This document shows positions 1-64,000 of a DNA stretch of 64,000 nt, one piece after another (position 1 is the stretch's first letter; each line of letters opens with the position of its first letter). The stretch spans positions 1 through 64,000 of the forward strand of contig NZ_MRWD01000026.1 in NCBI RefSeq assembly GCF_002093625.1. The letters are read 5' to 3'. A program made the translations under genes and the position numbers. This DNA comes from Rouxiella silvae (lineage in GTDB: Bacteria; Pseudomonadota; Gammaproteobacteria; Enterobacterales; Enterobacteriaceae). The notes beneath the pieces are model-generated. The model ran no database searches. It was not told where the DNA came from and saw only the letters and a program-made list of their open reading frames with translations.

Positions 1-78
1 TTTTATTACTTTTATGCGAATTAGGCAGATTTATATTCCAGATTGTTTTTTGCACAACCTCCGAATCCGATGGTAGAA

Positions 79-94
79 TGTGATCTGCATCACA
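79..94. promoter_or_regulatory. CRP-cAMP binding site upstream of yjcB
   Basis: The sequence TGTGATCTGCATCACA is an exact match to the CRP consensus half-sites TGTGA and TCACA with a 6-base spacer. It lies 118 bases before the yjcB start codon in an AT-rich leader. Catabolite control of yjcB is an inference from the site alone. Confidence 0.75.
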
Positions 95-212
95 CTTGGT
101 AGTATTTAACGCCTTACACTTTAATACTTTTAATTTTTTAAAATCAGTTAATTACCTAACTCAGGCAACGTTTTAAGCGTAAAAAACTAACTGCATCAAA
201 GGAAAATATTCG

Positions 213-497
213 ATGAGTACCCTAACGACTGGATTCATGATGATGCGCTGGGAATTGCTGAGCGCACTGATGATGTTTCTCGCCAGCCAAATGAACGTGG
301 TATGCCGTCAAACCAGTAAAAATACCCTCGCCTTTATGTGCAGTGGTTTAGGCCTGTCCATGACCTGCTGGTTTGTGATGGGATTAATGGGCATGACATT
401 CAGCGTTGAGGCTATTACACAATTCTGGATGACGTCCAAAGATGTATTCATCGATATTATGAGCAAAACGCCAACCAACTGGCCAATGCCGTCATAA
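213..497 (+). CDS. yjcB: YjcB family small membrane protein
   Basis: A 94-residue protein of unknown function that resembles E. coli YjcB along its length: the N-terminal MSTLTTGF..RWELLSA..MFLAS segment and the C-terminal P.NWPM ending are recognisable. It is rich in Met and hydrophobic residues, with two likely transmembrane segments (about residues 10-25 and 42-65), so an inner-membrane location is likely. An AAGGAAAATATTCG stretch precedes the ATG and supplies a ribosome-binding site. A consensus CRP site sits about 118 bases upstream. It appears monocistronic: 254 bases without a clear gene separate it from bglX. The family's biochemical role is not known. Confidence 0.8.
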   Translation: MSTLTTGFMMMRWELLSALMMFLASQMNVVCRQTSKNTLAFMCSGLGLSMTCWFVMGLMGMTFSVEAITQFWMTSKDVFIDIMSKTPTNWPMPS

Positions 498-751
498 CAG
501 GTCTGTTGCCCGAAATCTGCCTTTAAGCGAGTGCCTGCCAGTACTCGCTGTCACTCCCCTCCTCATTGCTTCAGGGCAAATGGCTGCCTGCATCCGTAAA
601 AATTAAATAATGAGTTGTTTAACAGAGTTATTAATTGCTAAATCGCGAATTCCCGTATTAGATTCACCCTTACTTCACCTAAAATTAATAATCTTTCCAT
701 CACCCTTTGAGCCATTGGCCGGGTAGAAGAAGTTGGGATAAAGGATCTTGA

Positions 752-3064
752 ATGAAACCGCATTACTTGATTAGCGCCGTTGTTTTACTGTTTAGCTCAC
801 CGCTTTATGCTCAAAACGTACCGCCAGCTTCTACAAATTCGGATATACCTCAGTCACAGACTCAGGCGCGCGAGCTCTTCATCTCGAACCTGATGAAAAA
901 AATGACCTTGGACGATAAAATCGGCCAGCTCAACCTCGTCAGCGTGGGCCCCGAGAATCCCAGGGAACAAATTATGGCCGATATTCGTGCGGATAAGGTT
1001 GGCGGCGTTTTTAACACCGTCACCAAGCATGATATTCGTCAGATGCAAGATCAGGTGCAATACAGCCGACTGAAAATCCCTCCTTTTTATGCCTATGACG
1101 TCGTGCACGGTCAACGTACCGTTTTCCCTATCAGTCTGGGGTTAGCCGCCAGCTGGGACATGAGCGCCGTAGCGCTGAGCGCGCGCATTTCTGCCGAAGA
1201 AACTGCGGCAGATGGCCTGAACATGACCTTTTCACCGATGGTCGATATTACCCGAGACCCGCGCTGGGGCCGTGTTTCTGAAGGCTTCGGGGAAGATACC
1301 TATCTCACCTCGCGCCTGGCCTATGAAACGGTCAAAGCCTATCAGGGCAATGATCCTTCAGCCCCGAACAATGTCATGGCTAACGTTAAACATTTTGCGC
1401 TGTATGGCGCGGTGGAAGGCGGACGCGAATACAACACCGTGGATATGAGCCTGTCGCGGATGTTTAACGACTATATGCCCCCCTATAAAGCTGCCTTGGA
1501 CGCTGGAGCCGGTGGCGTAATGGTTGCACTCAACTCGGTCAATGGCGTACCCGCCACCTCAAATTCCTGGCTGTTAAAAGACATTTTACGTGACCAGTGG
1601 AAATTTCACGGGCTAACGGTCAGTGACCACGGCGCAATCGGCGGATTAGTTAAACACGGCGTAGCGGAGAACGATCGTCAGGCGGCCGCAATGGCGCTGA
1701 AAGCCGGTGTCGATATGGACATGGCCGACAACATGTATGGTAAATATCTTAAAGGCTTACTTAAAGATGGGCTGATATCACAAAAGGACATCGACAGCGC
1801 AGTACATGACGTATTAACGGCCAAGTGGGACATGGGCCTGTTTGTCAGTCCGTATCGCCATCTAGGCCCCGTCTCATCGGACCCTGTCGATACTAACGCC
1901 GAAAGTCGCTTACACCGCAAAGAGGCGCGAGAAGTTGCTCGTACCACCTTAGTGCTGCTTAAAAATGAAAACCAAATACTGCCGTTGCAGAAAAAAGGCA
2001 CCATCGCGCTGATTGGGCCGCTAGCGGACAGCCAGCGCGATATGATGGGCAGTTGGTCGGCCGCAGGGGTGGCCAAGCAGTCAATTACGGTGCTTAAAGG
2101 TATGCAGGATGCTTTGGGCGATAAAGCTACCCTGCTTTATGCCCGCGGTGCCAACATTACCAATGATAAAACCATTTATGATTTCCTGAACTCCTATGAC
2201 AAGGCGGTAACCAACGATCCGCGAACGCCGCAGCAGATGATTGATGAAGCGGTTAAAACGGCCGAAAAAGCCGACACCGTCGTCGCGGTGGTCGGTGAGT
2301 CACAGGGTATGTCTAGCGAAGCCTCGAGCAGAACGGATATCAACATCCCTGAAGCTCAACGTGAGCTGCTCAAAGCGTTGAAGGCCACTGGAAAACCGCT
2401 GGTACTGGTGCTGATGAACGGCCGCCCGTTGACGTTAAGCTGGGAAAACGACATCTCCAACGCCATGCTGGAAACCTGGTTTAGTGGCACCGAGGGAGGC
2501 CATGCAATCGCCGACGTACTGTTTGGCGACTACAATCCGTCAGGAAAACTGCCGATGACCTTCCCGCGCGACGTGGGTCAAATTCCTATTTATAACAGCA
2601 TGTTGAATACCGGCAGGCCGTTCAATCCTCAAAAGCCTGATAAATATACCTCGCGCTATTTTGATACGCCGAATGGCCCACTGTTCCCCTTCGGCTATGG
2701 CCTGAGTTACACCCAGTTCAGCGTCTCGGATATTACTCTGTCAGCCACCACGCTTGCGGCGAAAGGTGACATCAAGGCCAGCGTGATGGTTAAAAATACC
2801 GGCAAAGTTGCGGGCGCAACCGTGGTGCAGCTGTACATGCAAGATGTGACCGCCTCTATCAGTCGTCCGGTGAAAGAGTTACGTGGATTTGAAAAAGTTT
2901 ATCTGCGGCCCGGTGAAGAAAAACGAGTGACCTTTAGCCTAGAAGAAAAAGATCTGCGTTACTTCGACAACCAGCTGAAATGGGCTTCACAACCCGGTAA
3001 ATTCAACGTATTCGTTGGATTAGATTCTCAAAACGTTAAGCAAAGCAGTTTCCAATTGCAATAA
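752..3064 (+). CDS. bglX: Periplasmic beta-glucosidase BglX (GH3)
   Basis: A 770-residue glycoside hydrolase family 3 enzyme that removes terminal beta-D-glucosyl groups from oligosaccharides in the periplasm. Residues 1-20 form a Sec signal peptide ending in LYAQ. The GH3 N-terminal barrel follows (DVVHGQRT, FSPMVDITRDPRWGR, VKHFALYG), with the nucleophile Asp in the LTVSDHGA motif near residue 290. Then come the GH3 C-terminal alpha/beta domain (LVLMNGRPL, FPFGYGLSYT) and a terminal fibronectin-III-like domain (VVQLYMQD, VKELRGFEKV). Length matches E. coli BglX (765). An AAAGGATCTTGA sequence just before the ATG is a good ribosome-binding site. A 13-bp hairpin follows the stop. Confidence 0.95.
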   Translation: MKPHYLISAVVLLFSSPLYAQNVPPASTNSDIPQSQTQARELFISNLMKKMTLDDKIGQLNLVSVGPENPREQIMADIRADKVGGVFNTVTKHDIRQMQDQVQYSRLKIPPFYAYDVVHGQRTVFPISLGLAASWDMSAVALSARISAEETAADGLNMTFSPMVDITRDPRWGRVSEGFGEDTYLTSRLAYETVKAYQGNDPSAPNNVMANVKHFALYGAVEGGREYNTVDMSLSRMFNDYMPPYKAALDAGAGGVMVALNSVNGVPATSNSWLLKDILRDQWKFHGLTVSDHGAIGGLVKHGVAENDRQAAAMALKAGVDMDMADNMYGKYLKGLLKDGLISQKDIDSAVHDVLTAKWDMGLFVSPYRHLGPVSSDPVDTNAESRLHRKEAREVARTTLVLLKNENQILPLQKKGTIALIGPLADSQRDMMGSWSAAGVAKQSITVLKGMQDALGDKATLLYARGANITNDKTIYDFLNSYDKAVTNDPRTPQQMIDEAVKTAEKADTVVAVVGESQGMSSEASSRTDINIPEAQRELLKALKATGKPLVLVLMNGRPLTLSWENDISNAMLETWFSGTEGGHAIADVLFGDYNPSGKLPMTFPRDVGQIPIYNSMLNTGRPFNPQKPDKYTSRYFDTPNGPLFPFGYGLSYTQFSVSDITLSATTLAAKGDIKASVMVKNTGKVAGATVVQLYMQDVTASISRPVKELRGFEKVYLRPGEEKRVTFSLEEKDLRYFDNQLKWASQPGKFNVFVGLDSQNVKQSSFQLQ

Positions 3065-3084
3065 ACGTTATCGCTATGCCAAAC

Positions 3085-3120
3085 ATCGCCTCTCGGGCAG
3101 TCATTCTCCCGAGAGGCGAT
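3085..3120 (+). terminator. Hairpin after bglX
   Basis: A perfect 13-bp inverted repeat (ATCGCCTCTCGGG / CCCGAGAGGCGAT) with a 10-base loop begins 20 bases after the bglX stop. No T-run follows, so it may act as an mRNA 3'-end stabiliser rather than a classical intrinsic terminator. Confidence 0.5.
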
Positions 3121-3151
3121 CGCTCACGCCTCTTTCCCGCATTATTTATGA

Positions 3152-5317
<2,166 letters not shown>

Positions 5318-5339
5318 TAATATCTTTTTAATCAAAATG

Positions 5340-6479
5340 TTAGTAACCCGCGTTGGTTTTCACCGAGCGCAGGATAACAAATTTCTGATTGGTGGCAATG
5401 GTGGTGCAGTTGCCGAACAGGCGGCGCAGTTTCTGGTAATAGTCCAGGTGACGGTTGCCGACTATACGCAATTCTCCCCCCGGCTGTAGGCAGCGCTTGG
5501 CGTCGCAGAACATACGCCATGCGGTGTCATCGCTGACCACGGTCCCCTGATGGAACGGCGGATTGCACAGTACGGCGTGCAGCGTTTCACGTTCAACGCC
5601 GGCCAACATGTTGTTCACTTCAAACTCACAGCGGGCAAGATCCTGCGGCAGGTTATTTTCGACGTTGGTGCGACTTGATTCAACGGCCATGTAGGACTCA
5701 TCAACAAACAGCATGTCAGCCTCTGGATTAAGCGCCAGTGCAGTGATGCCGATGACGCCATTGCCGCAGCCAAGATCAACCATCCGGCCTTCAATGCCCT
5801 CAGGCAAGTGCTGCATAAAGAAACGTGCGCCAATGTCCAGTCCGGTGCGAGAAAATACGTTGGCGTGGTTGGTGATACGCATTTCGCTGTCGTCTAGCGC
5901 CCATTCGGCGGTGACCGGTTCGGCAGGCTGCATATCGCTTTCAGCCTGACAGTGGATCAGACGGGCTTTTTTCCAGGCCAGGCTGGTACGCGTGGTGCCG
6001 AGGATCTTTTCAAACAATTGCAGTGTAGAGGTGTGAATGTCTCGCGCCTTGGCACCGGCGATAATTTGCGTATCGGGGGTCACGACTTCACGCAGTGCAC
6101 GCAGCTGTTGCTCAAGCAGTGCCAGCGTTTTGGGCACTTTGATAACCACCAAACCCGGCGCCTGCGGTAGAGGTGCCAGGCTGCTCTGGTGGGTTACCCG
6201 CGAATCATCCAGTCCGTTGAGGCGCAGATTATGCTGGGTCGCCAGTTGGCTCATAAACGAGTCGCCGATGCTGACCGGTGAAAACGCATGCAGCGCGCAG
6301 GTCAAGGTACCGAAACTGTCGTTAAAAATAAGCACAGGACGGCCATTGAGTGTGTCGGTGGTCAAAGTTTGCAGCAAATACTCATCCGCCGCTTCCCATG
6401 CCTGCAACGTGGTGGATTCTTCCTGCAGCGGATAACGTTCCAGCTCAAGATGCAGTGTATCCAGTTCAAAATGGCTCAT
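5340..6479 (-). CDS. rlmG: 23S rRNA m2G1835 methyltransferase RlmG
   Basis: A 379-residue S-adenosylmethionine-dependent guanine-N2 methyltransferase that modifies G1835 of 23S rRNA (family knowledge). The N-terminal half is a degenerate methyltransferase-like domain. The C-terminal catalytic domain carries the SAM motif [12 protein letters not shown] near residue 235 and the N2-guanine motif NPPFHQG near residue 305. E. coli RlmG (YgjO) is 378 residues. As in E. coli it lies between fadH and ygjP, convergent with fadH and divergent from ygjP. Confidence 0.95.
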
Positions 6480-6650
6480 TGGCCCTCCTCAAATTTCAAT
6501 TTGCGCTGTTTATCCCTTAAATTGCGCTATCAGTAAAATGTTTTTTCAGTTAAAAAGGGATTATCTGTCACCCCCTGCTGCCCACAGGCCTGTTATGGGC
6601 GGATTGCGTGCAGGTTTTCCCCTAATTAAAGAGAGCCAAAGCAAATAGTT

Positions 6651-7157
6651 ATGCCAGAATTGACCTATCTGCAAGGGTATCCGGAACATCTTCAGGCCCA
6701 GGTTCGCCAGTTGATCGACCAAAATCGTCTTGGCAGCGTTTTGCTGAGTCGCTATCCAGAACCTCACGAGCTGACTACCGACAAATCGCTCTATCAGTAT
6801 ACGCTCGACCTTAAAAACCAATATTTACGCAGCTCGTCTCCGCTAAGCAAAGTGGCCTACGACAATAAAATTCACGTTATGCGCCACGCGTTAGGTCTGC
6901 ATACTGCAATTTCTCGTATTCAGGGCGGCAAACTAAAAGCCAAGGCCGAAATACGCGTTGCGACCGTGTTTAAAAGTGCACCGGAGGCTTTTCTGCGTAT
7001 GATTGTGGTTCACGAGCTGGCACATATTAAAGAAAAAGAACATAACAAAGCGTTCTACAGCCTGTGCTGTCATATGACGCCGGATTATCATCAGCTGGAA
7101 TTTGATACGCGTATGTACCTGACTCACCTCGATCTGTTTGGAAAACTGTATCGTTAG
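6651..7157 (+). CDS. ygjP: YgjP family zinc metalloprotein
   Basis: A 168-residue YgjP-like (M48-related) protein, E. coli length 167. The zinc-ligand pattern is visible in VVHELAHIKEKEHNKAF (about residues 120-136): HELAH followed by EKEH. The conserved QGGKLKAKAEIRVATVFK segment precedes it. The fold suggests a metal-dependent hydrolase, but no substrate is established. It keeps the E. coli position between rlmG and ygjR; E. coli ygjQ, which normally follows, is absent here. Confidence 0.9.
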   Translation: MPELTYLQGYPEHLQAQVRQLIDQNRLGSVLLSRYPEPHELTTDKSLYQYTLDLKNQYLRSSSPLSKVAYDNKIHVMRHALGLHTAISRIQGGKLKAKAEIRVATVFKSAPEAFLRMIVVHELAHIKEKEHNKAFYSLCCHMTPDYHQLEFDTRMYLTHLDLFGKLYR

Positions 7158-7227
7158 TAATCTGTGTTCACTCACATCTTACTCATGTTTTTCTCAGATA
7201 TTTTTCATGCCAATAAGGGAGTAAACC

Positions 7228-8241
7228 ATGATTCGCTTTGCCGTAGTGGGCACTAACTGGATAACCAAAAGCTTTATCGACGCCGCCCACGAAAGTGGCA
7301 AACTCAAGCTGACGGCGGTTTACTCACGCACGCTGGAAAATGCCAAAGCACTTGGTCACGACTACCCGGTAGAACACTATTTTGACTCGCTGGAAGCGCT
7401 GGCTGCTTCTAACGAAATTGACGCCGTTTATATTGCCAGCCCCAACTCCCTGCACTGCGAACAAACTCTGCTGTTTCTCAACCATAAGAAACACGTAATT
7501 TGCGAAAAACCGCTGTCCTCGACCCTTGCAGAGGCAGAGCGCGCTATTCGCTGTGCCAACGAGAATCAGGTGGTGCTGTTTGAGGCCTTCAAAACGGCCT
7601 ATTTGCCTAACTTCCTGCATATGAAAAGTACGCTCGGTAGAATGGGCCCACTGCGCAAAGCCGTTTTCAACTACTGCCAGTACTCGTCGCGCTATCAACG
7701 CTATCTGGCGGGAGAGAACCCAAATACCTTTAATCCGGCGTTTTCCAACGGCTCCATTATGGATATCGGTTATTACTGCCTCGCCAGCAGCGTGGCCCTT
7801 TTTGGCGAGCCGGACTCGGTGATTGCCAGCGCGACGCTGCTTGAGAGCGGCGTGGATGCTCAAGGAACCGTGCTGATGGGCTATAAAAATACGGCCTACG
7901 GTAATTTTGAGGTGGTGATCAACCACTCGAAAGTGAGTGATTCGCTGCTGCCAAGTGAAATTCAGGGCGAAGATGGCACACTGCAAATCGATAAGCTGTC
8001 TGAATGCCAAACGCTGCGCTATACGCCGCGCGGAGGGCAAACGCTGGACCTGACGCAGCCTCAGCACATCAACACCATGCTCTATGAGGCAGAAACTTTT
8101 GCCACCTTGGTAGACAGCAAGTTTTATGGCCATCCGGGATTAGAAGTGTCGCGTATCACGGCCAAACTGCTGACCGAAATTCGTCGTCAGACGGGCGTAG
8201 TCTTCCCTGCGGATATCAATCCGGTTGTTGAAAATAGTTAA
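7228..8241 (+). CDS. ygjR: YgjR, Gfo/Idh/MocA family oxidoreductase
   Basis: A 337-residue NAD(P)-dependent oxidoreductase of the Gfo/Idh/MocA family. The N-terminal Rossmann domain begins at residue 1 (IRFAVVGTNWITKSFID) and contains the family EKP motif (HVICEKPLSSTLAEAE, about residue 92). The C-terminal part is the alpha/beta substrate domain, with SIMDIGYYCL near residue 178. The length is close to E. coli YgjR (334). The physiological substrate is not known; sugars or sugar derivatives are typical of the family. An AAGGGAG sequence precedes the ATG, and the next gene starts 10 bases after the stop, so the two are probably co-transcribed. Confidence 0.88.
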   Translation: MIRFAVVGTNWITKSFIDAAHESGKLKLTAVYSRTLENAKALGHDYPVEHYFDSLEALAASNEIDAVYIASPNSLHCEQTLLFLNHKKHVICEKPLSSTLAEAERAIRCANENQVVLFEAFKTAYLPNFLHMKSTLGRMGPLRKAVFNYCQYSSRYQRYLAGENPNTFNPAFSNGSIMDIGYYCLASSVALFGEPDSVIASATLLESGVDAQGTVLMGYKNTAYGNFEVVINHSKVSDSLLPSEIQGEDGTLQIDKLSECQTLRYTPRGGQTLDLTQPQHINTMLYEAETFATLVDSKFYGHPGLEVSRITAKLLTEIRRQTGVVFPADINPVVENS

Positions 8242-8250
8242 GGAATTAGC

Positions 8251-8997
8251 ATGAGTCAACGCGTCCAAAAACCCCTGCTTATTTTGCAAACCGGCCAGGC
8301 GCCTGAACCTATTCGTGCGCTGCACGGCAATTTCCCGCAGATGTTTATTCGTCAGGGAAATATCGACAGTCAGCAGGCAGTCATCATCGACCTACAGGCC
8401 GGTGAGCGACCTCTTCCACCGAGCCACTATGCCGGAGCCGTCATTACCGGTTCACGCAGCATGGTGACTGAGCACCTCGAGTGGAGCGAGTACGCCGCTG
8501 ACTGGATACGACAGGCCATGCTAAGCAATTTACCCATGTTTGGTGCCTGCTATGGTCATCAACTGATGTCGTATGCGCTAGGCGGAAAAGTCGATTTTCA
8601 TCCACAGGGGATCGAAGTCGGCACGGAAGAAATTGAGCTGCTGCCGGCGGCCGACAATGACCCGCTGGTTTCATCCCTTCCAGCTCGGTTCAGCGCCAAC
8701 TTGATCCATCTGCAAACCGTGCTGCAACCACCAGCCTGTGCCACGGTCTTGGCAAAATCAGCGCACGATCCGCATCAGATCCTGCGCTACGGCCCCAATG
8801 CCATTAGCACCCAGTTTCACCCAGAGTTCAGCGCAGCCGTGATGAGAACTTATCTGCCCTGGCTTGACCAGCAAGCCTCCGATGACAGCGTTGATTACTA
8901 TGGGAAACTCGAAAACGTAAGCGAAACGCCGCGCAGTCAGGGCCTGCTACTCGCTTTCATAGCGTCAGTGGAAAAGCAGCGCGCACTGGCAGGTTAG
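8251..8997 (+). CDS. Class I glutamine amidotransferase domain protein
   Basis: A 248-residue stand-alone class I glutamine amidotransferase, related to the amidotransferase half of GMP synthase. The catalytic Cys is at residue 100 in FGACYGHQL, and the His/Glu pair is at residues 190 and 192 in TQFHPEF, so the triad is complete. No synthetase domain is present, so the ammonia acceptor is unknown; such proteins can also act as gamma-glutamyl hydrolases. It starts 10 bases after ygjR, which suggests one operon. In E. coli this gene is not found between ygjR and alx. Confidence 0.8.
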   Translation: MSQRVQKPLLILQTGQAPEPIRALHGNFPQMFIRQGNIDSQQAVIIDLQAGERPLPPSHYAGAVITGSRSMVTEHLEWSEYAADWIRQAMLSNLPMFGACYGHQLMSYALGGKVDFHPQGIEVGTEEIELLPAADNDPLVSSLPARFSANLIHLQTVLQPPACATVLAKSAHDPHQILRYGPNAISTQFHPEFSAAVMRTYLPWLDQQASDDSVDYYGKLENVSETPRSQGLLLAFIASVEKQRALAG

Positions 8998-9003
8998 CCA
9001 CCT

Positions 9004-9037
9004 AAATGTTTCGCGGCGCTTGACGAATGAAACATTT
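9004..9037 (+). terminator. Possible terminator after the amidotransferase gene
   Basis: A 9-bp inverted repeat (AAATGTTTC / GAAACATTT) with a 16-base loop starts 7 bases after the amidotransferase stop. The T-tract is short, so the call is tentative. It overlaps the candidate alx promoter. Confidence 0.4.
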
Positions 9038-9048
9038 TGAATTACTTT
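9020..9048 (+). promoter_or_regulatory. Candidate sigma-70 promoter for the alx leader
   Basis: TTGACG (9020-9025), a 17-base spacer and TACTTT (9043-9048) form a plausible promoter. A start near 9055 would coincide with the first conserved bases of the riboswitch. The -10 element is weak, so confidence is limited. Confidence 0.4.
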
Positions 9049-9051
9049 CCC

Positions 9052-9315
9052 CTCTGCAAAGGGGAGTAACTTCCTAGTCGGCTAATCGTCAATACGGTGA
9101 TTCACTTCACCCGGTTACCGAGCAACCCTAATTATATATTCCTGTTATAGATACTGTAGCAAGGCGGTAAGTGAACGCATTCCAATGAGCCTACGAGTGT
9201 AGGTGATTCGGGTAAGTGAACGCAGCGAACGCCGCTACAGTGTCAAGAACGCAGAATATTTTGGGTTGTGAGTGAGACCTTGCCAGAAGGCGAGGTTTGC
9301 TCACAGCTCAACAAA
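9052..9315 (+). ncRNA. yybP-ykoY (Mn2+) riboswitch, alx leader
   Basis: The leader of alx shows conserved parts of the yybP-ykoY manganese-sensing riboswitch. The 5' element AAAGGGGAGTAAC is at 9058-9070, followed by CCCGGTTACCGAGCAACC. The 3' element TGAGACCTTGCC, a 4-base loop and GGCGAGGTTT sit between complementary GTGAG and CTCAC arms at about 9268-9306. In E. coli the same RNA (SraF/PRE) controls alx in response to Mn2+ and alkaline pH. The middle of the aptamer is occupied by a palindromic repeat (9150-9245), unusual for a conserved RNA. A terminator hairpin follows immediately. Confidence 0.82.
9150..9245 (+). repeat. Palindromic intergenic repeat inside the riboswitch
   Basis: Outer arms ACTGTAGC (9153-9160) and GCTACAGT (9234-9241) are exact inverted repeats. 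An inner hairpin CCTAC/GTAGG lies at 9190-9203, and the 14-mer GGTAAGTGAACGCA occurs twice (9166-9179 and 9211-9224). The arrangement (GCAAGGCGG..GTGAACGCA..GAACGCCGC) resembles the abundant palindromic intergenic repeats I recall from Yersinia, Serratia and Rahnella genomes. Family assignment is from memory; the internal symmetry is visible directly. Confidence 0.65.
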
Positions 9316-9318
9316 GAG

Positions 9319-9351
9319 CGGCTAACGTCTTCTGACGTTAGCCGTTTTTTT
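9319..9351 (+). terminator. Intrinsic terminator in the alx leader
   Basis: A perfect 11-bp stem (CGGCTAACGTC / GACGTTAGCCG) with a TTCT loop is followed by seven T residues. It lies between the riboswitch aptamer and the alx ribosome-binding site, 20 bases before the ATG, so it probably serves as the expression platform for transcription attenuation. Confidence 0.85.
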
Positions 9352-9371
9352 GCTTTTTAGAGGGTTGTAAC

Positions 9372-10331
9372 ATGATGAATTCCGTAGGAAATCCGCTGCT
9401 TTGGGGTTCTTTCGCAGTGGTGGTGGTGATCATGCTGGCGATAGACATGCTGCTGCAAGGGCGCAAAGGCGAGCAGAGCATGACGATGAAAAGCGCAGCA
9501 CTGTGGTCACTGCTCTGGGTAGGCCTATCACTGCTGTTTAACTATGGTTTCTGGTGGTATCTCAACGGCGAATTTGGCCGCGAAGTTGCCGATAAGCAGG
9601 CGCTGGCATTTCTAACCGGCTATCTGATTGAGAAAGCCCTGGCGGTCGATAACGTCTTTGTCTGGTTAATGTTGTTCAGCTATTTCAGCGTACCTGCCAG
9701 CCTGCAACGCCGAGTGTTGGTCTACGGCGTGCTGGGTGCAATTGTGCTGCGTACCGGCATGATTTTCGCCGGCAGCTGGCTGGTCTCTGAGTTCAGCTGG
9801 ATCCTTTACGTATTTGGCGCGTTCTTGCTGTTTACCGGTATTAAAATGGCACTGGCCAAAGAAGATGATGGCGCGATTGGCGACAAACCTATTATCCGCT
9901 GGCTGCGCGGGCGTTTACGCATGACCGATGAGCTGTCGGGCGAGAAGTTTTTCGTGCGCCGCAACGGTCTGCTGTACGCAACCCCGCTGGTGTTAGTATT
10001 AATCATGGTTGAACTCAGCGACGTTATCTTTGCCGTTGACAGCATTCCAGCTATTTTTGCCGTCACCACCGATCCGTTTATTGTGCTGACCTCAAATCTG
10101 TTTGCGATCCTTGGCCTGCGCGCGATGTATTTCTTGTTGGCTAACGTTGCCGAGCGTTTCTCAATGCTCAAATATGGCCTTGCCGTGATTCTGGTATTTA
10201 TTGGTGCAAAAATGCTGCTGCTGGACCTCATTCACATTCCAGTGGGGATCTCTCTGGGCGTTGTTGCCAGTATTTTGGCCTTAACCTTAATCATTAACGC
10301 CTGGGTTAACTACAGAAACGATAAATCTTAG
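9372..10331 (+). CDS. alx: TerC family membrane protein Alx
   Basis: A 319-residue integral membrane protein of the TerC family, linked in E. coli to Mn2+ export and alkaline-pH response (E. coli length 321). Several hydrophobic helices are evident. The conserved acidic motifs are present: [10 protein letters not shown] near residue 92 and [14 protein letters not shown] near residue 217, whose Asp residues are candidate metal ligands. AGAGGG lies just before the ATG; a second in-frame ATG one codon later could also be used. The upstream riboswitch and terminator imply metal-dependent transcription. It ends the fadH-ygjR-alx segment that is also conserved in E. coli. Confidence 0.95.
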
Positions 10332-10438
10332 ATTGCCTAAAAATGTAATAACTGTTAACACAAAGGCATTATTTTGATGTTTTAAAAAACCTCACTATAT
10401 ATTCAATTAACTCAATCGATTAATAAAGCTTTGAAACA

Positions 10439-10484
10439 TCCCTTTCTACCGGTAAAAGAAATCACCAATACGGGTAGAAAGGGA
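10439..10484. repeat. 12-bp inverted repeat in the alx-orphan spacer
   Basis: TCCCTTTCTACC (10439-10450) and GGTAGAAAGGGA (10473-10484) are exact inverted repeats separated by 22 bases. No T-run follows, so a terminator is uncertain; an operator or a relic of a mobile element is possible. Confidence 0.5.
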
Positions 10485-10620
10485 AACGAGTACGCTGAGT
10501 ATTTCATCCTTCGACAGCACAAATACCTTAAACAATATAAACATCAAATGAGTTAACTCACTAAAAATCACACATGCAAATGATGAAGTATCCGAAATGC
10601 GTCATAGGCGATAGGATTAA

Positions 10621-10634
10621 AGCGTTTTTTGATA
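10621..10634 (+). promoter_or_regulatory. Shared 14-mer upstream of orphan ORF 1
   Basis: AGCGTTTTTTGATA lies 58 bases before the chosen ATG of the first orphan ORF. The identical 14-mer occurs at 11184-11197 before the second ORF at nearly the same distance. This suggests a common regulatory or promoter element of unknown type. Confidence 0.5.
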
Positions 10635-10692
10635 AAACAACATCCATTTTCAGCCTAATATCGATCACTATTTCAATAACTAGGTGAAGAAA

Positions 10693-11157
10693 ATGCCGAT
10701 GATGTCCGTTATGTTTATTAGACAACCTGCGACTTCTTTTATCATGACAGCTGTTCCAAAAGCAGGTGATAACCCTAAGGGGTTTAAAAAATTTATAAGT
10801 AAGGTAATGAATATTTTTAAAAAACCATCAAGCACTAAGAAAAATACCCACATTTCAAGTTTACCAGCCGAATTGGAGCACTTCACCACACATACGGGAG
10901 TCAGTAACCGCATCATTGATATATATAAATCCATCACACTCCCCCCAAGAATAACTGCCAGAGATGACCGTTATAATACTATTGAAATCTGCTATAAAAA
11001 GCCCGACATTTTACCCGAAATATCAGCAGAGGAAATTTTCAACAGCATATTTAAGCCATCGGAAAGACAGTCTGACCTTGCGAAGTGTATAATTAGAGCA
11101 AGAGAAGAAACGGCTAAAAAACACTTAGATCAGCGCCCTAAAGATCAAGAAGTTTAG
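10693..11157 (+). CDS. Orphan hypothetical protein 1
   Basis: A 154-residue protein that I do not recognise. It is rich in Lys, Ile, Ser and Thr, has no clear signal peptide, and has a basic segment near residues 26-47 (GFKKFISKVMNIFKKP) followed by a mixed, probably helical C-terminal half. Codon use is AT-rich, unlike the neighbouring core genes, which suggests acquired DNA. The ATG at 10693 is preferred over an in-frame GTG at 10684 because AGGTGA lies 5 bases before the ATG and overlaps the GTG. It pairs with a second orphan ORF 96 bases downstream with the same base composition and a shared upstream 14-mer. A secreted or effector-like role is possible but not shown. Confidence 0.6.
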   Translation: MPMMSVMFIRQPATSFIMTAVPKAGDNPKGFKKFISKVMNIFKKPSSTKKNTHISSLPAELEHFTTHTGVSNRIIDIYKSITLPPRITARDDRYNTIEICYKKPDILPEISAEEIFNSIFKPSERQSDLAKCIIRAREETAKKHLDQRPKDQEV

Positions 11158-11183
11158 AAAAAGTTGCATGCAAAAGAAATTTG

Positions 11184-11197
11184 AGCGTTTTTTGATA
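11184..11197 (+). promoter_or_regulatory. Shared 14-mer upstream of orphan ORF 2
   Basis: AGCGTTTTTTGATA, identical to 10621-10634, lies 56 bases before the start of the second orphan ORF. Its recurrence implies that the second ORF has its own control region rather than depending only on read-through. Confidence 0.5.
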
Positions 11198-11253
11198 GTT
11201 TATAATTCTAAAAATATTAAGTTATGAAAAAACAATTTTATAGAGAATAATCG

Positions 11254-11730
11254 ATGACTACACAAATCGCACAAATCAATTGTTCAATGGCTCGCATCAG
11301 CAAGTTGTCTAATAACGCAATTAATGAACCATTAAATAAAAATTATAACAAGGTGATTGACACTATTCTCGGAATAAAAAACGGCGGCCAAACTCTGACA
11401 AAATTACTGCCCATAAAAATAGAACATCAACCGGTACCCTTCGCGTTGGATCATCTGAAAGAATTTCAGAAAAAACTCATTAATCATAGAAATGTCAGCT
11501 ATGAGCCGTTAGATGCATTAATTACCACGATGATTAATAACGAAAAGGAAAAATCCACCAGAGTTAACAACATTAAAAAAAACCTTTCTCAGGATGAGAG
11601 TCTGTCTGCAAAATCTAAAACGCTTACGCATTCATTCCAGCCCTTGGCATCTCTTCACGCTTTTGCGAAAAAAATACTCATTAAAATCAAAACCTGGTTT
11701 ACGCAGTCTCCATTCCCCCAGCCACCATAA
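11254..11730 (+). CDS. Orphan hypothetical protein 2
   Basis: A 158-residue protein that I do not recognise. It is rich in Asn, Lys, Ile and Thr, has no signal peptide, and ends in a basic amphipathic stretch followed by a Pro-rich tail (KKILIKIKTWFTQSPFPQPP). The segment F-A-K-K-I-L-I-K-I-K faintly recalls F-I-S-K-V-M-N-I-F-K in the first orphan protein. The codon use is AT-rich. The ribosome-binding site (AGAGAATAATCG) is modest. Co-location and the shared upstream 14-mer suggest that the two ORFs form one functional unit, perhaps horizontally acquired. Confidence 0.6.
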   Translation: MTTQIAQINCSMARISKLSNNAINEPLNKNYNKVIDTILGIKNGGQTLTKLLPIKIEHQPVPFALDHLKEFQKKLINHRNVSYEPLDALITTMINNEKEKSTRVNNIKKNLSQDESLSAKSKTLTHSFQPLASLHAFAKKILIKIKTWFTQSPFPQPP

Positions 11731-11870
11731 AAACAGAAAATAACCGCAATGAGTCAGACGCATAATGACATCAAGTATCACTAAAATCGGTTGCCGATGT
11801 GTCACAAGGCAGCTAGTTTTATAGCCTCTGTGGCGCGTAGGCGCGCCCATAAACTAGAGGCAGGTGTTCT

Positions 11871-12788
11871 GTGGCACATCATAAAATTATTCTCGATTGC
11901 GACCCAGGTATAGATGACGCAGTGGCCATTTTACTGGCGCTGGCCTCACCCGAAGAGATAGAACTGGTGGGCATAACCACGGTTGCAGGCAATGTGCCAC
12001 TCGAGCGTACGGCCTACAATGCCAGACGAATTTGTACTCTCGCGGGTCGTGAAGACATTCCAGTATATGCCGGCTGCCCTCGCCCGATGCTTGAGACAGA
12101 AGGCCTGCATTCAACGGTACACGGCGACGACGGACTAGGCAGTGTCAAACTGCCCGAGCCGGGCTTTGCTCTACAGGCTCAACATGCCGTAGATTTTATC
12201 ATCCATTCAGTTCACGCCGAGCCGGGTCAGATAACCCTTTGCCCTATTGGGCCGATGACGAATATTGCGCTGGCGATTATTAAAGACCCGTCTATCGTCC
12301 CAAAAATAAAGCAGATTGTTTTCATGGGCGGTGCGGCTTTTTGCCAGGGAAACGTCTCTCCGGTGGCCGAATTTAATATCTTCGTTGACCCTTTGGCGGC
12401 GCATGTGGTGCTGAGCGCGGGCATTCCTCAGATTATGCTAGGTCTTGATGTCACCTTGCAGGCTAAAATTGACGCCGCTTATCTTGATGAGCTGCAACAG
12501 GTTAATTCTCTGCTGAAAACCACCACGGCGATGATGCGCAGCTATGGCGCAGCTGACCCTTGTCTGCATGACCCCTGTGCAATTGCCTGGCTTATTGACC
12601 CAAGTTTATTCAAAGGGATACGGGGAAATATTAGCGTAAGTTATCAGGATGGCAGGCACCGCGGCCAAACGTTGGTGGCGGTGAAGTCGCGCCATTTAGA
12701 AAACGACGCGACCAATATTGAAGTGATTACCGAGGTGAATAATCCTCTACTGCTAAAGATGCTGAGCGAACGACTGAGCCGCCTGTAA
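11871..12788 (+). CDS. Ribonucleoside hydrolase (IunH/Rih family)
   Basis: A 305-residue nucleoside hydrolase that cleaves the N-glycosidic bond of ribonucleosides to free base and ribose. The calcium-binding N-terminal signature DCDPGIDDA is at residues 9-17, and the C-terminal metal-ligand region HDPCAIAWL is near residue 237. The family's MGG motif (VFMGGAA) and AEFNI segment are also present. I cannot tell whether it corresponds to RihA, RihB or RihC, so no symbol is given. The start is GTG at 11871. Upstream bases 11809-11850 can form an imperfect hairpin (CTAGTTTTAT..ATAAACTAG). It converges on mgtA. Confidence 0.88.
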   Translation: MAHHKIILDCDPGIDDAVAILLALASPEEIELVGITTVAGNVPLERTAYNARRICTLAGREDIPVYAGCPRPMLETEGLHSTVHGDDGLGSVKLPEPGFALQAQHAVDFIIHSVHAEPGQITLCPIGPMTNIALAIIKDPSIVPKIKQIVFMGGAAFCQGNVSPVAEFNIFVDPLAAHVVLSAGIPQIMLGLDVTLQAKIDAAYLDELQQVNSLLKTTTAMMRSYGAADPCLHDPCAIAWLIDPSLFKGIRGNISVSYQDGRHRGQTLVAVKSRHLENDATNIEVITEVNNPLLLKMLSERLSRL

Positions 12789-12851
12789 GGCAAGCGACTC
12801 CCCGCGCACCGTGCAGCATCACGCATTAAGCGCGCAGGGAGTTTACAGCGA

Positions 12852-15563
12852 TTACTGCCAACCGTAGCGGCGGAAAAAAATGCCTTTAACCGCCTGAGTT
12901 AACACCATATAGCCCGCCAAAATCGCCACCAGCCACGGGAAGTATCCCAGCGGTAATGCCTGAAGCTGAAGGAATCCGGCGGCGGGAGTAAAGATCAGGC
13001 CAATGCCCACCACGACCACCAGCAACGTCATCATACACAGCGGCCAAGACGCGCGACTCTGAATAAAGGGGACTTTCCGGGTGCGGATCATATGCACAAT
13101 CAACGTTTGGGACAGCAGCCCTTCTATAAACCAGCCGGTCTGGAATAAGGTGTGCATTTCTGGCGTATTAGCCTTGAATACCCACCACATTAGCGCGAAG
13201 GTCAGCATATCAAACACCGAGCTTATCGGACCAAAGAACACCATAAAACGACCGATATCTCCCGCGTTCCAGCGCTGTGGCTTCGCCAACTGTTCTTCGT
13301 CAACGTTATCAAAGGGGATCGCGACCTGAGAGACATCATAAATCAGGTTCTGCACCAGCAGGTGCAGCGGCAGCATCGGCAGAAACGGCAGAAAGGCACT
13401 GGCTACCAATACGCTGAAAACGTTACCGAAGTTGGAGCTGGCGGTCATTTTGATATATTTGAGCATGTTGGCAAAGGTGCGACGGCCCTCGGTAACGCCC
13501 TGCTCCAGCACCATCAGGCTTTTTTCCAGCAGGATAATATCCGCCGCTTCTTTGGCGATATCTACCGCAGAATCTACGGAAATACCAATATCAGCCGCCC
13601 GCAGTGCCGGTGCATCATTGATGCCGTCGCCCATAAAACCAACGACGTGGCCCTGTTCACGCAGCACGCGGACAATGCGTTCTTTATGTAACGGCGCAAG
13701 TTTAGCGAATACGCGGGTTGTTTTAGCCACCTCTGCCAGTTCGGCATCGCTAAGTCGTTCTATTTCACTGCCGATGACAATTTTATCCACAGACAGACCG
13801 ACGTCCAGACAGACTTTTCTCGCCACCAGTGGATTGTCACCGGTGAGGATTTTCACCGTTACGCCTTTATTTTGCAGCGCTTTTAAAGCCGGTGCGGTGC
13901 TCTCTTTTGGCGGATCGAGGAAAGCAATATATCCGGCGAGGATCAGGCTGGACTCATCGGCCACCGCATAGTCTCCTGCACGCGACGGCATAACTTTATG
14001 GGCAACGGCGACGACTCTCAATCCCTGCTGATTAAGATCATCGGTAATACGACGGATGCGCTTTAACAGTTGATCCGTCAGCGGTACGGTTTCATCATTG
14101 AGCTGCACAAGGGTACAAATCGACAGAATTTCTTCCAGCGCGCCCTTACAGATCAGCCGATGATGATCGGCGGCTTCTGACACCACCACCGACATACGAC
14201 GTCGATCGAAATCAAACGGGATTTCATCGACTTTACTGTAATGATCAACACCCTGCTCCATCTTCACGGCTTCCGCACCTGCAAGCACCGCCACGTCGAG
14301 CAGATTTTTCAGTCCGGTCTGATAATGGCTGTTGAGCCAGGCAAGATGCAGCACGTTGTTGCACGGTGAACCCAGTACATCGGTATGACGCTCAAGAATG
14401 ATTTTATCCTGCGTCAACGTCCCGGTTTTATCGGTGCACAGAATGTCCATCGCGCCAAAGTTTTGAATCGCATCCAGATGTTTAACAATTACTTTCTGAC
14501 GTGAGAGCTTAACCGCGCCTTTTGCCAAAGTAGAAGTCACAATCATCGGCAGCATTTCAGGCGTGAGGCCTACGGCAACAGATAGTGAGAACAACGCCGC
14601 TTCCCACCAGTCACCCTTGGTATAGCCATTAATCAGCAACACCACCGGCGTCATCACCATCATAAACCGAATCAGTAACCAGCTCACTTTGCTGATCCCG
14701 CGCTGGAAGGCGTTCGGCTGCTCATCCTGTTTAATCACCCGTTCGGCGAGCTGGCCAAACCAGGTCTGTGCGCCCGTGGAAATCACCATCGCCATCGCGG
14801 TACCACTGATAACGTTGGTGCCCATAAAGCACAGCGTGTCCTGCTCCAGCGGGTCACAGTCAACCGGCAGACGGCTGTGGGCCAATTTTTCGACCGGCAA
14901 TGACTCACCGGTCAGCGCCGCTTGGCTGATAAACAGGTCTTTTGCGGAAAGAATACGCAGGTCTGCTGGGATCATATCCCCCGCCGAGAGTTTGACCAGG
15001 TCACCCGGCACCAACTGATTGATAGGTAATTCTAGCGTTTCACTGCGCCCAGTGTGGCTATCGCAGCGCAAAACTGTGGCGGTATTACTGACCATGGCTT
15101 TCAAGGCGTCGGCAGCTCTGTTCGAGCGGGCTTCCTGCACGAAGCGCATAAGGGTAGAAATAACCACCATGCTGCCAATCACCAGCGTAGCTTTCATGTC
15201 TTCCGTGGCGTAGGACACCGCAGCCAGCAGGGTTAGAAGCAGGTTGAAAGGGTTACGATAGCAAATCCACAGATGCTGCCACCAGGGCGCAGGCTGCTGA
15301 TCGTCGGTTTGATTGGCCCCGACACGTTCGCGTATTGCGTCGGCTTCAGCATGGGTTAGCCCTTCAAAATGGCTATCGAATTGGGTATATAATTGTTCAA
15401 CATCGGCACGGGCACAGGCCTGTGAGTGCTGAACAATAGACGTTGGTACATCATGACCTGCGGTGGGTTGCGCATTTTCCAGCATAGGAGAACGGCGGAT
15501 CAGGCGGCGTGGCAAATTACGGCTGAACATAGTGAACAGACGGTGGGTGAAAGCTTTGAACAT
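12852..15563 (-). CDS. mgtA: Mg2+-importing P-type ATPase MgtA
   Basis: A 903-residue P3-type ATPase that imports Mg2+ across the inner membrane. Visible landmarks are the actuator TGES motif (ALTGESLPVEK), the phosphorylation site DKTGTLTQD, the hinge motif GDGINDAPALR, and C-terminal membrane helices ending in YFPWLVAILAGYM. It is close to E. coli MgtA (898 residues) throughout. The ATG at 15563 (MFKAFTHRLF) is chosen because it matches the E. coli N terminus and has AAAGG upstream; an earlier ATG at 15587 is less likely. A structured leader with an MgtL-like peptide and a PhoP box lies upstream, implying PhoP-PhoQ and Mg2+-dependent control. Confidence 0.95.
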   Translation of the reverse strand: MFKAFTHRLFTMFSRNLPRRLIRRSPMLENAQPTAGHDVPTSIVQHSQACARADVEQLYTQFDSHFEGLTHAEADAIRERVGANQTDDQQPAPWWQHLWICYRNPFNLLLTLLAAVSYATEDMKATLVIGSMVVISTLMRFVQEARSNRAADALKAMVSNTATVLRCDSHTGRSETLELPINQLVPGDLVKLSAGDMIPADLRILSAKDLFISQAALTGESLPVEKLAHSRLPVDCDPLEQDTLCFMGTNVISGTAMAMVISTGAQTWFGQLAERVIKQDEQPNAFQRGISKVSWLLIRFMMVMTPVVLLINGYTKGDWWEAALFSLSVAVGLTPEMLPMIVTSTLAKGAVKLSRQKVIVKHLDAIQNFGAMDILCTDKTGTLTQDKIILERHTDVLGSPCNNVLHLAWLNSHYQTGLKNLLDVAVLAGAEAVKMEQGVDHYSKVDEIPFDFDRRRMSVVVSEAADHHRLICKGALEEILSICTLVQLNDETVPLTDQLLKRIRRITDDLNQQGLRVVAVAHKVMPSRAGDYAVADESSLILAGYIAFLDPPKESTAPALKALQNKGVTVKILTGDNPLVARKVCLDVGLSVDKIVIGSEIERLSDAELAEVAKTTRVFAKLAPLHKERIVRVLREQGHVVGFMGDGINDAPALRAADIGISVDSAVDIAKEAADIILLEKSLMVLEQGVTEGRRTFANMLKYIKMTASSNFGNVFSVLVASAFLPFLPMLPLHLLVQNLIYDVSQVAIPFDNVDEEQLAKPQRWNAGDIGRFMVFFGPISSVFDMLTFALMWWVFKANTPEMHTLFQTGWFIEGLLSQTLIVHMIRTRKVPFIQSRASWPLCMMTLLVVVVGIGLIFTPAAGFLQLQALPLGYFPWLVAILAGYMVLTQAVKGIFFRRYGWQ

Positions 15564-15684
15564 AACTCGTACCTTTATTGCGCCCACGACCCGACATTCC
15601 CTTGGGTTTTAAAGCAATATCCGCAGTCATTAAAACGCAGACACCGCATCAAACCACGGGCTATTACGTCGTGGGGATGGCAAA

Positions 15685-15830
15685 GGATTAAAAGCATTGC
15701 GAGCAAGAGTGCAGGCAGATGCTTACCAAATTTTATCCGGTAAGTAGCTGCAAAAAGGCGGGTGCTTACCGGATCAAGACGAACTCACTGGGTTGGGGTC
15801 GGGATCCATAAAAATTTTCTCGGTAAGTTA
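15685..15830 (-). promoter_or_regulatory. mgtA leader with mutually exclusive stems
   Basis: Read 5'-3' on the minus strand, four short segments alternate: CTTACCG (15827-15821), CCGGTAAG (15772-15765), CTTACCGG (15744-15737) and GGTAAG (15727-15722). Segment 1 can pair with 2, 2 with 3 (extended to a perfect 10 bp, ATCCGGTAAG/CTTACCGGAT) and 3 with 4. A further AAGCAT/ATGCTT hairpin (15692-15724) competes with segment 4 and runs into TTTT. The MgtL-like ORF lies between segments 1 and 2, and its stop overlaps the first bases of the 2-3 stem. This is the logic of a translation-coupled, Mg2+-sensitive leader as known for Salmonella and E. coli mgtA. Confidence 0.75.
15774..15809 (-). CDS. mgtL: MgtL-like leader peptide
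   Basis: An 11-residue ORF encoding MDPDPNPVSSS in the mgtA leader. E. coli MgtL begins MEPDPTP, so the alternating acidic/Pro start is conserved while the basic tail is not. In E. coli and Salmonella, translation of the Asp/Glu-Pro run destabilises ribosomes at low Mg2+ and changes leader folding and transcription termination. Here the TGA stop overlaps the first arm of a 10-bp leader hairpin, which fits that mechanism. The ribosome-binding site (CCGAGAAAA) is weak. The function is inferred by analogy. Confidence 0.72.
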   Translation of the reverse strand: MDPDPNPVSSS

Positions 15831-16012
15831 AAAACATTTTCGCTGAGAGAAGGGACATGTGTAAAACTCTGACCCAGGTTGCATTCGTCTCAGGAATTCA
15901 TGCCTAAAGAAGTAAAATCCGTTAGGGTATGACGGTGCGTCATTGTCGCGCATACTGCGCCACTTGAACTGATCTCGATCAATTCGGTGCGCGAAATATA
16001 CTCCTCTTAACT

Positions 16013-16029
16013 TGAACCGTTGATAAACC
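16013..16029 (-). promoter_or_regulatory. PhoP box for mgtA
   Basis: On the minus strand, GGTTTA-TCAAC-GGTTCA matches the PhoP direct repeat (G/T)GTTTA-N5-(G/T)GTTTA at 11 of 12 positions. A -10-like TATATT follows 12 bases later (16000-15995), placing the mgtA start near 15988 and giving a leader of about 425 bases. The box directly abuts the treR start codon on the other strand. Confidence 0.65.
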
Positions 16030-16989
16030 ATGCAAAATCGTCTGACTATTAAAGACATTGCCCGACTGAGCGGTGTGGGGAAATCTACCGTTTCCAGAGT
16101 GCTGAACAATGAAGGCCACGTCAGTCCACAAACGCGTGAACGCGTGCTGGCGGTTATCGAGCAACAGTCATTTCTGCCCTCAAAATCCGCCAGAGCGATG
16201 CGCGGTCAAAGCGACAAAGTGGTTGCCATTATCGTCTCCCGACTTGATTCGCCCTCTGAAAATCAGGCGGTACGCACTATGCTGCCGCTGCTGTATGAAC
16301 AGGGCTACGATCCCATCGTGATGGAAAGCAAGTTCAGCGTGCAGCGCGTACAGGAGCATCTGCAAGTTTTACAACAGCGTGCGGCCGATGGCGTCATTCT
16401 GTTTGGCTTCACCGGCCTCGACGAGCAAATCCTAGAAGGCTGGCAGGAAAAAACCGTGATCGTGGCGCGTCAGTATCAGGGATTTTCCAGCGTGTGCTAC
16501 GACGACAGCGGTGCCGTTAATCTGCTGTTGAATCAGCTTTATCAGCAAGGGCATCGCCACATCAGCTACATGGGAACCCACGAGGCCGACACGACGACGG
16601 GTGCGCTGCGTACTCAGGCTTATCAGGCATTTTGTGAGCATAAACAGCTTGAACCGGTGCTGATATTGGGCGAGCTCACCTATCACAGCGGATATGAGCT
16701 GGCAGAGGGAATTTTACGCCCCGACACCACGGCGGTAATTTGTGCCTCCGACAGCATCGCACTTGGGGTAGCCAAGTACCTGCAACAGCAGCATAAAAGC
16801 GACATTACCCTGTGCGGGATCGGTAATAACCTATTGATGCGCTTCCTGTTTCCTCAGGCACTGACGGTGGAATTAGGCTATGGGCGCGCAGGCACTGAAG
16901 CCGTACGCCTGCTGATGTCGCAGCTGCACTCCGCCCCGTCTGGACAACATATTATTGTGCCCTGCCAGCTGGCCGATCCCCTGCCTTAG
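16030..16989 (+). CDS. treR: Trehalose operon repressor TreR
   Basis: A 319-residue LacI-family repressor; in E. coli it is induced by trehalose 6-phosphate. The N-terminal helix-turn-helix is nearly identical to E. coli TreR (LTIKDIARLSGVGKSTVSRVLNNE), followed by a periplasmic-binding-protein-like sensor domain (SDKVVAIIVSRLDS, VILFGFTG, SVCYDDSGAV). No good Shine-Dalgarno sequence precedes the ATG; the bases there form the mgtA PhoP box instead. It lies 138 bases upstream of treB in the same direction, with a palindromic operator between, and is divergent from mgtA as in E. coli. Confidence 0.95.
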   Translation: MQNRLTIKDIARLSGVGKSTVSRVLNNEGHVSPQTRERVLAVIEQQSFLPSKSARAMRGQSDKVVAIIVSRLDSPSENQAVRTMLPLLYEQGYDPIVMESKFSVQRVQEHLQVLQQRAADGVILFGFTGLDEQILEGWQEKTVIVARQYQGFSSVCYDDSGAVNLLLNQLYQQGHRHISYMGTHEADTTTGALRTQAYQAFCEHKQLEPVLILGELTYHSGYELAEGILRPDTTAVICASDSIALGVAKYLQQQHKSDITLCGIGNNLLMRFLFPQALTVELGYGRAGTEAVRLLMSQLHSAPSGQHIIVPCQLADPLP

Positions 16990-17053
16990 ACCGTCTGATT
17001 TATATCTGAATGTGCGTACAAAAAGATGATTTTGTGATCTTCCGCTAATTTCC

Positions 17054-17065
17054 GGGAACGTTCCC
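17054..17065. promoter_or_regulatory. TreR operator upstream of treB
   Basis: GGGAACGTTCCC is a perfect 12-bp palindrome with the central CG typical of LacI-family operators. It lies 62 bases before the treB start, between treR and treB, the expected TreR target. Confidence 0.7.
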
Positions 17066-17127
17066 AGACAGAGTTAACTTCTCAGGATATGCTCATGTTT
17101 TTCTCACACTGCCGGAAAGGCCAAACC

Positions 17128-18543
17128 ATGAGTAAAATGAGACTTCAGGATGTAGAACAACTGATTGAGTGGGTGGGCGGCAGCGAAAATATCGCCTCCG
17201 TCACTCACTGTATTACCCGTTTGCGTTTTGTGCTTAACGACACCTCGAAGGCCAAGCCCTCAGAGATTGAAACTCTGCGCATGGTCAAAGGGTGCTTCAC
17301 CAATGCCGGTCAATTCCAGGTCGTTATCGGTCCTGAAGTGGATGACTATTATAAAGCTCTGCTTAAGCTCACCGGCAAAAACAGCGACAACAAAGAGCAA
17401 ACCAAGGTGGCCGCTCGCCAGAATATGAATATATTCGAGCGCTGCATCTCTCATTTTGCCGAAATATTTTTCCCCCTGCTGCCAGCGTTAATCAGCGGCG
17501 GTCTGATCCTCGGATTCCGCAATCTGATCGGCGACATCCCGCTCAGCGGCGGTCAAACGCTGGCACAGATGCACCCGCTATGGCAGACGGTTTATGATTT
17601 CCTGTGGCTGCTCGGCGAAGCGATCTTTATGTTCCTGCCGGTCGCGGTGTGTTGGTCAACCGTTAAAAAGCTCGGCGGTACCGAGATTCTGGGCATTGTT
17701 TTGGGCATCACACTGGTGTCACCACAGCTGATGAATGCCTATCAGCTGGGTCAGCAAACGCCTGACGTGTGGCATTTCGGTTGGTTCACCGTGCAAAAAG
17801 TGGGTTACCAGGCGCAGGTCATTCCTTCCATGCTCGCCGGTATTGCACTGGCCTGGATTGAAAATGGCCTGAAGAAAATAATACCTAACTATCTGTATCT
17901 GGTGATTGTGCCGGTTACTTCGCTGATTATTGCCGTATTCCTGGCGCACACGCTGATAGGGCCGTTTGGCCGCATGATTGGCGACGGTGTTGCCTGGGCG
18001 GTTAAGTCGGTAATGACGGGCAGCATGGCGCCGATTGGTGCCGCACTGTTCGGCTTCCTCTATGCGCCTCTGGTGATTACTGGCGTGCATCAAACCACAC
18101 TGGCTATTGATATGCAGATGGTGCAAAGCACTGGCGGAACACCGGTCTGGCCGCTTATCGCCATCTCCAACATTGCACAAGCCGCTGCGGTGCTGGGCAT
18201 TGTGATCATTAGCCGCAAACACAACGAACGTGAAATCTCTGTCCCAGCCACTATTTCGGCCTTTTTAGGGGTAACCGAGCCAGCAATGTACGGGATTAAC
18301 CTGAAATACCGCTTCCCGATGCTCTGCGCGATGATAGGTTCTGCCCTCGCCTCACTGGTCTGTGGCCTGTACGGCGTTACCGCTAACGGTATCGGCGTAG
18401 GTGGCTTACCCGGCATTCTGTCCATCAAATCTCAGTTTTGGTCGGTGTACCTGGTCTCGATGCTCATCGCCATCGTGGTTCCGCTGGTGCTGACCATCCT
18501 GGTTTATAAACGTAAACATCGCCGTGGTGAATTGGCCGTTTAA
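17128..18543 (+). CDS. treB: PTS trehalose-specific EIIBC component TreB
   Basis: A 471-residue trehalose phosphotransferase permease that imports trehalose as trehalose 6-phosphate (E. coli length 473). The N-terminal EIIB domain carries the phosphorylated Cys in SVTHCITRLRF near residue 28. The EIIC domain follows with multiple membrane helices and the conserved stretches FFPLLPALISGGLILGFRN and GVTEPAMYGINLKY. There is no EIIA domain; in E. coli the glucose EIIA serves this permease. The ATG at 17128 has GGAAAGG at a 7-base spacing and gives the E. coli N terminus; an upstream ATG at 17089 would add 13 unrelated residues. treC follows after 51 bases. Confidence 0.95.
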   Translation: MSKMRLQDVEQLIEWVGGSENIASVTHCITRLRFVLNDTSKAKPSEIETLRMVKGCFTNAGQFQVVIGPEVDDYYKALLKLTGKNSDNKEQTKVAARQNMNIFERCISHFAEIFFPLLPALISGGLILGFRNLIGDIPLSGGQTLAQMHPLWQTVYDFLWLLGEAIFMFLPVAVCWSTVKKLGGTEILGIVLGITLVSPQLMNAYQLGQQTPDVWHFGWFTVQKVGYQAQVIPSMLAGIALAWIENGLKKIIPNYLYLVIVPVTSLIIAVFLAHTLIGPFGRMIGDGVAWAVKSVMTGSMAPIGAALFGFLYAPLVITGVHQTTLAIDMQMVQSTGGTPVWPLIAISNIAQAAAVLGIVIISRKHNEREISVPATISAFLGVTEPAMYGINLKYRFPMLCAMIGSALASLVCGLYGVTANGIGVGGLPGILSIKSQFWSVYLVSMLIAIVVPLVLTILVYKRKHRRGELAV

Positions 18544-18594
18544 CTTTTCTCGGCGGAAGTCCCCCTTCCGCCTAATTTGAGAGGGATTTTGTTA

Positions 18595-20244
18595 ATGAGT
18601 ACTTCTTTACCCTGGTGGCAAAACGGCGTTATCTATCAAATTTATCCCAAGAGTTTTCAAGACAGTACCGGCAGCGGTACGGGAGATTTGGTAGGCATTA
18701 TTCGCCGTCTGGACTATTTGCAGCAGCTTGGCGTGGATGCCATTTGGCTCACGCCGGTTTATCTGTCGCCACAGGTTGATAACGGCTATGACGTGGCCGA
18801 CTACTGCGCCATTGACCCGGCTTATGGCACCTTAGACGACTTTATCGCCTTGGTTGATGCTGCCCACCAGCGCAATATTCGCATCGTTATGGATATGGTG
18901 TTTAACCACACCTCTACCCAACACCGCTGGTTTACCGAGTCGCAAAATCCACAAAGTCCTTATCGTCAGTACTATGTATGGCGCGACGGGGAAGCCGATG
19001 TGCCGCCTAACAACTGGCACTCAAAGTTTGGCGGCAATGCCTGGCAATGGCACGCAGAGAGCGGGCAATATTATTTGCATCTTTTTGCCCATGAGCAGGC
19101 AGATTTGAACTGGGAACATCCTCCGGTTCGCCAAGAGCTCAAAGAGATTTGCGAGTTTTGGTCCAATATTGGCGTTGACGGTCTGCGCCTCGACGTCATT
19201 AATCTGGTGTCAAAACAGCAAGATTTCCCGAATGATGACCAGGGCGACGGGCGCCGTTTCTATACTGATGGTCCGCGCATTCATGAGTTTTTGCAGGAGA
19301 TGAGTCGTGACGTCTTTAAGCCACTCGGCCTGATGACAGTAGGTGAAATGTCGTCAACGCGTTTGGAACACTGCCGCCGCTATGGCGCACTGGACGGCAG
19401 TGAGCTTTCAATGACCTTTAACTTCCACCATCTCAAAGTGGATTATCCTGGCGGTCAAAAATGGACGCTGGCCAAGCCTGATTATGTGGAACTCAAAAAA
19501 ATCTTCAACCAGTGGCAGCAGGGAATGCACGGACATGCCTGGAATGCGCTGTTCTGGTGTAACCACGATCAGCCGCGGATCGTGTCTCGCTTTGGCGACG
19601 AGGGAATATATCGAGTTAAAGCCGCCAAAATGTTAGCCATGGTGCTGCACGGCATGCAGGGAACACCCTATATATATCAAGGGGAAGAGCTTGGGATGAC
19701 CAATCCTGGCTTTAAAGACATCAAGCAGTATCGCGATGTTGAAAGCCTGAATATGTTTGCCGAGCGGTGGGCTTTGGGTCAGGACAGCAAACCACTGCTG
19801 GATATTCTGGCCTCAAAATCTCGCGATAACGGCCGCACGCCGATGCAGTGGGACGACACTGAAAATGCGGGCTTTACCCAAGGAGAGCCGTGGATTGAGC
19901 TGTGCGCTAATTATCCCATCATCAATGCGGCAGAGGCGCTCGAAGATATTGATTCGGTGTTCTATTTTTACCAGCGGCTCATTACGCTGCGTAAAAAGCA
20001 GCCGCTACTGACCCACGGTGACTATGTCGATCTGTTGCCTGAACATCAGGCGCTCTGGTGCTACCAGCGACGTTGGCAGAGTCAGCAACTCAGCGTGCTG
20101 GCAAATCTGAGTAACGAACCGCAGTTCTTTGATTTACCAGACGTTAAAGGGAGTCTGCTGTTGAGTAACTATCCAAACAAACCGCAGGATAACGTCCTGC
20201 GGCCGTTTGAGGCGGTTTACTGGCTGCACAATAGCGACGACTGA
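18595..20244 (+). CDS. treC: Trehalose-6-phosphate hydrolase TreC
   Basis: A 549-residue cytoplasmic GH13 enzyme that splits trehalose 6-phosphate into glucose and glucose 6-phosphate (E. coli length 551). GH13 motifs appear in order: DMVFNHTS, GLRLDVINL (with the nucleophile Asp), TVGEMSS (acid/base Glu) and NHDQPR. The ATG at 18595 is preceded by AGAGGG at 9 bases; an upstream TTG at 18577 is less likely. It is the second gene of treBC. Its last 28 bases overlap the convergent oxidoreductase gene on the other strand. Confidence 0.95.
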   Translation: MSTSLPWWQNGVIYQIYPKSFQDSTGSGTGDLVGIIRRLDYLQQLGVDAIWLTPVYLSPQVDNGYDVADYCAIDPAYGTLDDFIALVDAAHQRNIRIVMDMVFNHTSTQHRWFTESQNPQSPYRQYYVWRDGEADVPPNNWHSKFGGNAWQWHAESGQYYLHLFAHEQADLNWEHPPVRQELKEICEFWSNIGVDGLRLDVINLVSKQQDFPNDDQGDGRRFYTDGPRIHEFLQEMSRDVFKPLGLMTVGEMSSTRLEHCRRYGALDGSELSMTFNFHHLKVDYPGGQKWTLAKPDYVELKKIFNQWQQGMHGHAWNALFWCNHDQPRIVSRFGDEGIYRVKAAKMLAMVLHGMQGTPYIYQGEELGMTNPGFKDIKQYRDVESLNMFAERWALGQDSKPLLDILASKSRDNGRTPMQWDDTENAGFTQGEPWIELCANYPIINAAEALEDIDSVFYFYQRLITLRKKQPLLTHGDYVDLLPEHQALWCYQRRWQSQQLSVLANLSNEPQFFDLPDVKGSLLLSNYPNKPQDNVLRPFEAVYWLHNSDD

Positions 20245-20762
20245 TGGCTCACCAACCTGACCGCGGCATCAACGTGCTTTTCCAGCAGGCTATCGGTCAG
20301 GCTATTCGCGCCCTGCAGCAGCAGCGGCGCGGCATAGTGCATGCCGGTACGATTTGCCATTGCGTGGAAAGGCAGCAGCAGTGACTCCACAGGATATCGG
20401 TTATAACCTTCTGCCGTGTAGGCCTGCTCGTTACCACCGGTTGATACCACCAGTTGCAGGGTTTTACCTTGCAGCGCATTGCCTTCAGAACCGTAAGCAT
20501 AACCATAAGTTAATACCGCATCCTGCCATTCGCTGAGGATAGCCGGGGAGCTGTACCAGTAGAATGGAAACATCATCACCAGTCGTTGATGAGCATCCAG
20601 CAGTTGATGCTCACGCGCCACATCAATCTTATAATCTGGATAAGCACGTGACAGCTCATGCAACGTGACGTCAGGCAGATCTTTCAGAGCATTGACCAGC
20701 GCTTTGTTGATAACCGCAGTGTCCGGGGTACGATGGGCGCTTAAAATCAGCGTTTTTGGCAT
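20217..20762 (-). CDS. Flavodoxin-fold NAD(P)H oxidoreductase
   Basis: A 181-residue protein of the NAD(P)H dehydrogenase (quinone)/KefF-like flavodoxin family. The N terminus (KTLILSAHRTPDTAVINKAL) is the FMN phosphate loop. The stretch MMFPFYWYSSPAILSEWQDAVLTYGYAYG is the characteristic FMN-contacting and dimerisation region, and VVSTGGNEQAY follows. It probably reduces quinones or similar acceptors in the cytoplasm. Although related to KefF/KefG, no KefB/KefC gene is adjacent, so a potassium-efflux role is not supported. It converges on treC and overlaps it by 28 bases. Confidence 0.82.
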   Translation of the reverse strand: MPKTLILSAHRTPDTAVINKALVNALKDLPDVTLHELSRAYPDYKIDVAREHQLLDAHQRLVMMFPFYWYSSPAILSEWQDAVLTYGYAYGSEGNALQGKTLQLVVSTGGNEQAYTAEGYNRYPVESLLLPFHAMANRTGMHYAAPLLLQGANSLTDSLLEKHVDAAVRLVSHQSSLLCSQ

Positions 20763-20928
20763 AGTAAAATCCTCAAATCAGAATGTAAATCCCCCCCTAC
20801 TGATGGAGTGGCGTTCAATATTGGGCATTGTTTCACAGCTCTCTCTCAGTCTGTAGAGTGTCACCGGTCAATTCAGTTTCAACCCAAAGTTAAAGCCACT
20901 TCATCGCACCTCGCGATAACAAAATTCC

Positions 20929-20942
20929 TTGTTTCAGATCAA
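20929..20942. promoter_or_regulatory. FNR site upstream of nrdDG
   Basis: TTGTT-TCAG-ATCAA matches the FNR consensus TTGAT-N4-ATCAA at 9 of 10 positions. It lies about 100 bases before nrdD, an oxygen-sensitive enzyme gene for which anaerobic activation by FNR is known in E. coli. Confidence 0.65.
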
Positions 20943-20971
20943 TTCGCACGGGATTAAGCTCAGGGAAAAAT

Positions 20972-21016
20972 CAACATATGGTGTGTATAGTGATTTGATT
21001 ATCCATATGTAGTAAC
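20972..21016. promoter_or_regulatory. Possible tandem NrdR boxes before nrdD
   Basis: Two CATATG-centred motifs (20975-20980 and 21004-21009) are 29 bases apart in CAACATATGGTGTGTA and ATCCATATGTAGTAAC. Paired NrdR boxes near this spacing are usual before nrd operons, but the match to the 16-bp NrdR consensus is only partial. Confidence 0.4.
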
Positions 21017-21041
21017 CATACCCCTTAAAAGGAGTGACCTT

Positions 21042-23195
21042 GTGAATTCAGAAACCCCGCACCTGCTGGTGATTAAACGCGATGGCTGCCTGGTAGCATT
21101 TGATGAGAAACTGATCGAACAAGCCGTTCAGCGCGCCGCGCAGGCCGTGGGTATTGAAGATGTGGCGTATAGCATTCAGGTCGCGTGCAGGGTCGCCGAA
21201 AGTTTCAATGGCTGCCAGAGAGTGGATATTCACGACATTCAAAACGCAGTTGAAAATCAGCTGATGGCCGGTGCGCACAAACGCCTCGCACGGGCCTATA
21301 TTGAATACCGCCACGACAGAGACGTAAAACGCGAGCAGCGTGGCCGTTTAAATCAGGAGATCCGCGGTCTGGTTGAGCAAAGCAACCTTGAGCTGCTTAA
21401 TGAAAATGCCAATAAAGACAGCAAAGTCATTCCTACCCAGCGTGATCTGCTGGCCGGTATTGTGGCGAAACACTATGCCCGGCAACATATTTTGCCGCGT
21501 GACGTGGTGCTGGCCCATGAGCGCGGTGAAATTCACTATCATGACCTCGATTACTCGCCTTTTTTCCCCATGTTCAACTGTATGCTCATCGACCTAAAAG
21601 GCATGTTGAATCAAGGTTTTAAAATGGGTAATGCCGAAATAGACACGCCAAAGTCGATTTCGACCGCCACCGCAGTGACGGCTCAAATCATTGCTCAGGT
21701 TGCCAGCCATATTTACGGCGGCACCACGATAAACCGTATTGACGAAATTCTGGCCCCCTTTGTCACGCAAAGTTTTGAGAAACATAAGAAAACCGCACGA
21801 GAATGGAGCATCACCGACGTTGAGGCCTACGCCCACCGATTAACCGAAAAAGAGTGCTACGACGCCTTCCAGTCTTTGGAATATGAGGTTAACACGCTGC
21901 ACACCGCCAATGGACAGACGCCTTTCGTCACCTTCGGCTTTGGTCTGGGCACCTGTTGGCAGTCGCGCCTGATTCAGCAGTCGATTCTGCGCAATCGCAT
22001 CGCTGGGCTAGGTAAAAATCGAAAAACGGCGGTGTTTCCGAAACTGGTTTTTGCCATTCGCGATGGGCTCAATCATAAAGCAGGTGATGCCAATTATGAC
22101 ATCAAGCAGCTGGCGCTAGAGTGCGCCAGCAAGCGCATGTATCCTGACATTCTTAATTATGATCAAGTGGTCAAGGTTACCGGTTCGTTTAAAACCCCGA
22201 TGGGCTGCCGCAGTTTTTTAGGCGTTTATGAAGAGCACGGTGAGCAAATTCACGACGGGCGCAACAACATCGGCGTGATTAGCCTTAATTTGCCGCGCGT
22301 GGCTCTGGAGGCCAAGGGAGACGAAAGCGTCTTTTGGACTCTGCTCGACCAGCGCCTGCTGTTGGCCAAAAAAGCCTTGATGACGAGAATTGCACGCCTC
22401 GAAGGGGTAAAAGCACGCGTGGCGCCCATTCTTTATATGGAAGGCGCATGCGGTGTTCGTTTGCAGGCCGATGATAATATTGCCGAAATTTTTAAAAATG
22501 GCCGCGCCTCAATCTCATTGGGCTATATCGGCGTGCATGAAACCATTAATGCGCTGTATGGCAATCGACAGCATCCGTTTGATGCCAGCGCCCTGCGCGA
22601 CAAGGCCATTGCTATTGTTGCCTATCTCAAAGCGGCCACTGAAAGTTGGAAACAAGAAACCGGTTATGGGTTCAGCCTCTACAGCACGCCGAGCGAGAAT
22701 CTTTGCGACCGTTTCTGTCGCCTCGATAAGGCAGAATTCGGCATCATCGCCGACGTCACCGACAAAGGCTATTACACCAACAGCTTCCATCTCGACGTTC
22801 AGAAAAAGGTTAATCCTTATCAAAAACTGGATTTTGAAGCACCTTACCCTCCGATTAGCAACGGCGGTTTCATCTGCTATGGGGAATACCCCAATCTGCA
22901 GCACAACCTGCGCGCGCTGGAAGACGTGTGGGATTATAGCTATTCGCGCGTGCCCTATTACGGCACCAATACGCCGATCGACGAATGCTATGACTGCGGT
23001 TTTACCGGCGAGTTTTCCTGCACCAGCAAGGGGTTTACCTGCCCGAAATGCGGCAATCACGATTCGGCCCGCGTATCAGTGACCCGGCGAGTTTGTGGCT
23101 ACCTAGGCAGCCCCGATGCTCGACCATTTAATGCCGGCAAGCAGGAGGAAGTGAAACGGCGGGTGAAACATCTTGCCAGTGGACAATTAGGCTAA
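21042..23195 (+). CDS. nrdD: Anaerobic ribonucleoside-triphosphate reductase NrdD
   Basis: A 717-residue class III ribonucleotide reductase that makes dNTPs under anoxia using a glycyl radical (E. coli length 712). An N-terminal ATP-cone allosteric domain (residues 7-95, VIKRDGCLVAFDEKLI) precedes the catalytic barrel. The zinc-binding cysteines appear in ECYDCGFTGEFSC and CPKCG, and the glycyl-radical site is in RVCGYLGSPDARPFN near the C terminus. Translation starts at GTG, preceded by AAGGAGTGACCTT. nrdG follows after 4 bases. An FNR site upstream fits anaerobic induction. Confidence 0.96.
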   Translation: MNSETPHLLVIKRDGCLVAFDEKLIEQAVQRAAQAVGIEDVAYSIQVACRVAESFNGCQRVDIHDIQNAVENQLMAGAHKRLARAYIEYRHDRDVKREQRGRLNQEIRGLVEQSNLELLNENANKDSKVIPTQRDLLAGIVAKHYARQHILPRDVVLAHERGEIHYHDLDYSPFFPMFNCMLIDLKGMLNQGFKMGNAEIDTPKSISTATAVTAQIIAQVASHIYGGTTINRIDEILAPFVTQSFEKHKKTAREWSITDVEAYAHRLTEKECYDAFQSLEYEVNTLHTANGQTPFVTFGFGLGTCWQSRLIQQSILRNRIAGLGKNRKTAVFPKLVFAIRDGLNHKAGDANYDIKQLALECASKRMYPDILNYDQVVKVTGSFKTPMGCRSFLGVYEEHGEQIHDGRNNIGVISLNLPRVALEAKGDESVFWTLLDQRLLLAKKALMTRIARLEGVKARVAPILYMEGACGVRLQADDNIAEIFKNGRASISLGYIGVHETINALYGNRQHPFDASALRDKAIAIVAYLKAATESWKQETGYGFSLYSTPSENLCDRFCRLDKAEFGIIADVTDKGYYTNSFHLDVQKKVNPYQKLDFEAPYPPISNGGFICYGEYPNLQHNLRALEDVWDYSYSRVPYYGTNTPIDECYDCGFTGEFSCTSKGFTCPKCGNHDSARVSVTRRVCGYLGSPDARPFNAGKQEEVKRRVKHLASGQLG

Positions 23196-23199
23196 TAGC

Positions 23200-23664
23200 A
23201 TGAATTATCATCAATATTATCCGGTCGATGTGGTCAACGGCCCCGGTACTCGCTGCACGCTGTTTGTTTCCGGCTGCGTGCATCAGTGCCCCGGATGTTA
23301 TAACAAAAGTACCTGGCGGCTGAATTCCGGCCTGCTTTTTACTCAGGAAATGGAAGACCTGATCGTCGCCAATCTGCAGGATACGCTTATCCCGCGTCAG
23401 GGGCTGTCGCTGTCGGGCGGCGATCCGCTTCATCCGCAAAATCTTCAGGCAATTAATCAGCTGTTGCGGCGCGTGGTCAGTGAGTGTCCGGGGAAAAACG
23501 TCTGGATGTGGACCGGCTATCGGCGAGAAGATCTCACCGGCGAACAGCAGGAAACATTGGCAAGGGTTAACGTGCTTATCGACGGGAAATATGTACAGAG
23601 CCTGCGCGACCCGTCATTAATCTGGCGCGGAAGCAGCAATCAAGTGGTCCATTACCTGCGTTAA
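23200..23664 (+). CDS. nrdG: Anaerobic ribonucleotide reductase activase NrdG
   Basis: A 154-residue radical SAM enzyme that installs the glycyl radical in NrdD. The 4Fe-4S cluster is held by the three cysteines of CVHQCPGCYN (CxxxCxxC) near residue 26. The SAM-binding LSLSGGDPLHP motif follows near residue 70. The length equals that of E. coli NrdG (154). It is co-transcribed with nrdD, 4 bases downstream. Confidence 0.95.
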   Translation: MNYHQYYPVDVVNGPGTRCTLFVSGCVHQCPGCYNKSTWRLNSGLLFTQEMEDLIVANLQDTLIPRQGLSLSGGDPLHPQNLQAINQLLRRVVSECPGKNVWMWTGYRREDLTGEQQETLARVNVLIDGKYVQSLRDPSLIWRGSSNQVVHYLR

Positions 23665-23700
23665 TTCTCCTCCTCTATTATTCATCTCCCTGCAACCCCC

Positions 23701-23718
23701 GCTTCACCGAACTGTCAT
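23701..23718 (+). promoter_or_regulatory. Candidate Pho box upstream of phn operon
   Basis: GCTTCAC-CGAA-CTGTCAT has a perfect second heptamer (CTGTCAT) and a 4-of-7 first heptamer relative to the Pho-box consensus CTGTCAY-N4-CTGTCAY. PhoB control of phn genes is established in E. coli; here the site is partial, so the call is tentative. Confidence 0.45.
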
Positions 23719-23763
23719 TTTTGCGCTTCAAGATGGTGCCAACGTCGAACTGAGGTTGACATC

Positions 23764-23877
23764 ATGCACGCTTTTACCCCAATCGCATCGTCTCTACATC
23801 AAGCGCAAAAGCGCGGCCGCCGAGCAGTTTATTACGCAGTCGCTGCACTCCTGCACGCCGCGAGGTATTCATTGTGA
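23764..23877 (+). CDS. Small 37-residue ORF coupled to phnF
   Basis: An ORF of 37 codons begins at ATG 23764 with GAGGTTGACATC upstream. Its TGA stop overlaps the phnF ATG in a TGATG sequence, an arrangement typical of translational coupling. The protein is Ala- and Arg-rich with a hydrophobic segment (AVYYAVAALLHAA). I do not recognise it. It could be a leader controlling phnF, a small membrane protein, or a chance ORF. Confidence 0.42.
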   Translation: MHAFTPIASSLHQAQKRGRRAVYYAVAALLHAARYSL

Positions 23878-24602
23878 TGGACTTATCTAGACATCCGACC
23901 AGTTATCCAACCCGCTATCAGCAAATCGCCGCCCAACTAGAGCATGAGTTGCGCAGCACTTATCGCTGCGGCGATTATCTTCCGCCAGAAAATCAGCTTG
24001 CCGAACGTTTTCAGGTTAATCGTCACACGCTCAGACGTGCGGTGGATGAGCTGGTTGAACGCGGCTGGCTCCAGCGCCGTCAGGGCGTTGGCACGTTGGT
24101 GCTGATGCGTCCTTACGACTATCCGCTGCATTCTCAGGCGCGCTTTAGTCAAAATCTGCTGGATCAGGGAAGCCATCCTACCAGTGAAAGGCTGCTGGGC
24201 GTGCTGCGCCCCGCCACCGACCACGTAGCAACCGCCGTTGGCCGCCAAGAAGGCGACACGGTTATTCACCTGCGTACCCTGCGTCGCGTCAACAATGTGC
24301 CGGTCTGCGTGATTGACCACTATTTGCCTGACCTCGACTGGTGGCCGGTGTTGCAACATTTTCAAAGTGGATCGCTGCACGACTTTATCCGCACTGAAAT
24401 AAATCAGCAGTTAAGTCGCTGTACTACCCGTATCAACGCCCGTCGCGCATTGGCAAAAGAGAGCAAGCTGCTGGAAATCGTCCCGCAGGCGCCGCTGCTT
24501 TGTGTGCGTACCATAAATACCTGTGACAGCAACGATAGCGTGGCGGAATACTCCGTCAGTCTGACGCGTGCTGACATGATTGAACTGACCATGGAGCACT
24601 AA
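23877..24602 (+). CDS. phnF: Phosphonate operon regulator PhnF (GntR/HutC)
   Basis: A 241-residue GntR-type transcription factor, the same length as E. coli PhnF. The N-terminal winged helix spans about residues 10-75 (RYQQIAAQLEHELR, FQVNRHTLRRAVDELVERGWLQRRQGVG). The C-terminal UTRA ligand-binding domain ends with AEYSVSLTRADMIELTMEH. It probably represses the phn operon until phosphonate or an intermediate is sensed (family inference). ATG 23877 gives the E. coli N-terminal pattern (HPTSYPTRYQ); an in-frame GTG one codon earlier is possible. Its TAA overlaps the phnG ATG by one base. It is the first recognised phn gene here, with phnCDE missing upstream. Confidence 0.93.
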   Translation: MDLSRHPTSYPTRYQQIAAQLEHELRSTYRCGDYLPPENQLAERFQVNRHTLRRAVDELVERGWLQRRQGVGTLVLMRPYDYPLHSQARFSQNLLDQGSHPTSERLLGVLRPATDHVATAVGRQEGDTVIHLRTLRRVNNVPVCVIDHYLPDLDWWPVLQHFQSGSLHDFIRTEINQQLSRCTTRINARRALAKESKLLEIVPQAPLLCVRTINTCDSNDSVAEYSVSLTRADMIELTMEH

Positions 24603-25045
24603 TGGACGCCTTACAAAATCGTCAACGCTGGATGTCGGTACTGGCCCACAGCCAGCCGTCGGAGCTGCTTGAGCACTGGCAGCCGCTAAATCTCTCCCCC
24701 ACTTTTCAACGCCTTCGCCCGGCAGAAACCGGACTCACTCAGCTTCAGGGCCGCATGGGCGGCACCGGAAAACGCTTTGTGATGGGCGACATGACCGTCA
24801 CGCGTGCGGTGATTCAACTCGCTTCAGGCGTTTACGGCTACAGCTACGTCAGCGGCCGCGACAAAGACCACGCGGAGCTCTGCGCGGTAATCGATGCCCT
24901 GCTGCAAGTGTCCGGCATGGAAGAGTTAATACACAAACGCGTGATTGCCCCTCTGGCCGCCAGCCAGCAGGCTCGTCGCGAACAGCGCGCCCGCGAAATC
25001 GCCTCAAGCCGTGTCGATTTCTTCACCCTCGTTCGGGGAGAATAA
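24602..25045 (+). CDS. phnG: C-P lyase subunit PhnG
   Basis: A 147-residue subunit of the carbon-phosphorus lyase core complex (PhnGHIJ), which converts phosphonates, via ribose-triphosphonate, to ribose cyclic phosphate and an alkane. The PhnG signature is visible in RQRWMSVLAHS, GRMGGTGKRFVMGDMTVTRA and the C-terminal EIASSRVDFFTLVRGE. E. coli PhnG is 150 residues. The ATG overlaps the phnF stop by one base, and phnH begins 2 bases after its stop. Confidence 0.95.
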   Translation: MDALQNRQRWMSVLAHSQPSELLEHWQPLNLSPTFQRLRPAETGLTQLQGRMGGTGKRFVMGDMTVTRAVIQLASGVYGYSYVSGRDKDHAELCAVIDALLQVSGMEELIHKRVIAPLAASQQARREQRAREIASSRVDFFTLVRGE

Positions 25046-25047
25046 TA

Positions 25048-25629
25048 ATGTCACTTGTTGCCAGCTTTCAGCATCCAGTTGCCGATGCGCAGTACAGTTT
25101 TCGCCGTATTCTCAAAGCGTTAAGCGAGCCAGGCTCGGTGGTTACCCTGCCTTCCATGCCCGGTTTCGGCAAGCTCGGTTCCGCCAGCGCTTGCGTGCTG
25201 CTGACGCTGATTGATAAAGACACGCCACTGTGGATAAGTCCGCAACTCGACGATGACGTTTTACGTCAAAATCTGCGTTTTCACACCGGTGCGCTACTGA
25301 CCGAAGATCCGAGCAGCGTCAGTTTTGCTCTGGCCCAAGGCTCACTCGATAGCGCCACCTTGCTGGCATTTCCATGCGGCGACGAGATGTCTCCCGAGTT
25401 GGCAACCAGCGTGATTGTGCAGCTTGAGTCTCTGGAAGGCGGAACGCCGCTGCGCCTGCTGGGTCCGGGTATTGAGCACCAGCGGGTAATCTGCCCGCAA
25501 TTGCCGCAGGCCGTCACGGAGTATTTGTTGAATCGTCCGCACCGTTTCCCACTGGGGCTGGATTTCATGTTTACCTGCGGTGAGCAGTTGCTTGCCTTAC
25601 CGCGCACTACCCGCGTGGAGGCCTGCTAA
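25048..25629 (+). CDS. phnH: C-P lyase subunit PhnH
   Basis: A 193-residue subunit of the C-P lyase core complex (E. coli length 194). Recognisable stretches are FQHPVADAQYSFRRILKALS at the N terminus and RFPLGLDFMFTCGEQLLALPRTTRVEAC at the C terminus. In the solved E. coli complex PhnH is a peripheral subunit bound to PhnJ. Its last base is shared with the phnI ATG (TAATG). Confidence 0.95.
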   Translation: MSLVASFQHPVADAQYSFRRILKALSEPGSVVTLPSMPGFGKLGSASACVLLTLIDKDTPLWISPQLDDDVLRQNLRFHTGALLTEDPSSVSFALAQGSLDSATLLAFPCGDEMSPELATSVIVQLESLEGGTPLRLLGPGIEHQRVICPQLPQAVTEYLLNRPHRFPLGLDFMFTCGEQLLALPRTTRVEAC

Positions 25630-26723
25630 TGTACGTTGCCGTTAAAGGGGGCGAGAAGGCCATTGAGGCCGCCCATGAACTGCTGGCGCATCAGCGTCGC
25701 GGAGATAGCCAGGTTGTTGAGCTCAACGCCGAACAAATTGAGCAGCAGCTTGGCCTCGCGGTCGACCGCGTGATGAGCGAAGGTGGAATTTACGACCCAC
25801 AGCTGGCCGCACTGGCGATAAAACAGTCGTCCGGTGACCTGGTTGAGGCCATTTTTCTGCTGCGCGCGTACCGCACCACGCTGCCGCGTCTCGCCGTCAG
25901 CCAGCCGCTGAACACCGCCAATATGCGTCTCGAGCGCCGTGTTTCGGCAATTTATAAAGATCTTCCCGGCGGCCAGGTGTTAGGCCCGACCTATGATTAT
26001 ACCCATCGCCTGCTGGACTTTGCTCTGCTGGCCGAAGGGCTGGATCCCATCGCGCCAAAAGCCGATGAAACTCTGCCCGAATCCTGCAGCCACGTGTTTG
26101 ACCTGCTGACCCATCAGCAGCTCGCGGTGCGTGAAGACGACGACGGCAGCGAGCCGGACGACATCACCCGCACTCCGCCGGTTTATCCCGCCTCACGCGC
26201 CGCACGATTGCAGCAGCTGGTGCGCGGAGACGAAGGCTTTTTGCTGTCGTTGAGCTACTCCACTCAACGCGGCTATGGCCGCACCCACCCGTTTGCCGGT
26301 GAAATTCGCACCGGTTGGGTGACGGTAGAAATCGTCCCGGAAGAGCTGGGCTTTGCCATTGATATTGGCGAAATTCTGCTGACCGAGTGCGAGATGGTTA
26401 ACGGTTTTATTACGCCAGAAGACCGGCCACCGCATTTCACCCGCGGCTACGGTTTAGTGTTTGGTCGCGCAGAACGCAAGGCAATGTCGATGTCACTGAT
26501 TGACCGCGCGCTGCAAACCACTGAACACAATGAGCAGGTTCGCAGTCCGGCGCAAGACGATGAGTTTGTGCTGTCGCACGCCGATAACGTTGAAGCCGCT
26601 GGCTTTGTGTCACACCTTAAACTTCCTCACTACGTCGATTTCCAGGCCGAGCTGGAGCTGTTGCAGCGTTTGCGCAAACAGCGTGACGCCGCCTTGGGCA
26701 AGGACACTTCTAATGAAAAATAA
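25629..26723 (+). CDS. phnI: C-P lyase subunit PhnI
   Basis: A 364-residue C-P lyase subunit, slightly longer than E. coli PhnI (354). With MgATP and PhnG, PhnH and PhnL, it transfers the phosphonate to C1 of ribose, displacing adenine. Conserved stretches are YVAVKGGEKAIEAAHELL at the N terminus, LPRLAVSQPLNTANMRLERR, and YGRTHPFAGEIRTGWVTVEI. It overlaps phnJ by 11 bases, consistent with coupled translation of stoichiometric subunits. Confidence 0.95.
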   Translation: MYVAVKGGEKAIEAAHELLAHQRRGDSQVVELNAEQIEQQLGLAVDRVMSEGGIYDPQLAALAIKQSSGDLVEAIFLLRAYRTTLPRLAVSQPLNTANMRLERRVSAIYKDLPGGQVLGPTYDYTHRLLDFALLAEGLDPIAPKADETLPESCSHVFDLLTHQQLAVREDDDGSEPDDITRTPPVYPASRAARLQQLVRGDEGFLLSLSYSTQRGYGRTHPFAGEIRTGWVTVEIVPEELGFAIDIGEILLTECEMVNGFITPEDRPPHFTRGYGLVFGRAERKAMSMSLIDRALQTTEHNEQVRSPAQDDEFVLSHADNVEAAGFVSHLKLPHYVDFQAELELLQRLRKQRDAALGKDTSNEK

Positions 26724-27594
26724 TAAAGCGGCTGCTACGGCCACCGGCTACAACCAGGGCTATCTCGACGAGCAAACCAAGCGCATGATCCGCCGTGCCA
26801 TTCTCAAAGCCGTGGCGATCCCGGGTTATCAGGTACCGTTTGCCGGCCGTGAAATGCCGATGCCTTACGGCTGGGGCACCGGTGGTATTCAGATTACTGC
26901 CAGCGTTATCGGCCAAGAAGACGTGCTGAAAGTGATTGACCAAGGTGCCGATGACACCACCAACGCCGTGTCGATCCGCCGCTTTTTTAAAAACGTTGCC
27001 GGTGTAGAAACGACCGAGAAAACCTGCGATGCGACGCTGATTCAGACCCGCCACCGTATTCCTGAAACGCCGCTGGTGGAAGATCAGATCCTCATATTTC
27101 AGGTGCCGATCCCAGAACCGCTGCGCTTTATTGAACCGCGTGAAACTGAAACGCGAAAAATGCACGCGCTGGAGGAGTACGGCGTCATGCAAGTGAAACT
27201 GTACGAAGACATCGCGCGCTTCGGCCACATCGCCACCACCTATGCTTATCCGGTGAAAGTGAACGATCGCTACGTGATGGATCCCTCGCCCATCCCAAAA
27301 TTTGATAACCCAAAGATGCACATGATGCCCGCGCTACAGCTGTTTGGTGCCGGGCGTGAAAAACGCATTTATGCGCTGCCGCCTTTTACCAAAGTTGAAA
27401 GCTTAGACTTTGAGGATCACCCGTTTACGGTGCAGAAATGGGATCAGCCCTGTGCCATCTGCGGATCGCACGACAGCTATCTCGACGAAGTGGTGCTCGA
27501 CGATCTGGGCAACCGAATGTTTGTCTGCTCCGACACCGACTACTGCGCGCAGCAGCTTGAAACCGCATCTTCTCAAGAGGCCAACACTAAATGA
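26713..27594 (+). CDS. phnJ: C-P lyase PhnJ (radical SAM)
   Basis: A 293-residue subunit that cleaves the C-P bond by radical chemistry (E. coli length 281). The iron-sulfur cysteines occupy the C-terminal region: CAICGSHDSY, then VCSDTDYC, the atypical spacing characteristic of PhnJ. The N-terminal half holds GWGTGGIQITASVIG and PVKVNDRYVMDPSPIPKFDNP. ATG 26713 (MKNNKAAATATGYNQGYLD) is chosen because the upstream in-frame extension from 26500 reads through phnI in another frame. It overlaps phnI by 11 bases and phnK by 4. Confidence 0.95.
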   Translation: MKNNKAAATATGYNQGYLDEQTKRMIRRAILKAVAIPGYQVPFAGREMPMPYGWGTGGIQITASVIGQEDVLKVIDQGADDTTNAVSIRRFFKNVAGVETTEKTCDATLIQTRHRIPETPLVEDQILIFQVPIPEPLRFIEPRETETRKMHALEEYGVMQVKLYEDIARFGHIATTYAYPVKVNDRYVMDPSPIPKFDNPKMHMMPALQLFGAGREKRIYALPPFTKVESLDFEDHPFTVQKWDQPCAICGSHDSYLDEVVLDDLGNRMFVCSDTDYCAQQLETASSQEANTK

Positions 27595-28379
27595 ATCCGG
27601 TCAACTCTTCCGCCATGCCGCTGCTTTGTGTCGAGAATCTGACGCACCTTTACGCGCCGGGCAAAGGCTTTAGCGATGTGTCATTCCAGCTCTATCCTGG
27701 CGAAGTGCTGGGCATTGTCGGCGAATCTGGCTCAGGTAAAACCACGCTGTTGCAGTCCATTTCAGCGCGTCTTGCGCCGCAGCAGGGTCAGGTAATTTAC
27801 AACAACGGCGTACAGCCAGCGCAGTCACTTTATCAGATGCCTGAAAGCGACCGTCGCCGCCTGTTGCGCACCGACTGGGGCGTGGTGCATCAACATCCGA
27901 TGGACGGCCTGCGTCGTCAGGTCTCCGCGGGCGGCAACATCGGCGAACGTTTGATGGCGGTTGGCGAGCGAAACTATGCGCGCATTCGCCAGCAGGCCAG
28001 TCAATGGCTTGAAGACGTCGAAATCCCGGTTTCGCGCCTCGATGACTTGCCTACGACTTTCTCCGGCGGTATGCAGCAGCGCCTGCAAATTGCCCGCAAT
28101 CTGGTGACGCATCCACGTTTGGTCTTCATGGATGAGCCAACCGGCGGCCTCGACGTCTCCGTTCAGGCTCGCCTGCTGGACTTGCTGCGCACGCTAGTCG
28201 TTGAAATGCAGCTGGCGGTGGTGATTGTCACCCATGATTTGGGCGTTGCGCGCCTGCTGGCTCACCGTTTACTGGTGATGAAACAGGGTCAGGTGGTGGA
28301 AAGCGGCCTAACCGACCGAGTGCTGGATGACCCGCATCATCCTTATACCCAACTGCTCGTTTCATCCGTTTTGTCCTGA
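27591..28379 (+). CDS. phnK: Phosphonate C-P lyase ATP-binding protein PhnK
   Basis: A 262-residue ABC-type ATPase that docks on the C-P lyase core rather than on a membrane permease. It has the Walker A motif GESGSGKTT (about residue 43), the ABC signature TFSGGMQQRLQ, Walker B LVFMDEPTGG and the switch His in VTHDLG. E. coli PhnK is 252 residues. The extra length is at the N terminus, where an in-frame ATG at 27615 is an alternative. The annotated start overlaps the phnJ stop by 4 bases (ATGA), and phnL follows after 24 bases. Confidence 0.93.
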   Translation: MNPVNSSAMPLLCVENLTHLYAPGKGFSDVSFQLYPGEVLGIVGESGSGKTTLLQSISARLAPQQGQVIYNNGVQPAQSLYQMPESDRRRLLRTDWGVVHQHPMDGLRRQVSAGGNIGERLMAVGERNYARIRQQASQWLEDVEIPVSRLDDLPTTFSGGMQQRLQIARNLVTHPRLVFMDEPTGGLDVSVQARLLDLLRTLVVEMQLAVVIVTHDLGVARLLAHRLLVMKQGQVVESGLTDRVLDDPHHPYTQLLVSSVLS

Positions 28380-28403
28380 GAACCCTTTAAGAGTGATAAA
28401 CCA

Positions 28404-29114
28404 ATGACAACCAGACTCCGGGTCGAAAAACTGAGTAAAACTTTTGTCTTACATAATCAGCAAGGGATCAGGCTGCCGGTGTTTCACAACGCCAGCCTTG
28501 ACGTTAACGCAGGTGAGTGCGTGGTGTTGCACGGCCATTCAGGCAGCGGAAAATCCACCCTGCTGCGCTCGCTATACGGCAACTATCTGCCGGACAGTGG
28601 CCACATTTGGGTTAAACATCAGGAACAGTGGGTCGATATGGTCAGCGCACAGGCGCGTGAAATTCTCGACGTACGCCGCCACAGCGTAGGCTGGGTGAGC
28701 CAGTTTCTGCGTGTTATTCCGCGCATCAGCGCCCTTAATTTAGTGATGCAGCCGTTGGTGGAGTTAGGTATCGACAAACCGCAGGCCGAGCAGCGCGCCA
28801 GCGAACTTTTACAGCACCTGAATGTGCCTGAGCGCCTGTGGCAGCTCGCCCCTTCAACGTTTTCCGGTGGTGAACAGCAGAGGGTAAACATTGCGCGCGG
28901 ATTTATCGTCGATTATCCGGTGCTGTTGCTCGATGAGCCCACCGCCTCGCTGGATGCCACCAATCGCGCGGCAGTCGTCACGCTGATTGAAAAGGCCAAA
29001 GCGCGCGGCGCGGCGGTAGTGGGGATTTTCCACGATGAAGACGTGCGTGAGCGCGTGGCCGACCGGCTGCACGTCATGGCACCAGAATTAGCGAATGCGG
29101 AGAATTTGGCATGA
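28404..29114 (+). CDS. phnL: Phosphonate C-P lyase ATP-binding protein PhnL
   Basis: A 236-residue ABC-type ATPase (E. coli length 226) required in the first steps of C-P lyase action with PhnGHI. The motifs are Walker [10 protein letters not shown] near residue 42, signature [10 protein letters not shown], Walker [11 protein letters not shown] and the switch His in [10 protein letters not shown]. It belongs to the LolD-like cytoplasmic branch with no permease partner here. The end overlaps phnM by 4 bases. Confidence 0.94.
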
Positions 29115-30247
29115 TTATCAACAACGTCAATCTGGTGTTGGCGGAAGAAACCGTAAAAGGCTCTATCGAAATCAAGGAAGGGATTATCGCTTCCTTTACT
29201 GATACCACCAGCCAACTGCCGCAGGCGCTTGATGCTGAGGGTGGCTGGTTGATGCCCGGTTTTGTCGAACTGCACACCGATAATCTGGATAAATTTTTTA
29301 CCCCGCGCCCCAAAGTTGACTGGCCAGCCCATTCGGCGATGAGCAGCCACGACGCGCTGATGGTTGCCAGCGGGATAACCACCGTACTCGACGCGGTGGC
29401 CGTTGGCGACGTGCGTGACGGCGGTCATCGGCTCGAGAATCTGCAAAAAATGATCGACGCGGTTATCTACAGTCAGAAGGCCGGACTTAACCGCGCCGAG
29501 CACCGCCTGCACCTGCGCTGCGAGCTTCCGCACTCCTCTACGCTGCCTCTGTTCGAAGAGTTGATGAAAAAACCGGGCGTGTCGTTGGTGTCACTCATGG
29601 ACCACTCACCGGGCCAGCGTCAATTCGCCACTCCGCAGAAGTATCGCGAATATTATCAGGGCAAATACCAGCTTAACGATCAGCAGATGGAGGAGTTTCA
29701 GGCTACGCAAATCGCTAACTCGCTGCGCTGGGCGCAGCCTAACCGCAGGGCGATTGCCGCACACTGCCGTGAGTTGGGCATCGCACTGGCCAGCCACGAC
29801 GATGCCACTGCGGCGCACGTCAGCGAGTCGAAAGCACTGGGCAGCGTCATTGCCGAGTTCCCAACCACTGAAGAGGCGGCCCGTGCTTCGCACGCAGAAG
29901 GTCTGCAAGTGTTGATGGGTGCGCCCAATATTGTGCGCGGCGGCTCGCATTCCGGCAACGTGGCGGCGAAACATCTGGCCTCGGTGGGACTGCTTGATAT
30001 TCTTTCTTCCGACTACTATCCCGCCAGCCTGATGGACGCCGTGTTCCGCATTGCGCTGGATGAAGGCAACGCCTTCAGCCTGTCACAGGCGGTGGCGCTG
30101 GTGACGCGCAATCCGGCGCGCGCGTTGGGATTAGAAGACCGGGGAGTGATTGCCGAAGGCAGACGCGCAGACATGGTATTGGCGCGGGCGCACGAGAGTC
30201 ATCACTATGTGCAAAACGTCTGGCGTCAGGGAATACAGGTATTCTGA
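29111..30247 (+). CDS. phnM: RPnTP hydrolase PhnM
   Basis: A 378-residue amidohydrolase, identical in length to E. coli PhnM, that removes pyrophosphate from alpha-D-ribose 1-methylphosphonate 5-triphosphate. Metal-site motifs are [12 protein letters not shown] near residue 53, [34 protein letters not shown] and [12 protein letters not shown]. It overlaps phnL by 4 bases and phnN by one base. It supplies the 5-monophosphate substrate for PhnJ. Confidence 0.96.
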
Positions 30248-30849
30248 TGGCTAAGTTAGTCTACGTGATGGGCGCGTCGGGCGCGGGCAAAGACAGCCTG
30301 CTCGACGCGCTGCGCAACAAAACGCCGCTTGGGCTGCTGGTTGCGCATCGCTATATCACCCGCCCGGCTAATGCTGGGGCGGAAAACCATATTGCGCTCA
30401 GCCTTGATGAATTCCACCAGCGCCAAGCGCACGGGTTGTTTGCCCTCGACTGGCAGGCGCACCAAACGCACTACGCGCTGGGCGTCGAGATTGACCACTG
30501 GATGCAGCAGGGTTTTAGCGTAGTCATCAACGGATCGCGTGCCCACTTGGCTGAGGCAAAAGCGCGCTACGGCCAGGCGCTGCTACCGGTTTGCCTGCAC
30601 GTCTCTGCGCAGGTGCTTGCCGAACGACTCCATGCCCGCGGCCGTGAAACGGAGCACGACATTCAGCTACGCCTTCGGCGGGCCGCAGACTATCAGCACA
30701 GCCTGCCCGCCGAATGTCGTCTGCTCAATAATGACGGCCGTCTGCAGGACACACTGGCCGAACTATTGACGCTGCTTTCTTCACTGGCCGTTAGCCCAGC
30801 GACCTCCAATAACCCCACGCTTGTTTACCCACAGGACAATGCACTATGA
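30247..30849 (+). CDS. phnN: Ribose 1,5-bisphosphate phosphokinase PhnN
   Basis: A 200-residue P-loop kinase that converts ribose 1,5-bisphosphate to PRPP, the last step of the C-P lyase route (E. coli length 185). The Walker A motif is GASGAGKDSLLD at residues 9-20, and a guanylate-kinase-like fold follows (RYITRPANAG, NGSRAHL, HARGRETE). About 15 extra residues at the C terminus have no match in the E. coli protein. It overlaps the next gene by 4 bases. Confidence 0.93.
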   Translation: MAKLVYVMGASGAGKDSLLDALRNKTPLGLLVAHRYITRPANAGAENHIALSLDEFHQRQAHGLFALDWQAHQTHYALGVEIDHWMQQGFSVVINGSRAHLAEAKARYGQALLPVCLHVSAQVLAERLHARGRETEHDIQLRLRRAADYQHSLPAECRLLNNDGRLQDTLAELLTLLSSLAVSPATSNNPTLVYPQDNAL

Positions 30850-31460
30850 CGCTTTCTAACCCAACGCAGAGTGAAGCAAAGATTGGTGAAAACGTAATAC
30901 TGAAACAAACGCGTTTAGGCCAATACGTGCATATTTCTGACGATGCTATCTTTGAAGAAGTCGATATTGACGACTACTCCTACACGGCGGGCCATAATCA
31001 GATCCACTATGCCTCAATCGGCAAATTTGCTTCCATTGCCACCTATGTACGCATTAATCCAGGAAATCATCCTACCTATCAGCGTATTGCGCAGCACCAT
31101 TTTACCTACCGCAGCTCGGCCTACGATTTGGGTCAGGACGATAATGACTTCTTCAACTGGCGTCGCGAGCACGCCGTTACTCTTGGCCACGACGTGTGGA
31201 TCGGCCACAATGCGGTGATCATGCCGGGCGTGAAGATAGGCAACGGCGCAGTGATCGGATCGTCTTCGGTTGTCACCAAGGACGTCGAGCCATTTTCGAT
31301 CGTTGCTGGCGTGGCGGCGAAAAAGATCGGCATGCGTTTTGAAGATTCACTGATCGAAAGGATCGAGCGTAGCCAGTGGTGGAACTGGAGTCATCAAACG
31401 CTGGAGGAAAGAATGCCGGAATTCAGAAATCTAGACAGTTTTGTCGAGAAGTATCTGTAA
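30846..31460 (+). CDS. Phn-linked hexapeptide-repeat acyltransferase
   Basis: A 204-residue left-handed beta-helix (LbH) acyltransferase of the xenobiotic acetyltransferase type, in a subgroup tied to phosphonate gene clusters. Imperfect hexapeptide repeats are visible (IGENVILKQTRLGQYVHISDDAIFEEV; VTLGHDVWIGHNAVIMPGVKIGNGAVIGSSSVVTKDV), with the catalytic-type His in the GHNAVI region. Its substrate is not known; acetylation of an aminophosphonate is one possibility, similar in purpose to PhnO of E. coli but from an unrelated fold. ATG overlaps the phnN stop by 4 bases, so it belongs to the operon and ends it. Confidence 0.85.
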   Translation: MTLSNPTQSEAKIGENVILKQTRLGQYVHISDDAIFEEVDIDDYSYTAGHNQIHYASIGKFASIATYVRINPGNHPTYQRIAQHHFTYRSSAYDLGQDDNDFFNWRREHAVTLGHDVWIGHNAVIMPGVKIGNGAVIGSSSVVTKDVEPFSIVAGVAAKKIGMRFEDSLIERIERSQWWNWSHQTLEERMPEFRNLDSFVEKYL

Positions 31461-31674
31461 GCTGCCCCGATAAGACACTTGGCGCAAACAGCATGGGGGA
31501 GGGTTTTAGATCTGCGAAAATTTGGCGTTTTTGGTTATAGACTACCACAGAGTTCAATGACTGATTAATACCTGGAATCACAATTTACACGGCCCCGTTG
31601 CCGCAGGCTGATCTTCTCTCCTTGAATACTGACCTTGCCGCCTGAATAAAAAAGGAACAAGGTCAGCCGTTAAA

Positions 31675-32112
31675 TCACGTCTCCCGCTGCCAGAACACTT
31701 TTTTACCGAAGCCCAACGTGTTATCGGTCATTTTGATTTCATCTAACCGCAGTGCCCAAACGGGCGCTTTCATGGCAATCGCGACCGGGAACTGTTTACA
31801 GTAGCGCGCACGGGCGGCGGCATCCTCTTCACCTTCTAAAATCGTCGCGCTGCCGCTGTACTGAATGCCCTGAATAAGCGCCACTGTTTTAGGTTGTTTG
31901 GCGACGGTGCCTACGACGTGAGAATTGCGTTGCATCAGTGAGCCGTGACGCGTCTTTAACTCTGTCATGAAATACAGGCACATACGTTCAATGTCCGTCA
32001 CGTAAAAACAGGTCGCACTCCATATGTCACCGTCTGCATGGGCGCACAGCGCCAGCACGTGATTTTTACTCAAGTAACGGCTAATAATTTTTAGATCTTC
32101 GGGATCGTTCAT
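31675..32112 (-). CDS. yhbP: YhbP family (UPF0306) protein
   Basis: A 145-residue protein similar to E. coli YhbP, with the conserved segments GTVAKQPKTVALIQGIQYSG and LDEIKMTDNTLGFGKKVFW. The fold is a flavin-reductase-like split barrel, but no activity is established. It is divergent from yhbQ. An inverted repeat (TGACCTTG/CAAGGTCA, 31630-31665) lies after its stop but lacks a T-run. Confidence 0.88.
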   Translation of the reverse strand: MNDPEDLKIISRYLSKNHVLALCAHADGDIWSATCFYVTDIERMCLYFMTELKTRHGSLMQRNSHVVGTVAKQPKTVALIQGIQYSGSATILEGEEDAAARARYCKQFPVAIAMKAPVWALRLDEIKMTDNTLGFGKKVFWQRET

Positions 32113-32280
32113 GCCCGGCTCCTGCCAAAAAATTTGCCCTATCTTAGCGCGATGTCGACCAAGTTACAGTCTGCCGTTTTTTATGCACAGCATAGAAGGT
32201 GTGGTTTTACTTCACTTATTCTGGCCGCTGTGGGTTAATCTGCTTCATCCCCCACTATCGCAAAGAGCCACGTTTTTATT

Positions 32281-32628
32281 GTGAAAAGCACTGTTCCTCG
32301 CCCTTCTTCGCCTCACGCAGCCGCTGTCTGGCATCTTTACATGCTGCGCACGCCGACGGGTATGTTGTACACCGGCATCACGACCGACGTTTTGCGCCGT
32401 TTACAGCAGCATCAATGCGGGAAAGGTGCAAAGTCGCTACGCGGAAAAGGTGAATTGACGCTGGTATTTCACTGTGCAGCGGGCGACCGCTCGCAAGCGT
32501 CGCAGCTGGAATATCAAATAAAACAGTTGAGTAAAAAACACAAAGAGATATTGGTGAGGGAGTGCCCGGAGAATATCGTTGAATATTTAGCCGTCACGAC
32601 GGGATATTCACCCAACGTTATTATATAA
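32281..32628 (+). CDS. yhbQ: GIY-YIG domain protein YhbQ
   Basis: A 115-residue single-domain GIY-YIG protein (E. coli YhbQ 100). The nuclease-type motif reads [20 protein letters not shown], followed by [24 protein letters not shown], which carries the conserved Arg and Gly residues. A DNA-processing role has been suggested for the E. coli protein. Translation starts at GTG 32281 with only weak AAAGAG upstream; the extra N-terminal residues are poorly conserved, so the start is uncertain. Confidence 0.88.
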
Positions 32629-32651
32629 ATGGGGCGCCGGAAGCGCCCCAT
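32629..32651. terminator. Hairpin between yhbQ and the porin gene
   Basis: A perfect 9-bp stem (ATGGGGCGC / GCGCCCCAT) with a 5-base loop lies between the two convergent genes. T-runs are poor on both sides, but its position suggests a shared 3'-end structure. Confidence 0.55.
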
Positions 32652-32689
32652 ATTAGTAAACTGGCCGTTTAACGCATTCTCTGCATTAA

Positions 32690-34045
32690 TTACAGTGCCA
32701 CGTTGACCATTATGCCGCCAACGAAAGCATCTTTAACCTGACTGACTGCGCCCGGTGCGGAAATATATTGCAGGTTCGGACGAACTGTCAGCCAATCCGT
32801 TGCCTGAATACCGTAGTAGAGTTCGTAATCATATTCAGCCCCACTTTGTACTGGCAAATAAGTTGGGTTGTTATAATTATTAACGCCGTTAGCCGCATTT
32901 TGATCGCGCTGCGTTTGGCTCAAATCACTGTTAACGTGAATACGACCTACGCCGAAGCCAAGTTCATCTTTAGGACGTGAATCGAAAATCCCTTTATAAG
33001 TAATCGCCACGGACTGATAGTTGTCAGTGCTGGAGGTTTTCTTGTCGTTCATTACGCCCTGAACAGTCAACGACAGTCCGCGACTGTTGTCGCCGTTAAC
33101 CGCGGTCAGTTGTTGCTGAACCAATACATAACCGCCGTAGGCGTGCGCTTGGTCGCTGTACTGCTCGGAACCGTTTTGAATCGATCCGCTGCTGTAGACG
33201 TTGCCTTTGGTGGAGCTGTAATAGAAGCCCAGCGCGTATTTACCGGCCAATTTATCCGGCCCTAACGTCGGTGTCCAGCCAGCTTCTACCGGGATTAGGT
33301 TACCAATCGAGCCAGAGCTATCGAGACGGAAGCCGTTGCCGGTATCGTAGTTTTTAGGGTTCTGATTATAAATACCCACCTGTGTATAGATTTCAGGCGT
33401 AATATTAAGCTTGATGCGACCGCCCCATTGGGAGATTGGCCAGTTGTACCAACGATCACCGCGCCAGTTACCCGCCTGACCGCTGCCCAGCGCCAAGTTC
33501 TGGAAGTTGCTTTTCAGTGAGTCAAAATCTTCGCCAACGGTGACGCGACCGGCTTTAATATCCAGCGTATCGTTGAAATATCCCTGACGGATCCAGAATT
33601 GAGTCAGGCGCGTTGTTTGACCACGGCCCCACACTTCCTGCGAAGACGACAGGGTGCCGGTACGCGGGTCGCCGACGGCATCGTTGGAGATATTTCTGCC
33701 GTTACGGTTGGTGACGGTCATCTGGAATTCGGTGTCTTTCCAGTTAAGCAATTTGTCTAAATCAAGGTCGACGCCAAACTGCCACTGGTCAGCATAGCGC
33801 GCCGTCGTGCTTTTATCATAGCCGCCGGAAAAGTTGCTTGCCGCCTCACCGGTATAGTTTACTTGGAAATCAACGCCTTCCTGCTTGAGTGTGGATCGCT
33901 CGCCGCCCCAATCCCCGAGCATCCACGGAGAGTTTGGCGAAAATGGCCCGCTGTCAGCGGCCAATACTTGGGCTGAGCTAAAAAGTAGTCCAACAGAACA
34001 TGCCAGATACAGCTTTTTGAAACGAAGGGGGGATTTATTGGCCAC
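32690..34045 (-). CDS. Carbohydrate-selective porin, OprB family
   Basis: A 451-residue outer-membrane porin of the OprB family, expected to admit sugars. A signal peptide ends in SSAQVLA (about residues 1-29). The mature part opens with NSPWMLGDWGGERS, the OprB hallmark, continues with alternating beta-strand sequence, and ends with a C-terminal aromatic/hydrophobic strand (GGIMVNVAL). GTG 34045 is chosen because AAAGGA lies 7 bases before it; an upstream ATG at 34093 would add a non-signal extension. The gene is not at this position in E. coli. CRP control is plausible but the candidate site is poor. Confidence 0.85.
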   Translation of the reverse strand: MANKSPLRFKKLYLACSVGLLFSSAQVLAADSGPFSPNSPWMLGDWGGERSTLKQEGVDFQVNYTGEAASNFSGGYDKSTTARYADQWQFGVDLDLDKLLNWKDTEFQMTVTNRNGRNISNDAVGDPRTGTLSSSQEVWGRGQTTRLTQFWIRQGYFNDTLDIKAGRVTVGEDFDSLKSNFQNLALGSGQAGNWRGDRWYNWPISQWGGRIKLNITPEIYTQVGIYNQNPKNYDTGNGFRLDSSGSIGNLIPVEAGWTPTLGPDKLAGKYALGFYYSSTKGNVYSSGSIQNGSEQYSDQAHAYGGYVLVQQQLTAVNGDNSRGLSLTVQGVMNDKKTSSTDNYQSVAITYKGIFDSRPKDELGFGVGRIHVNSDLSQTQRDQNAANGVNNYNNPTYLPVQSGAEYDYELYYGIQATDWLTVRPNLQYISAPGAVSQVKDAFVGGIMVNVAL

Positions 34046-34400
34046 TTTAGATTCCTTTTGATTCTTAAAGTTCAGTATTAACTTCAGTGACAATAATGTT
34101 ATTCCCTGCAGAGTAATATTCTGTGACGTGCATTCGATTATTTAAAACAAGACAATTAAATATGTAACACAACGTTGGTACTCAGCGGTTTAAATATCGG
34201 CAGTTTTTACCTTTTGTGCTAAAAGCTGCAATGATGGATATTAATTTATAATAACGCAGTGAATTTTACGGCCATTTGTAATTATTCGTAAATATCAAAT
34301 AGAGTAATAATTACACGGGGATAGTGTAAGTTAATTTTTTATTCCGCTCGTTGCCATTAGCAAATAAAGCTATTTTACGGAATAAGCATTTTTTACCTAT
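34046..34400. other. AT-rich control region of the porin gene
   Basis: About 355 bases with no supported ORF lie between the porin start and the yhbS terminator. The stretch is very AT-rich and should hold the porin promoter. TGTGACGTGCATTCGA (34122-34137) has one good CRP half-site only. Confidence 0.55.
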
Positions 34401-34427
34401 AAAAAGGCCGATGTAACAACATCGGCC
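34401..34427 (-). terminator. Intrinsic terminator of yhbT-yhbS
   Basis: A perfect 9-bp stem (GGCCGATGT / ACATCGGCC) with a 4-base loop is followed on the minus strand by five T residues. It begins 25 bases after the yhbS stop. Confidence 0.85.
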
Positions 34428-34451
34428 ATTGAGCAGAATATATTTCAGCGA

Positions 34452-34955
34452 TTAAATGTGATTAAAATGTGGAGGATATTCCACCAACCCGCTGGCGCCT
34501 TCGAGAGCATTGTCCGCTAAAACATACAGTTGGAAAGCCTTTTCAGTTTCTGGCCAGCGGCAGTGGAGATTGTGCTCTGCGGCGGATTTAAAACCAAAGC
34601 GCCCGTAATATTCTGGCGATCCCAGCACTACCACGGCGGCATAGCCAAATTCGTTGAGCGAATCGAGGCCCTCATACACCAGTTTTTCACCCAGTCCTTG
34701 ACGACGCAGTGACGCATGTACCGCCAACGGGCCTAATCCCACCCATTGACGGTCTTCGCCCTGCACATCGACCGGCGTAAATGCGGCATAACCTACCACG
34801 CCGCCTTCATCATCTGTCGCGACAACGCCCAGCGTCAGCAAACCGTCTTCACGTAAACGCTGAACCAAGTCAGCTTCGATATCGCGGCCAAAGGCTTCGC
34901 GCAGCAGATTATCGATGCCTGCGGCATCTACAGGTATTTCAACTCTGATTAACAT
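34452..34955 (-). CDS. yhbS: GNAT acetyltransferase YhbS
   Basis: A 167-residue GCN5-related N-acetyltransferase. The acetyl-CoA pyrophosphate-binding loop (motif A) is visible as LGPLAVHASLRRQGLGEKLV near residue 75, followed by VVLGSPEYYGRFGFKSA, typical of the YhbS subfamily. The natural acceptor is not established from sequence. It overlaps ubiT by 7 bases, so the two are co-transcribed, as in E. coli. Confidence 0.9.
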   Translation of the reverse strand: MLIRVEIPVDAAGIDNLLREAFGRDIEADLVQRLREDGLLTLGVVATDDEGGVVGYAAFTPVDVQGEDRQWVGLGPLAVHASLRRQGLGEKLVYEGLDSLNEFGYAAVVVLGSPEYYGRFGFKSAAEHNLHCRWPETEKAFQLYVLADNALEGASGLVEYPPHFNHI

Positions 34956-35506
34956 GACGATACTGCCGGTGAGAATGACTCGCCGTCCTCTTGTTTACGC
35001 GTTTCAACGCAGGCCGTTTCAACACTGCCTGCTGCAACAAAGGCCGCAAGCTGGTCAAGCCCGTGGCGCAATAGCGCGGGCATGCTGTCGAGCTCGATAG
35101 AGTCCATCAGGTTTTTAACGTTCAGGCCCAATTCAGTGTCTCCTTCAATACGTAAACGCCGTTTGAAGAACAGCGTGTCAGGATCTTCTCGGCGTGCGGC
35201 GACCAATATCATATCGTTTGCCGTGCCATAGAAGCTTACGTCGGCCTCTCCCTGCTGGCAAACCTCAAGTTTGCCGTCATTCACTGTCATCAACCATTGC
35301 AGATTAAGATCCGTGATCTCAATGCGCAACCAACGTCCCGACAGAAAATCGAGCTCTCCATCGGCCAGCGCTTCCTGAAATTGCCAGCCAAGCACCTGTT
35401 GCAGAACCTGTCGCTTAAGTGCAAAGGGGGTAAATTTTAACGGTACACTTAACAGTGACGGCCCTTGACGCACCCATCGTGCTCGTAGTTTTTGCAACAC
35501 TGGCAC
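34949..35506 (-). CDS. ubiT: Anaerobic ubiquinone biosynthesis accessory factor UbiT
   Basis: A 185-residue SCP2-domain lipid-binding protein (formerly YhbT) that, with UbiU and UbiV, supports O2-independent ubiquinone synthesis. The SCP2 domain covers about residues 40-140 (GELDFLSGRWLRIEI, DVSFYGTANDMILVAARREDPDTLFF, GDTELGLNVKNLMDSIELD). Relative to E. coli it has a short extra C-terminal tail. It is divergent from ubiU, so a shared control region (35507-35781) can coordinate both transcripts. Confidence 0.93.
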   Translation of the reverse strand: MPVLQKLRARWVRQGPSLLSVPLKFTPFALKRQVLQQVLGWQFQEALADGELDFLSGRWLRIEITDLNLQWLMTVNDGKLEVCQQGEADVSFYGTANDMILVAARREDPDTLFFKRRLRIEGDTELGLNVKNLMDSIELDSMPALLRHGLDQLAAFVAAGSVETACVETRKQEDGESFSPAVSSC

Positions 35507-35679
35507 TTCTCCTTTTGATAACAGTCTTCTGGGAAATATTGAGCTGAAAACAGCTCATTTTGCCATATCGGCAGCAGCGCGCCGCCGTCTACATCAATAT
35601 TTCCCTATAAAAATAGTGCACCAGAAATACCCCATACACAACCTCTGCCTGTTGTTGGAATCGCTCAACCGAACATAAG

Positions 35680-35693
35680 CTGCCTTAAATCAA
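35680..35693. promoter_or_regulatory. Possible FNR half-site before ubiUV
   Basis: CTGCC-TTAA-ATCAA has an intact right half of the FNR consensus and a poor left half. It lies 90 bases before ubiU. FNR activation of ubiUV is reported in E. coli, but this match alone is weak. Confidence 0.3.
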
Positions 35694-35781
35694 AATATTG
35701 CCTGCCGAGCTTATCTAAAATGAGCGTCGATTCCGGCCGCACGTCGTGCAGGCCTTTAAGCAGTGTTAGCAGGAGATGACG

Positions 35782-36777
35782 ATGGAGCTACTTTGCCCGG
35801 CGGGGAATCTTCCCGCGCTGAAAGCGGCGATTGATAATGGCGCGGATGCGGTTTATATCGGGCTGAAAGATGATACCAATGCCCGGCACTTTGCCGGTCT
35901 CAACTTCACCGAAAAAAAGCTGCACGAAGCGGCAGAGTATGCACACCGTCGGCGCCGCAAGCTGCATATTGCTATTAACACTTTTGCTCATCCTGACGGC
36001 TATGCTCGCTGGGAACGCGCCGTTGATATGGCTGCACAACTGGGAGCCGACGCGCTGATATTGGCTGATTTGGCGATGCTCGAGTACGCCGCCACGCGCT
36101 ATCCGCAGGTTGAACGCCACGTATCGGTACAGGCCTCGGCCACCAACGAGCAAGCAATCGCGTTTTATAAAAACAATTTTGACGTCGCCCGTGTCGTGCT
36201 GCCGCGCGTGCTGTCGATGCATCAGGTCAGGCAACTTTCGCGCAGTAGCCCGGTTCCGCTCGAAGTTTTTGCCTTTGGCAGCCTGTGTATTATGGCGGAG
36301 GGCCGCTGCTACCTCTCCTCCTACCTGACCGGTGAATCACCTAACACTGTGGGTGCCTGTTCACCCGCGCGCTTCGTTCGCTGGCAGCAAACGCCGCAGG
36401 GCATGGAGTCGCGGCTCAATGATGTGCTGATTGACCGCTATGGGCCCAACGAAAATGCCGGCTACCCCACACTGTGTAAAGGACGTTATCGGGTGGATGA
36501 CGTTCGCTATCACGCGCTGGAAGAACCCACCAGCCTCAACACCCTTGAACTGCTGCCTGAACTGTTTGCCGCAAATATTGCCTCGGTGAAAATTGAAGGC
36601 CGACAAAGAAGCCCGGCCTATGTGAGCCAGGTGACACGAGTTTGGCGGGCGGCCATTGACCGCTGCCGCAATAATCCTCAGGAATTTAAAGCTGAGAAAA
36701 CCTGGATGGATGAGCTGGGCTCGCTGTCGGAAGGGACACAAACCACACTGGGTGCTTATCACCGCAAATGGCAATAA
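35782..36777 (+). CDS. ubiU: O2-independent ubiquinone hydroxylase subunit UbiU
   Basis: A 331-residue U32-family protein that forms a 4Fe-4S complex with UbiV and carries out anaerobic hydroxylations of ubiquinone precursors. The N-terminal MELLCPAGNLPALKAA is near-identical to E. coli, and the U32 signature region includes SLCIMAEGRCYLSSYLTGESPN. Cluster Cys residues lie in GRCYLSS, VGACSPAR and TLCKGRY. ATG 35782 has AGGAG 6 bases before it; the upstream ATG at 35776 abuts the AGGAG and is less likely. It is followed by ubiV after 13 bases. Confidence 0.95.
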   Translation: MELLCPAGNLPALKAAIDNGADAVYIGLKDDTNARHFAGLNFTEKKLHEAAEYAHRRRRKLHIAINTFAHPDGYARWERAVDMAAQLGADALILADLAMLEYAATRYPQVERHVSVQASATNEQAIAFYKNNFDVARVVLPRVLSMHQVRQLSRSSPVPLEVFAFGSLCIMAEGRCYLSSYLTGESPNTVGACSPARFVRWQQTPQGMESRLNDVLIDRYGPNENAGYPTLCKGRYRVDDVRYHALEEPTSLNTLELLPELFAANIASVKIEGRQRSPAYVSQVTRVWRAAIDRCRNNPQEFKAEKTWMDELGSLSEGTQTTLGAYHRKWQ

Positions 36778-36790
36778 TTAAGGGAAAATC

Positions 36791-37669
36791 ATGAAATACT
36801 CATTAGGTGCCCTGCTCTATTATTGGCCAAAAACAGAGGTTGAGGCTTTTTATGCCGCAGCTATGCACAGTGAAGCTGACATTATTTACCTCGGCGAAAA
36901 CGTCTGTACTAAACGGCGCGAGATGAAAGTAGCAGACTGGATAGAGTTGGCTAAGCAGGTCAGCGCAGGCGGAAAACAAGTGGTTATCTCAACGCTGGCG
37001 CTGCTGCAGGCACCTTCGGAACTGAACGAATTAAAACGTTACGTTGAGAACGGCGATTTTCTCATCGAGGCGAATGATATCGGTACGGTCAATATGGCGG
37101 CAGAACGCAAACTGCCATTCGTGGCGGGTCATGCGCTTAACTGTTATAACGCCGTCACGCTTAACATCTTATATAAACAGGGGATGGTTCGCTGGTGCAT
37201 GCCGGTGGAGCTCTCTCGTGACTGGTTGGCCAATCTGATGACGCAATGTCAGACATTGGGCATTCGCGGTAAATTTGAGGTTGAAGTGCTGGCCTATGGT
37301 CATTTGCCGCTGGCGTATTCGGCGCGTTGCTTTACCGCTCGCGCCGAGAATCGCGCCAAGGACGACTGTGAAACCTGCTGCATTAACTATCCTCAGGGAC
37401 GCAAGGTGATGTCGCAGGAAAATCAGCAGCTGTTTGTCCTTAACGGCATTCAAACTCAAAGTGGTGCCTGTTATAACCTCGGCAATGACCAACTGACCAT
37501 GCAGGGAATGGTTGATATTGTTCGGCTCTCACCGCAAGGGCTTGATACCCTAAAAACGCTGGCCGATTTTCGCGCCAACGAGCGTGGACTTTATCCCCTC
37601 CCGCTCAGCCAGGGCACCGAGTGCAACGGATATTGGCAGAATATTGCCGGTCTGCAGTTGGTTGAATAG
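36791..37669 (+). CDS. ubiV: O2-independent ubiquinone hydroxylase subunit UbiV
   Basis: A 292-residue U32-family partner of UbiU. Cysteines likely to bind the 4Fe-4S cluster occur in SARCFTAR and DDCETCCINYPQG near residues 180-200. The first residues (KYSLGALLYYWPKTEVEAFY) match E. coli YhbV. AAGGGAAAATC before the ATG provides the ribosome-binding site. The downstream operon on the opposite strand ends 24 bases away, so the genes converge. Confidence 0.94.
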   Translation: MKYSLGALLYYWPKTEVEAFYAAAMHSEADIIYLGENVCTKRREMKVADWIELAKQVSAGGKQVVISTLALLQAPSELNELKRYVENGDFLIEANDIGTVNMAAERKLPFVAGHALNCYNAVTLNILYKQGMVRWCMPVELSRDWLANLMTQCQTLGIRGKFEVEVLAYGHLPLAYSARCFTARAENRAKDDCETCCINYPQGRKVMSQENQQLFVLNGIQTQSGACYNLGNDQLTMQGMVDIVRLSPQGLDTLKTLADFRANERGLYPLPLSQGTECNGYWQNIAGLQLVE

Positions 37670-37693
37670 CCACTGTCACCTTATATTGCCGGA

Positions 37694-38863
37694 TTAATCA
37701 TTACGCAGCGGTTTTTTGCGATGCAGTAGGCTGCGCAAACGGCCGCTGTCACGCAGTAATCCCAATCCAATACCCAACACGGTGTAAAACACGCACAGTA
37801 ACAATAGCATCAGGATATCGCGGCCTACCTCATTAAACGGCAACCCCATTTGGTTAACCCCGGCAATGGCCTTGGTTGCCCAGGTGGAAGGCAGCATGGA
37901 AGATACGGCGCGTACCCAGTCGGGCTGCGCCTGAAGCGGCCAGATAGTGCCCGAAATATAGAACACCGGCATGGTAATAAACGACAGCGTCAGGTAGATC
38001 ATTTCAACGCTGCGCAAACATTCGGTGACAAACTTGCCCAACCCCAGCACCGCCAGCAGAAACGGGAAGGTTAGCAGCAGAATTTCCCCAATACTGGCCG
38101 TTTGCCGGTAGCCCAATACCCACGGCCACAGTACAAACAGTACGATCGACAAAAATAACCAGATGGGGATCAGCGCAGACAGGCCGCCAAGAAACGCCGG
38201 AATGGCCGGTTTGCCGTCGGGCGCGCTTTTTAAGGTGATATTAACCCGCACGCTGGCGATTAACAGCGAGTGCTGCAAGAGCATCACCAACAGCCCAGGG
38301 AAGATGATGGCTGCAAAGCTTATACCAGGGTTAAATAAATCAAGCGTCTGGCCTACAATCGGCGTAAGTAGCACGTTGGCCTGCCGGTTGCTGAAACCAC
38401 TACCCAACAGCAGTTGGGTGTTGTATTGCGACAGCAGACTTTGATAAGCGGCTACGACGTCCTGCTGAATTTGCCCGTTGGCCAGTCGGTTGGTCGCATC
38501 GCCGTAAACCGGGATCACGATGTCCTGACCGGCGAGAATTTTCTTTTCCAAATCGACCGGCATAATAACCACGGCAAACAGCTTGCGGTCTCCCAGGTCG
38601 CGACGCGCCTCGGGAATGCTGTCATAACTTATCGTTTTAATCTTTGACGTTGCATCGAGATCCCGCGTTAACAGACGGCTGGCGCTGCTGTGGTCCTGAT
38701 CGATAACCGCAACGGGCAGATCCCAGACCGTTCGGTTGGCATAAACCGTGCTCATCAGGCACAAAGAAATAAGCAGCATCATCCACATCGGCTTTTCCAG
38801 CATACCGTGCAGAGAGTGCGTAAAGGTACGCCAATAAATCGAAAACCCTTCGCGGCGCGTCAT
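37694..38863 (-). CDS. ABC-2 type export permease (second of pair)
   Basis: A 389-residue ABC-2-type permease of the YhhJ/YbhR-like group. One N-terminal helix (MLLISLCLMSTVYA) precedes a large extracytoplasmic domain (DLPVAVIDQDHSSASRLLTRDLDAT), then five C-terminal helices including the conserved FPGLLVMLLQHSLL and YISGTIWPLQAQPDWVR. Its start overlaps the upstream permease stop by 4 bases. A cognate ATPase gene is not present in the operon. Family members export drugs or hydrophobic compounds with an HlyD adaptor. Confidence 0.85.
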   Translation of the reverse strand: MTRREGFSIYWRTFTHSLHGMLEKPMWMMLLISLCLMSTVYANRTVWDLPVAVIDQDHSSASRLLTRDLDATSKIKTISYDSIPEARRDLGDRKLFAVVIMPVDLEKKILAGQDIVIPVYGDATNRLANGQIQQDVVAAYQSLLSQYNTQLLLGSGFSNRQANVLLTPIVGQTLDLFNPGISFAAIIFPGLLVMLLQHSLLIASVRVNITLKSAPDGKPAIPAFLGGLSALIPIWLFLSIVLFVLWPWVLGYRQTASIGEILLLTFPFLLAVLGLGKFVTECLRSVEMIYLTLSFITMPVFYISGTIWPLQAQPDWVRAVSSMLPSTWATKAIAGVNQMGLPFNEVGRDILMLLLLCVFYTVLGIGLGLLRDSGRLRSLLHRKKPLRND

Positions 38864-40020
38864 TTACCCGGCTCCTGTTTTTTCAGCCGCATAAAGAGTT
38901 TTCTGTGTACTAACAGGCCCGTTATCAACGGATAGACCAGTAAAATGGCACAAACGCCCAGAATACGGCTGCTGGGAACTTGGCGCAGAAAGACGTCGAA
39001 CATCGCATTCAGCGCATGGGTCAGCGGCTCGATTTCAGAAATTATTCGCGCTGGCAGCGGCATAGATAACTCGGGGACGGCCATTCCCGAGAAAGTTAGC
39101 GCCAGACCCACGAAGATAGCCATCATTGAGTAAGCCGAAATTGTGGTGCTCGTGAAGGTAAACAGCAGCAACCCCAGACTTTGGGCGGCAATCACATAGA
39201 AAAATGAAATTAACAACATATCGAGAGGATTACCGCTGACTCTCGCATCAAACACGCCGACCAGTAGCGCAATCTCCACCATCAGCAGCGCCGTAAAGCA
39301 CAGAGTATAAGGTGCCAGTTTTCCGAGCAGGCTGAAGGTAAAAGATGGCGCGGCAAGCAGCGCCTGACTGCGCGCCATGACATAAATCATGCAGGTGACG
39401 GTAAACAGCTGTAAAAGATGAATAGTTGCGGCGAACTGCTGATAGTAAATATAGCTGCCGCTGGCGTTGAACAGACTCCCGTAAGAGAGATCGACGCTGG
39501 CTAATGAAGGCACCGTTTTACCGATTTCGGCGGCAATAATGCTGCGATAACGGGTATTAAGCTCGGTCATTAATCCGCTGAAGTCCTGAGTGGAGTACAG
39601 CCCGGCACCGTAAAATAGCGCATTGTAATACAGTACAACGCTCGGCTGGCGACCGGCCAAAACGTCGGCTTCAAAGCGCGGCGGAATATACAGCAGCGCA
39701 TAATCTTGAGCCGTGCGCAGCCGATGCTCTGCCTCCGGTAAACCACCGGCATAGGCGACAACGTGGGCATGCGAACCGGCGTCGAGCTTGCGAACCAACT
39801 CCTTTGAGAGTTTGCTGTGATCGTTATCGACGACTGAAACCGGCAGGTCGAGCAACGTGCCCTCCGAGAAGTTACTGGCAATCAGCGCGAACAAAATCAG
39901 CGGAAAACACCAGCACAGCCAGTGGATCACCGGTTGGCGAAAAGCATGGCGGGTCTCACGGGTAAACGCGCGGCTGAAACAGCGCCATGCGGCCTTTGCT
40001 CGATGCATTGCGTGCGCCAT
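38860..40020 (-). CDS. ABC-2 type export permease (first of pair)
   Basis: A 386-residue ABC-2 permease paralogous to its downstream neighbour: an N-terminal helix (WLCWCFPLILFALIAS), a periplasmic domain with the same pattern (LLDLPVSVVDNDHSKLSKELVRKLDA), and C-terminal helices (FAATIHLLQLFTVTCMIY, GMAVPELSMPLPARI). ATG 40020 is preferred because it overlaps the HlyD stop in TGATG; an in-frame ATG at 40044 would overlap more. The two permeases would form a heterodimer, but the operon lacks an ATP-binding subunit. Confidence 0.85.
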   Translation of the reverse strand: MAHAMHRAKAAWRCFSRAFTRETRHAFRQPVIHWLCWCFPLILFALIASNFSEGTLLDLPVSVVDNDHSKLSKELVRKLDAGSHAHVVAYAGGLPEAEHRLRTAQDYALLYIPPRFEADVLAGRQPSVVLYYNALFYGAGLYSTQDFSGLMTELNTRYRSIIAAEIGKTVPSLASVDLSYGSLFNASGSYIYYQQFAATIHLLQLFTVTCMIYVMARSQALLAAPSFTFSLLGKLAPYTLCFTALLMVEIALLVGVFDARVSGNPLDMLLISFFYVIAAQSLGLLLFTFTSTTISAYSMMAIFVGLALTFSGMAVPELSMPLPARIISEIEPLTHALNAMFDVFLRQVPSSRILGVCAILLVYPLITGLLVHRKLFMRLKKQEPGK

Positions 40021-40997
40021 CAGTGCGCTGCTTTCCACTGCCACAACGCACTCATACCCTGCCGAAGACCGGGAACCGGCTGTAGCGGATAGAGCCTGAC
40101 CTCAAACGTTTTTAAATCGAAATCACCGGTGGCGCGGGTGGCGCGTTTCGTAGCGTAGTCTCCCAACGGGGCAATATAACGGACCTCAGCCTCGACGTGT
40201 TTGTCGCCAATACCCGGCACCCGCAGCGAGATTTTATCGCCCTTGCGAATTCCCGCTAAAATATCCTCACGCAGGTTAAAGACGAAATAGGCCTGCGGCA
40301 AACGCACCAGCGTCAGCAGCGGACTGTCGGCGCTTTGAAGCTCACCGACCTCGGTAGGGATTGGCCCTACTTCGCCGTCTACCGGCGCCTTGACCTGCAA
40401 ATCATCGGTCTGCGCTTTAATTTCCAGCAAATTCTCTTCGGCAGCGCGCAGTTGAGCGGCATAAACATCACGCTGCTCAATGCGATCGCCGTTGACGCCC
40501 TCATCCAAATTAGCCTTCGCGACCTGCACCTGCTGATAGGCACTGTCGCGCGCTTCACGGGAGTCCTCAAGGTCAGAAGCCGAAATATAACCTTTGGCAG
40601 CAATACGGGCGTTGCGATTAAAAAGGTCGCGCGCATTAGCATACGCGGCCTGCGACTGCGCCAGTGTCGCTTTCAGATTACGGATACTCTCTTCACGGGT
40701 GCCGTTCAAAGAGAGATCAAGCTGCGCTTTAGCCTGATCGCGGGAAGCCTGAAGCGAACGTAGCTGAGCCATCAGCTCAGGACTGTCGAGAGTGATTAAC
40801 AGTTGACCCGCCTTAACGTCGTCACCGCGCTGAACGTGACGTTCAACAATGCGCCCTTTAGCCTTTGAGGCAACAATAACTTCTGGCGCATCAACCTCGC
40901 CCTGTAATAACAGGGACTGATTGCTGGCGCGAAATAAAACGGCAAGAGAAATAACGACAGCAACCAGCAGCAGGGTTAATAATATCCTTTTGTTCAT
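40020..40997 (-). CDS. HlyD family membrane-fusion protein
   Basis: A 325-residue periplasmic adaptor protein. An N-terminal membrane anchor (residues 4-23, ILLTLLLVAVVISLAVLF) is followed by a biotinyl-lipoyl-like half (GRIVERHVQRGDDVKAGQLL), a long alpha-helical hairpin with coiled-coil character (about residues 75-190), the second lipoyl half (VKAPVDGEVGPIPTEVGE) and a beta-barrel domain. It is the first gene of the operon with two ABC-2 permeases. It would link them to an outer-membrane channel such as TolC. Confidence 0.88.
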   Translation of the reverse strand: MNKRILLTLLLVAVVISLAVLFRASNQSLLLQGEVDAPEVIVASKAKGRIVERHVQRGDDVKAGQLLITLDSPELMAQLRSLQASRDQAKAQLDLSLNGTREESIRNLKATLAQSQAAYANARDLFNRNARIAAKGYISASDLEDSREARDSAYQQVQVAKANLDEGVNGDRIEQRDVYAAQLRAAEENLLEIKAQTDDLQVKAPVDGEVGPIPTEVGELQSADSPLLTLVRLPQAYFVFNLREDILAGIRKGDKISLRVPGIGDKHVEAEVRYIAPLGDYATKRATRATGDFDLKTFEVRLYPLQPVPGLRQGMSALWQWKAAH

Positions 40998-41174
40998 TTT
41001 TTCTCTCTTACCTTCTTATCTGTTTAATTCGACCATTTTTAGCACATATTGCCGTGCTTTATAAGGCATTGAATTGTTCGCGATTACTGATCAAACAACC
41101 GCAGCAGCAGTCAGTACCGCTCAAATAGCGTATTCAGGCAGCTGGAAATGATGAATACTGGTTTTTATCATTAA

Positions 41175-41201
41175 CTGGTAAATATTTAAAACGTTTACCA
41201 G
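41175..41201. promoter_or_regulatory. Palindromic operator candidate before yhbW
   Basis: CTGGTAAA (41175-41182) and TTTACCAG (41194-41201) are exact inverted repeats around an 11-base AT-rich spacer, ending 21 bases before the yhbW start codon. The size and position suit a dimeric repressor site or a hairpin near the ribosome-binding site. The regulator is unknown. Confidence 0.5.
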
Positions 41202-41222
41202 AGATAACAAGGTGAATAAAAC

Positions 41223-42260
<1,038 letters not shown>

Positions 42261-42281
42261 TCCCTGACGTTTTCAGCCCAT

Positions 42282-42310
42282 AAAAAAACCAGCCCGAGGG
42301 CTGGTTTTTT
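42282..42310. terminator. Bidirectional terminator yhbW / deaD
   Basis: CCAGCCC / GGCTGG stem flanked by seven A residues on the left and six T residues on the right, located between the convergent yhbW and deaD genes. It can end transcription on both strands. Confidence 0.9.
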
Positions 42311-42346
42311 ATTGCACATTTATCTCAAGCCTTGCGGCTGGACAGA

Positions 42347-44278
42347 TTATGCGTCGGTAGTGCGACGTGGTGCGCGGCTTGGCGGACGACGATCGCCTGC
42401 TGCCGAGTTGCCACCTTCACGACGTTCGCCGTTGAATGGACGACGACCCGCAGGTGCGCCACCTTCACGACGATCACCGCTGAAAGAACGTGGAGCACCG
42501 TTACCACGACGTTCGCCGCCAGCTGGACGCTCACGACGGTCTGCCTGAGGTACTGCATCGCCCATCAACTGCATGTTCATCGGCTTGTTCAGGATGCGAG
42601 TACGGGTGAAATGAGACAGAATTTCGCCCGGCATACCTTTAGGCAGCTCGATAGTTGAGTGGGTACCGAACAGCTTGATGTTACCGATGTAACGGCTGCT
42701 GATATCACCTTCGTTAGCGATAGCGCCAACGATGTGACGAACTTCAACACCATCATCACGGCCAACTTCAATGCGATACAGTTCCATTTCGCCAGCGTCA
42801 CGACGCTCACGACGTGGAGCATCACCATCACGAGCAGGACGGTCGCTACGAACAGGACGATCGCCACGAGCAGGACGGTCACCGCGTGCAGAACGCTCGC
42901 CACGGTCTGGACGATCTTCAAATTCGCGACGCGGTGGACGGCTTTTGAAGATTGGATCAGCGGCAACGATCAGTGGACGTTCGCCCTGAGCCATTTTCAG
43001 CAATGCTGCGGCCAGAGTTTCAACATCCAGCTCTTCAGCAGGCTGAAGTTTAGCCAGCAGAGCACGGTACTGATCCAAGTCACTGCTTTCAAGCTGCTGC
43101 TGAACTTTAGCGGCAAACTTGGCCAGACGACGTTGACCCAGCACTTCTGCAGTTGGCAATTCCACTTCTGGAATAGTCAGCTTCATGGTGCGTTCTACGT
43201 TGCGCAGTAAACGACGTTCGCGGTTCTCAACGAACAGCAGCGCGCGACCTGCACGTCCAGCACGACCAGTACGGCCGATGCGGTGAACGTAAGACTCTGA
43301 ATCCATAGGGATATCGTAGTTCACAACCAGGCTGATACGCTCAACGTCCAGACCACGTGCTGCCACGTCGGTTGCAATCAAAATATCCAGACGGCCGTCT
43401 TTCAGACGTTCCAGAGTCTGCTCACGCAGAGCCTGGTTCATGTCGCCGTTCAGTGCTGCAGAGCTGTAACCACTACGCTCCAATGCTTCAGCCACTTCCA
43501 GGGTCGCGTTTTTGGTGCGAACAAAGATGATAGCAGCGTCAAAATCTTCAGCTTCAAGGAAACGCACCAGTGCTTCGTTCTTACGCATGCCGTGCACAGT
43601 CCAGTAGCTCTGGCTGATGTCTGGACGCGTGGTCACGCTTGACTGAATGCGAACTTCCTGTGGATCTTTCATGAAGCGACGAGTAATGCGACGAATCGCT
43701 TCTGGCATGGTTGCAGAGAACAGCGCGGTCTGATGTTCAGCCGGGATCTGCGCCATGATAGTTTCTACGTCTTCGATGAAGCCCATACGCAGCATTTCAT
43801 CGGCTTCGTCCAGTACCAGACCGCTCAGGTTAGAGAGGTTCAAGGTACCGCGTTTCAGGTGGTCCAGCAGACGACCCGGTGTACCCACAACAACCTGTGG
43901 ACCCTGACGCAGTGCGCGCAGCTGCACGTCATAGCGTTGGCCGCCGTACAATGCAACAACGTTCACGCCGTGCATGTGTTTAGAGAAATCGGTCATCGCT
44001 TCAGCAACCTGAACCGCCAGTTCGCGGGTAGGGGCCAAAACAAGAATTTGTGGTGCTTTCAAAGAAGCATCAATGTTGTGCAACAGTGGCAGCGAGAATG
44101 CTGCAGTTTTACCACTACCGGTCTGCGCCATGCCCAGAACATCGCGGCCTGCTAACAGGTGCGGAATACATTCGGCTTGGATAGGTGATGGTTTTTCGTA
44201 GCCCAGATCGGTCAGGGCAGAAATGATCGGAGCAGACAGCCCCAGGTCAGCAAAAGAGGTTTCAAGCTCAGTAGTCAT
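42347..44278 (-). CDS. deaD: DEAD-box RNA helicase DeaD (CsdA)
   Basis: A 643-residue ATP-dependent RNA helicase used in 50S ribosome assembly and mRNA decay at low temperature. DEAD-box motifs appear in order: Q motif ([10 protein letters not shown]), [21 protein letters not shown], and [10 protein letters not shown]. An RNA-binding domain ([24 protein letters not shown]) follows. The region between about residues 450 and 495 has tandem RGDRP/RSDRP-type repeats, and the C-terminal tail is Gly/Arg-rich with GERREGG repeats. ATG 44278 gives the E. coli-like N terminus; its first 11 bases lie within the small ORF yrbN. Confidence 0.96.
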
Positions 44279-44348
44279 GTACACGTGCCTCATTAATAAT
44301 GGCAGCCAGTCTACATAACTCGTCGAGAAAATTTTCAGTCATTTTCAT
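44268..44348 (-). CDS. yrbN: Small protein YrbN
   Basis: A 26-residue ORF immediately upstream of, and overlapping, the deaD start by 11 bases. It contains [21 protein letters not shown], which I recognise as the E. coli YrbN small protein, known to be made and 26 residues long. The second Met at codon 3 is an alternative start. The overlap places the deaD ribosome-binding site (GAGG) inside yrbN, suggesting that yrbN translation influences deaD translation. Its own function is unknown. Confidence 0.8.
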
Positions 44349-44463
44349 TGAAAAGTGTGAACCGGCTCAAATTAGTTTATAAAACGAACAAAGCAACCCT
44401 CGCCCGTAAAGGCGATTAAAAATGGCATAGGCCATGGTTAATCAGGCTGATTAGTGTCGTCAG

Positions 44464-45348
44464 CTATTGCTGGTCCGATTCTGATAGGTCGTCTTGCTCT
44501 TGGCCCAAAAGTGCCAATTCCAACAATGCATAGCGGTGCTCAACAAAGTTGTGAACGTTGTTAGCTACCGTCAGTTTGAACAGAGCAGAAGCGCTGTCCT
44601 TGTCCCCCAGACTTAGGTAATGTTTACCTAAATAGAAGTCAGTTTCACTGAGATGCTCAGCGAGCGAAGTGTTATCCGTTGCTTCTGCCTTCAGGCGGTC
44701 CATCAGCGTGGATTCGCTGATTTTGCCAAGGTAGAATTCGACGATATTCCATCCCCATTGCCCTCTGTCCGCTTTGTCATAACGCTGCTGCAGCGCTACT
44801 TCGGCATTCTTCGGATTGATTTCTCTTTCCACAAGATATAGCCATAACGAACGGAAGGGATCATTTGGATCGTCTCGATAAAACGCCTGCAAATCATCCT
44901 GCGCCAGCGGATATCTACCACCGTAATACAGTGCGATACCGCGATTTAAACGCGCGTAATTGTAAGTTGGATCAAGCTCTAGTACAGAATCAAACGCTTC
45001 ATAGGCAGCATCGTAATTGCCTGCCTGCGTTAGGTATATCCCAAGGTAGTTAAAAACTTCTGGCATATCAGGACGAATAGACAGCGCTTGTGAGAAATCA
45101 TTTCGCGCCAGTGCTCTTAGCCCGAGACTATCATACAGTACACCGCGCTCATATAATAGCTGCGCACGCTCATCATCTGTTAATGAACGACTGGCAAGTA
45201 TTTGTTCCATTCGAGCCAGGATAACTTCCTGCTGCAATGTAGGTTGCAGCGGGATTGCCAGGACTTCGTTTTTGCGCCAATCATGGTTGCTGCATCCTGC
45301 CAACAAAAGTGTTGTCGCAACATAACAACAGCGCAAGAAAGGCTTCAT
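44464..45348 (-). CDS. nlpI: Lipoprotein NlpI
   Basis: A 294-residue outer-membrane lipoprotein, the same length as in E. coli. The lipobox LLAGC is at residues 15-19 of a type-II signal peptide. Tandem TPR repeats follow ([59 protein letters not shown]). NlpI acts as an adaptor for murein hydrolases such as MepS with the Prc protease. ATG 45348 has GGAG 5 bases upstream and gives the known N terminus; an in-frame extension to 45423 is not needed. It lies downstream of pnp and before yrbN-deaD. Confidence 0.95.
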
Positions 45349-45478
45349 TTCAACTCCCGAAGACAAACATTGGACAAACATCCTGTTATCCGCTTGCTTA
45401 ACATAAATGCATCCTGCACTCATGATACGAACAGCTCCCGACGTAATAGCCGGGAGACTGTAAACTACAGGTTACAGA

Positions 45479-47596
45479 TTACTCTGCAGCTGGCTCAGCT
45501 GAATCTTCAGAAGGCGTGGTGGCTTCTTTAATGCTCAAGCGCACACGACCCTGACGGTCAACTTCCAGAACCTTAACCGGCACTTCCTGACCCATCGTCA
45601 GATAGTCAGTCACTTTCTCTACGCGCTTGTCGGCGATTTGAGAAATGTGGACCAGACCTTCTTTACCGCCGCCGATGGCAACGAACGCGCCAAAGTCAAC
45701 GATGCGGGTAACTTTACCCTGATAGATGCGGCCAACTTCGATTTCAGCAGTAATTTCTTCGATACGACGAATAGCGTGTTTCGCTTTCTCGTTGTCAGTC
45801 GCAGAAATTTTAACCGTGCCGTCATCTTCGATTTCGATGGTAGTACCGGTTTCTTCGGTCAGCGCACGAATTACAGAACCACCTTTACCGATGACATCTT
45901 TGATTTTGTCAGCGCTAATTTTGATGGTGTGAATACGTGGAGCAAACTGAGAGATATCGCCGCGAGACTGGCTGATCGCCTGGTTCATCACGCCCAGAAT
46001 GTGCAAACGTGCACCTTTGGCCTGGCTCAGAGCAGCCTGCATGATTTCGCGGGTGATACCTTCGATTTTGATATCCATTTGCAGTGCAGTGATACCTTCG
46101 CTGCTGCCTGCTACTTTGAAGTCCATATCACCCAGGTGGTCTTCGTCACCCAGAATGTCGGACAGAACAACAAAGTTTTCGCCTTCTTTAACCAGACCCA
46201 TCGCGATACCCGCAACGGCGGCTTTAATCGGCACACCTGCGTCCATCAGGGCCAGTGACGCGCCACAAACGGAAGCCATTGAAGATGAACCGTTAGATTC
46301 GGTGATTTCAGATACAACACGGATGGTGTATGGGAAGTCTTCGAACTTAGGCATTACGGCCAGAACACCGCGTTTTGCTAAACGGCCGTGACCGATTTCG
46401 CGACGCTTAGGTGAACCTACCATCCCTGTTTCACCTACGGAGTACGGAGGGAAGTTGTAATGGAACAGGAAGGTGTCAGTTTTGGCACCCATCAGTTCGT
46501 CAAGATTTTGCGCATCACGGGTTGTGCCCAGCGTTGCAGTAACCAGTGCCTGAGTTTCACCACGAGTAAACAGTGAAGAACCGTGGGTACGTGGCAGCAC
46601 GCCAGTACGCACGTCCAGACCACGGATCATGTCTTTTTCGCGACCATCGATACGCGGCGCACCGCTAAGAACGCGGCTACGAACGACGTTTTTCTCGATG
46701 GAACCCAACAGGTCAGAGATTTCGCCAGCGTCCAGCGTGTCGTCTTCGACCAGCAGGGCAGTGGTGACTTCGTCTTTGATGACGTTAACGCGAGCATAAC
46801 GCTCTTGTTTGTCAGTGATGCGGTAAGCGTCACCCAGTTGAGCTTCAGCTTTAGCAGCGATGCGAGCGTGCAGGTCGGCGTTAACCACTTCTGGCTGCCA
46901 ATCCCACTTAGGTTTGCCAACTTCAGCAACCAGTGAATTGATTTCGTTGATAACGATCTGCTGTTGGTCATGACCAAACACCACTGCGCCGAGCATTTGC
47001 TCTTCGCTCAGTACTTCAGCTTCTGATTCAACCATCAGCACTGCGCCTTGGGTACCGGCAACAACCAGGTCCAGTTTGCTTTCAAGCAGTTCGTCGGCGG
47101 TTGGGTTCAGCACGTACTGGTCATTGATATAACCAACACGAGCAGCACCAATTGGGCCGTTGAACGGAATGCCTGACAGGCTCAATGCAGCAGAAGCACC
47201 GATCATCGCAACGATGTCCGGGTTAACCTGTGGGTTCAGTGAAACCACGGTTGCGATAACCTGAACTTCGTTCAGGAAGCTGTCTGGGAACAGGGGACGA
47301 ATTGGGCGGTCGATCAAACGAGAAGTCAGAGTCTCGCCTTCGCTTGGGCGCGCTTCACGACGGAAGAAGCTGCCTGGAATTTTACCGGCAGCGTAAGTAC
47401 GCTCCTGGTAGTTTACAGTCAGAGGGAAGAAGCTCTGGCCTGGTTTCGCTTTTTTCTGGCCAACAACGGTAACGAATACCGCAGTATCATCCATGCTAAC
47501 CATAACGGCGGCGGTGGCTTGACGCGCCATCATGCCGGTTTCGATGGTCACGGTATGTTGACCGTATTGGAACTTACGAACTGTCGCTTTAAGCAA
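45479..47596 (-). CDS. pnp: Polynucleotide phosphorylase Pnp
   Basis: A 705-residue 3'-5' phosphorolytic exoribonuclease and degradosome component. Two RNase PH-like domains ([43 protein letters not shown]) are followed by a KH domain ([22 protein letters not shown]) and an S1 domain ([20 protein letters not shown]). The start is a TTG at 47596 with AAGGA 7 bases upstream, as in E. coli, where pnp also starts at a non-ATG codon; an ATG further upstream at 47644 reads into the leader. A long hairpin in the leader is the expected RNase III site for autoregulation. Confidence 0.95.
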
Positions 47597-47676
47597 TGTA
47601 ATATCCTTTTCGTGTGACGCGCAGCTGTTATGACAGCAGTTCACGTCAATAAATTCTGAACTTCACACTACATCCT

Positions 47677-47734
47677 CGCGACTAATGACAATCCTTAACC
47701 CTCTCATTGGGATTAAAGTCTCTCATTAGCCGCG
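47677..47734 (-). promoter_or_regulatory. pnp leader hairpin (RNase III site)
   Basis: CGCGACTAATGA and TCATTAGCCGCG form a 12-position stem with one G-U pair, enclosing a second paired part (AATCC/GGATT). It lies 81 bases upstream of the pnp start. In E. coli a similar stem is cut by RNase III and allows Pnp to repress its own mRNA. Confidence 0.7.
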
Positions 47735-47896
47735 CGAACCTCTGTAACGGAAGATCTCGCAAACAAACTACTCTTTTAAAACTCTACTTTTTTATAAAAT
47801 CGGGTCTGTAGACCCTGCATTACACACTTTTATTTATAAAAAAGTAGCGTAGAAACAACAGACTTGCCAGTAAAAGCTTTTCTGTCGCTTCCTAGA

Positions 47897-47921
47897 ATAA
47901 AGGGGCCAACTTGGCCCCTTT
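47897..47921 (-). terminator. Terminator after rpsO
   Basis: An 8-bp stem (GGGGCCAA / TTGGCCCC) with a single-base spacer (probably a 6-bp stem in practice) is followed on the minus strand by a short T-rich tract, 19 bases after the rpsO stop. Partial read-through would feed pnp, as in E. coli. Confidence 0.8.
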
Positions 47922-47939
47922 ACACTGAAACTCGCTAAC

Positions 47940-48209
47940 TTAGCGACGCAGACCAAGACGTTCGATAACGCTGGTGTAACGTGCTACGTCTTTACGCTTC
48001 AGGTAGTCCAGCAGCTTACGACGCTGAGAAACCATACGCAGCAGACCACGACGGCTGTGGTGATCTTTTTTGTGCTCTGAGAAGTGACCTTGCAGATGGT
48101 TAATCTGAGCAGTCAACAGGGCAACCTGAACTTCGGTAGAACCGCTGTCGTTAGTACCGCGACCGTAGTCAGCAACGATTTGAGCTTTAGCTTCAACGCT
48201 TAGAGACAT
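47940..48209 (-). CDS. rpsO: 30S ribosomal protein S15
   Basis: An 89-residue S15, the same length as in E. coli, that binds the central domain of 16S rRNA. Conserved stretches are [37 protein letters not shown] and [15 protein letters not shown] 48209 gives [15 protein letters not shown]; an in-frame ATG four codons earlier is not supported. It lies between truB and pnp. Confidence 0.97.
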
Positions 48210-48364
48210 AATGAACTCCAAAATATTATAGATTAATTTAAACGGGCGCCGATCTCTAATTCAGCAACCCCATGCACAAGCTGCGCTATTCTACTCTTTG
48301 ATATGCGCGATCGCAACATGAGCAACACGGTGTTAACCCGCATTCGGAATTCCCCGACTTCTGG

Positions 48365-49309
48365 TTACTCCGGATACTCTACGACCAGGCGCTTGGGAGC
48401 AACGCGGCCTTGATCATCGATTTCACCTACACCGATGAACTTTCTCTCTTCACCTTCAGTCATTCGCACTAGGCCGGAAAGCGGTATACCAGAGGCCTGC
48501 ACGGGCTGGCCCTGCTTGACATAACCCGCCACGAAGGGCAGCAAATTAACTTCGGGAAAATCTTCACACGGGCTGTCCATTGGCAACAGCAGAGGATCGA
48601 GCAGTAAACGCGGTTCGATACCCTCGGCTTCTGCTTTGGCAATCAGTTCGTGCAGCTGTTCCATAGTAACCATACGCTCAGACGGGTAGGTCGCCACCTG
48701 CAGGCGGCGCAGGAAGGACACGTGCGCACCACAACCGAGTTTTTCACCCAGATCATCAATGATAGTGCGAATATAAGTGCCTTTCGAACAGTGGATTTCC
48801 AGTTCGACTTCATTACTTTCCCAGCGGATGAACTGTAGTTCATAGACTGTGATACTGCGCGATTCACGCGGAACTTCTATCCCTTCGCGCGCATACTCAT
48901 AAAGTTTACGGCCTTGGTATTTCAATGCTGAATACATTGAAGGGATTTGCTGCGTCTCACCACGGAAACTATTGAGGGCAGCCTGCAACTCGGCTTCGCT
49001 AAAGGTGACGGGGCGTTCTGAAATGATCTGACCTTCTGCGTCAGAGGTATCAGTACGCTGGCCCATGCGGGCTATCACGCGGTAACGCTTGTCGGAGTCG
49101 AGCAGAAAACGTGAAAACTTGGTCGCTTCACCCAGACACAGCGGCAGCATGCCGGTTGCCAGAGGATCCAACGCACCGGTATGCCCCGCGCGATTGGCGT
49201 TATAAAGGCGTTTTACCTTTTGCAACGCATCGTTTGAAGACAGACCCAGTGACTTATCCAGTAACAGAACGCCGTGAATATCACGACCGCGGCGACGTGG
49301 ACGACTCAT
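48365..49309 (-). CDS. truB: tRNA pseudouridine-55 synthase TruB
   Basis: A 314-residue enzyme (same as E. coli) that makes pseudouridine 55 in the T-loop of tRNAs. The catalytic Asp sits in [15 protein letters not shown] (about residue 48). Motif [13 protein letters not shown] follows. A C-terminal PUA-like domain covers the last third. The ATG overlaps the last base of rbfA, so translation is coupled. Confidence 0.96.
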
Positions 49310-49722
49310 TAGGATTCCTCGTCGTCGCCTGCTGCAGAACGACGTTCAGCATCATTTTTCACGACGTTGGTGACCAAGTTAGACATGCGCATACCTTCAA
49401 CTAAAGAGTCGTCGTAGGCGAAAGTCAGCTCTGGTACTACGCGCAAACGCATAGCTTTGCCAATCAGGGTGCGGATGAAACCTTGAGCATCCTGCAGGGC
49501 CTTAATTCCGTTTTTAACGCGGTCAGGATCCTGAGGCTCAGTGGTCAGCACGTCTAAAAAAGTCACGAATACTTTGGCATACGCCAAGTCGCGGGAAACT
49601 TCTACGCCGGAAACCGTTGCCATACCTACGCGCGGATCTTTCACTTCACGCTGCAGGATAATAGCAATTTCTTTTTGCATCTCTTGGGAGACGCGTTGGG
49701 TACGGCTGAATTCTTTAGCCAT
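49309..49722 (-). CDS. rbfA: Ribosome-binding factor A
   Basis: A 137-residue KH-type 30S maturation factor needed for 16S rRNA 5'-end processing, especially in the cold. Conserved stretches are [27 protein letters not shown] and [18 protein letters not shown]. It lies between infB and truB in the conserved nusA-infB-rbfA-truB order. Its last base overlaps the truB start. Confidence 0.96.
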
Positions 49723-49820
49723 AATTTATTACTCCAAACTTTTACTTCAACCATGCATCAGACAAATAAGGGGGCGCAAGGCCCCCCAATGGTTCTGGAT
49801 GTAATCGAAAACGTAAAACG

Positions 49821-52520
49821 TTAAGCGATGGTGCGCTTGATTTCGATGATTTCGAATACTTCGATAACATCGCCAGGGCGCACGTCGTTGTAGTTCTTAA
49901 CGCCGATACCACATTCCATGCCGTTACGGACTTCGTTAACGTCATCTTTGAAGCGGCGCAGAGATTCCAGCTCGCCTTCATAGATAACCACGTTGTCACG
50001 CAGAACGCGGATTGGGTTATTACGTTTAATCATACCTTCAGTAACCATACAGCCTGCGATAGCGCCAAATTTCGGTGACTTGAACACGTCACGAACTTCA
50101 GCCAGACCAATGATTTGCTGTTTGTATTCTGGTGCCAACATACCGCTCATCGCCTGTTTGACTTCATCAATCAGGTTATAGATCACGGAGTAGTAACGCA
50201 GATCCAGGCTTTCGTTTTCAACGACGCGGCGAGCAGATGCATCGGCACGCACGTTAAAGCCAAGGATGATTGCGCGAGAAGCGGCAGCCAGCGTTGCGTC
50301 GGTTTCGGTGATACCACCTACGCCCATACCCACAATTTTGACTTTAACTTCTGCGGTTGACAGATTTTGCAGCGCATCAGAGATAGCTTCGCAAGAACCC
50401 TGCACGTCAGATTTCAACACGATGTTAAGTTCAGAAACTTCGCCTTCGGTCATGTTCGCAAACATGTTTTCCAGTTTAGATTTCTGCTGGCGAGCCAGTT
50501 TAACTTCGCGGAACTTACCTTGACGATACAGCGCAACTTCGCGCGCTTTCTTCTCATCACGAACAACGGTAACTTCGTCACCCGCCGCCGGAACGCTGGA
50601 CAGACCCAGAACTTCGACAGGGATAGAAGGACCCGCAGAGGTGATGTCGCGACCCATTTCGTCACGCATCGCACGCACACGGCCGTATTCGAAGCCGCAC
50701 AGGATGATATCACCCTTGTTCAGCGTACCTTCTTGAACCAGCACGGTAGCCACTGGGCCACGACCTTTATCAAGGAAGGATTCGATAACAACGCCGCTTG
50801 CCATGCCGGTGCGAACTGCCTGCAATTCCAGAACTTCAGCTTGTAGCAGGATGGCGTTCAACAGTTCGTCGATACCGGTACCGGCTTTCGCAGATACGTG
50901 GATGAACTGAGACTCGCCGCCCCACTCTTCTGGCATAACGCCATACTGAGAAAGTTCGGTTTTAACGCGCTCTGGATCAGCGTCTGGCTTATCAACTTTG
51001 TTCACCGCAACCACGATAGGCACACCCGCTGCTTTCGCATGCTGTACGGCTTCGATGGTTTGTGGCATCACGCCGTCATCAGCAGAAACAACCAGAACAA
51101 CGATGTCGGTAGCCTTGGCACCACGTGCACGCATTGAAGTAAACGCGGCGTGTCCAGGGGTATCGAGGAAAGTTATCATGCCGTTTTCGGTTTCTACATG
51201 ATAAGCACCGATGTGCTGTGTAATGCCGCCCGCTTCGCCTGCAGCTACTTTCGTTGAACGAATGTAGTCAAGCAAAGAAGTTTTACCGTGGTCAACGTGA
51301 CCCATGATGGTAACGACTGGAGCACGCGGTTCAGCAGCAGCTGAAGCGGTATCACGGTCGCTCATCAGCGCTTCTTCCAGCTCGTTTTCACGACGCAGGA
51401 TAACTTTGTGGCCCATTTCTTCAGCAACCAGCTGAGCAGTTTCCTGATCGATAACTTGGTTGATGGTGGCCATAGCGCCCAGTTTCATCATCGTTTTGAT
51501 GACCTGAGAACCTTTAACTGCCATTTTGTTTGCCAATTCGGCAACGGTAATGGTTTCGCCCACGACAACGTCGCGGTTCACGGCAACGACAGGCTTGTTA
51601 AAGCTCTGCTGCAGCGTGCTTGGTTTGCGTTTGCCTTTACCACCACGGCCAACGGCACGGGCTTCTTCGCGATCCGCTTTAGATTCAGACAGTTTATTGC
51701 CTTTCTTCTGCTTGGTCGCTTTGCCACCGCGTGAACGGGTACGGCGTTCGCCTTCAACTTTGGCATCATTTTCATCTTCTGCAGCACGTGCGTGCTGTGA
51801 AGTCGTCACATGATAATCCGCAGTTTCAGCTTCGGCTTCGCTTGGCGCTGGCGCTTCAGTCCATACGCCTGAGTCAGCCATTTTACGAGCTTCTTCAGCT
51901 ACGCGCTTGGCATTCTCTTCGATTTTACGCAGTGCTTCTTGTTCCGCTTTGCGCTTAAGTTCAGCGGCTTCGGCTTCACGGCGTGCTTTTTCTGCCTGAG
52001 CTGGCTTGGTTACTTCGTCGGTATGTTGATTCGTCACTTTATCTTTTTCCGCTGCGTCACGCTTAGCTTTATCAGCGGCCTCACGTTTGGCTTGCTCAGC
52101 GGCTTCACGTTTAGCTTTTTCCTGAGCGGCCACTTGCTGGGCCTGCTCTTGTGCTACACGCTGAGCCTGTTCTTCCGCTTCACGCTTTGCCTGCTCTTCC
52201 GCTTCGGCCTGGGCAAGTTCTGCCTCGGTCATATCACGTTTAACATAAGTGCGTTTCTTGCGGACCTCGATTTGCACCGATTTACTCTTCCCGCCGGTGC
52301 TCGGAACATTAAGTGTACTACGCGTTTTGCGTTGTAACGTCAGTTTGTTTGTCGCATTCGAATTTCCACCATTCAAATGCGCCAACAGTGTTTCTTTTTC
52401 GTGCTGGGTGACAGAGTCAGCTTCAGACTTGTCAATCCCTGCGTCAGCAAATTGCTGTACCAGGCGATCGACCGGAGTTTGGATCTCCGCTGCCAGCGAT
52501 TTTACGGTTACATCTGTCAT
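49821..52520 (-). CDS. infB: Translation initiation factor IF-2
   Basis: An 899-residue GTPase that places initiator fMet-tRNA on the ribosome (E. coli length 890). An N-terminal domain (residues 1-50) is followed by a long charged Ala/Glu/Lys/Arg-rich helix (about 95-230). The G domain carries [16 protein letters not shown] and NKVDKPDA. C-terminal domains end in [15 protein letters not shown]. An in-frame GTG at codon 162 (52035-52037) matches the internal start of the E. coli IF2-2 isoform. The IF2-3 ATG of E. coli has no counterpart. Confidence 0.97.
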
Positions 52521-52544
52521 GCTGTTCCTTCCTGCTACAGTTGA

Positions 52545-54053
52545 TTACGCATTGTCGCCAAACCAACAGATATTACGTGCGGCCATGATTAATTCACCAG
52601 CCTGCTCGTCATTTAGACCTTCAATATCTGCCAGATCGTCGACACCCTGCTCGGCAAGATCTTCCAGCGTGCAAACACCGATTGCTGCCAGTTTAAACGC
52701 CATGCTGCGTTCCAAACCTGCAAGATTCAGCAGGTCCTCAGCAGGCTTGTTGTCACCGAGACTTTCTTCCTGTGCAAGGGCCAGGGTGGTCAGCGCTTCT
52801 TTCGCACGTTCGCGCAGCGCATCTACCGTGTCTTCGTCCAGACCATCGATTTCTAACAACTCGTTCACCGGCACGTAGGCCAACTCTTCGAGGGTAGAGA
52901 AACCTTCTTCAACCAGAACAGTCGCGAAATCTTCGTCGATTGCCAAGTATTTTGTGAAGGTCTCAATTGCAGCATGCGCCTCGGCCTGATGTTTGGCCTG
53001 CAGGTCGTCTGCCGTCATCACGTTCAGTTCCCACTTGTCGTCACCACGATGCTGTTTCAACAGTTGAGAAGCTAAACGTACGTTTTGGCCATTACGGCCA
53101 ATCGCCTGTGCCAGGTTGCTGGCTTCAACGGCGATATCCATGGTGCACTTGTCTTCATCAACAACGATTGACGCGACGTCTGCCGGCGCCATAGCGTTGA
53201 TAACGAATTGCGCAGGATTATCATCCCAAAGGATGATATCGATACGTTCACCGCCCAGTTCACTGGAAACGGCCTGAACGCGCGCACCGCGCATACCGAC
53301 ACAAGCACCAACAGGGTCGATACGCTTATCGTTAGTTTTTACTGCAATCTTGGCACGTGAACCCGGATCGCGGGCGGCGGCTTTGATTTCAATAAGTTCT
53401 TCGCCGATTTCTGGTACTTCGATGCGGAACAGTTCAACCAGCATCTCGTTACGTGAACGGCTAACAAACAGTTGAGCACCGCGAGCTTCAGGGCGCACAG
53501 CGTAAAGTACGCCGCGAATACGGTCACCTGAACGGAAGTTCTCGCGTGGCAACATGTCTTCACGAAGGATCACGGCTTCAGCGTTGCTACCCAAATCCAG
53601 GGCAATGCTGTCACGGTTAACTTTTTTAACCACGCCGGTAACGATCTCGCCTTCCTGTTCACGGAACGCGTCAACCACCATTGCACGTTCAGCTTCACGT
53701 ACTTTCTGTACGATAACCTGTTTTGCAGTCTGCGTGGTGATACGGTCAAAGGTGACGGATTCGATTTGATCTTCGACGTAGTCGCCCAATTCAATGGAAG
53801 GATCTTCGTATTGAGCAGCTTCAAGCGTAATTTCGCGCGTCGGTTGGGTAACTTCATTTACAGCTACCCAGCGGCGGAAGGTGTCAAAGTCGCCGGTTTT
53901 ACGGTCAATGGTGACGCGAACTTCGATTTCCTGCTCGTACTTTTTCTTGGTCGCTGTCGACAATGCAGTTTCCAGCGCTTCAAAAATTTTCTCGCGCGGA
54001 AGGGACTTTTCATTCGAAACTGCTTCTACAACAGCCAGAATTTCTTTATTCAT
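52545..54053 (-). CDS. nusA: Transcription elongation/termination factor NusA
   Basis: A 502-residue NusA (E. coli 495). The N-terminal RNA-polymerase-binding domain ([28 protein letters not shown]) is followed by S1, KH1 and KH2 domains ([39 protein letters not shown]) and two C-terminal acidic repeats (residues about 360-495: [34 protein letters not shown]). It promotes pausing, intrinsic termination and, with other Nus factors, antitermination. It lies between rimP and infB. Confidence 0.97.
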
Positions 54054-54074
54054 CCTCGTTGCCTCATCCTAACT

Positions 54075-54527
54075 TTAAAAGTGGGGTACCAGGTTCGCCT
54101 TCTGGATGTTGCTCAGTGCGAACACTTCGTCTTTACCATCCACCGTAACCGTGATCATTTCGCCTTCGACAGCCTTGATTATTCCCTGCCATTTGCGGCG
54201 GTTCTGCATTGCCATACGCAATACCACGCTGACTTCATCACCGAGGAAACGTTGATAATGAGCGGCGGTGAACATAGGGCGGTCGAGGCCCGGGGAGGAA
54301 ACTTCCAGATTGTAGGCAACGGTAATCGGGTCTTCTACTTCGAGTACAGCGCTAACCTGGTGGCTGACATCAGCACAATCATCAACGTTGATCCCGTCTT
54401 CACTATCAATATAGATGCGTAGTGTCGATTGGCGAGCTCGAACGAACTCAATACCTACCAGCTCGAAACCTAATGCTTCGACCGGCGCTGAAATCATCTC
54501 TGTTAATTTTTGTTCTAATGTGGACAA
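54075..54527 (-). CDS. rimP: Ribosome maturation factor RimP
   Basis: A 150-residue 30S maturation factor, the E. coli length. Recognisable segments are [33 protein letters not shown] and [25 protein letters not shown] 54527 ([10 protein letters not shown]) is chosen because GGGGGTGG precedes it and it reproduces the E. coli start; an ATG four codons upstream (54539) would overlap that site. Two terminator-like hairpins separate it from tRNA-fMet upstream, typical of this leader. Confidence 0.94.
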
Positions 54528-54544
54528 GTCCACCCCCAAGACAT

Positions 54545-54565
54545 AAAAAAAGGGCCTAATAGCCC
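54545..54565 (-). terminator. Leader terminator proximal to rimP
   Basis: GGGC/GCCC stem with a 6-base loop and seven T residues on the minus strand, immediately before rimP. It is short, so it may attenuate rather than fully stop transcription. Confidence 0.65.
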
Positions 54566-54586
54566 AGTGATTCTGTTGCCAAATAA

Positions 54587-54609
54587 CAAAAAACCCCGAT
54601 AAATCGGGG
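54587..54609 (-). terminator. Leader terminator distal to rimP
   Basis: CCCCGAT/ATCGGGG stem with a 2-base centre and a run of seven T residues on the minus strand. It lies between tRNA-fMet and rimP, upstream of the second hairpin, forming a tandem attenuator pair. Confidence 0.8.
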
Positions 54610-54740
54610 CTTTATGCAACTGGACCCTATTCGCCGCAAGGCGGCTTCGGCTCACTTTCAAAAGGATTTTTTTCAAATGGATACTCGGAAGCACCAGGGA
54701 GATACTAGCAGTATATTTGAAAACAAATACTTGAGGAAAG

Positions 54741-54817
<77 letters not shown>

Positions 54818-54908
54818 TCCGAAAACAACGTAACGCGTACATATTGTCGCGACTTGATGCCGCAAAATACTACGCTGATAACCGCAAGAATGCAAGTTAT
54901 CAAAAGAT

Positions 54909-54995
54909 TGGTACCGAGGACGGGACTTGAACCCGTAAGCCCATTCGGGCACTACCACCTCAAGGTAGCGTGTCTACCAATTCCACCACCTCGGC
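54909..54995 (-). tRNA. leuU: tRNA-Leu (GAG), leuU
   Basis: An 87-base class II tRNA with a long variable arm, encoded CCA end and anticodon GAG in the loop CTTGAGGT. The acceptor arms are GCCGAGG and CCTCGGT. Upstream of it in the direction of transcription is secG, as in E. coli leuU. Confidence 0.96.
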
Positions 54996-55106
54996 ACTCT
55001 TTTTTTCCCAATCGCACTTACTGTCCAAGTAATTGCCATTGTTAGAAACTTTTTACTTCTCCACTGACGCTGGCGTCAATGTTTGCTGCTGATACTGAAC
55101 GACAAC

Positions 55107-55442
55107 TTACTTAGGAATATCGCTGCTTGGGCCTGTCGGAGCTGCCGGTGCAGTAGTCTGCTCAGATTTAACTGGCTGACCCAGATTTTCCCACTCGCTG
55201 CCTTTTTGGCTTTTATTGGTGCTCATGTTCCCCAAGATCAAACTAATGACGAAGAACAGCGCCGCCAAAATAGCCGTCATGCGGGTCATAAAGTTACCGG
55301 AACCGCTCGAACCGAACAACGTGCCTGACGCACCTGCTCCGAAAGAGGCTCCCATATCTGCACCTTTACCTTGTTGCAGCATAACCAGACCGACAAGGCC
55401 GATTGCCACGATAAGGAAAATCACCAGAAGAGCATCGTACAT
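55107..55442 (-). CDS. secG: Protein-export membrane protein SecG
   Basis: A 111-residue component of the SecYEG translocon. Two transmembrane segments are visible (ALLVIFLIVAIGLVGLVMLQQ and MTRMTAILAALFFVISLILGN), separated by the conserved GKGADMGASFGAGASGTLFGSSGSGNF loop. The C-terminal tail is Pro/Ala/Thr-rich. It lies downstream of glmM and upstream of tRNA-Leu. Confidence 0.96.
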   Translation of the reverse strand: MYDALLVIFLIVAIGLVGLVMLQQGKGADMGASFGAGASGTLFGSSGSGNFMTRMTAILAALFFVISLILGNMSTNKSQKGSEWENLGQPVKSEQTTAPAAPTGPSSDIPK

Positions 55443-55731
55443 AGTTGTACCTGTATCCTTGCGGGTTCACCGCGTGCTAATTGCTTCTCACCAGCTTCTT
55501 ACTATGATTAGCCGTAGACCTTCAAGGACCTACTGAAGCGGGTGTGAATACTAACCAAAGCGTTATGCTCGTGCAAGGGCAATTTTCAGCTAATTGTTCA
55601 ATTGCAGAAAAAAGCGCCAAATACTGCTATTTTACCGCCAAAATGGCGATAAGATAAGCAATTGCGAGCAATATTTTCGTATCATTGCAATGACATGGCA
55701 ACACCTTTGCCGATGTTGCCCTGTCAGTCAA

Positions 55732-57066
55732 TCAAACAGCTTTTACGGCGTCGGCGATGCGATTGGCCAGTTTTTCAACCAATGCAGCATCTTCGCCTTC
55801 GACCATCACGCGGATCAGTGGCTCAGTGCCGGATTTACGCAACAGCACGCGTCCTTTGCCCGCCAACTGTTTTTCAACATCTGCGGTGATGCTTTTAACG
55901 TTAGCGTCTTCCAGCGGGTCACTCTCTCCGGAGAAGCGCACGTTAACCAGAATCTGCGGCAGCAGTTTCATGCCGCTGCACAGGTCGTGCAAGGTCATAT
56001 GATTACGCACCATTGCAGTGAGCACTTGCAAACCGGCTACGATACCGTCGCCGGTCGTGGTTTTGTCTAGCAAAATTACGTGACCTGAGTTTTCAGCACC
56101 GATGCGCCAGCCTTTTTCCTGCAATTTTTCAAGCACGTAACGGTCACCCACTTTAGCACGTGCAAAAGGGATCCCCAGCTGTTTAAGCGCCAATTCAAGG
56201 CCCATATTGCTCATCAGCGTGCCGACAACACCGCCGCGCAGTTGGCCCTGACGTAGGCCTTCACGAGCAATGATGTAGAGGATCTGGTCGCCATCAACCT
56301 TGTTTCCTTCATGGTCGACCATGATGATGCGGTCGCCGTCGCCGTCAAAAGCCAGGCCCAAGTCGGCCTTTTCTTCAAGCACGCGCTGCTGTAATAACGC
56401 TACGTCGGTAGCGCCGCAGCCTTCATTGATGTTCATACCGTCTGGCTCGCAGCCGATAGCAATCACTTTGGCACCCAGTTCACGCATGACGCTGGGTGCA
56501 ATGTGATAGGTGGCGCCGTTGGCACAGTCGACAACAATTTTTAACCCGCTTAGGCTAAGCTCGGCCGGAAAAGTGCCTTTACAAAATTCGATGTAGCGGC
56601 CTGCAGCATCAACAATACGGCTGGCTTTACCTAACTCGGCAGACTCAACACAGGTCAACGGTTTTTCCATCTCGGCTTCGATGGCTTCTTCTACGTGATC
56701 CGGCAGCTTTGTTCCGTCGGTCGAGAAAAATTTAATCCCATTGTCGTAATACGGATTGTGGGAAGCAGAAATGACAATTCCGGCCTCGGCGCGGAAGGTT
56801 CGGGTCAGATAAGCAATCGCCGGCGTTGGCATTGGGCCGGTGAATGAGGCTGAAAGCCCCGCGGCAGCAAGCCCTGCCTCAAGAGCAGACTCCAGCATAT
56901 AGCCTGAAATACGCGTATCTTTACCAATGATCACTTTGCCGAAGCTGTGACGAGCCAGTACTTTGCCCGCAGCCCAACCGAGCTTTAGTACAAAATCAGG
57001 CGTGATCGGGGTATCGCCAACCTTGCCGCGTATGCCGTCTGTACCAAAGTATTTACGGTCGCTCAT
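55732..57066 (-). CDS. glmM: Phosphoglucosamine mutase GlmM
   Basis: A 444-residue enzyme (E. coli 445) that interconverts glucosamine 6- and 1-phosphate for UDP-GlcNAc synthesis. The phosphoserine loop is [17 protein letters not shown] near residue 102, and the Mg2+ loop is FDGDGDRI near residue 243. A C-terminal substrate phosphate-binding motif ([15 protein letters not shown]) is present. It starts 10 bases after the folP stop and is probably co-transcribed with it. About 290 bases without a supported gene lie between it and secG. Confidence 0.97.
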
Positions 57067-57076
57067 AATTTATTTT

Positions 57077-57913
57077 TCATCCCTTCTTAGCTGAAAGTGT
57101 TGCTTCGACGATACGCATGGCCTGCACCGTTTCTTTAACGTCATGGACTCTGACAATCTGCGCACCCTGCATGGCGGCAATCACCGCGCAGGCAATGCTT
57201 CCTGCCACTCTTTGTTCAGGGGAAACGTGCAACAGCTGGCCAATCATCGATTTTCTCGACATGCCGACGAGTAGCGGTAACCCAAAATGGTGAAATTCGG
57301 CCAGTCTGGCCAGTAATTCATAGTTGTGGTGTAAATTCTTACCGAAACCGAACCCAGGGTCGAGCAACAATTTATCTTTCGCTATTCCCGCCTCAAGGCA
57401 CTGGGCAATATGTTGCACAAAATAGCCATCAACTTCAGCGATCAAATCGTCGTAATGCGGCGACTGCTGCATTGTTTTTGGGTCACCCTGCATATGCATC
57501 AGGCAAACTGGAAGCCCCGTCGCCGCCGCAGCCTGCATCGCACCGGGTTCTTGAAGCGAGCGAATATCGTTAATCAAATGCACGCCAGCCGCGGCAGATT
57601 CGCGAATGACTGAGGCCTTAGAGGTATCGACCGACAGCCACACGTCAAAACGGCGAGCAAGCGCCTCAACCACCGGCACAACCCGTGAAAGCTCTTCATC
57701 ATCACTGACTTCGGCCGCACCGGGTCGTGTAGACTCACCGCCAATGTCCAGGATAGTGGCTCCCGCATCGATCATTTCATGGGCGTGCTTTATCGCCAAA
57801 TCAAGATTGTTATGGCGACCGCCGTCGGAAAACGAGTCGGGAGTGACGTTGAGTATTCCCATAACTTGAGGAAAGGTGAGATTGAGGGTGCTGCCGTTCG
57901 CGGTGAGCTGCAT
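57077..57913 (-). CDS. folP: Dihydropteroate synthase FolP
   Basis: A 278-residue enzyme of folate synthesis that joins 4-aminobenzoate to a pterin pyrophosphate; it is the sulfonamide target. The signature GILNVTPDSFSDGG is at residues 18-31, DIGGESTRPGA follows near residue 60, and the C-terminal RVHDVKETVQAM is conserved. E. coli FolP is 282 residues. A terminator-like hairpin lies between ftsH and folP, so folP expression may include read-through. Confidence 0.96.
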   Translation of the reverse strand: MQLTANGSTLNLTFPQVMGILNVTPDSFSDGGRHNNLDLAIKHAHEMIDAGATILDIGGESTRPGAAEVSDDEELSRVVPVVEALARRFDVWLSVDTSKASVIRESAAAGVHLINDIRSLQEPGAMQAAAATGLPVCLMHMQGDPKTMQQSPHYDDLIAEVDGYFVQHIAQCLEAGIAKDKLLLDPGFGFGKNLHHNYELLARLAEFHHFGLPLLVGMSRKSMIGQLLHVSPEQRVAGSIACAVIAAMQGAQIVRVHDVKETVQAMRIVEATLSAKKG

Positions 57914-57952
57914 GGTTGTGTTCCTGTAATGCTTCTTATGGGCTCAATATGT

Positions 57953-57980
57953 AAAAAACCCCGGTCTAAGCCGGGGTTTT
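57953..57980. terminator. Terminator between ftsH and folP
   Basis: AAAACCCCGG / CCGGGGTTTT forms a 10-bp palindromic stem with a 6-base loop and A/T runs on both sides. It sits after the ftsH stop and before folP. Confidence 0.85.
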
Positions 57981-58026
57981 ATTTTAGTCACTACAGACTG
58001 TTGAAGCAAAGCCTGCAATCAGCAAC

Positions 58027-59979
58027 TTACTTGCCGCTGAATTGCTCGCACATCGTATTGCCTGGATTAGGCGTACGTGGCTCATCGACAGGCGTTGGCG
58101 CTTTAGGCGTACCGTTGTTGTCGTCTGAACCGGTGCTGCTTGCAGCATCCCAACCTGCTGGCGGACGAACCACATCTTTACGCAACATCAGATCGTCGAT
58201 CTGTGGAGCATCGATGGTTTCATACGTCATCAGCGCTTTTGTCATGTTATGCAGGATATCCATATTGGCATCCAGAATTTCACGAGCACGCTTATAGTTG
58301 ACTTCGATTAAGGACTTAACTTCCTGGTCGATAATACGCGCGGTTTCATCGGACATGTGCTTGGCTTTCGCTACTGAACGACCCAAGAATACCTCGCCCT
58401 CTTCTTCTGCGTACAGAAGTGGACCCAGTTTCTCGGAGAAGCCCCACTGAGTGACCATGTTGCGGGCAATCGAGGTAGCCACTTTAATGTCGTTAGATGC
58501 ACCGGTAGAAACTTTACCCGCACCGTAGATAATCTCTTCCGCCAGACGACCGCCGTAAAGCGTGGAGATCTGACTTTCAAGTTTTTCACGGCTCGCGCTG
58601 ATTGCGTCGCCTTCCGGCAGGAAGAACGTCACACCCAGTGCGCGACCACGAGGGATAATCGTTACTTTATGAACAGGGTCGTGCCCCTTGTCTTTCAGTA
58701 ACCAGCCAATGATTGCATGGCCCGCTTCGTGGTAGGCAGTCGATTCTTTTTGCGCTTCTGTCATCACCATGGAGCGACGTTCTGCACCCATCATGATTTT
58801 GTCTTTGGCTTTTTCGAACTCAACCATCGACACGACACGCTTGTTACCACGTGCAGAGAACAGAGCGGCTTCGTTGACCAAGTTAGCCAGGTCAGCACCC
58901 GAGAATCCTGGAGTACCACGCGCAATTACCGCTGCATCAATATCTGGAGACAGGGGAACACGACGCATGTGAACTTTAAGGATCTGCTCACGCCCGCGCA
59001 CATCCGGCAAGCCAACCACTACCTGACGGTCAAAGCGACCTGGACGCAGCAGCGCCGGGTCAAGCACGTCTGGGCGGTTAGTTGCGGCGATAACAATAAT
59101 ACCTTCGTTACCTTCGAAACCGTCCATCTCAACCAGCATCTGGTTCAGGGTCTGTTCACGTTCGTCGTGACCACCGCCTAAACCGGCACCGCGTTGGCGA
59201 CCCACGGCATCGATTTCATCGATAAAGATGATGCATGGTGCCGCTTTCTTGGCCTGTTCGAACATGTCACGCACACGAGATGCGCCCACACCCACAAACA
59301 TTTCAACAAAGTCAGAACCTGAAATAGTAAAGAATGGCACCTTTGCTTCACCGGCAATGGCTTTCGCCAGCAAGGTTTTACCGGTACCCGGCGGGCCCAC
59401 CATCAGCACGCCTTTAGGAATTTTACCGCCCAGTTTCTGGAAACGGCTTGGTTCGCGCAGGTAATCTACCAGCTCGCTCACCTCTTCCTTGGCTTCGTCA
59501 CAGCCTGCAACGTCGGCAAAAGTGGTCTTGATTTGATCTTCCGTGAGCATGCGGGCTTTGCTTTTGCCAAAGGACATCGCGCCCTTGCCACCGCCGCCCT
59601 GCATTTGCCGCATAAAGAAGATCCAGACCCCTATTAGCAACAGCATTGGGAACCAGGAAATAAAGATAGATGCCAGCAGGCTCGGCTCTTCAGGCGGCTC
59701 ACCAACAACTTTCACATTCTTCGTCAACAAGGTATCCAGTAATTTAGGATCGTTGACAGGGATATAGGTCGTGTATTTGTTACTGTCTTTCTTGGTAACG
59801 TTAATCTCACGTCCATTGATACGCGCTTCACGAATCTGGTCTTGGGTCAATTCGGACATGAAGGTAGAATAATCTACCCTACGGCCATTAGACTCGCTGG
59901 GCCCAAAGCTCTGAAATACAGACATCAATACAACCGCGATGACTAACCAGAGAATCAGGTTCTTCGCCATGTCACTCAA
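58027..59979 (-). CDS. ftsH: ATP-dependent zinc metalloprotease FtsH
   Basis: A 650-residue membrane-anchored AAA+ protease that degrades sigma-32, LpxC and unassembled membrane proteins. Two transmembrane helices flank a periplasmic domain (residues about 8-25 and 100-120). The AAA motifs are [17 protein letters not shown] and the second region [10 protein letters not shown]. The zinc site is HEAGH ([11 protein letters not shown]). The C-terminal [12 protein letters not shown] tail matches E. coli. TTG 59979 has GAGG at a good spacing; ATG 59970 (MAKNLILWL) is the alternative that reproduces the E. coli 644-residue form. It lies directly downstream of rlmE. Confidence 0.96.
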
Positions 59980-60026
59980 GGGATTAACCTCATATTACAA
60001 CTGTGTTAACAAACAGCGTTAGGGAA

Positions 60027-60656
60027 CTACAGTTTTCGCCCTGTCGCTACGATGTACACTTCTCGGGAACGAGCTCGGGAAGCGTCTGGCTTACGAATCT
60101 TAACCTTCGTAAACAGGGAGCGAATTTCCCGTAGGTATTCATCAAAACCATCTCCCTGGAACACCTTCACCAGGAAACTTCCGCCTGGTGCGAGTACATC
60201 ACGACACATATCCAGCGCTAACTCAACCAGATACATCGATTTTGGTATATCGACTGCCGGAGTACCACTCATATTCGGGGCCATATCGGACATGACCACC
60301 TGAACCTTGCTTTCTCCTACTCTCTCGAGCAGGGCTTTAAGAACCAGTTCATCACGAAAATCGCCTTGAAGGAAATCGACTCCCACGATGGGATCCATCG
60401 GTAAAAGATCCAAAGCGATAATTCGCCCTTTATTGCCAATCTGCGTTACGACGTACTGTGACCATCCACCCGGAGCTGCACCTAAGTCAACCACGGTCAT
60501 ACCCGGTTTAAACAGCTTGTCGCCTTGCTGTATTTCATCAAGTTTAAACCAGGCACGGGAACGCAGCCCTTTTTTCTGTGCTGCTATCACATATTTATCG
60601 CTAAAGTGTTCCTGCAACCAGCGACTGGAACTTGCAGAACGCTTTTTATTAGACAT
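60027..60656 (-). CDS. rlmE: 23S rRNA Um2552 methyltransferase RlmE
   Basis: A 209-residue 2'-O-ribose methyltransferase (same length as E. coli RlmE/FtsJ) that methylates U2552 of 23S rRNA in the 50S subunit. The SAM motif is [15 protein letters not shown] near residue 55. The catalytic K-D-K-E set is consistent with [15 protein letters not shown] (Lys), MSDMAP (Asp), FLVKVFQG (Lys) and SREVYIV (Glu). It lies upstream of ftsH and is divergent from yhbY. Confidence 0.97.
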
Positions 60657-60839
60657 TATTTAGTAACCATATAGTTTTCAAACTACCCTGAGTAGAGCCT
60701 TAACAACAAGCTCTTAGCGTCGTTTAGTCTATGGCTAAGTCGTCTTGGCACATCACTCGGTTACATACCGAGTTGGTGATATAGATGAGATGGCGGTAGA
60801 ATGCCCCGTTTTCAATCCCAACTTAAGTAAAAAAAGACG

Positions 60840-61136
60840 ATGAATCTTAACAACAAACAAAAACAGTACCTGAAAGGCTTGGCACATCCGTTAAAACCGG
60901 TCGTCATGCTAGGTAATAACGGCCTCACAGAAGGCGTACTTGCCGAAATCGAACAGGCGCTGCAACATCATGAGCTCATCAAGGTGAAAATTGCCGCCGA
61001 AGAGCGTGAGACCAAGACGTTGATCGTAGACGCAATTGTGCGGGAAACCAAGGCGAACAACGTACAAGTCATCGGCAATATGCTGGTACTGTATCGCCCT
61101 TCTACTGAAGACCGCAAAATTATCTTACCGCGTTAA
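60840..61136 (+). CDS. yhbY: RNA-binding protein YhbY
   Basis: A 98-residue single-domain CRM (CRS1-YhbY) RNA-binding protein associated with pre-50S ribosomal subunits. Conserved features are the N-terminal LNNKQKQYLKGLAHPLKPVVMLGNNGLTEGV with the GNNG loop characteristic of the family, and the C-terminal VIGNMLVLYRPS. It is divergent from rlmE and convergent with greA. Confidence 0.96.
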   Translation: MNLNNKQKQYLKGLAHPLKPVVMLGNNGLTEGVLAEIEQALQHHELIKVKIAAEERETKTLIVDAIVRETKANNVQVIGNMLVLYRPSTEDRKIILPR

Positions 61137-61202
61137 CTTTTAAGAGTTTAACGAAAAGCGCTTTGGATTTAACGAAAAGTTGCTATCTATACGTGGTTTT
61201 AC

Positions 61203-61224
61203 AAAAGGCCCTTTCGGGCCTTTT
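61203..61224. terminator. Bidirectional terminator yhbY / greA
   Basis: AAAAGGCCC / GGGCCTTTT, a 9-bp palindromic stem with a 4-base loop, lies between convergent yhbY and greA and is flanked by T-rich sequence on both strands. Confidence 0.88.
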
Positions 61225-61294
61225 TCATTTTAACGTCAAAATCGACGCTAAAAAGAGCGGCAACCCTCACAAAAACCACCGCCCAACGAATAAA

Positions 61295-61771
61295 TTAAAT
61301 ATATTCTACTTTCAATACTTCGAACTCGACGTCGCCGCCCGGCGTTTTGATCACCACCACGTCGTCCTGCTCTTTGCCAATCAGGCCACGAGCAATCGGC
61401 GAGTTCACAGAAATCAGGTTCTGCTTAAAGTCAGCTTCGTCATCGCCTACGATGCGGTAGGTCTGCTCCTCGTCAGTATCAAGATTCATCAGGGACACTG
61501 TTGCCCCGAAGATGACACGCCCTGTAGCAGGCATTTTCATGATATCAATGACTTGTGCATTTGACAGCTTGGCTTCAATTTCTTGAATACGGCCTTCACA
61601 GAACCCCTGCTGCTCACGCGCGGCGTGGTATTCGGCATTCTCTTTCAAATCGCCATGCTCACGCGCGGTGGCAATATCAGCAATAATTTTAGGTCGACGA
61701 ACGCCTTTAAGGTGGTCGAGTTCTTCACGTAATCTTTCAGCGCCACGCAATGTCATCGGAATCGGTTTCAT
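61295..61771 (-). CDS. greA: Transcript cleavage factor GreA
   Basis: A 158-residue factor (E. coli length) that rescues backtracked RNA polymerase. The N-terminal coiled coil carries the acidic tip residues (Asp and Glu in [22 protein letters not shown]). The C-terminal globular domain ends in [19 protein letters not shown] 61771 ([14 protein letters not shown]) gives the E. coli N terminus; an in-frame extension to 61810 is not supported. The leader contains a terminator, as in E. coli. Confidence 0.96.
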
Positions 61772-61869
61772 ATTTTCACTACCTCTAACTTTGTCCTTTC
61801 GGTAAAACACCGTCCTGAATTTATCAGGTAGAAATCAAGCCCTTAGGGCCAACTCGCTCTGGCGAAAAA

Positions 61870-61916
61870 CAAAAAAAACCTCACCCGGAGTAAACTCCAA
61901 GCCAGGATTGGTTTTT
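61870..61916 (-). terminator. Terminator in the greA leader (GraL-like)
   Basis: On the minus strand an imperfect stem (AAACC outer arm, GGAG/CTCC inner arm, GGTTT outer arm) is followed by eight T residues, about 100 bases before the greA ATG. In E. coli a terminator in this leader yields the GraL short RNAs; similarity in arrangement suggests the same here. Confidence 0.6.
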
Positions 61917-62050
61917 CATTTTGAGTGGTATTTTAGCCTAGAGTTCCTTTGGGATCATTGTTTACTTTCACCCACGTTGCACCCCCGTTCGTTGCATCGT
62001 AGTATGGCACCACGTCATCCTGTAGTTATCCAGAGCCTATACTCAAAATA

Positions 62051-63484
62051 ATGCGTTTTTTACGAATTGTCAGTGGATTAGCCTGCGCGATTGCTTTTAA
62101 TGCAAACGCCGTACAGGTAGAAAACTATACCCAGTACCTGCCAGAAGGCACCAACCTGTCGGTATTGGTAAAGAAGATTGGGGCAACCACGCCGGTACTC
62201 GACTACCACGGCGACCAAATGGCCCTGCCTGCCAGTACTATGAAGATATTTACCGCATTAGCCGCCCTGCTGCAACTGGGGCCGGATTTCCGCTTTAATA
62301 CCACCTTTGAGACTAAGGGCAGTATTAGCGGGGGCGTACTTCGTGGTGATTTAGTCGCTCGTTTTGATGGCGATCCCACGTTTAAACGTCAGAATATTCG
62401 CAATATGGTCGCCGTGTTGAAAAAACAGGGCGTCAAAGAAATAAGCGGTGACGTGGTCATCGATACCTCGGTCTTTGCCAGCCATGACAAAGCCCCTGGT
62501 TGGCCGTGGAACGACATCACCCAGTGCTTCAGCGCACCGCCGGCCGCCGCCATTGTTGACCGCAACTGCTTCTCGGTTTCGCTTTACAGCGCCGCTAAAC
62601 CGGACGAGAACGCGTTTATTCGCGTGGCGTCCTACTACCCGGTACAAATGTTCAGTGAAGTTCGTACGCTGGCTAAAGGCTCGCCCGATGCCCAGTACTG
62701 TGAGCTTGACGTGGTCCCCGGTGAGTTTAACCGCTTTACGTTGACCGGTTGCTTAACCCAACGCAGTGAGCCCCTGCCTCTGGCGTTCGCCATTCAGGAC
62801 GGCGCGGCCTACGCGGGGGAAATATTAAAAGACGAGCTTAAACAGGCTGATATCCAAATTGATGGTCAATTAAAACGTCAAACACGCGTTACACCGGCGG
62901 GAACAATACTGGCTCAAACCCAGTCTGCACCGCTGCACGAGCTGCTGCACACTATGCTGAAAAAGTCAGACAACATGATTGCCGACACGGTGTTTCGCAC
63001 CATCGGCCATCAGCTATATGGTGTCCCTGGCACATGGCGCGCCGGTTCGGACGCTGTGCGTCAAATTTTGCGCCAGAAAGCCGGCATTGATTTGGGAAAT
63101 ACCATTCAGGTTGATGGGTCAGGCCTGTCGCGCCATGACTTGGTCTCGCCTAAAACCATGATGCAGGCGCTGCAATTTATCGCCGAGCACGACAAGGATC
63201 TTGATTTCATATCGATGCTGCCGCTGGCCGGTCATGATGGAACCCTACAGTACCGCGGTGGGCTACATGAAGCCGGAGTCGATGGCAAAGTATCGGCTAA
63301 AACCGGTTCACTGGCCGGCGTTTACAACCTGGCAGGCTTTATTACTACCGCGAGCGGGCAACGCTTGGCGTTTGTGCAATACCTGTCGGGCTATGCGGTT
63401 CCGCCTGAGGATCAACGTACACGTCGCGCACCTTTAGTTCGTTTCGAGAGCCGTCTGTATCGAGACATTTATCAAAATAACTAA
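62051..63484 (+). CDS. dacB: D-Ala-D-Ala carboxypeptidase/endopeptidase DacB (PBP4)
   Basis: A 477-residue periplasmic class C penicillin-binding protein, the same length as in E. coli. A signal peptide covers residues 1-20 (LACAIAFNANA). The active-site Ser is in LPASTMKIFT (SxxK) near residue 60. The SxN motif is MLKKSDNMIAD and the KTG motif AKTGSLAG. The large insertion between the first two motifs is typical of PBP4. It lies 31 bases upstream of basR, an arrangement seen in Yersiniaceae. Confidence 0.96.
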   Translation: MRFLRIVSGLACAIAFNANAVQVENYTQYLPEGTNLSVLVKKIGATTPVLDYHGDQMALPASTMKIFTALAALLQLGPDFRFNTTFETKGSISGGVLRGDLVARFDGDPTFKRQNIRNMVAVLKKQGVKEISGDVVIDTSVFASHDKAPGWPWNDITQCFSAPPAAAIVDRNCFSVSLYSAAKPDENAFIRVASYYPVQMFSEVRTLAKGSPDAQYCELDVVPGEFNRFTLTGCLTQRSEPLPLAFAIQDGAAYAGEILKDELKQADIQIDGQLKRQTRVTPAGTILAQTQSAPLHELLHTMLKKSDNMIADTVFRTIGHQLYGVPGTWRAGSDAVRQILRQKAGIDLGNTIQVDGSGLSRHDLVSPKTMMQALQFIAEHDKDLDFISMLPLAGHDGTLQYRGGLHEAGVDGKVSAKTGSLAGVYNLAGFITTASGQRLAFVQYLSGYAVPPEDQRTRRAPLVRFESRLYRDIYQNN

Positions 63485-63514
63485 AGAATCAATGGCTGAG
63501 GATCTGAGTTTATT

Positions 63515-64000
63515 ATGAAATTACTGATCGTTGAGGATGACGAGCTGCTGCGCCAGGGGTTAACACTGGCGTTACACGGCGAAAATTACGCCAGTGACAG
63601 CGCGTCAACGGCAGCAGAGGCCAACGCGCTGCTGCAAAGCAGTCAGTATAGCCTGATTATTCTCGACCTCGGCCTGCCTGACACCGACGGCGCGACTCTG
63701 CTGCGCCAATGGCGGCGTCAAAATATCTCGCTGCCGGTGCTGATTCTGACCGCGCGCGACGCCCTCGAAGACAGAGTTGACGGGCTCGACGCCGGTGCAG
63801 ATGACTACCTGATAAAACCTTTTGCCCTGGTTGAACTGCTGGCGCGCGTCAGGGCCCTGATACGCCGCTATCAGGGTCACAGCGATAATCTGCTCACCGT
63901 CGGGACGCTGACGCTCAACCTCTCTTCTCAGCAAGTTTATCTTCAAGAACAGCTGGTTGAGATAACACCCAAGGAGTTCGCCATTCTGTCGCGGCTTATC
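63515..64000 (+). CDS. basR: Response regulator BasR/PmrA (5' part)
   Basis: The first 162 codons of an OmpR-type response regulator, cut by the window end. The receiver domain starts MKLLIVEDDELLRQGL, the phosphorylated Asp lies in LIILDLGLPDTDG (about residue 51), and the conserved Lys in DDYLIKPFALVELLARVRALIRR is near residue 101. The winged-helix output domain begins near residue 125 (LTVGTLTLNLSSQQVYL, TPKEFAILSRLI). It resembles E. coli BasR (PmrA), the Fe3+/polymyxin-responsive regulator of lipid A modification, and its position after dacB supports this. basS is expected just downstream. Confidence 0.88.
   Translation, partial: MKLLIVEDDELLRQGLTLALHGENYASDSASTAAEANALLQSSQYSLIILDLGLPDTDGATLLRQWRRQNISLPVLILTARDALEDRVDGLDAGADDYLIKPFALVELLARVRALIRRYQGHSDNLLTVGTLTLNLSSQQVYLQEQLVEITPKEFAILSRLI

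Follow-up and report, generated by a model that had tools for sequence, protein, structure and literature searches.

Does the segment upstream of mgtA in Rouxiella silvae belong to the mgtL-type magnesium leaders, given a reading frame of eleven codons, and which parts of the peptide and of the RNA would then do the sensing? How MgtL responds to Mg2+ is disputed, the proposals being acid-Pro destabilization, a dependence on Pro-tRNA and EF-P, a dependence on m1G37 codons, or direct sensing by the RNA. We analyzed this segment in the window, i.e., the whole 64,000-nt stretch of DNA (contig NZ_MRWD01000026.1, positions 1 to 64,000), together with the mgtA leaders of related bacteria. The results indicate that 15712-15830 is an mgtL-type Mg2+ leader of mgtA, a divergent relative of the E. 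coli and Salmonella switch, and we regard this assignment, made by sequence comparison, as well supported.

A four-armed leader upstream of mgtA

The leader lies directly 5' of an mgtA orthologue (Table 1), for which we took the ATG as the start in place of the GTG at 15587 given in the list of open reading frames. The encoded MgtA is 89-98% identical to that of five other genomes of the genus, 90% identical to that of Rouxiella badensis, and 71-73% identical to Enterobacteriaceae proteins among the best 80 of 572 loci, a selection in which close relatives are over-represented. The divergently oriented neighbour at 16030 is presumably a treR-like gene, and a run of reading frames at 25629-30247 resembles a phosphonate-use (phn) cluster. 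Judged by eye, the hairpin before the mgtA ribosome binding site has a shorter counterpart in R. badensis, and its loop seems enlarged in several Rouxiella genomes while the base pairs are kept. The genome carries a second MgtA-like gene (L088, G000:C49:44551-47133; 56% identical), with a long upstream region that gave no match to the covariance model R1 described below.

Table 1. Positions of the mgtA leader, its elements and neighbouring features in the window.
Feature	Positions	Strand	Basis or remark
mgtA, P-type Mg2+ ATPase, 903 aa	12852..15563	minus	start ATG 15563 (MFK)
Hairpin before the mgtA ribosome binding site, CCCACGAC 15675-15668 / GTCGTGGG 15590-15583, long loop	15583..15675	minus	by eye
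Whole switch matched by covariance model R1	15712..15830	minus	RF01056 low-score match 15709-15827
Arm 4, GGTAAG, 3' strand of stem B	15722..15727	minus	exact helix search
Arm 3, CTTACCGGAT, common to stems C and B	15735..15744	minus	exact helix search
Arm 2, ATCCGGTAAG, common to stems A and C	15765..15774	minus	first base is the A of TGA
mgtL leader reading frame, 11 codons, MDPDPNPVSSS	15774..15809	minus	ATG 15809 to TGA 15776-15774
Degenerate mgtL Shine-Dalgarno region, CCGAGA (others CCGGAG)	15818..15823	minus	anti-SD duplex energy
Arm 1, CTTACCG, 5' strand of stem A	15821..15827	minus	exact helix search
-10-like TATATT, 12 nt after the PhoP box	15995..16000	minus	spacing
PhoP-box-like direct repeat GGTTTA-N5-GGTTCA	16013..16029	minus	1 mismatch

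The first-pass annotation of this DNA had described four alternating segments whose 1-2, 2-3 and 3-4 pairings exclude one another, with an 11-residue MgtL-like reading frame between segments 1 and 2 and its TGA running into a 10-bp 2-3 stem, and each of these points was confirmed. A script recovered exact helices of 7 bp between arms 1 and 2 (stem A), 10 bp between arms 2 and 3 (stem C, ATCCGGTAAG/CTTACCGGAT) and 6 bp between arms 3 and 4 (stem B), as well as a 6-bp helix formed by AAGCAT and ATGCTT. The core of arm 2 is CCGGTAAG at 15772-15765 and that of arm 3 is CTTACCGG at 15744-15737; stem B has additional outer pairs, GCAG at 15751-15748 with CTGC at 15718-15715. The four-arm chain is not due to chance: a shared-arm chain of 7/8/6 bp occurred in none of 3000 dinucleotide shuffles and in one of 1704 tiles covering both strands of the window, this one being the locus itself, while a looser 6/6/6 chain appeared in 5 of 3000 shuffles. 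Stem B contains mismatches in the window and in L083, so that, by the energy model only, stems B (-14.6) and C (-15.9) are nearly balanced there; the corresponding model values in three other Rouxiella leaders (L002, L085 and L087) are -24.8 to -27.1 for B and -21.0 to -22.8 for C. A 23-codon frame overlaps the leader, running from an ATG at 15837 to the CGG-TAA in arm 2; by eye, its start codon is absent in R. badensis and in L085.

The window peptide begins MDPDP, of the M-[D/E]-P-[D/E]-P type, and an M[DE]P-x-P reading frame was found 5' of all 106 mgtA orthologues examined, which comprise 99 distinct leaders and seven exact duplicates. In 126 upstream regions, of which 20 belong to mgtB-type genes, we counted 93 forward-strand frames with two acid-Pro pairs in the first nine residues and none on the reverse strand; L087 is one further two-pair case beyond those 93. 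For frames with at least one such pair, the numbers in these regions were 131 and 25. L013, whose peptide begins MDPAP, is left out of the 105-leader counts given below (arms, covariation, promoter box, Shine-Dalgarno and tail) and is included among the 99 distinct leaders.

Homologous leaders and covariation of the stems

Model R1 was built from 25 aligned leaders (alignment A2) of Enterobacteriaceae, Buttiauxella, Yersinia and Serratia with stems A and B; an earlier alignment, A1, in which the arm 3 and arm 4 columns were by eye one base out of register between groups, was not used. Since A2 contains no 11-residue leader, that class serves as a held-out test. Against the window, the leader was the sole match (36.7 bits, E 6.7e-8 with a rough calibration), and in the 5.28-Mb genome it was the only significant one. 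We considered whether the genome contains the switch twice and rejected this, the best other candidate reaching only 14.2 bits (E 2.96). R1 also found 23 of 23 other mgtA leaders tried, of which 18 (15 distinct) are in the 11-residue class and four (L092, L093, L094 and L109) come from training groups; L107, from another family of the order, exemplifies the weakest range at 31.4 bits. The model gave no match below E 0.2 in 22 regions upstream of mgtB-type genes (best 12.3 bits, E 0.22), and a leader of the same kind was rejected for these genes.

We also searched 394 genomes of the order, using for both R1 and Rfam RF01056 (Magnesium-II) stricter filters that lose weak matches. Under these filters R1 matched in 21 of the 23 genomes that carry an mgtA of at least 70% identity, the misses being G015, the source of L107, which was found when its leader was scanned alone, and G040, in which the gene is cut at the contig start. 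A match in G069, from another family (23.9 bits, E 0.0077), lies inside and beside a peptidase-like reading frame and was taken as chance; about four such matches would be expected at E 0.01 in 394 genomes. RF01056 scored the window leader at 18.3 bits (E 0.35), below its 40-bit gathering cut-off, with an alignment that spans all 115 positions and has both modelled stems in place. With the filters as above, it exceeded the cut-off in 11 of the 23 mgtA-bearing genomes, about half of those sampled, and gave weaker matches in three; of 20 relatives' leaders scored directly, 10 passed, 3 gave weak matches and 7 had none at E 5.

Covariation analysis of the relatives' leaders, which the first-pass annotation had proposed, showed that stems C and B covary and that the signal of stem A is weaker. 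On A2, stem C was paired in 94.5% of cases versus 17-51% when slid, its score was 0.152 versus 0.103 in shuffled alignments (0/500), and three of its pairs changed on both sides; further pair types were not above shuffles (331/500). Stems A and B together were 91.2% paired on A2, with a score of 0.240 versus 0.156 shuffled (0/500), and were not clearly above shuffles in double-change pairs (22/500) or further pair types (121/500). Taken separately, helix A was 94.5% and helix B 88.7% paired, the counts for stem B being lowered because the arm 4 columns of Yersinia and Serratia are, by eye, not in perfect register.

The flanks of stem B, defined as positions not used for placing it, paired in 75.9% of cells versus 54.7% with partners swapped (0/5000; 54 distinct sets from 105 leaders); each position showed 10-19 double changes and 6-17 broken cells. 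With fixed arms (40 distinct arm sets from 104 leaders, L107 left out), pairing was 91.9% versus 90.9% swapped for stem A (47/2000), 94.1% versus 92.3% for stem C (0/2000) and 95.0% versus 92.3% for the core of stem B (3/2000), although the sequences are related and both shuffles and swaps therefore overstate significance. The alternate arms, on whose conservation in relatives the first-pass reading depended, are retained: 95 of 98 distinct leaders have at least 6/8 pairs in A, at least 6/8 in C and at least 4/5 in the B core, and L007, L015 and L107 fail one or two of these thresholds (98 of the 99 distinct leaders counted). L107, which fails two in the fixed register, clearly differs in the letters of arms 1, 2 and 4, and its A, C and B stretches each still fold into long helices. 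Homology and the covariation of stems C and B together make the mutually exclusive pairing, 1-2 and 3-4 versus 2-3, appear well supported. Stem A, only 7 bp in the window, is the weakest of the three, and the case for it looks marginal.

Conservation of the MgtL peptide, its codons and its tail

The peptide, too, is conserved in the relatives. Position 2 is Asp in 71 and Glu in 28 of the 99 distinct leaders, Pro-3 and Pro-5 are invariant (99/99 each), and position 4 is Asp in 87, Glu in 1, Val in 10 and Ala in 1, the Val and Ala cases being all eleven Yersinia leaders (L093 assigned by its genus handle). Pro-7 occurs in 66 and Pro-9 in 39. The window peptide has proline at 3, 5 and 7 only and thus lacks the 3, 5, 7, 9 pattern of Salmonella, which, being complete to Pro-9 in no more than those 39 leaders, is not defining for the wider group. 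The first-pass annotation had suggested that only the DPDP-P core would matter. The part of this that corresponds to D/E2-P3-x4-P5 fits the comparison; the last proline does not, since among the 16 distinct 11-residue peptides Pro-7 occurs in two, those of the window and its nearest relative. Peptide lengths are 17 (42 leaders), 16 (19), 15 (13), 14 (9) and 11 (16), and the start codon is ATG in 89 and GTG in 10. The distinct Yersinia leaders (L012, L013, L015, L019, L022, L023, L024, L027, L040, L049 and L093) use GTG in 10 of 11 cases, replace the second acidic residue by Val or Ala (MDPVP/MDPAP) and, in the eight that were folded, contain a strong hairpin within the reading frame.

Codon 3 is CCC in 74, CCT in 23, CCA in 2 and CCG in none of the 99 distinct leaders, and codon 5 is CCC in 86 and CCG in 13, the latter being the Serratia-type leaders; the leaders are related, and these counts are not independent. 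Among 617 proline codons in 30 genes of the window, CCG is the commonest (41%) and CCC the rarest (15%). This bias favours a codon-level or RNA-level constraint that would act besides the amino acid. It also favours keeping the m1G37 model alive for codons 3 and 5, and less so for codons 7, 8, 15 and 17.

As the first-pass annotation had noted, the window peptide lacks the basic tail of E. coli MgtL, and this is borne out for its class, in which 16 of 16 peptides contain no Lys, Arg or His. The CGG-TAA with which 77 of 99 distinct leaders end is arm 2 itself, and conservation of the terminal Arg, listed in PMC6335274 as a conserved m1G37-dependent codon, can therefore be explained by arm 2. 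The stretch from codon 6 to arm 2 forms an internal hairpin (MFE of -2 or lower; groups picked or dereplicated, so not all members) in 36/36 Enterobacteriaceae (mean z -1.90), 7/7 Buttiauxella/Cedecea-type (-1.37) and 8/8 Yersinia leaders (-2.33), versus 3/6 Serratia-type (-0.23), 1/6 Rouxiella (+0.63) and 0/7 Rahnella/Ewingella-type leaders (+0.84). Length alone does not explain the loss of the hairpin, since most Yersinia leaders, with 23 nt here, exceed the 11-residue class (22 nt) by a single nucleotide. From codon 6 on, 136 of 173 Lys/Arg codons of the longer frames have at least two bases in hairpin pairs or arm 2 (81 in arm 2, 55 in the hairpin; 37 in neither), versus 225 of 730 other codons, with L107 and L013 left out. 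In the 11-residue class, the hairpin is lost, the stop codon stands just before arm 2 and the basic tail is absent, all together. From this we infer that the basic tail would have no function as peptide.

Promoter, ribosome geometry and possible mechanisms

Two features of the window leader go beyond the first-pass annotation, a PhoP-box-like promoter and the near loss of the mgtL Shine-Dalgarno sequence. The PhoP-box-like repeat, scored against a consensus that we take to be the PhoP box, is the only one-mismatch case among six matches in the window, and the number of matches there is not above chance. A box of at least 10/12 is present in 98 of 105 leaders, the window included, versus 0 of 105 on the reverse strand, and in 92 of the 98 the -10 element stands 12 nt after it, ties being resolved in favour of 12. 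In the window, L083, L084, L085 and L087 the box reaches 11 or 12 of 12. The box and TATATT would place the transcription start near 15988 and mgtL at about +180.

A strong mgtL Shine-Dalgarno sequence, a common feature of the group that we did not count as defining, is absent in the window. The anti-SD duplex is -3.0 kcal/mol in 8 of 8 Rouxiella leaders (six genomes, two of them also in a second collection) versus -6.3 to -10.8 in the 97 others, and in other genera arm 1 runs on into this sequence. Efficient translation of mgtL is therefore not assured in Rouxiella. Since completion of mgtL is needed for repression in the known systems, the loss predicts either a start without a Shine-Dalgarno sequence or leaky mgtA expression. 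All 105 leaders measured place arm 2 at 25-35 nt from the first base of codon 5. Relative to the first base of the stop codon, the start of arm 2 lies 4 nt further on in the 11-residue class and 4 nt back (9 in two leaders) in the others. The leading edge of a ribosome reaches about 15 nt downstream, counted from the first base of its P-site codon. From these distances, a ribosome at Pro3 could not reach arm 2, and a terminating ribosome would cover arm 2 in both classes; eleven codons may therefore be near the shortest frame that keeps the logic. In E. coli, the EPDP sequence causes ribosome drop-off, with a toeprint in which Pro3 is in the P site, and expression of an mgtA reporter was undetectable when Glu2 was changed to Gln and Asp4 to Asn (PMC11282234).

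Taken as a whole, the leader is likely to be an mgtL-type attenuator in a reduced form, in which pausing or drop-off of the ribosome at acid-Pro residues is the input to the switch; promoter activity, translation, drop-off, the Mg2+ response and the role of Rho we infer from E. coli and Salmonella. Transcription would begin about 180 nt 5' of mgtL, at a promoter activated by PhoP. With ample Mg2+, mgtL would be finished and the terminating ribosome would cover arm 2, which in an untranslated leader would pair with arm 1. With arm 2 occupied, arms 3 and 4 would form stem B, and transcription would end early, probably by Rho; PMC11552253 describes Rho-dependent termination as undetected for E. 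coli mgtA. When Mg2+ is scarce, the ribosome would pause or fall off at residues 2-5, short of arm 2 and still near arm 1, so that arm 2 would be free to form the 10-bp stem C with arm 3, stem B would be excluded and mgtA transcribed. The form found in Rouxiella, Rahnella and Ewingella would be a reduced one, with 11 codons, no hairpin within the frame, no basic tail and a stop codon before arm 2. Evidence against acid-Pro drop-off in its strict form comes from Yersinia, in which 11 of 11 distinct leaders lack the acidic residue at position 4.

The reading frame might instead respond to proline supply or tRNA state, with slow decoding of proline (uncharged tRNA-Pro, lack of EF-P, or lack of m1G37 at CC[C/U] codons) flipping the arms, as in the m1G37 model (PMC6335274) and the EF-P model (PMC6460261). 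We consider this unlikely here but a serious contender, since Pro-3 and Pro-5 are invariant and the codon preferences described above (CCC or CCT at codon 3 in 97 of 99, CCC at codon 5 in 86 of 99) run to CCC, the rarest proline codon in the window, instead of the commonest, CCG. However, most codons of the m1G37 model drop out, since the window frame reads CCA at codon 7 and GTG at codon 8 and is too short to have codons 15 and 17; the terminal CGG-TAA of 77 of 99 leaders is arm 2, codon 5 is CCG in all 13 Serratia-type leaders, and Pro-7 and Pro-9 are variable. If the frame were dispensable, the leader could be a purely RNA-based riboswitch in which Mg2+ stabilizes stems A and B over C. The conserved arms, the covariation of C and B and the near loss of the Shine-Dalgarno sequence in six Rouxiella genomes agree with this, as does a report, given in PMC11552253, that Mg2+-dependent folding alone is enough to modulate Rho termination of mgtA, yet MDPDP is kept in those same six genomes and the M[DE]P-x-P frame in 106 of 106 leaders, even in the arm-changed L107, which makes an RNA-only sensor improbable.

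The Shine-Dalgarno loss could also mean that the leader is decaying in Rouxiella, with mgtL hardly translated and the stems drifting, and the weaker stem B of the window and L083 relative to L002, L085 and L087 points the same way. Against such decay, stem C pairs perfectly over 10 bp, the six genomes have kept the start of the peptide and the box scores 11-12/12 in five leaders; we regard it as very improbable. Finally, termination might be intrinsic instead of by Rho, for example at the AAGCAT/ATGCTT hairpin followed by TTTT, which the first-pass annotation had placed in competition with segment 4. That hairpin and its T-run exist, and terminator-like sites lie between mgtL and mgtA in 29 of 105 leaders versus a mean of 11 (range 7-16) in plain shuffles. 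However, the window is not among the 29, and a second scan, of 15300-16000, found no G+C-rich hairpin with a T-run. The AAGCAT/ATGCTT hairpin encloses a loop of 21 nt and, of the 105 leaders, just two contain it, those of the window and of L083, whose MgtA is 98% identical. The hairpin was rejected as a regulated terminator, and we give intrinsic termination at this locus hardly any credence.

Keeping to the attenuator reading, the leader shares with mgtL/mgtA of E. coli and Salmonella enterica (stem-loops A, B and C) its position before mgtA, an acid-Pro motif at the start of the peptide, a chain of four alternating arms in which the frame separates arms 1 and 2, and a putative PhoP-box promoter. 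It differs in having 11 instead of 17 codons, no basic tail, a stop codon before instead of inside arm 2, no hairpin within the frame and a weak Shine-Dalgarno sequence, and its mgtL, at about +180 from the predicted start, compares with nt 71-124 of the 264-nt Salmonella leader (PMC6460261). The Salmonella mgtCBR leader likewise places a Pro-rich frame, mgtP, and alternative stems before a Mg2+ transporter gene, but PMC3641672 calls mgtP unrelated to the mgtA leader frame and describes consecutive Pro codons 10-12 and a separate ATP-responsive mgtM. The corL/corA leader follows the same logic of A/B versus C with a leader frame; it serves another transporter gene, has fewer acidic and Pro residues and starts with UUG (PMC11552253). 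PMC9495176 reportedly lists the riboswitch in six Enterobacteriaceae only, and PMC6335274 shows an alignment across 'diverse Gram-negative bacteria'. Among the literature matches listed, which mostly exclude subscription papers, the 11-residue form, the Shine-Dalgarno loss and the link between hairpin and tail are not described. The mechanism is already known; the 11-residue variant and the comparative reading are what is added here.

Comparison of about a hundred relatives suggests a separation of peptide parts that may sense from parts that may just serve RNA folding. In a tentative extension, which we hold to be nearly an even call, MgtL would carry information only in residues 2-5 and the rest of the frame would be RNA structure. 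The tail would then derive mostly from the hairpin and arm 2, and the sensor of Rouxiella, Rahnella and Ewingella would be pared to 11 codons. Rouxiella mgtL would be started without a Shine-Dalgarno sequence, so that arm 1 would serve the switch alone and no longer ribosome binding as well, and natural variants would separate the published models of Mg2+ sensing: Yersinia without the acidic residue 4, Serratia with CCG at codon 5 and Rouxiella without the Shine-Dalgarno sequence. Because leader-peptide conservation can be imposed by RNA stems, micro-peptides should be read with caution. Since this leader and those of its relatives are natural deletion and substitution variants in which some requirements persist and others are lost, the dispute over sensing is reducible to a small set of reporter tests.

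Several minor observations concern the surroundings of mgtL. At 15917-15929 on the minus strand, 5' of mgtL, lies a block, TACCCTAACGGAT, that 17 of 105 leaders share at 11 or more of 13 positions; these are the window and L083 together with Rahnella-type and Yersinia leaders. Among the leaders folded, the block lies in different predicted hairpins. Three genomes from another family of the order (L130, L131 and L132) contain a 17-residue frame, MTEEPKPRPSGSTPPH[SA], preceded by GGAGG, and the matched portion of an mgtB-type gene follows 365-381 nt further on; the fourth match in that family, L133, has no such frame. This frame is possibly an independent acid-Pro leader peptide. Of 14 leaders scanned from Yersinia, Rahnella and Rouxiella, four (L022, L027, L092 and L008, with L027 and L092 identical in sequence) have terminator-like hairpins with T-runs 5' of mgtL, a hint of an additional attenuator.
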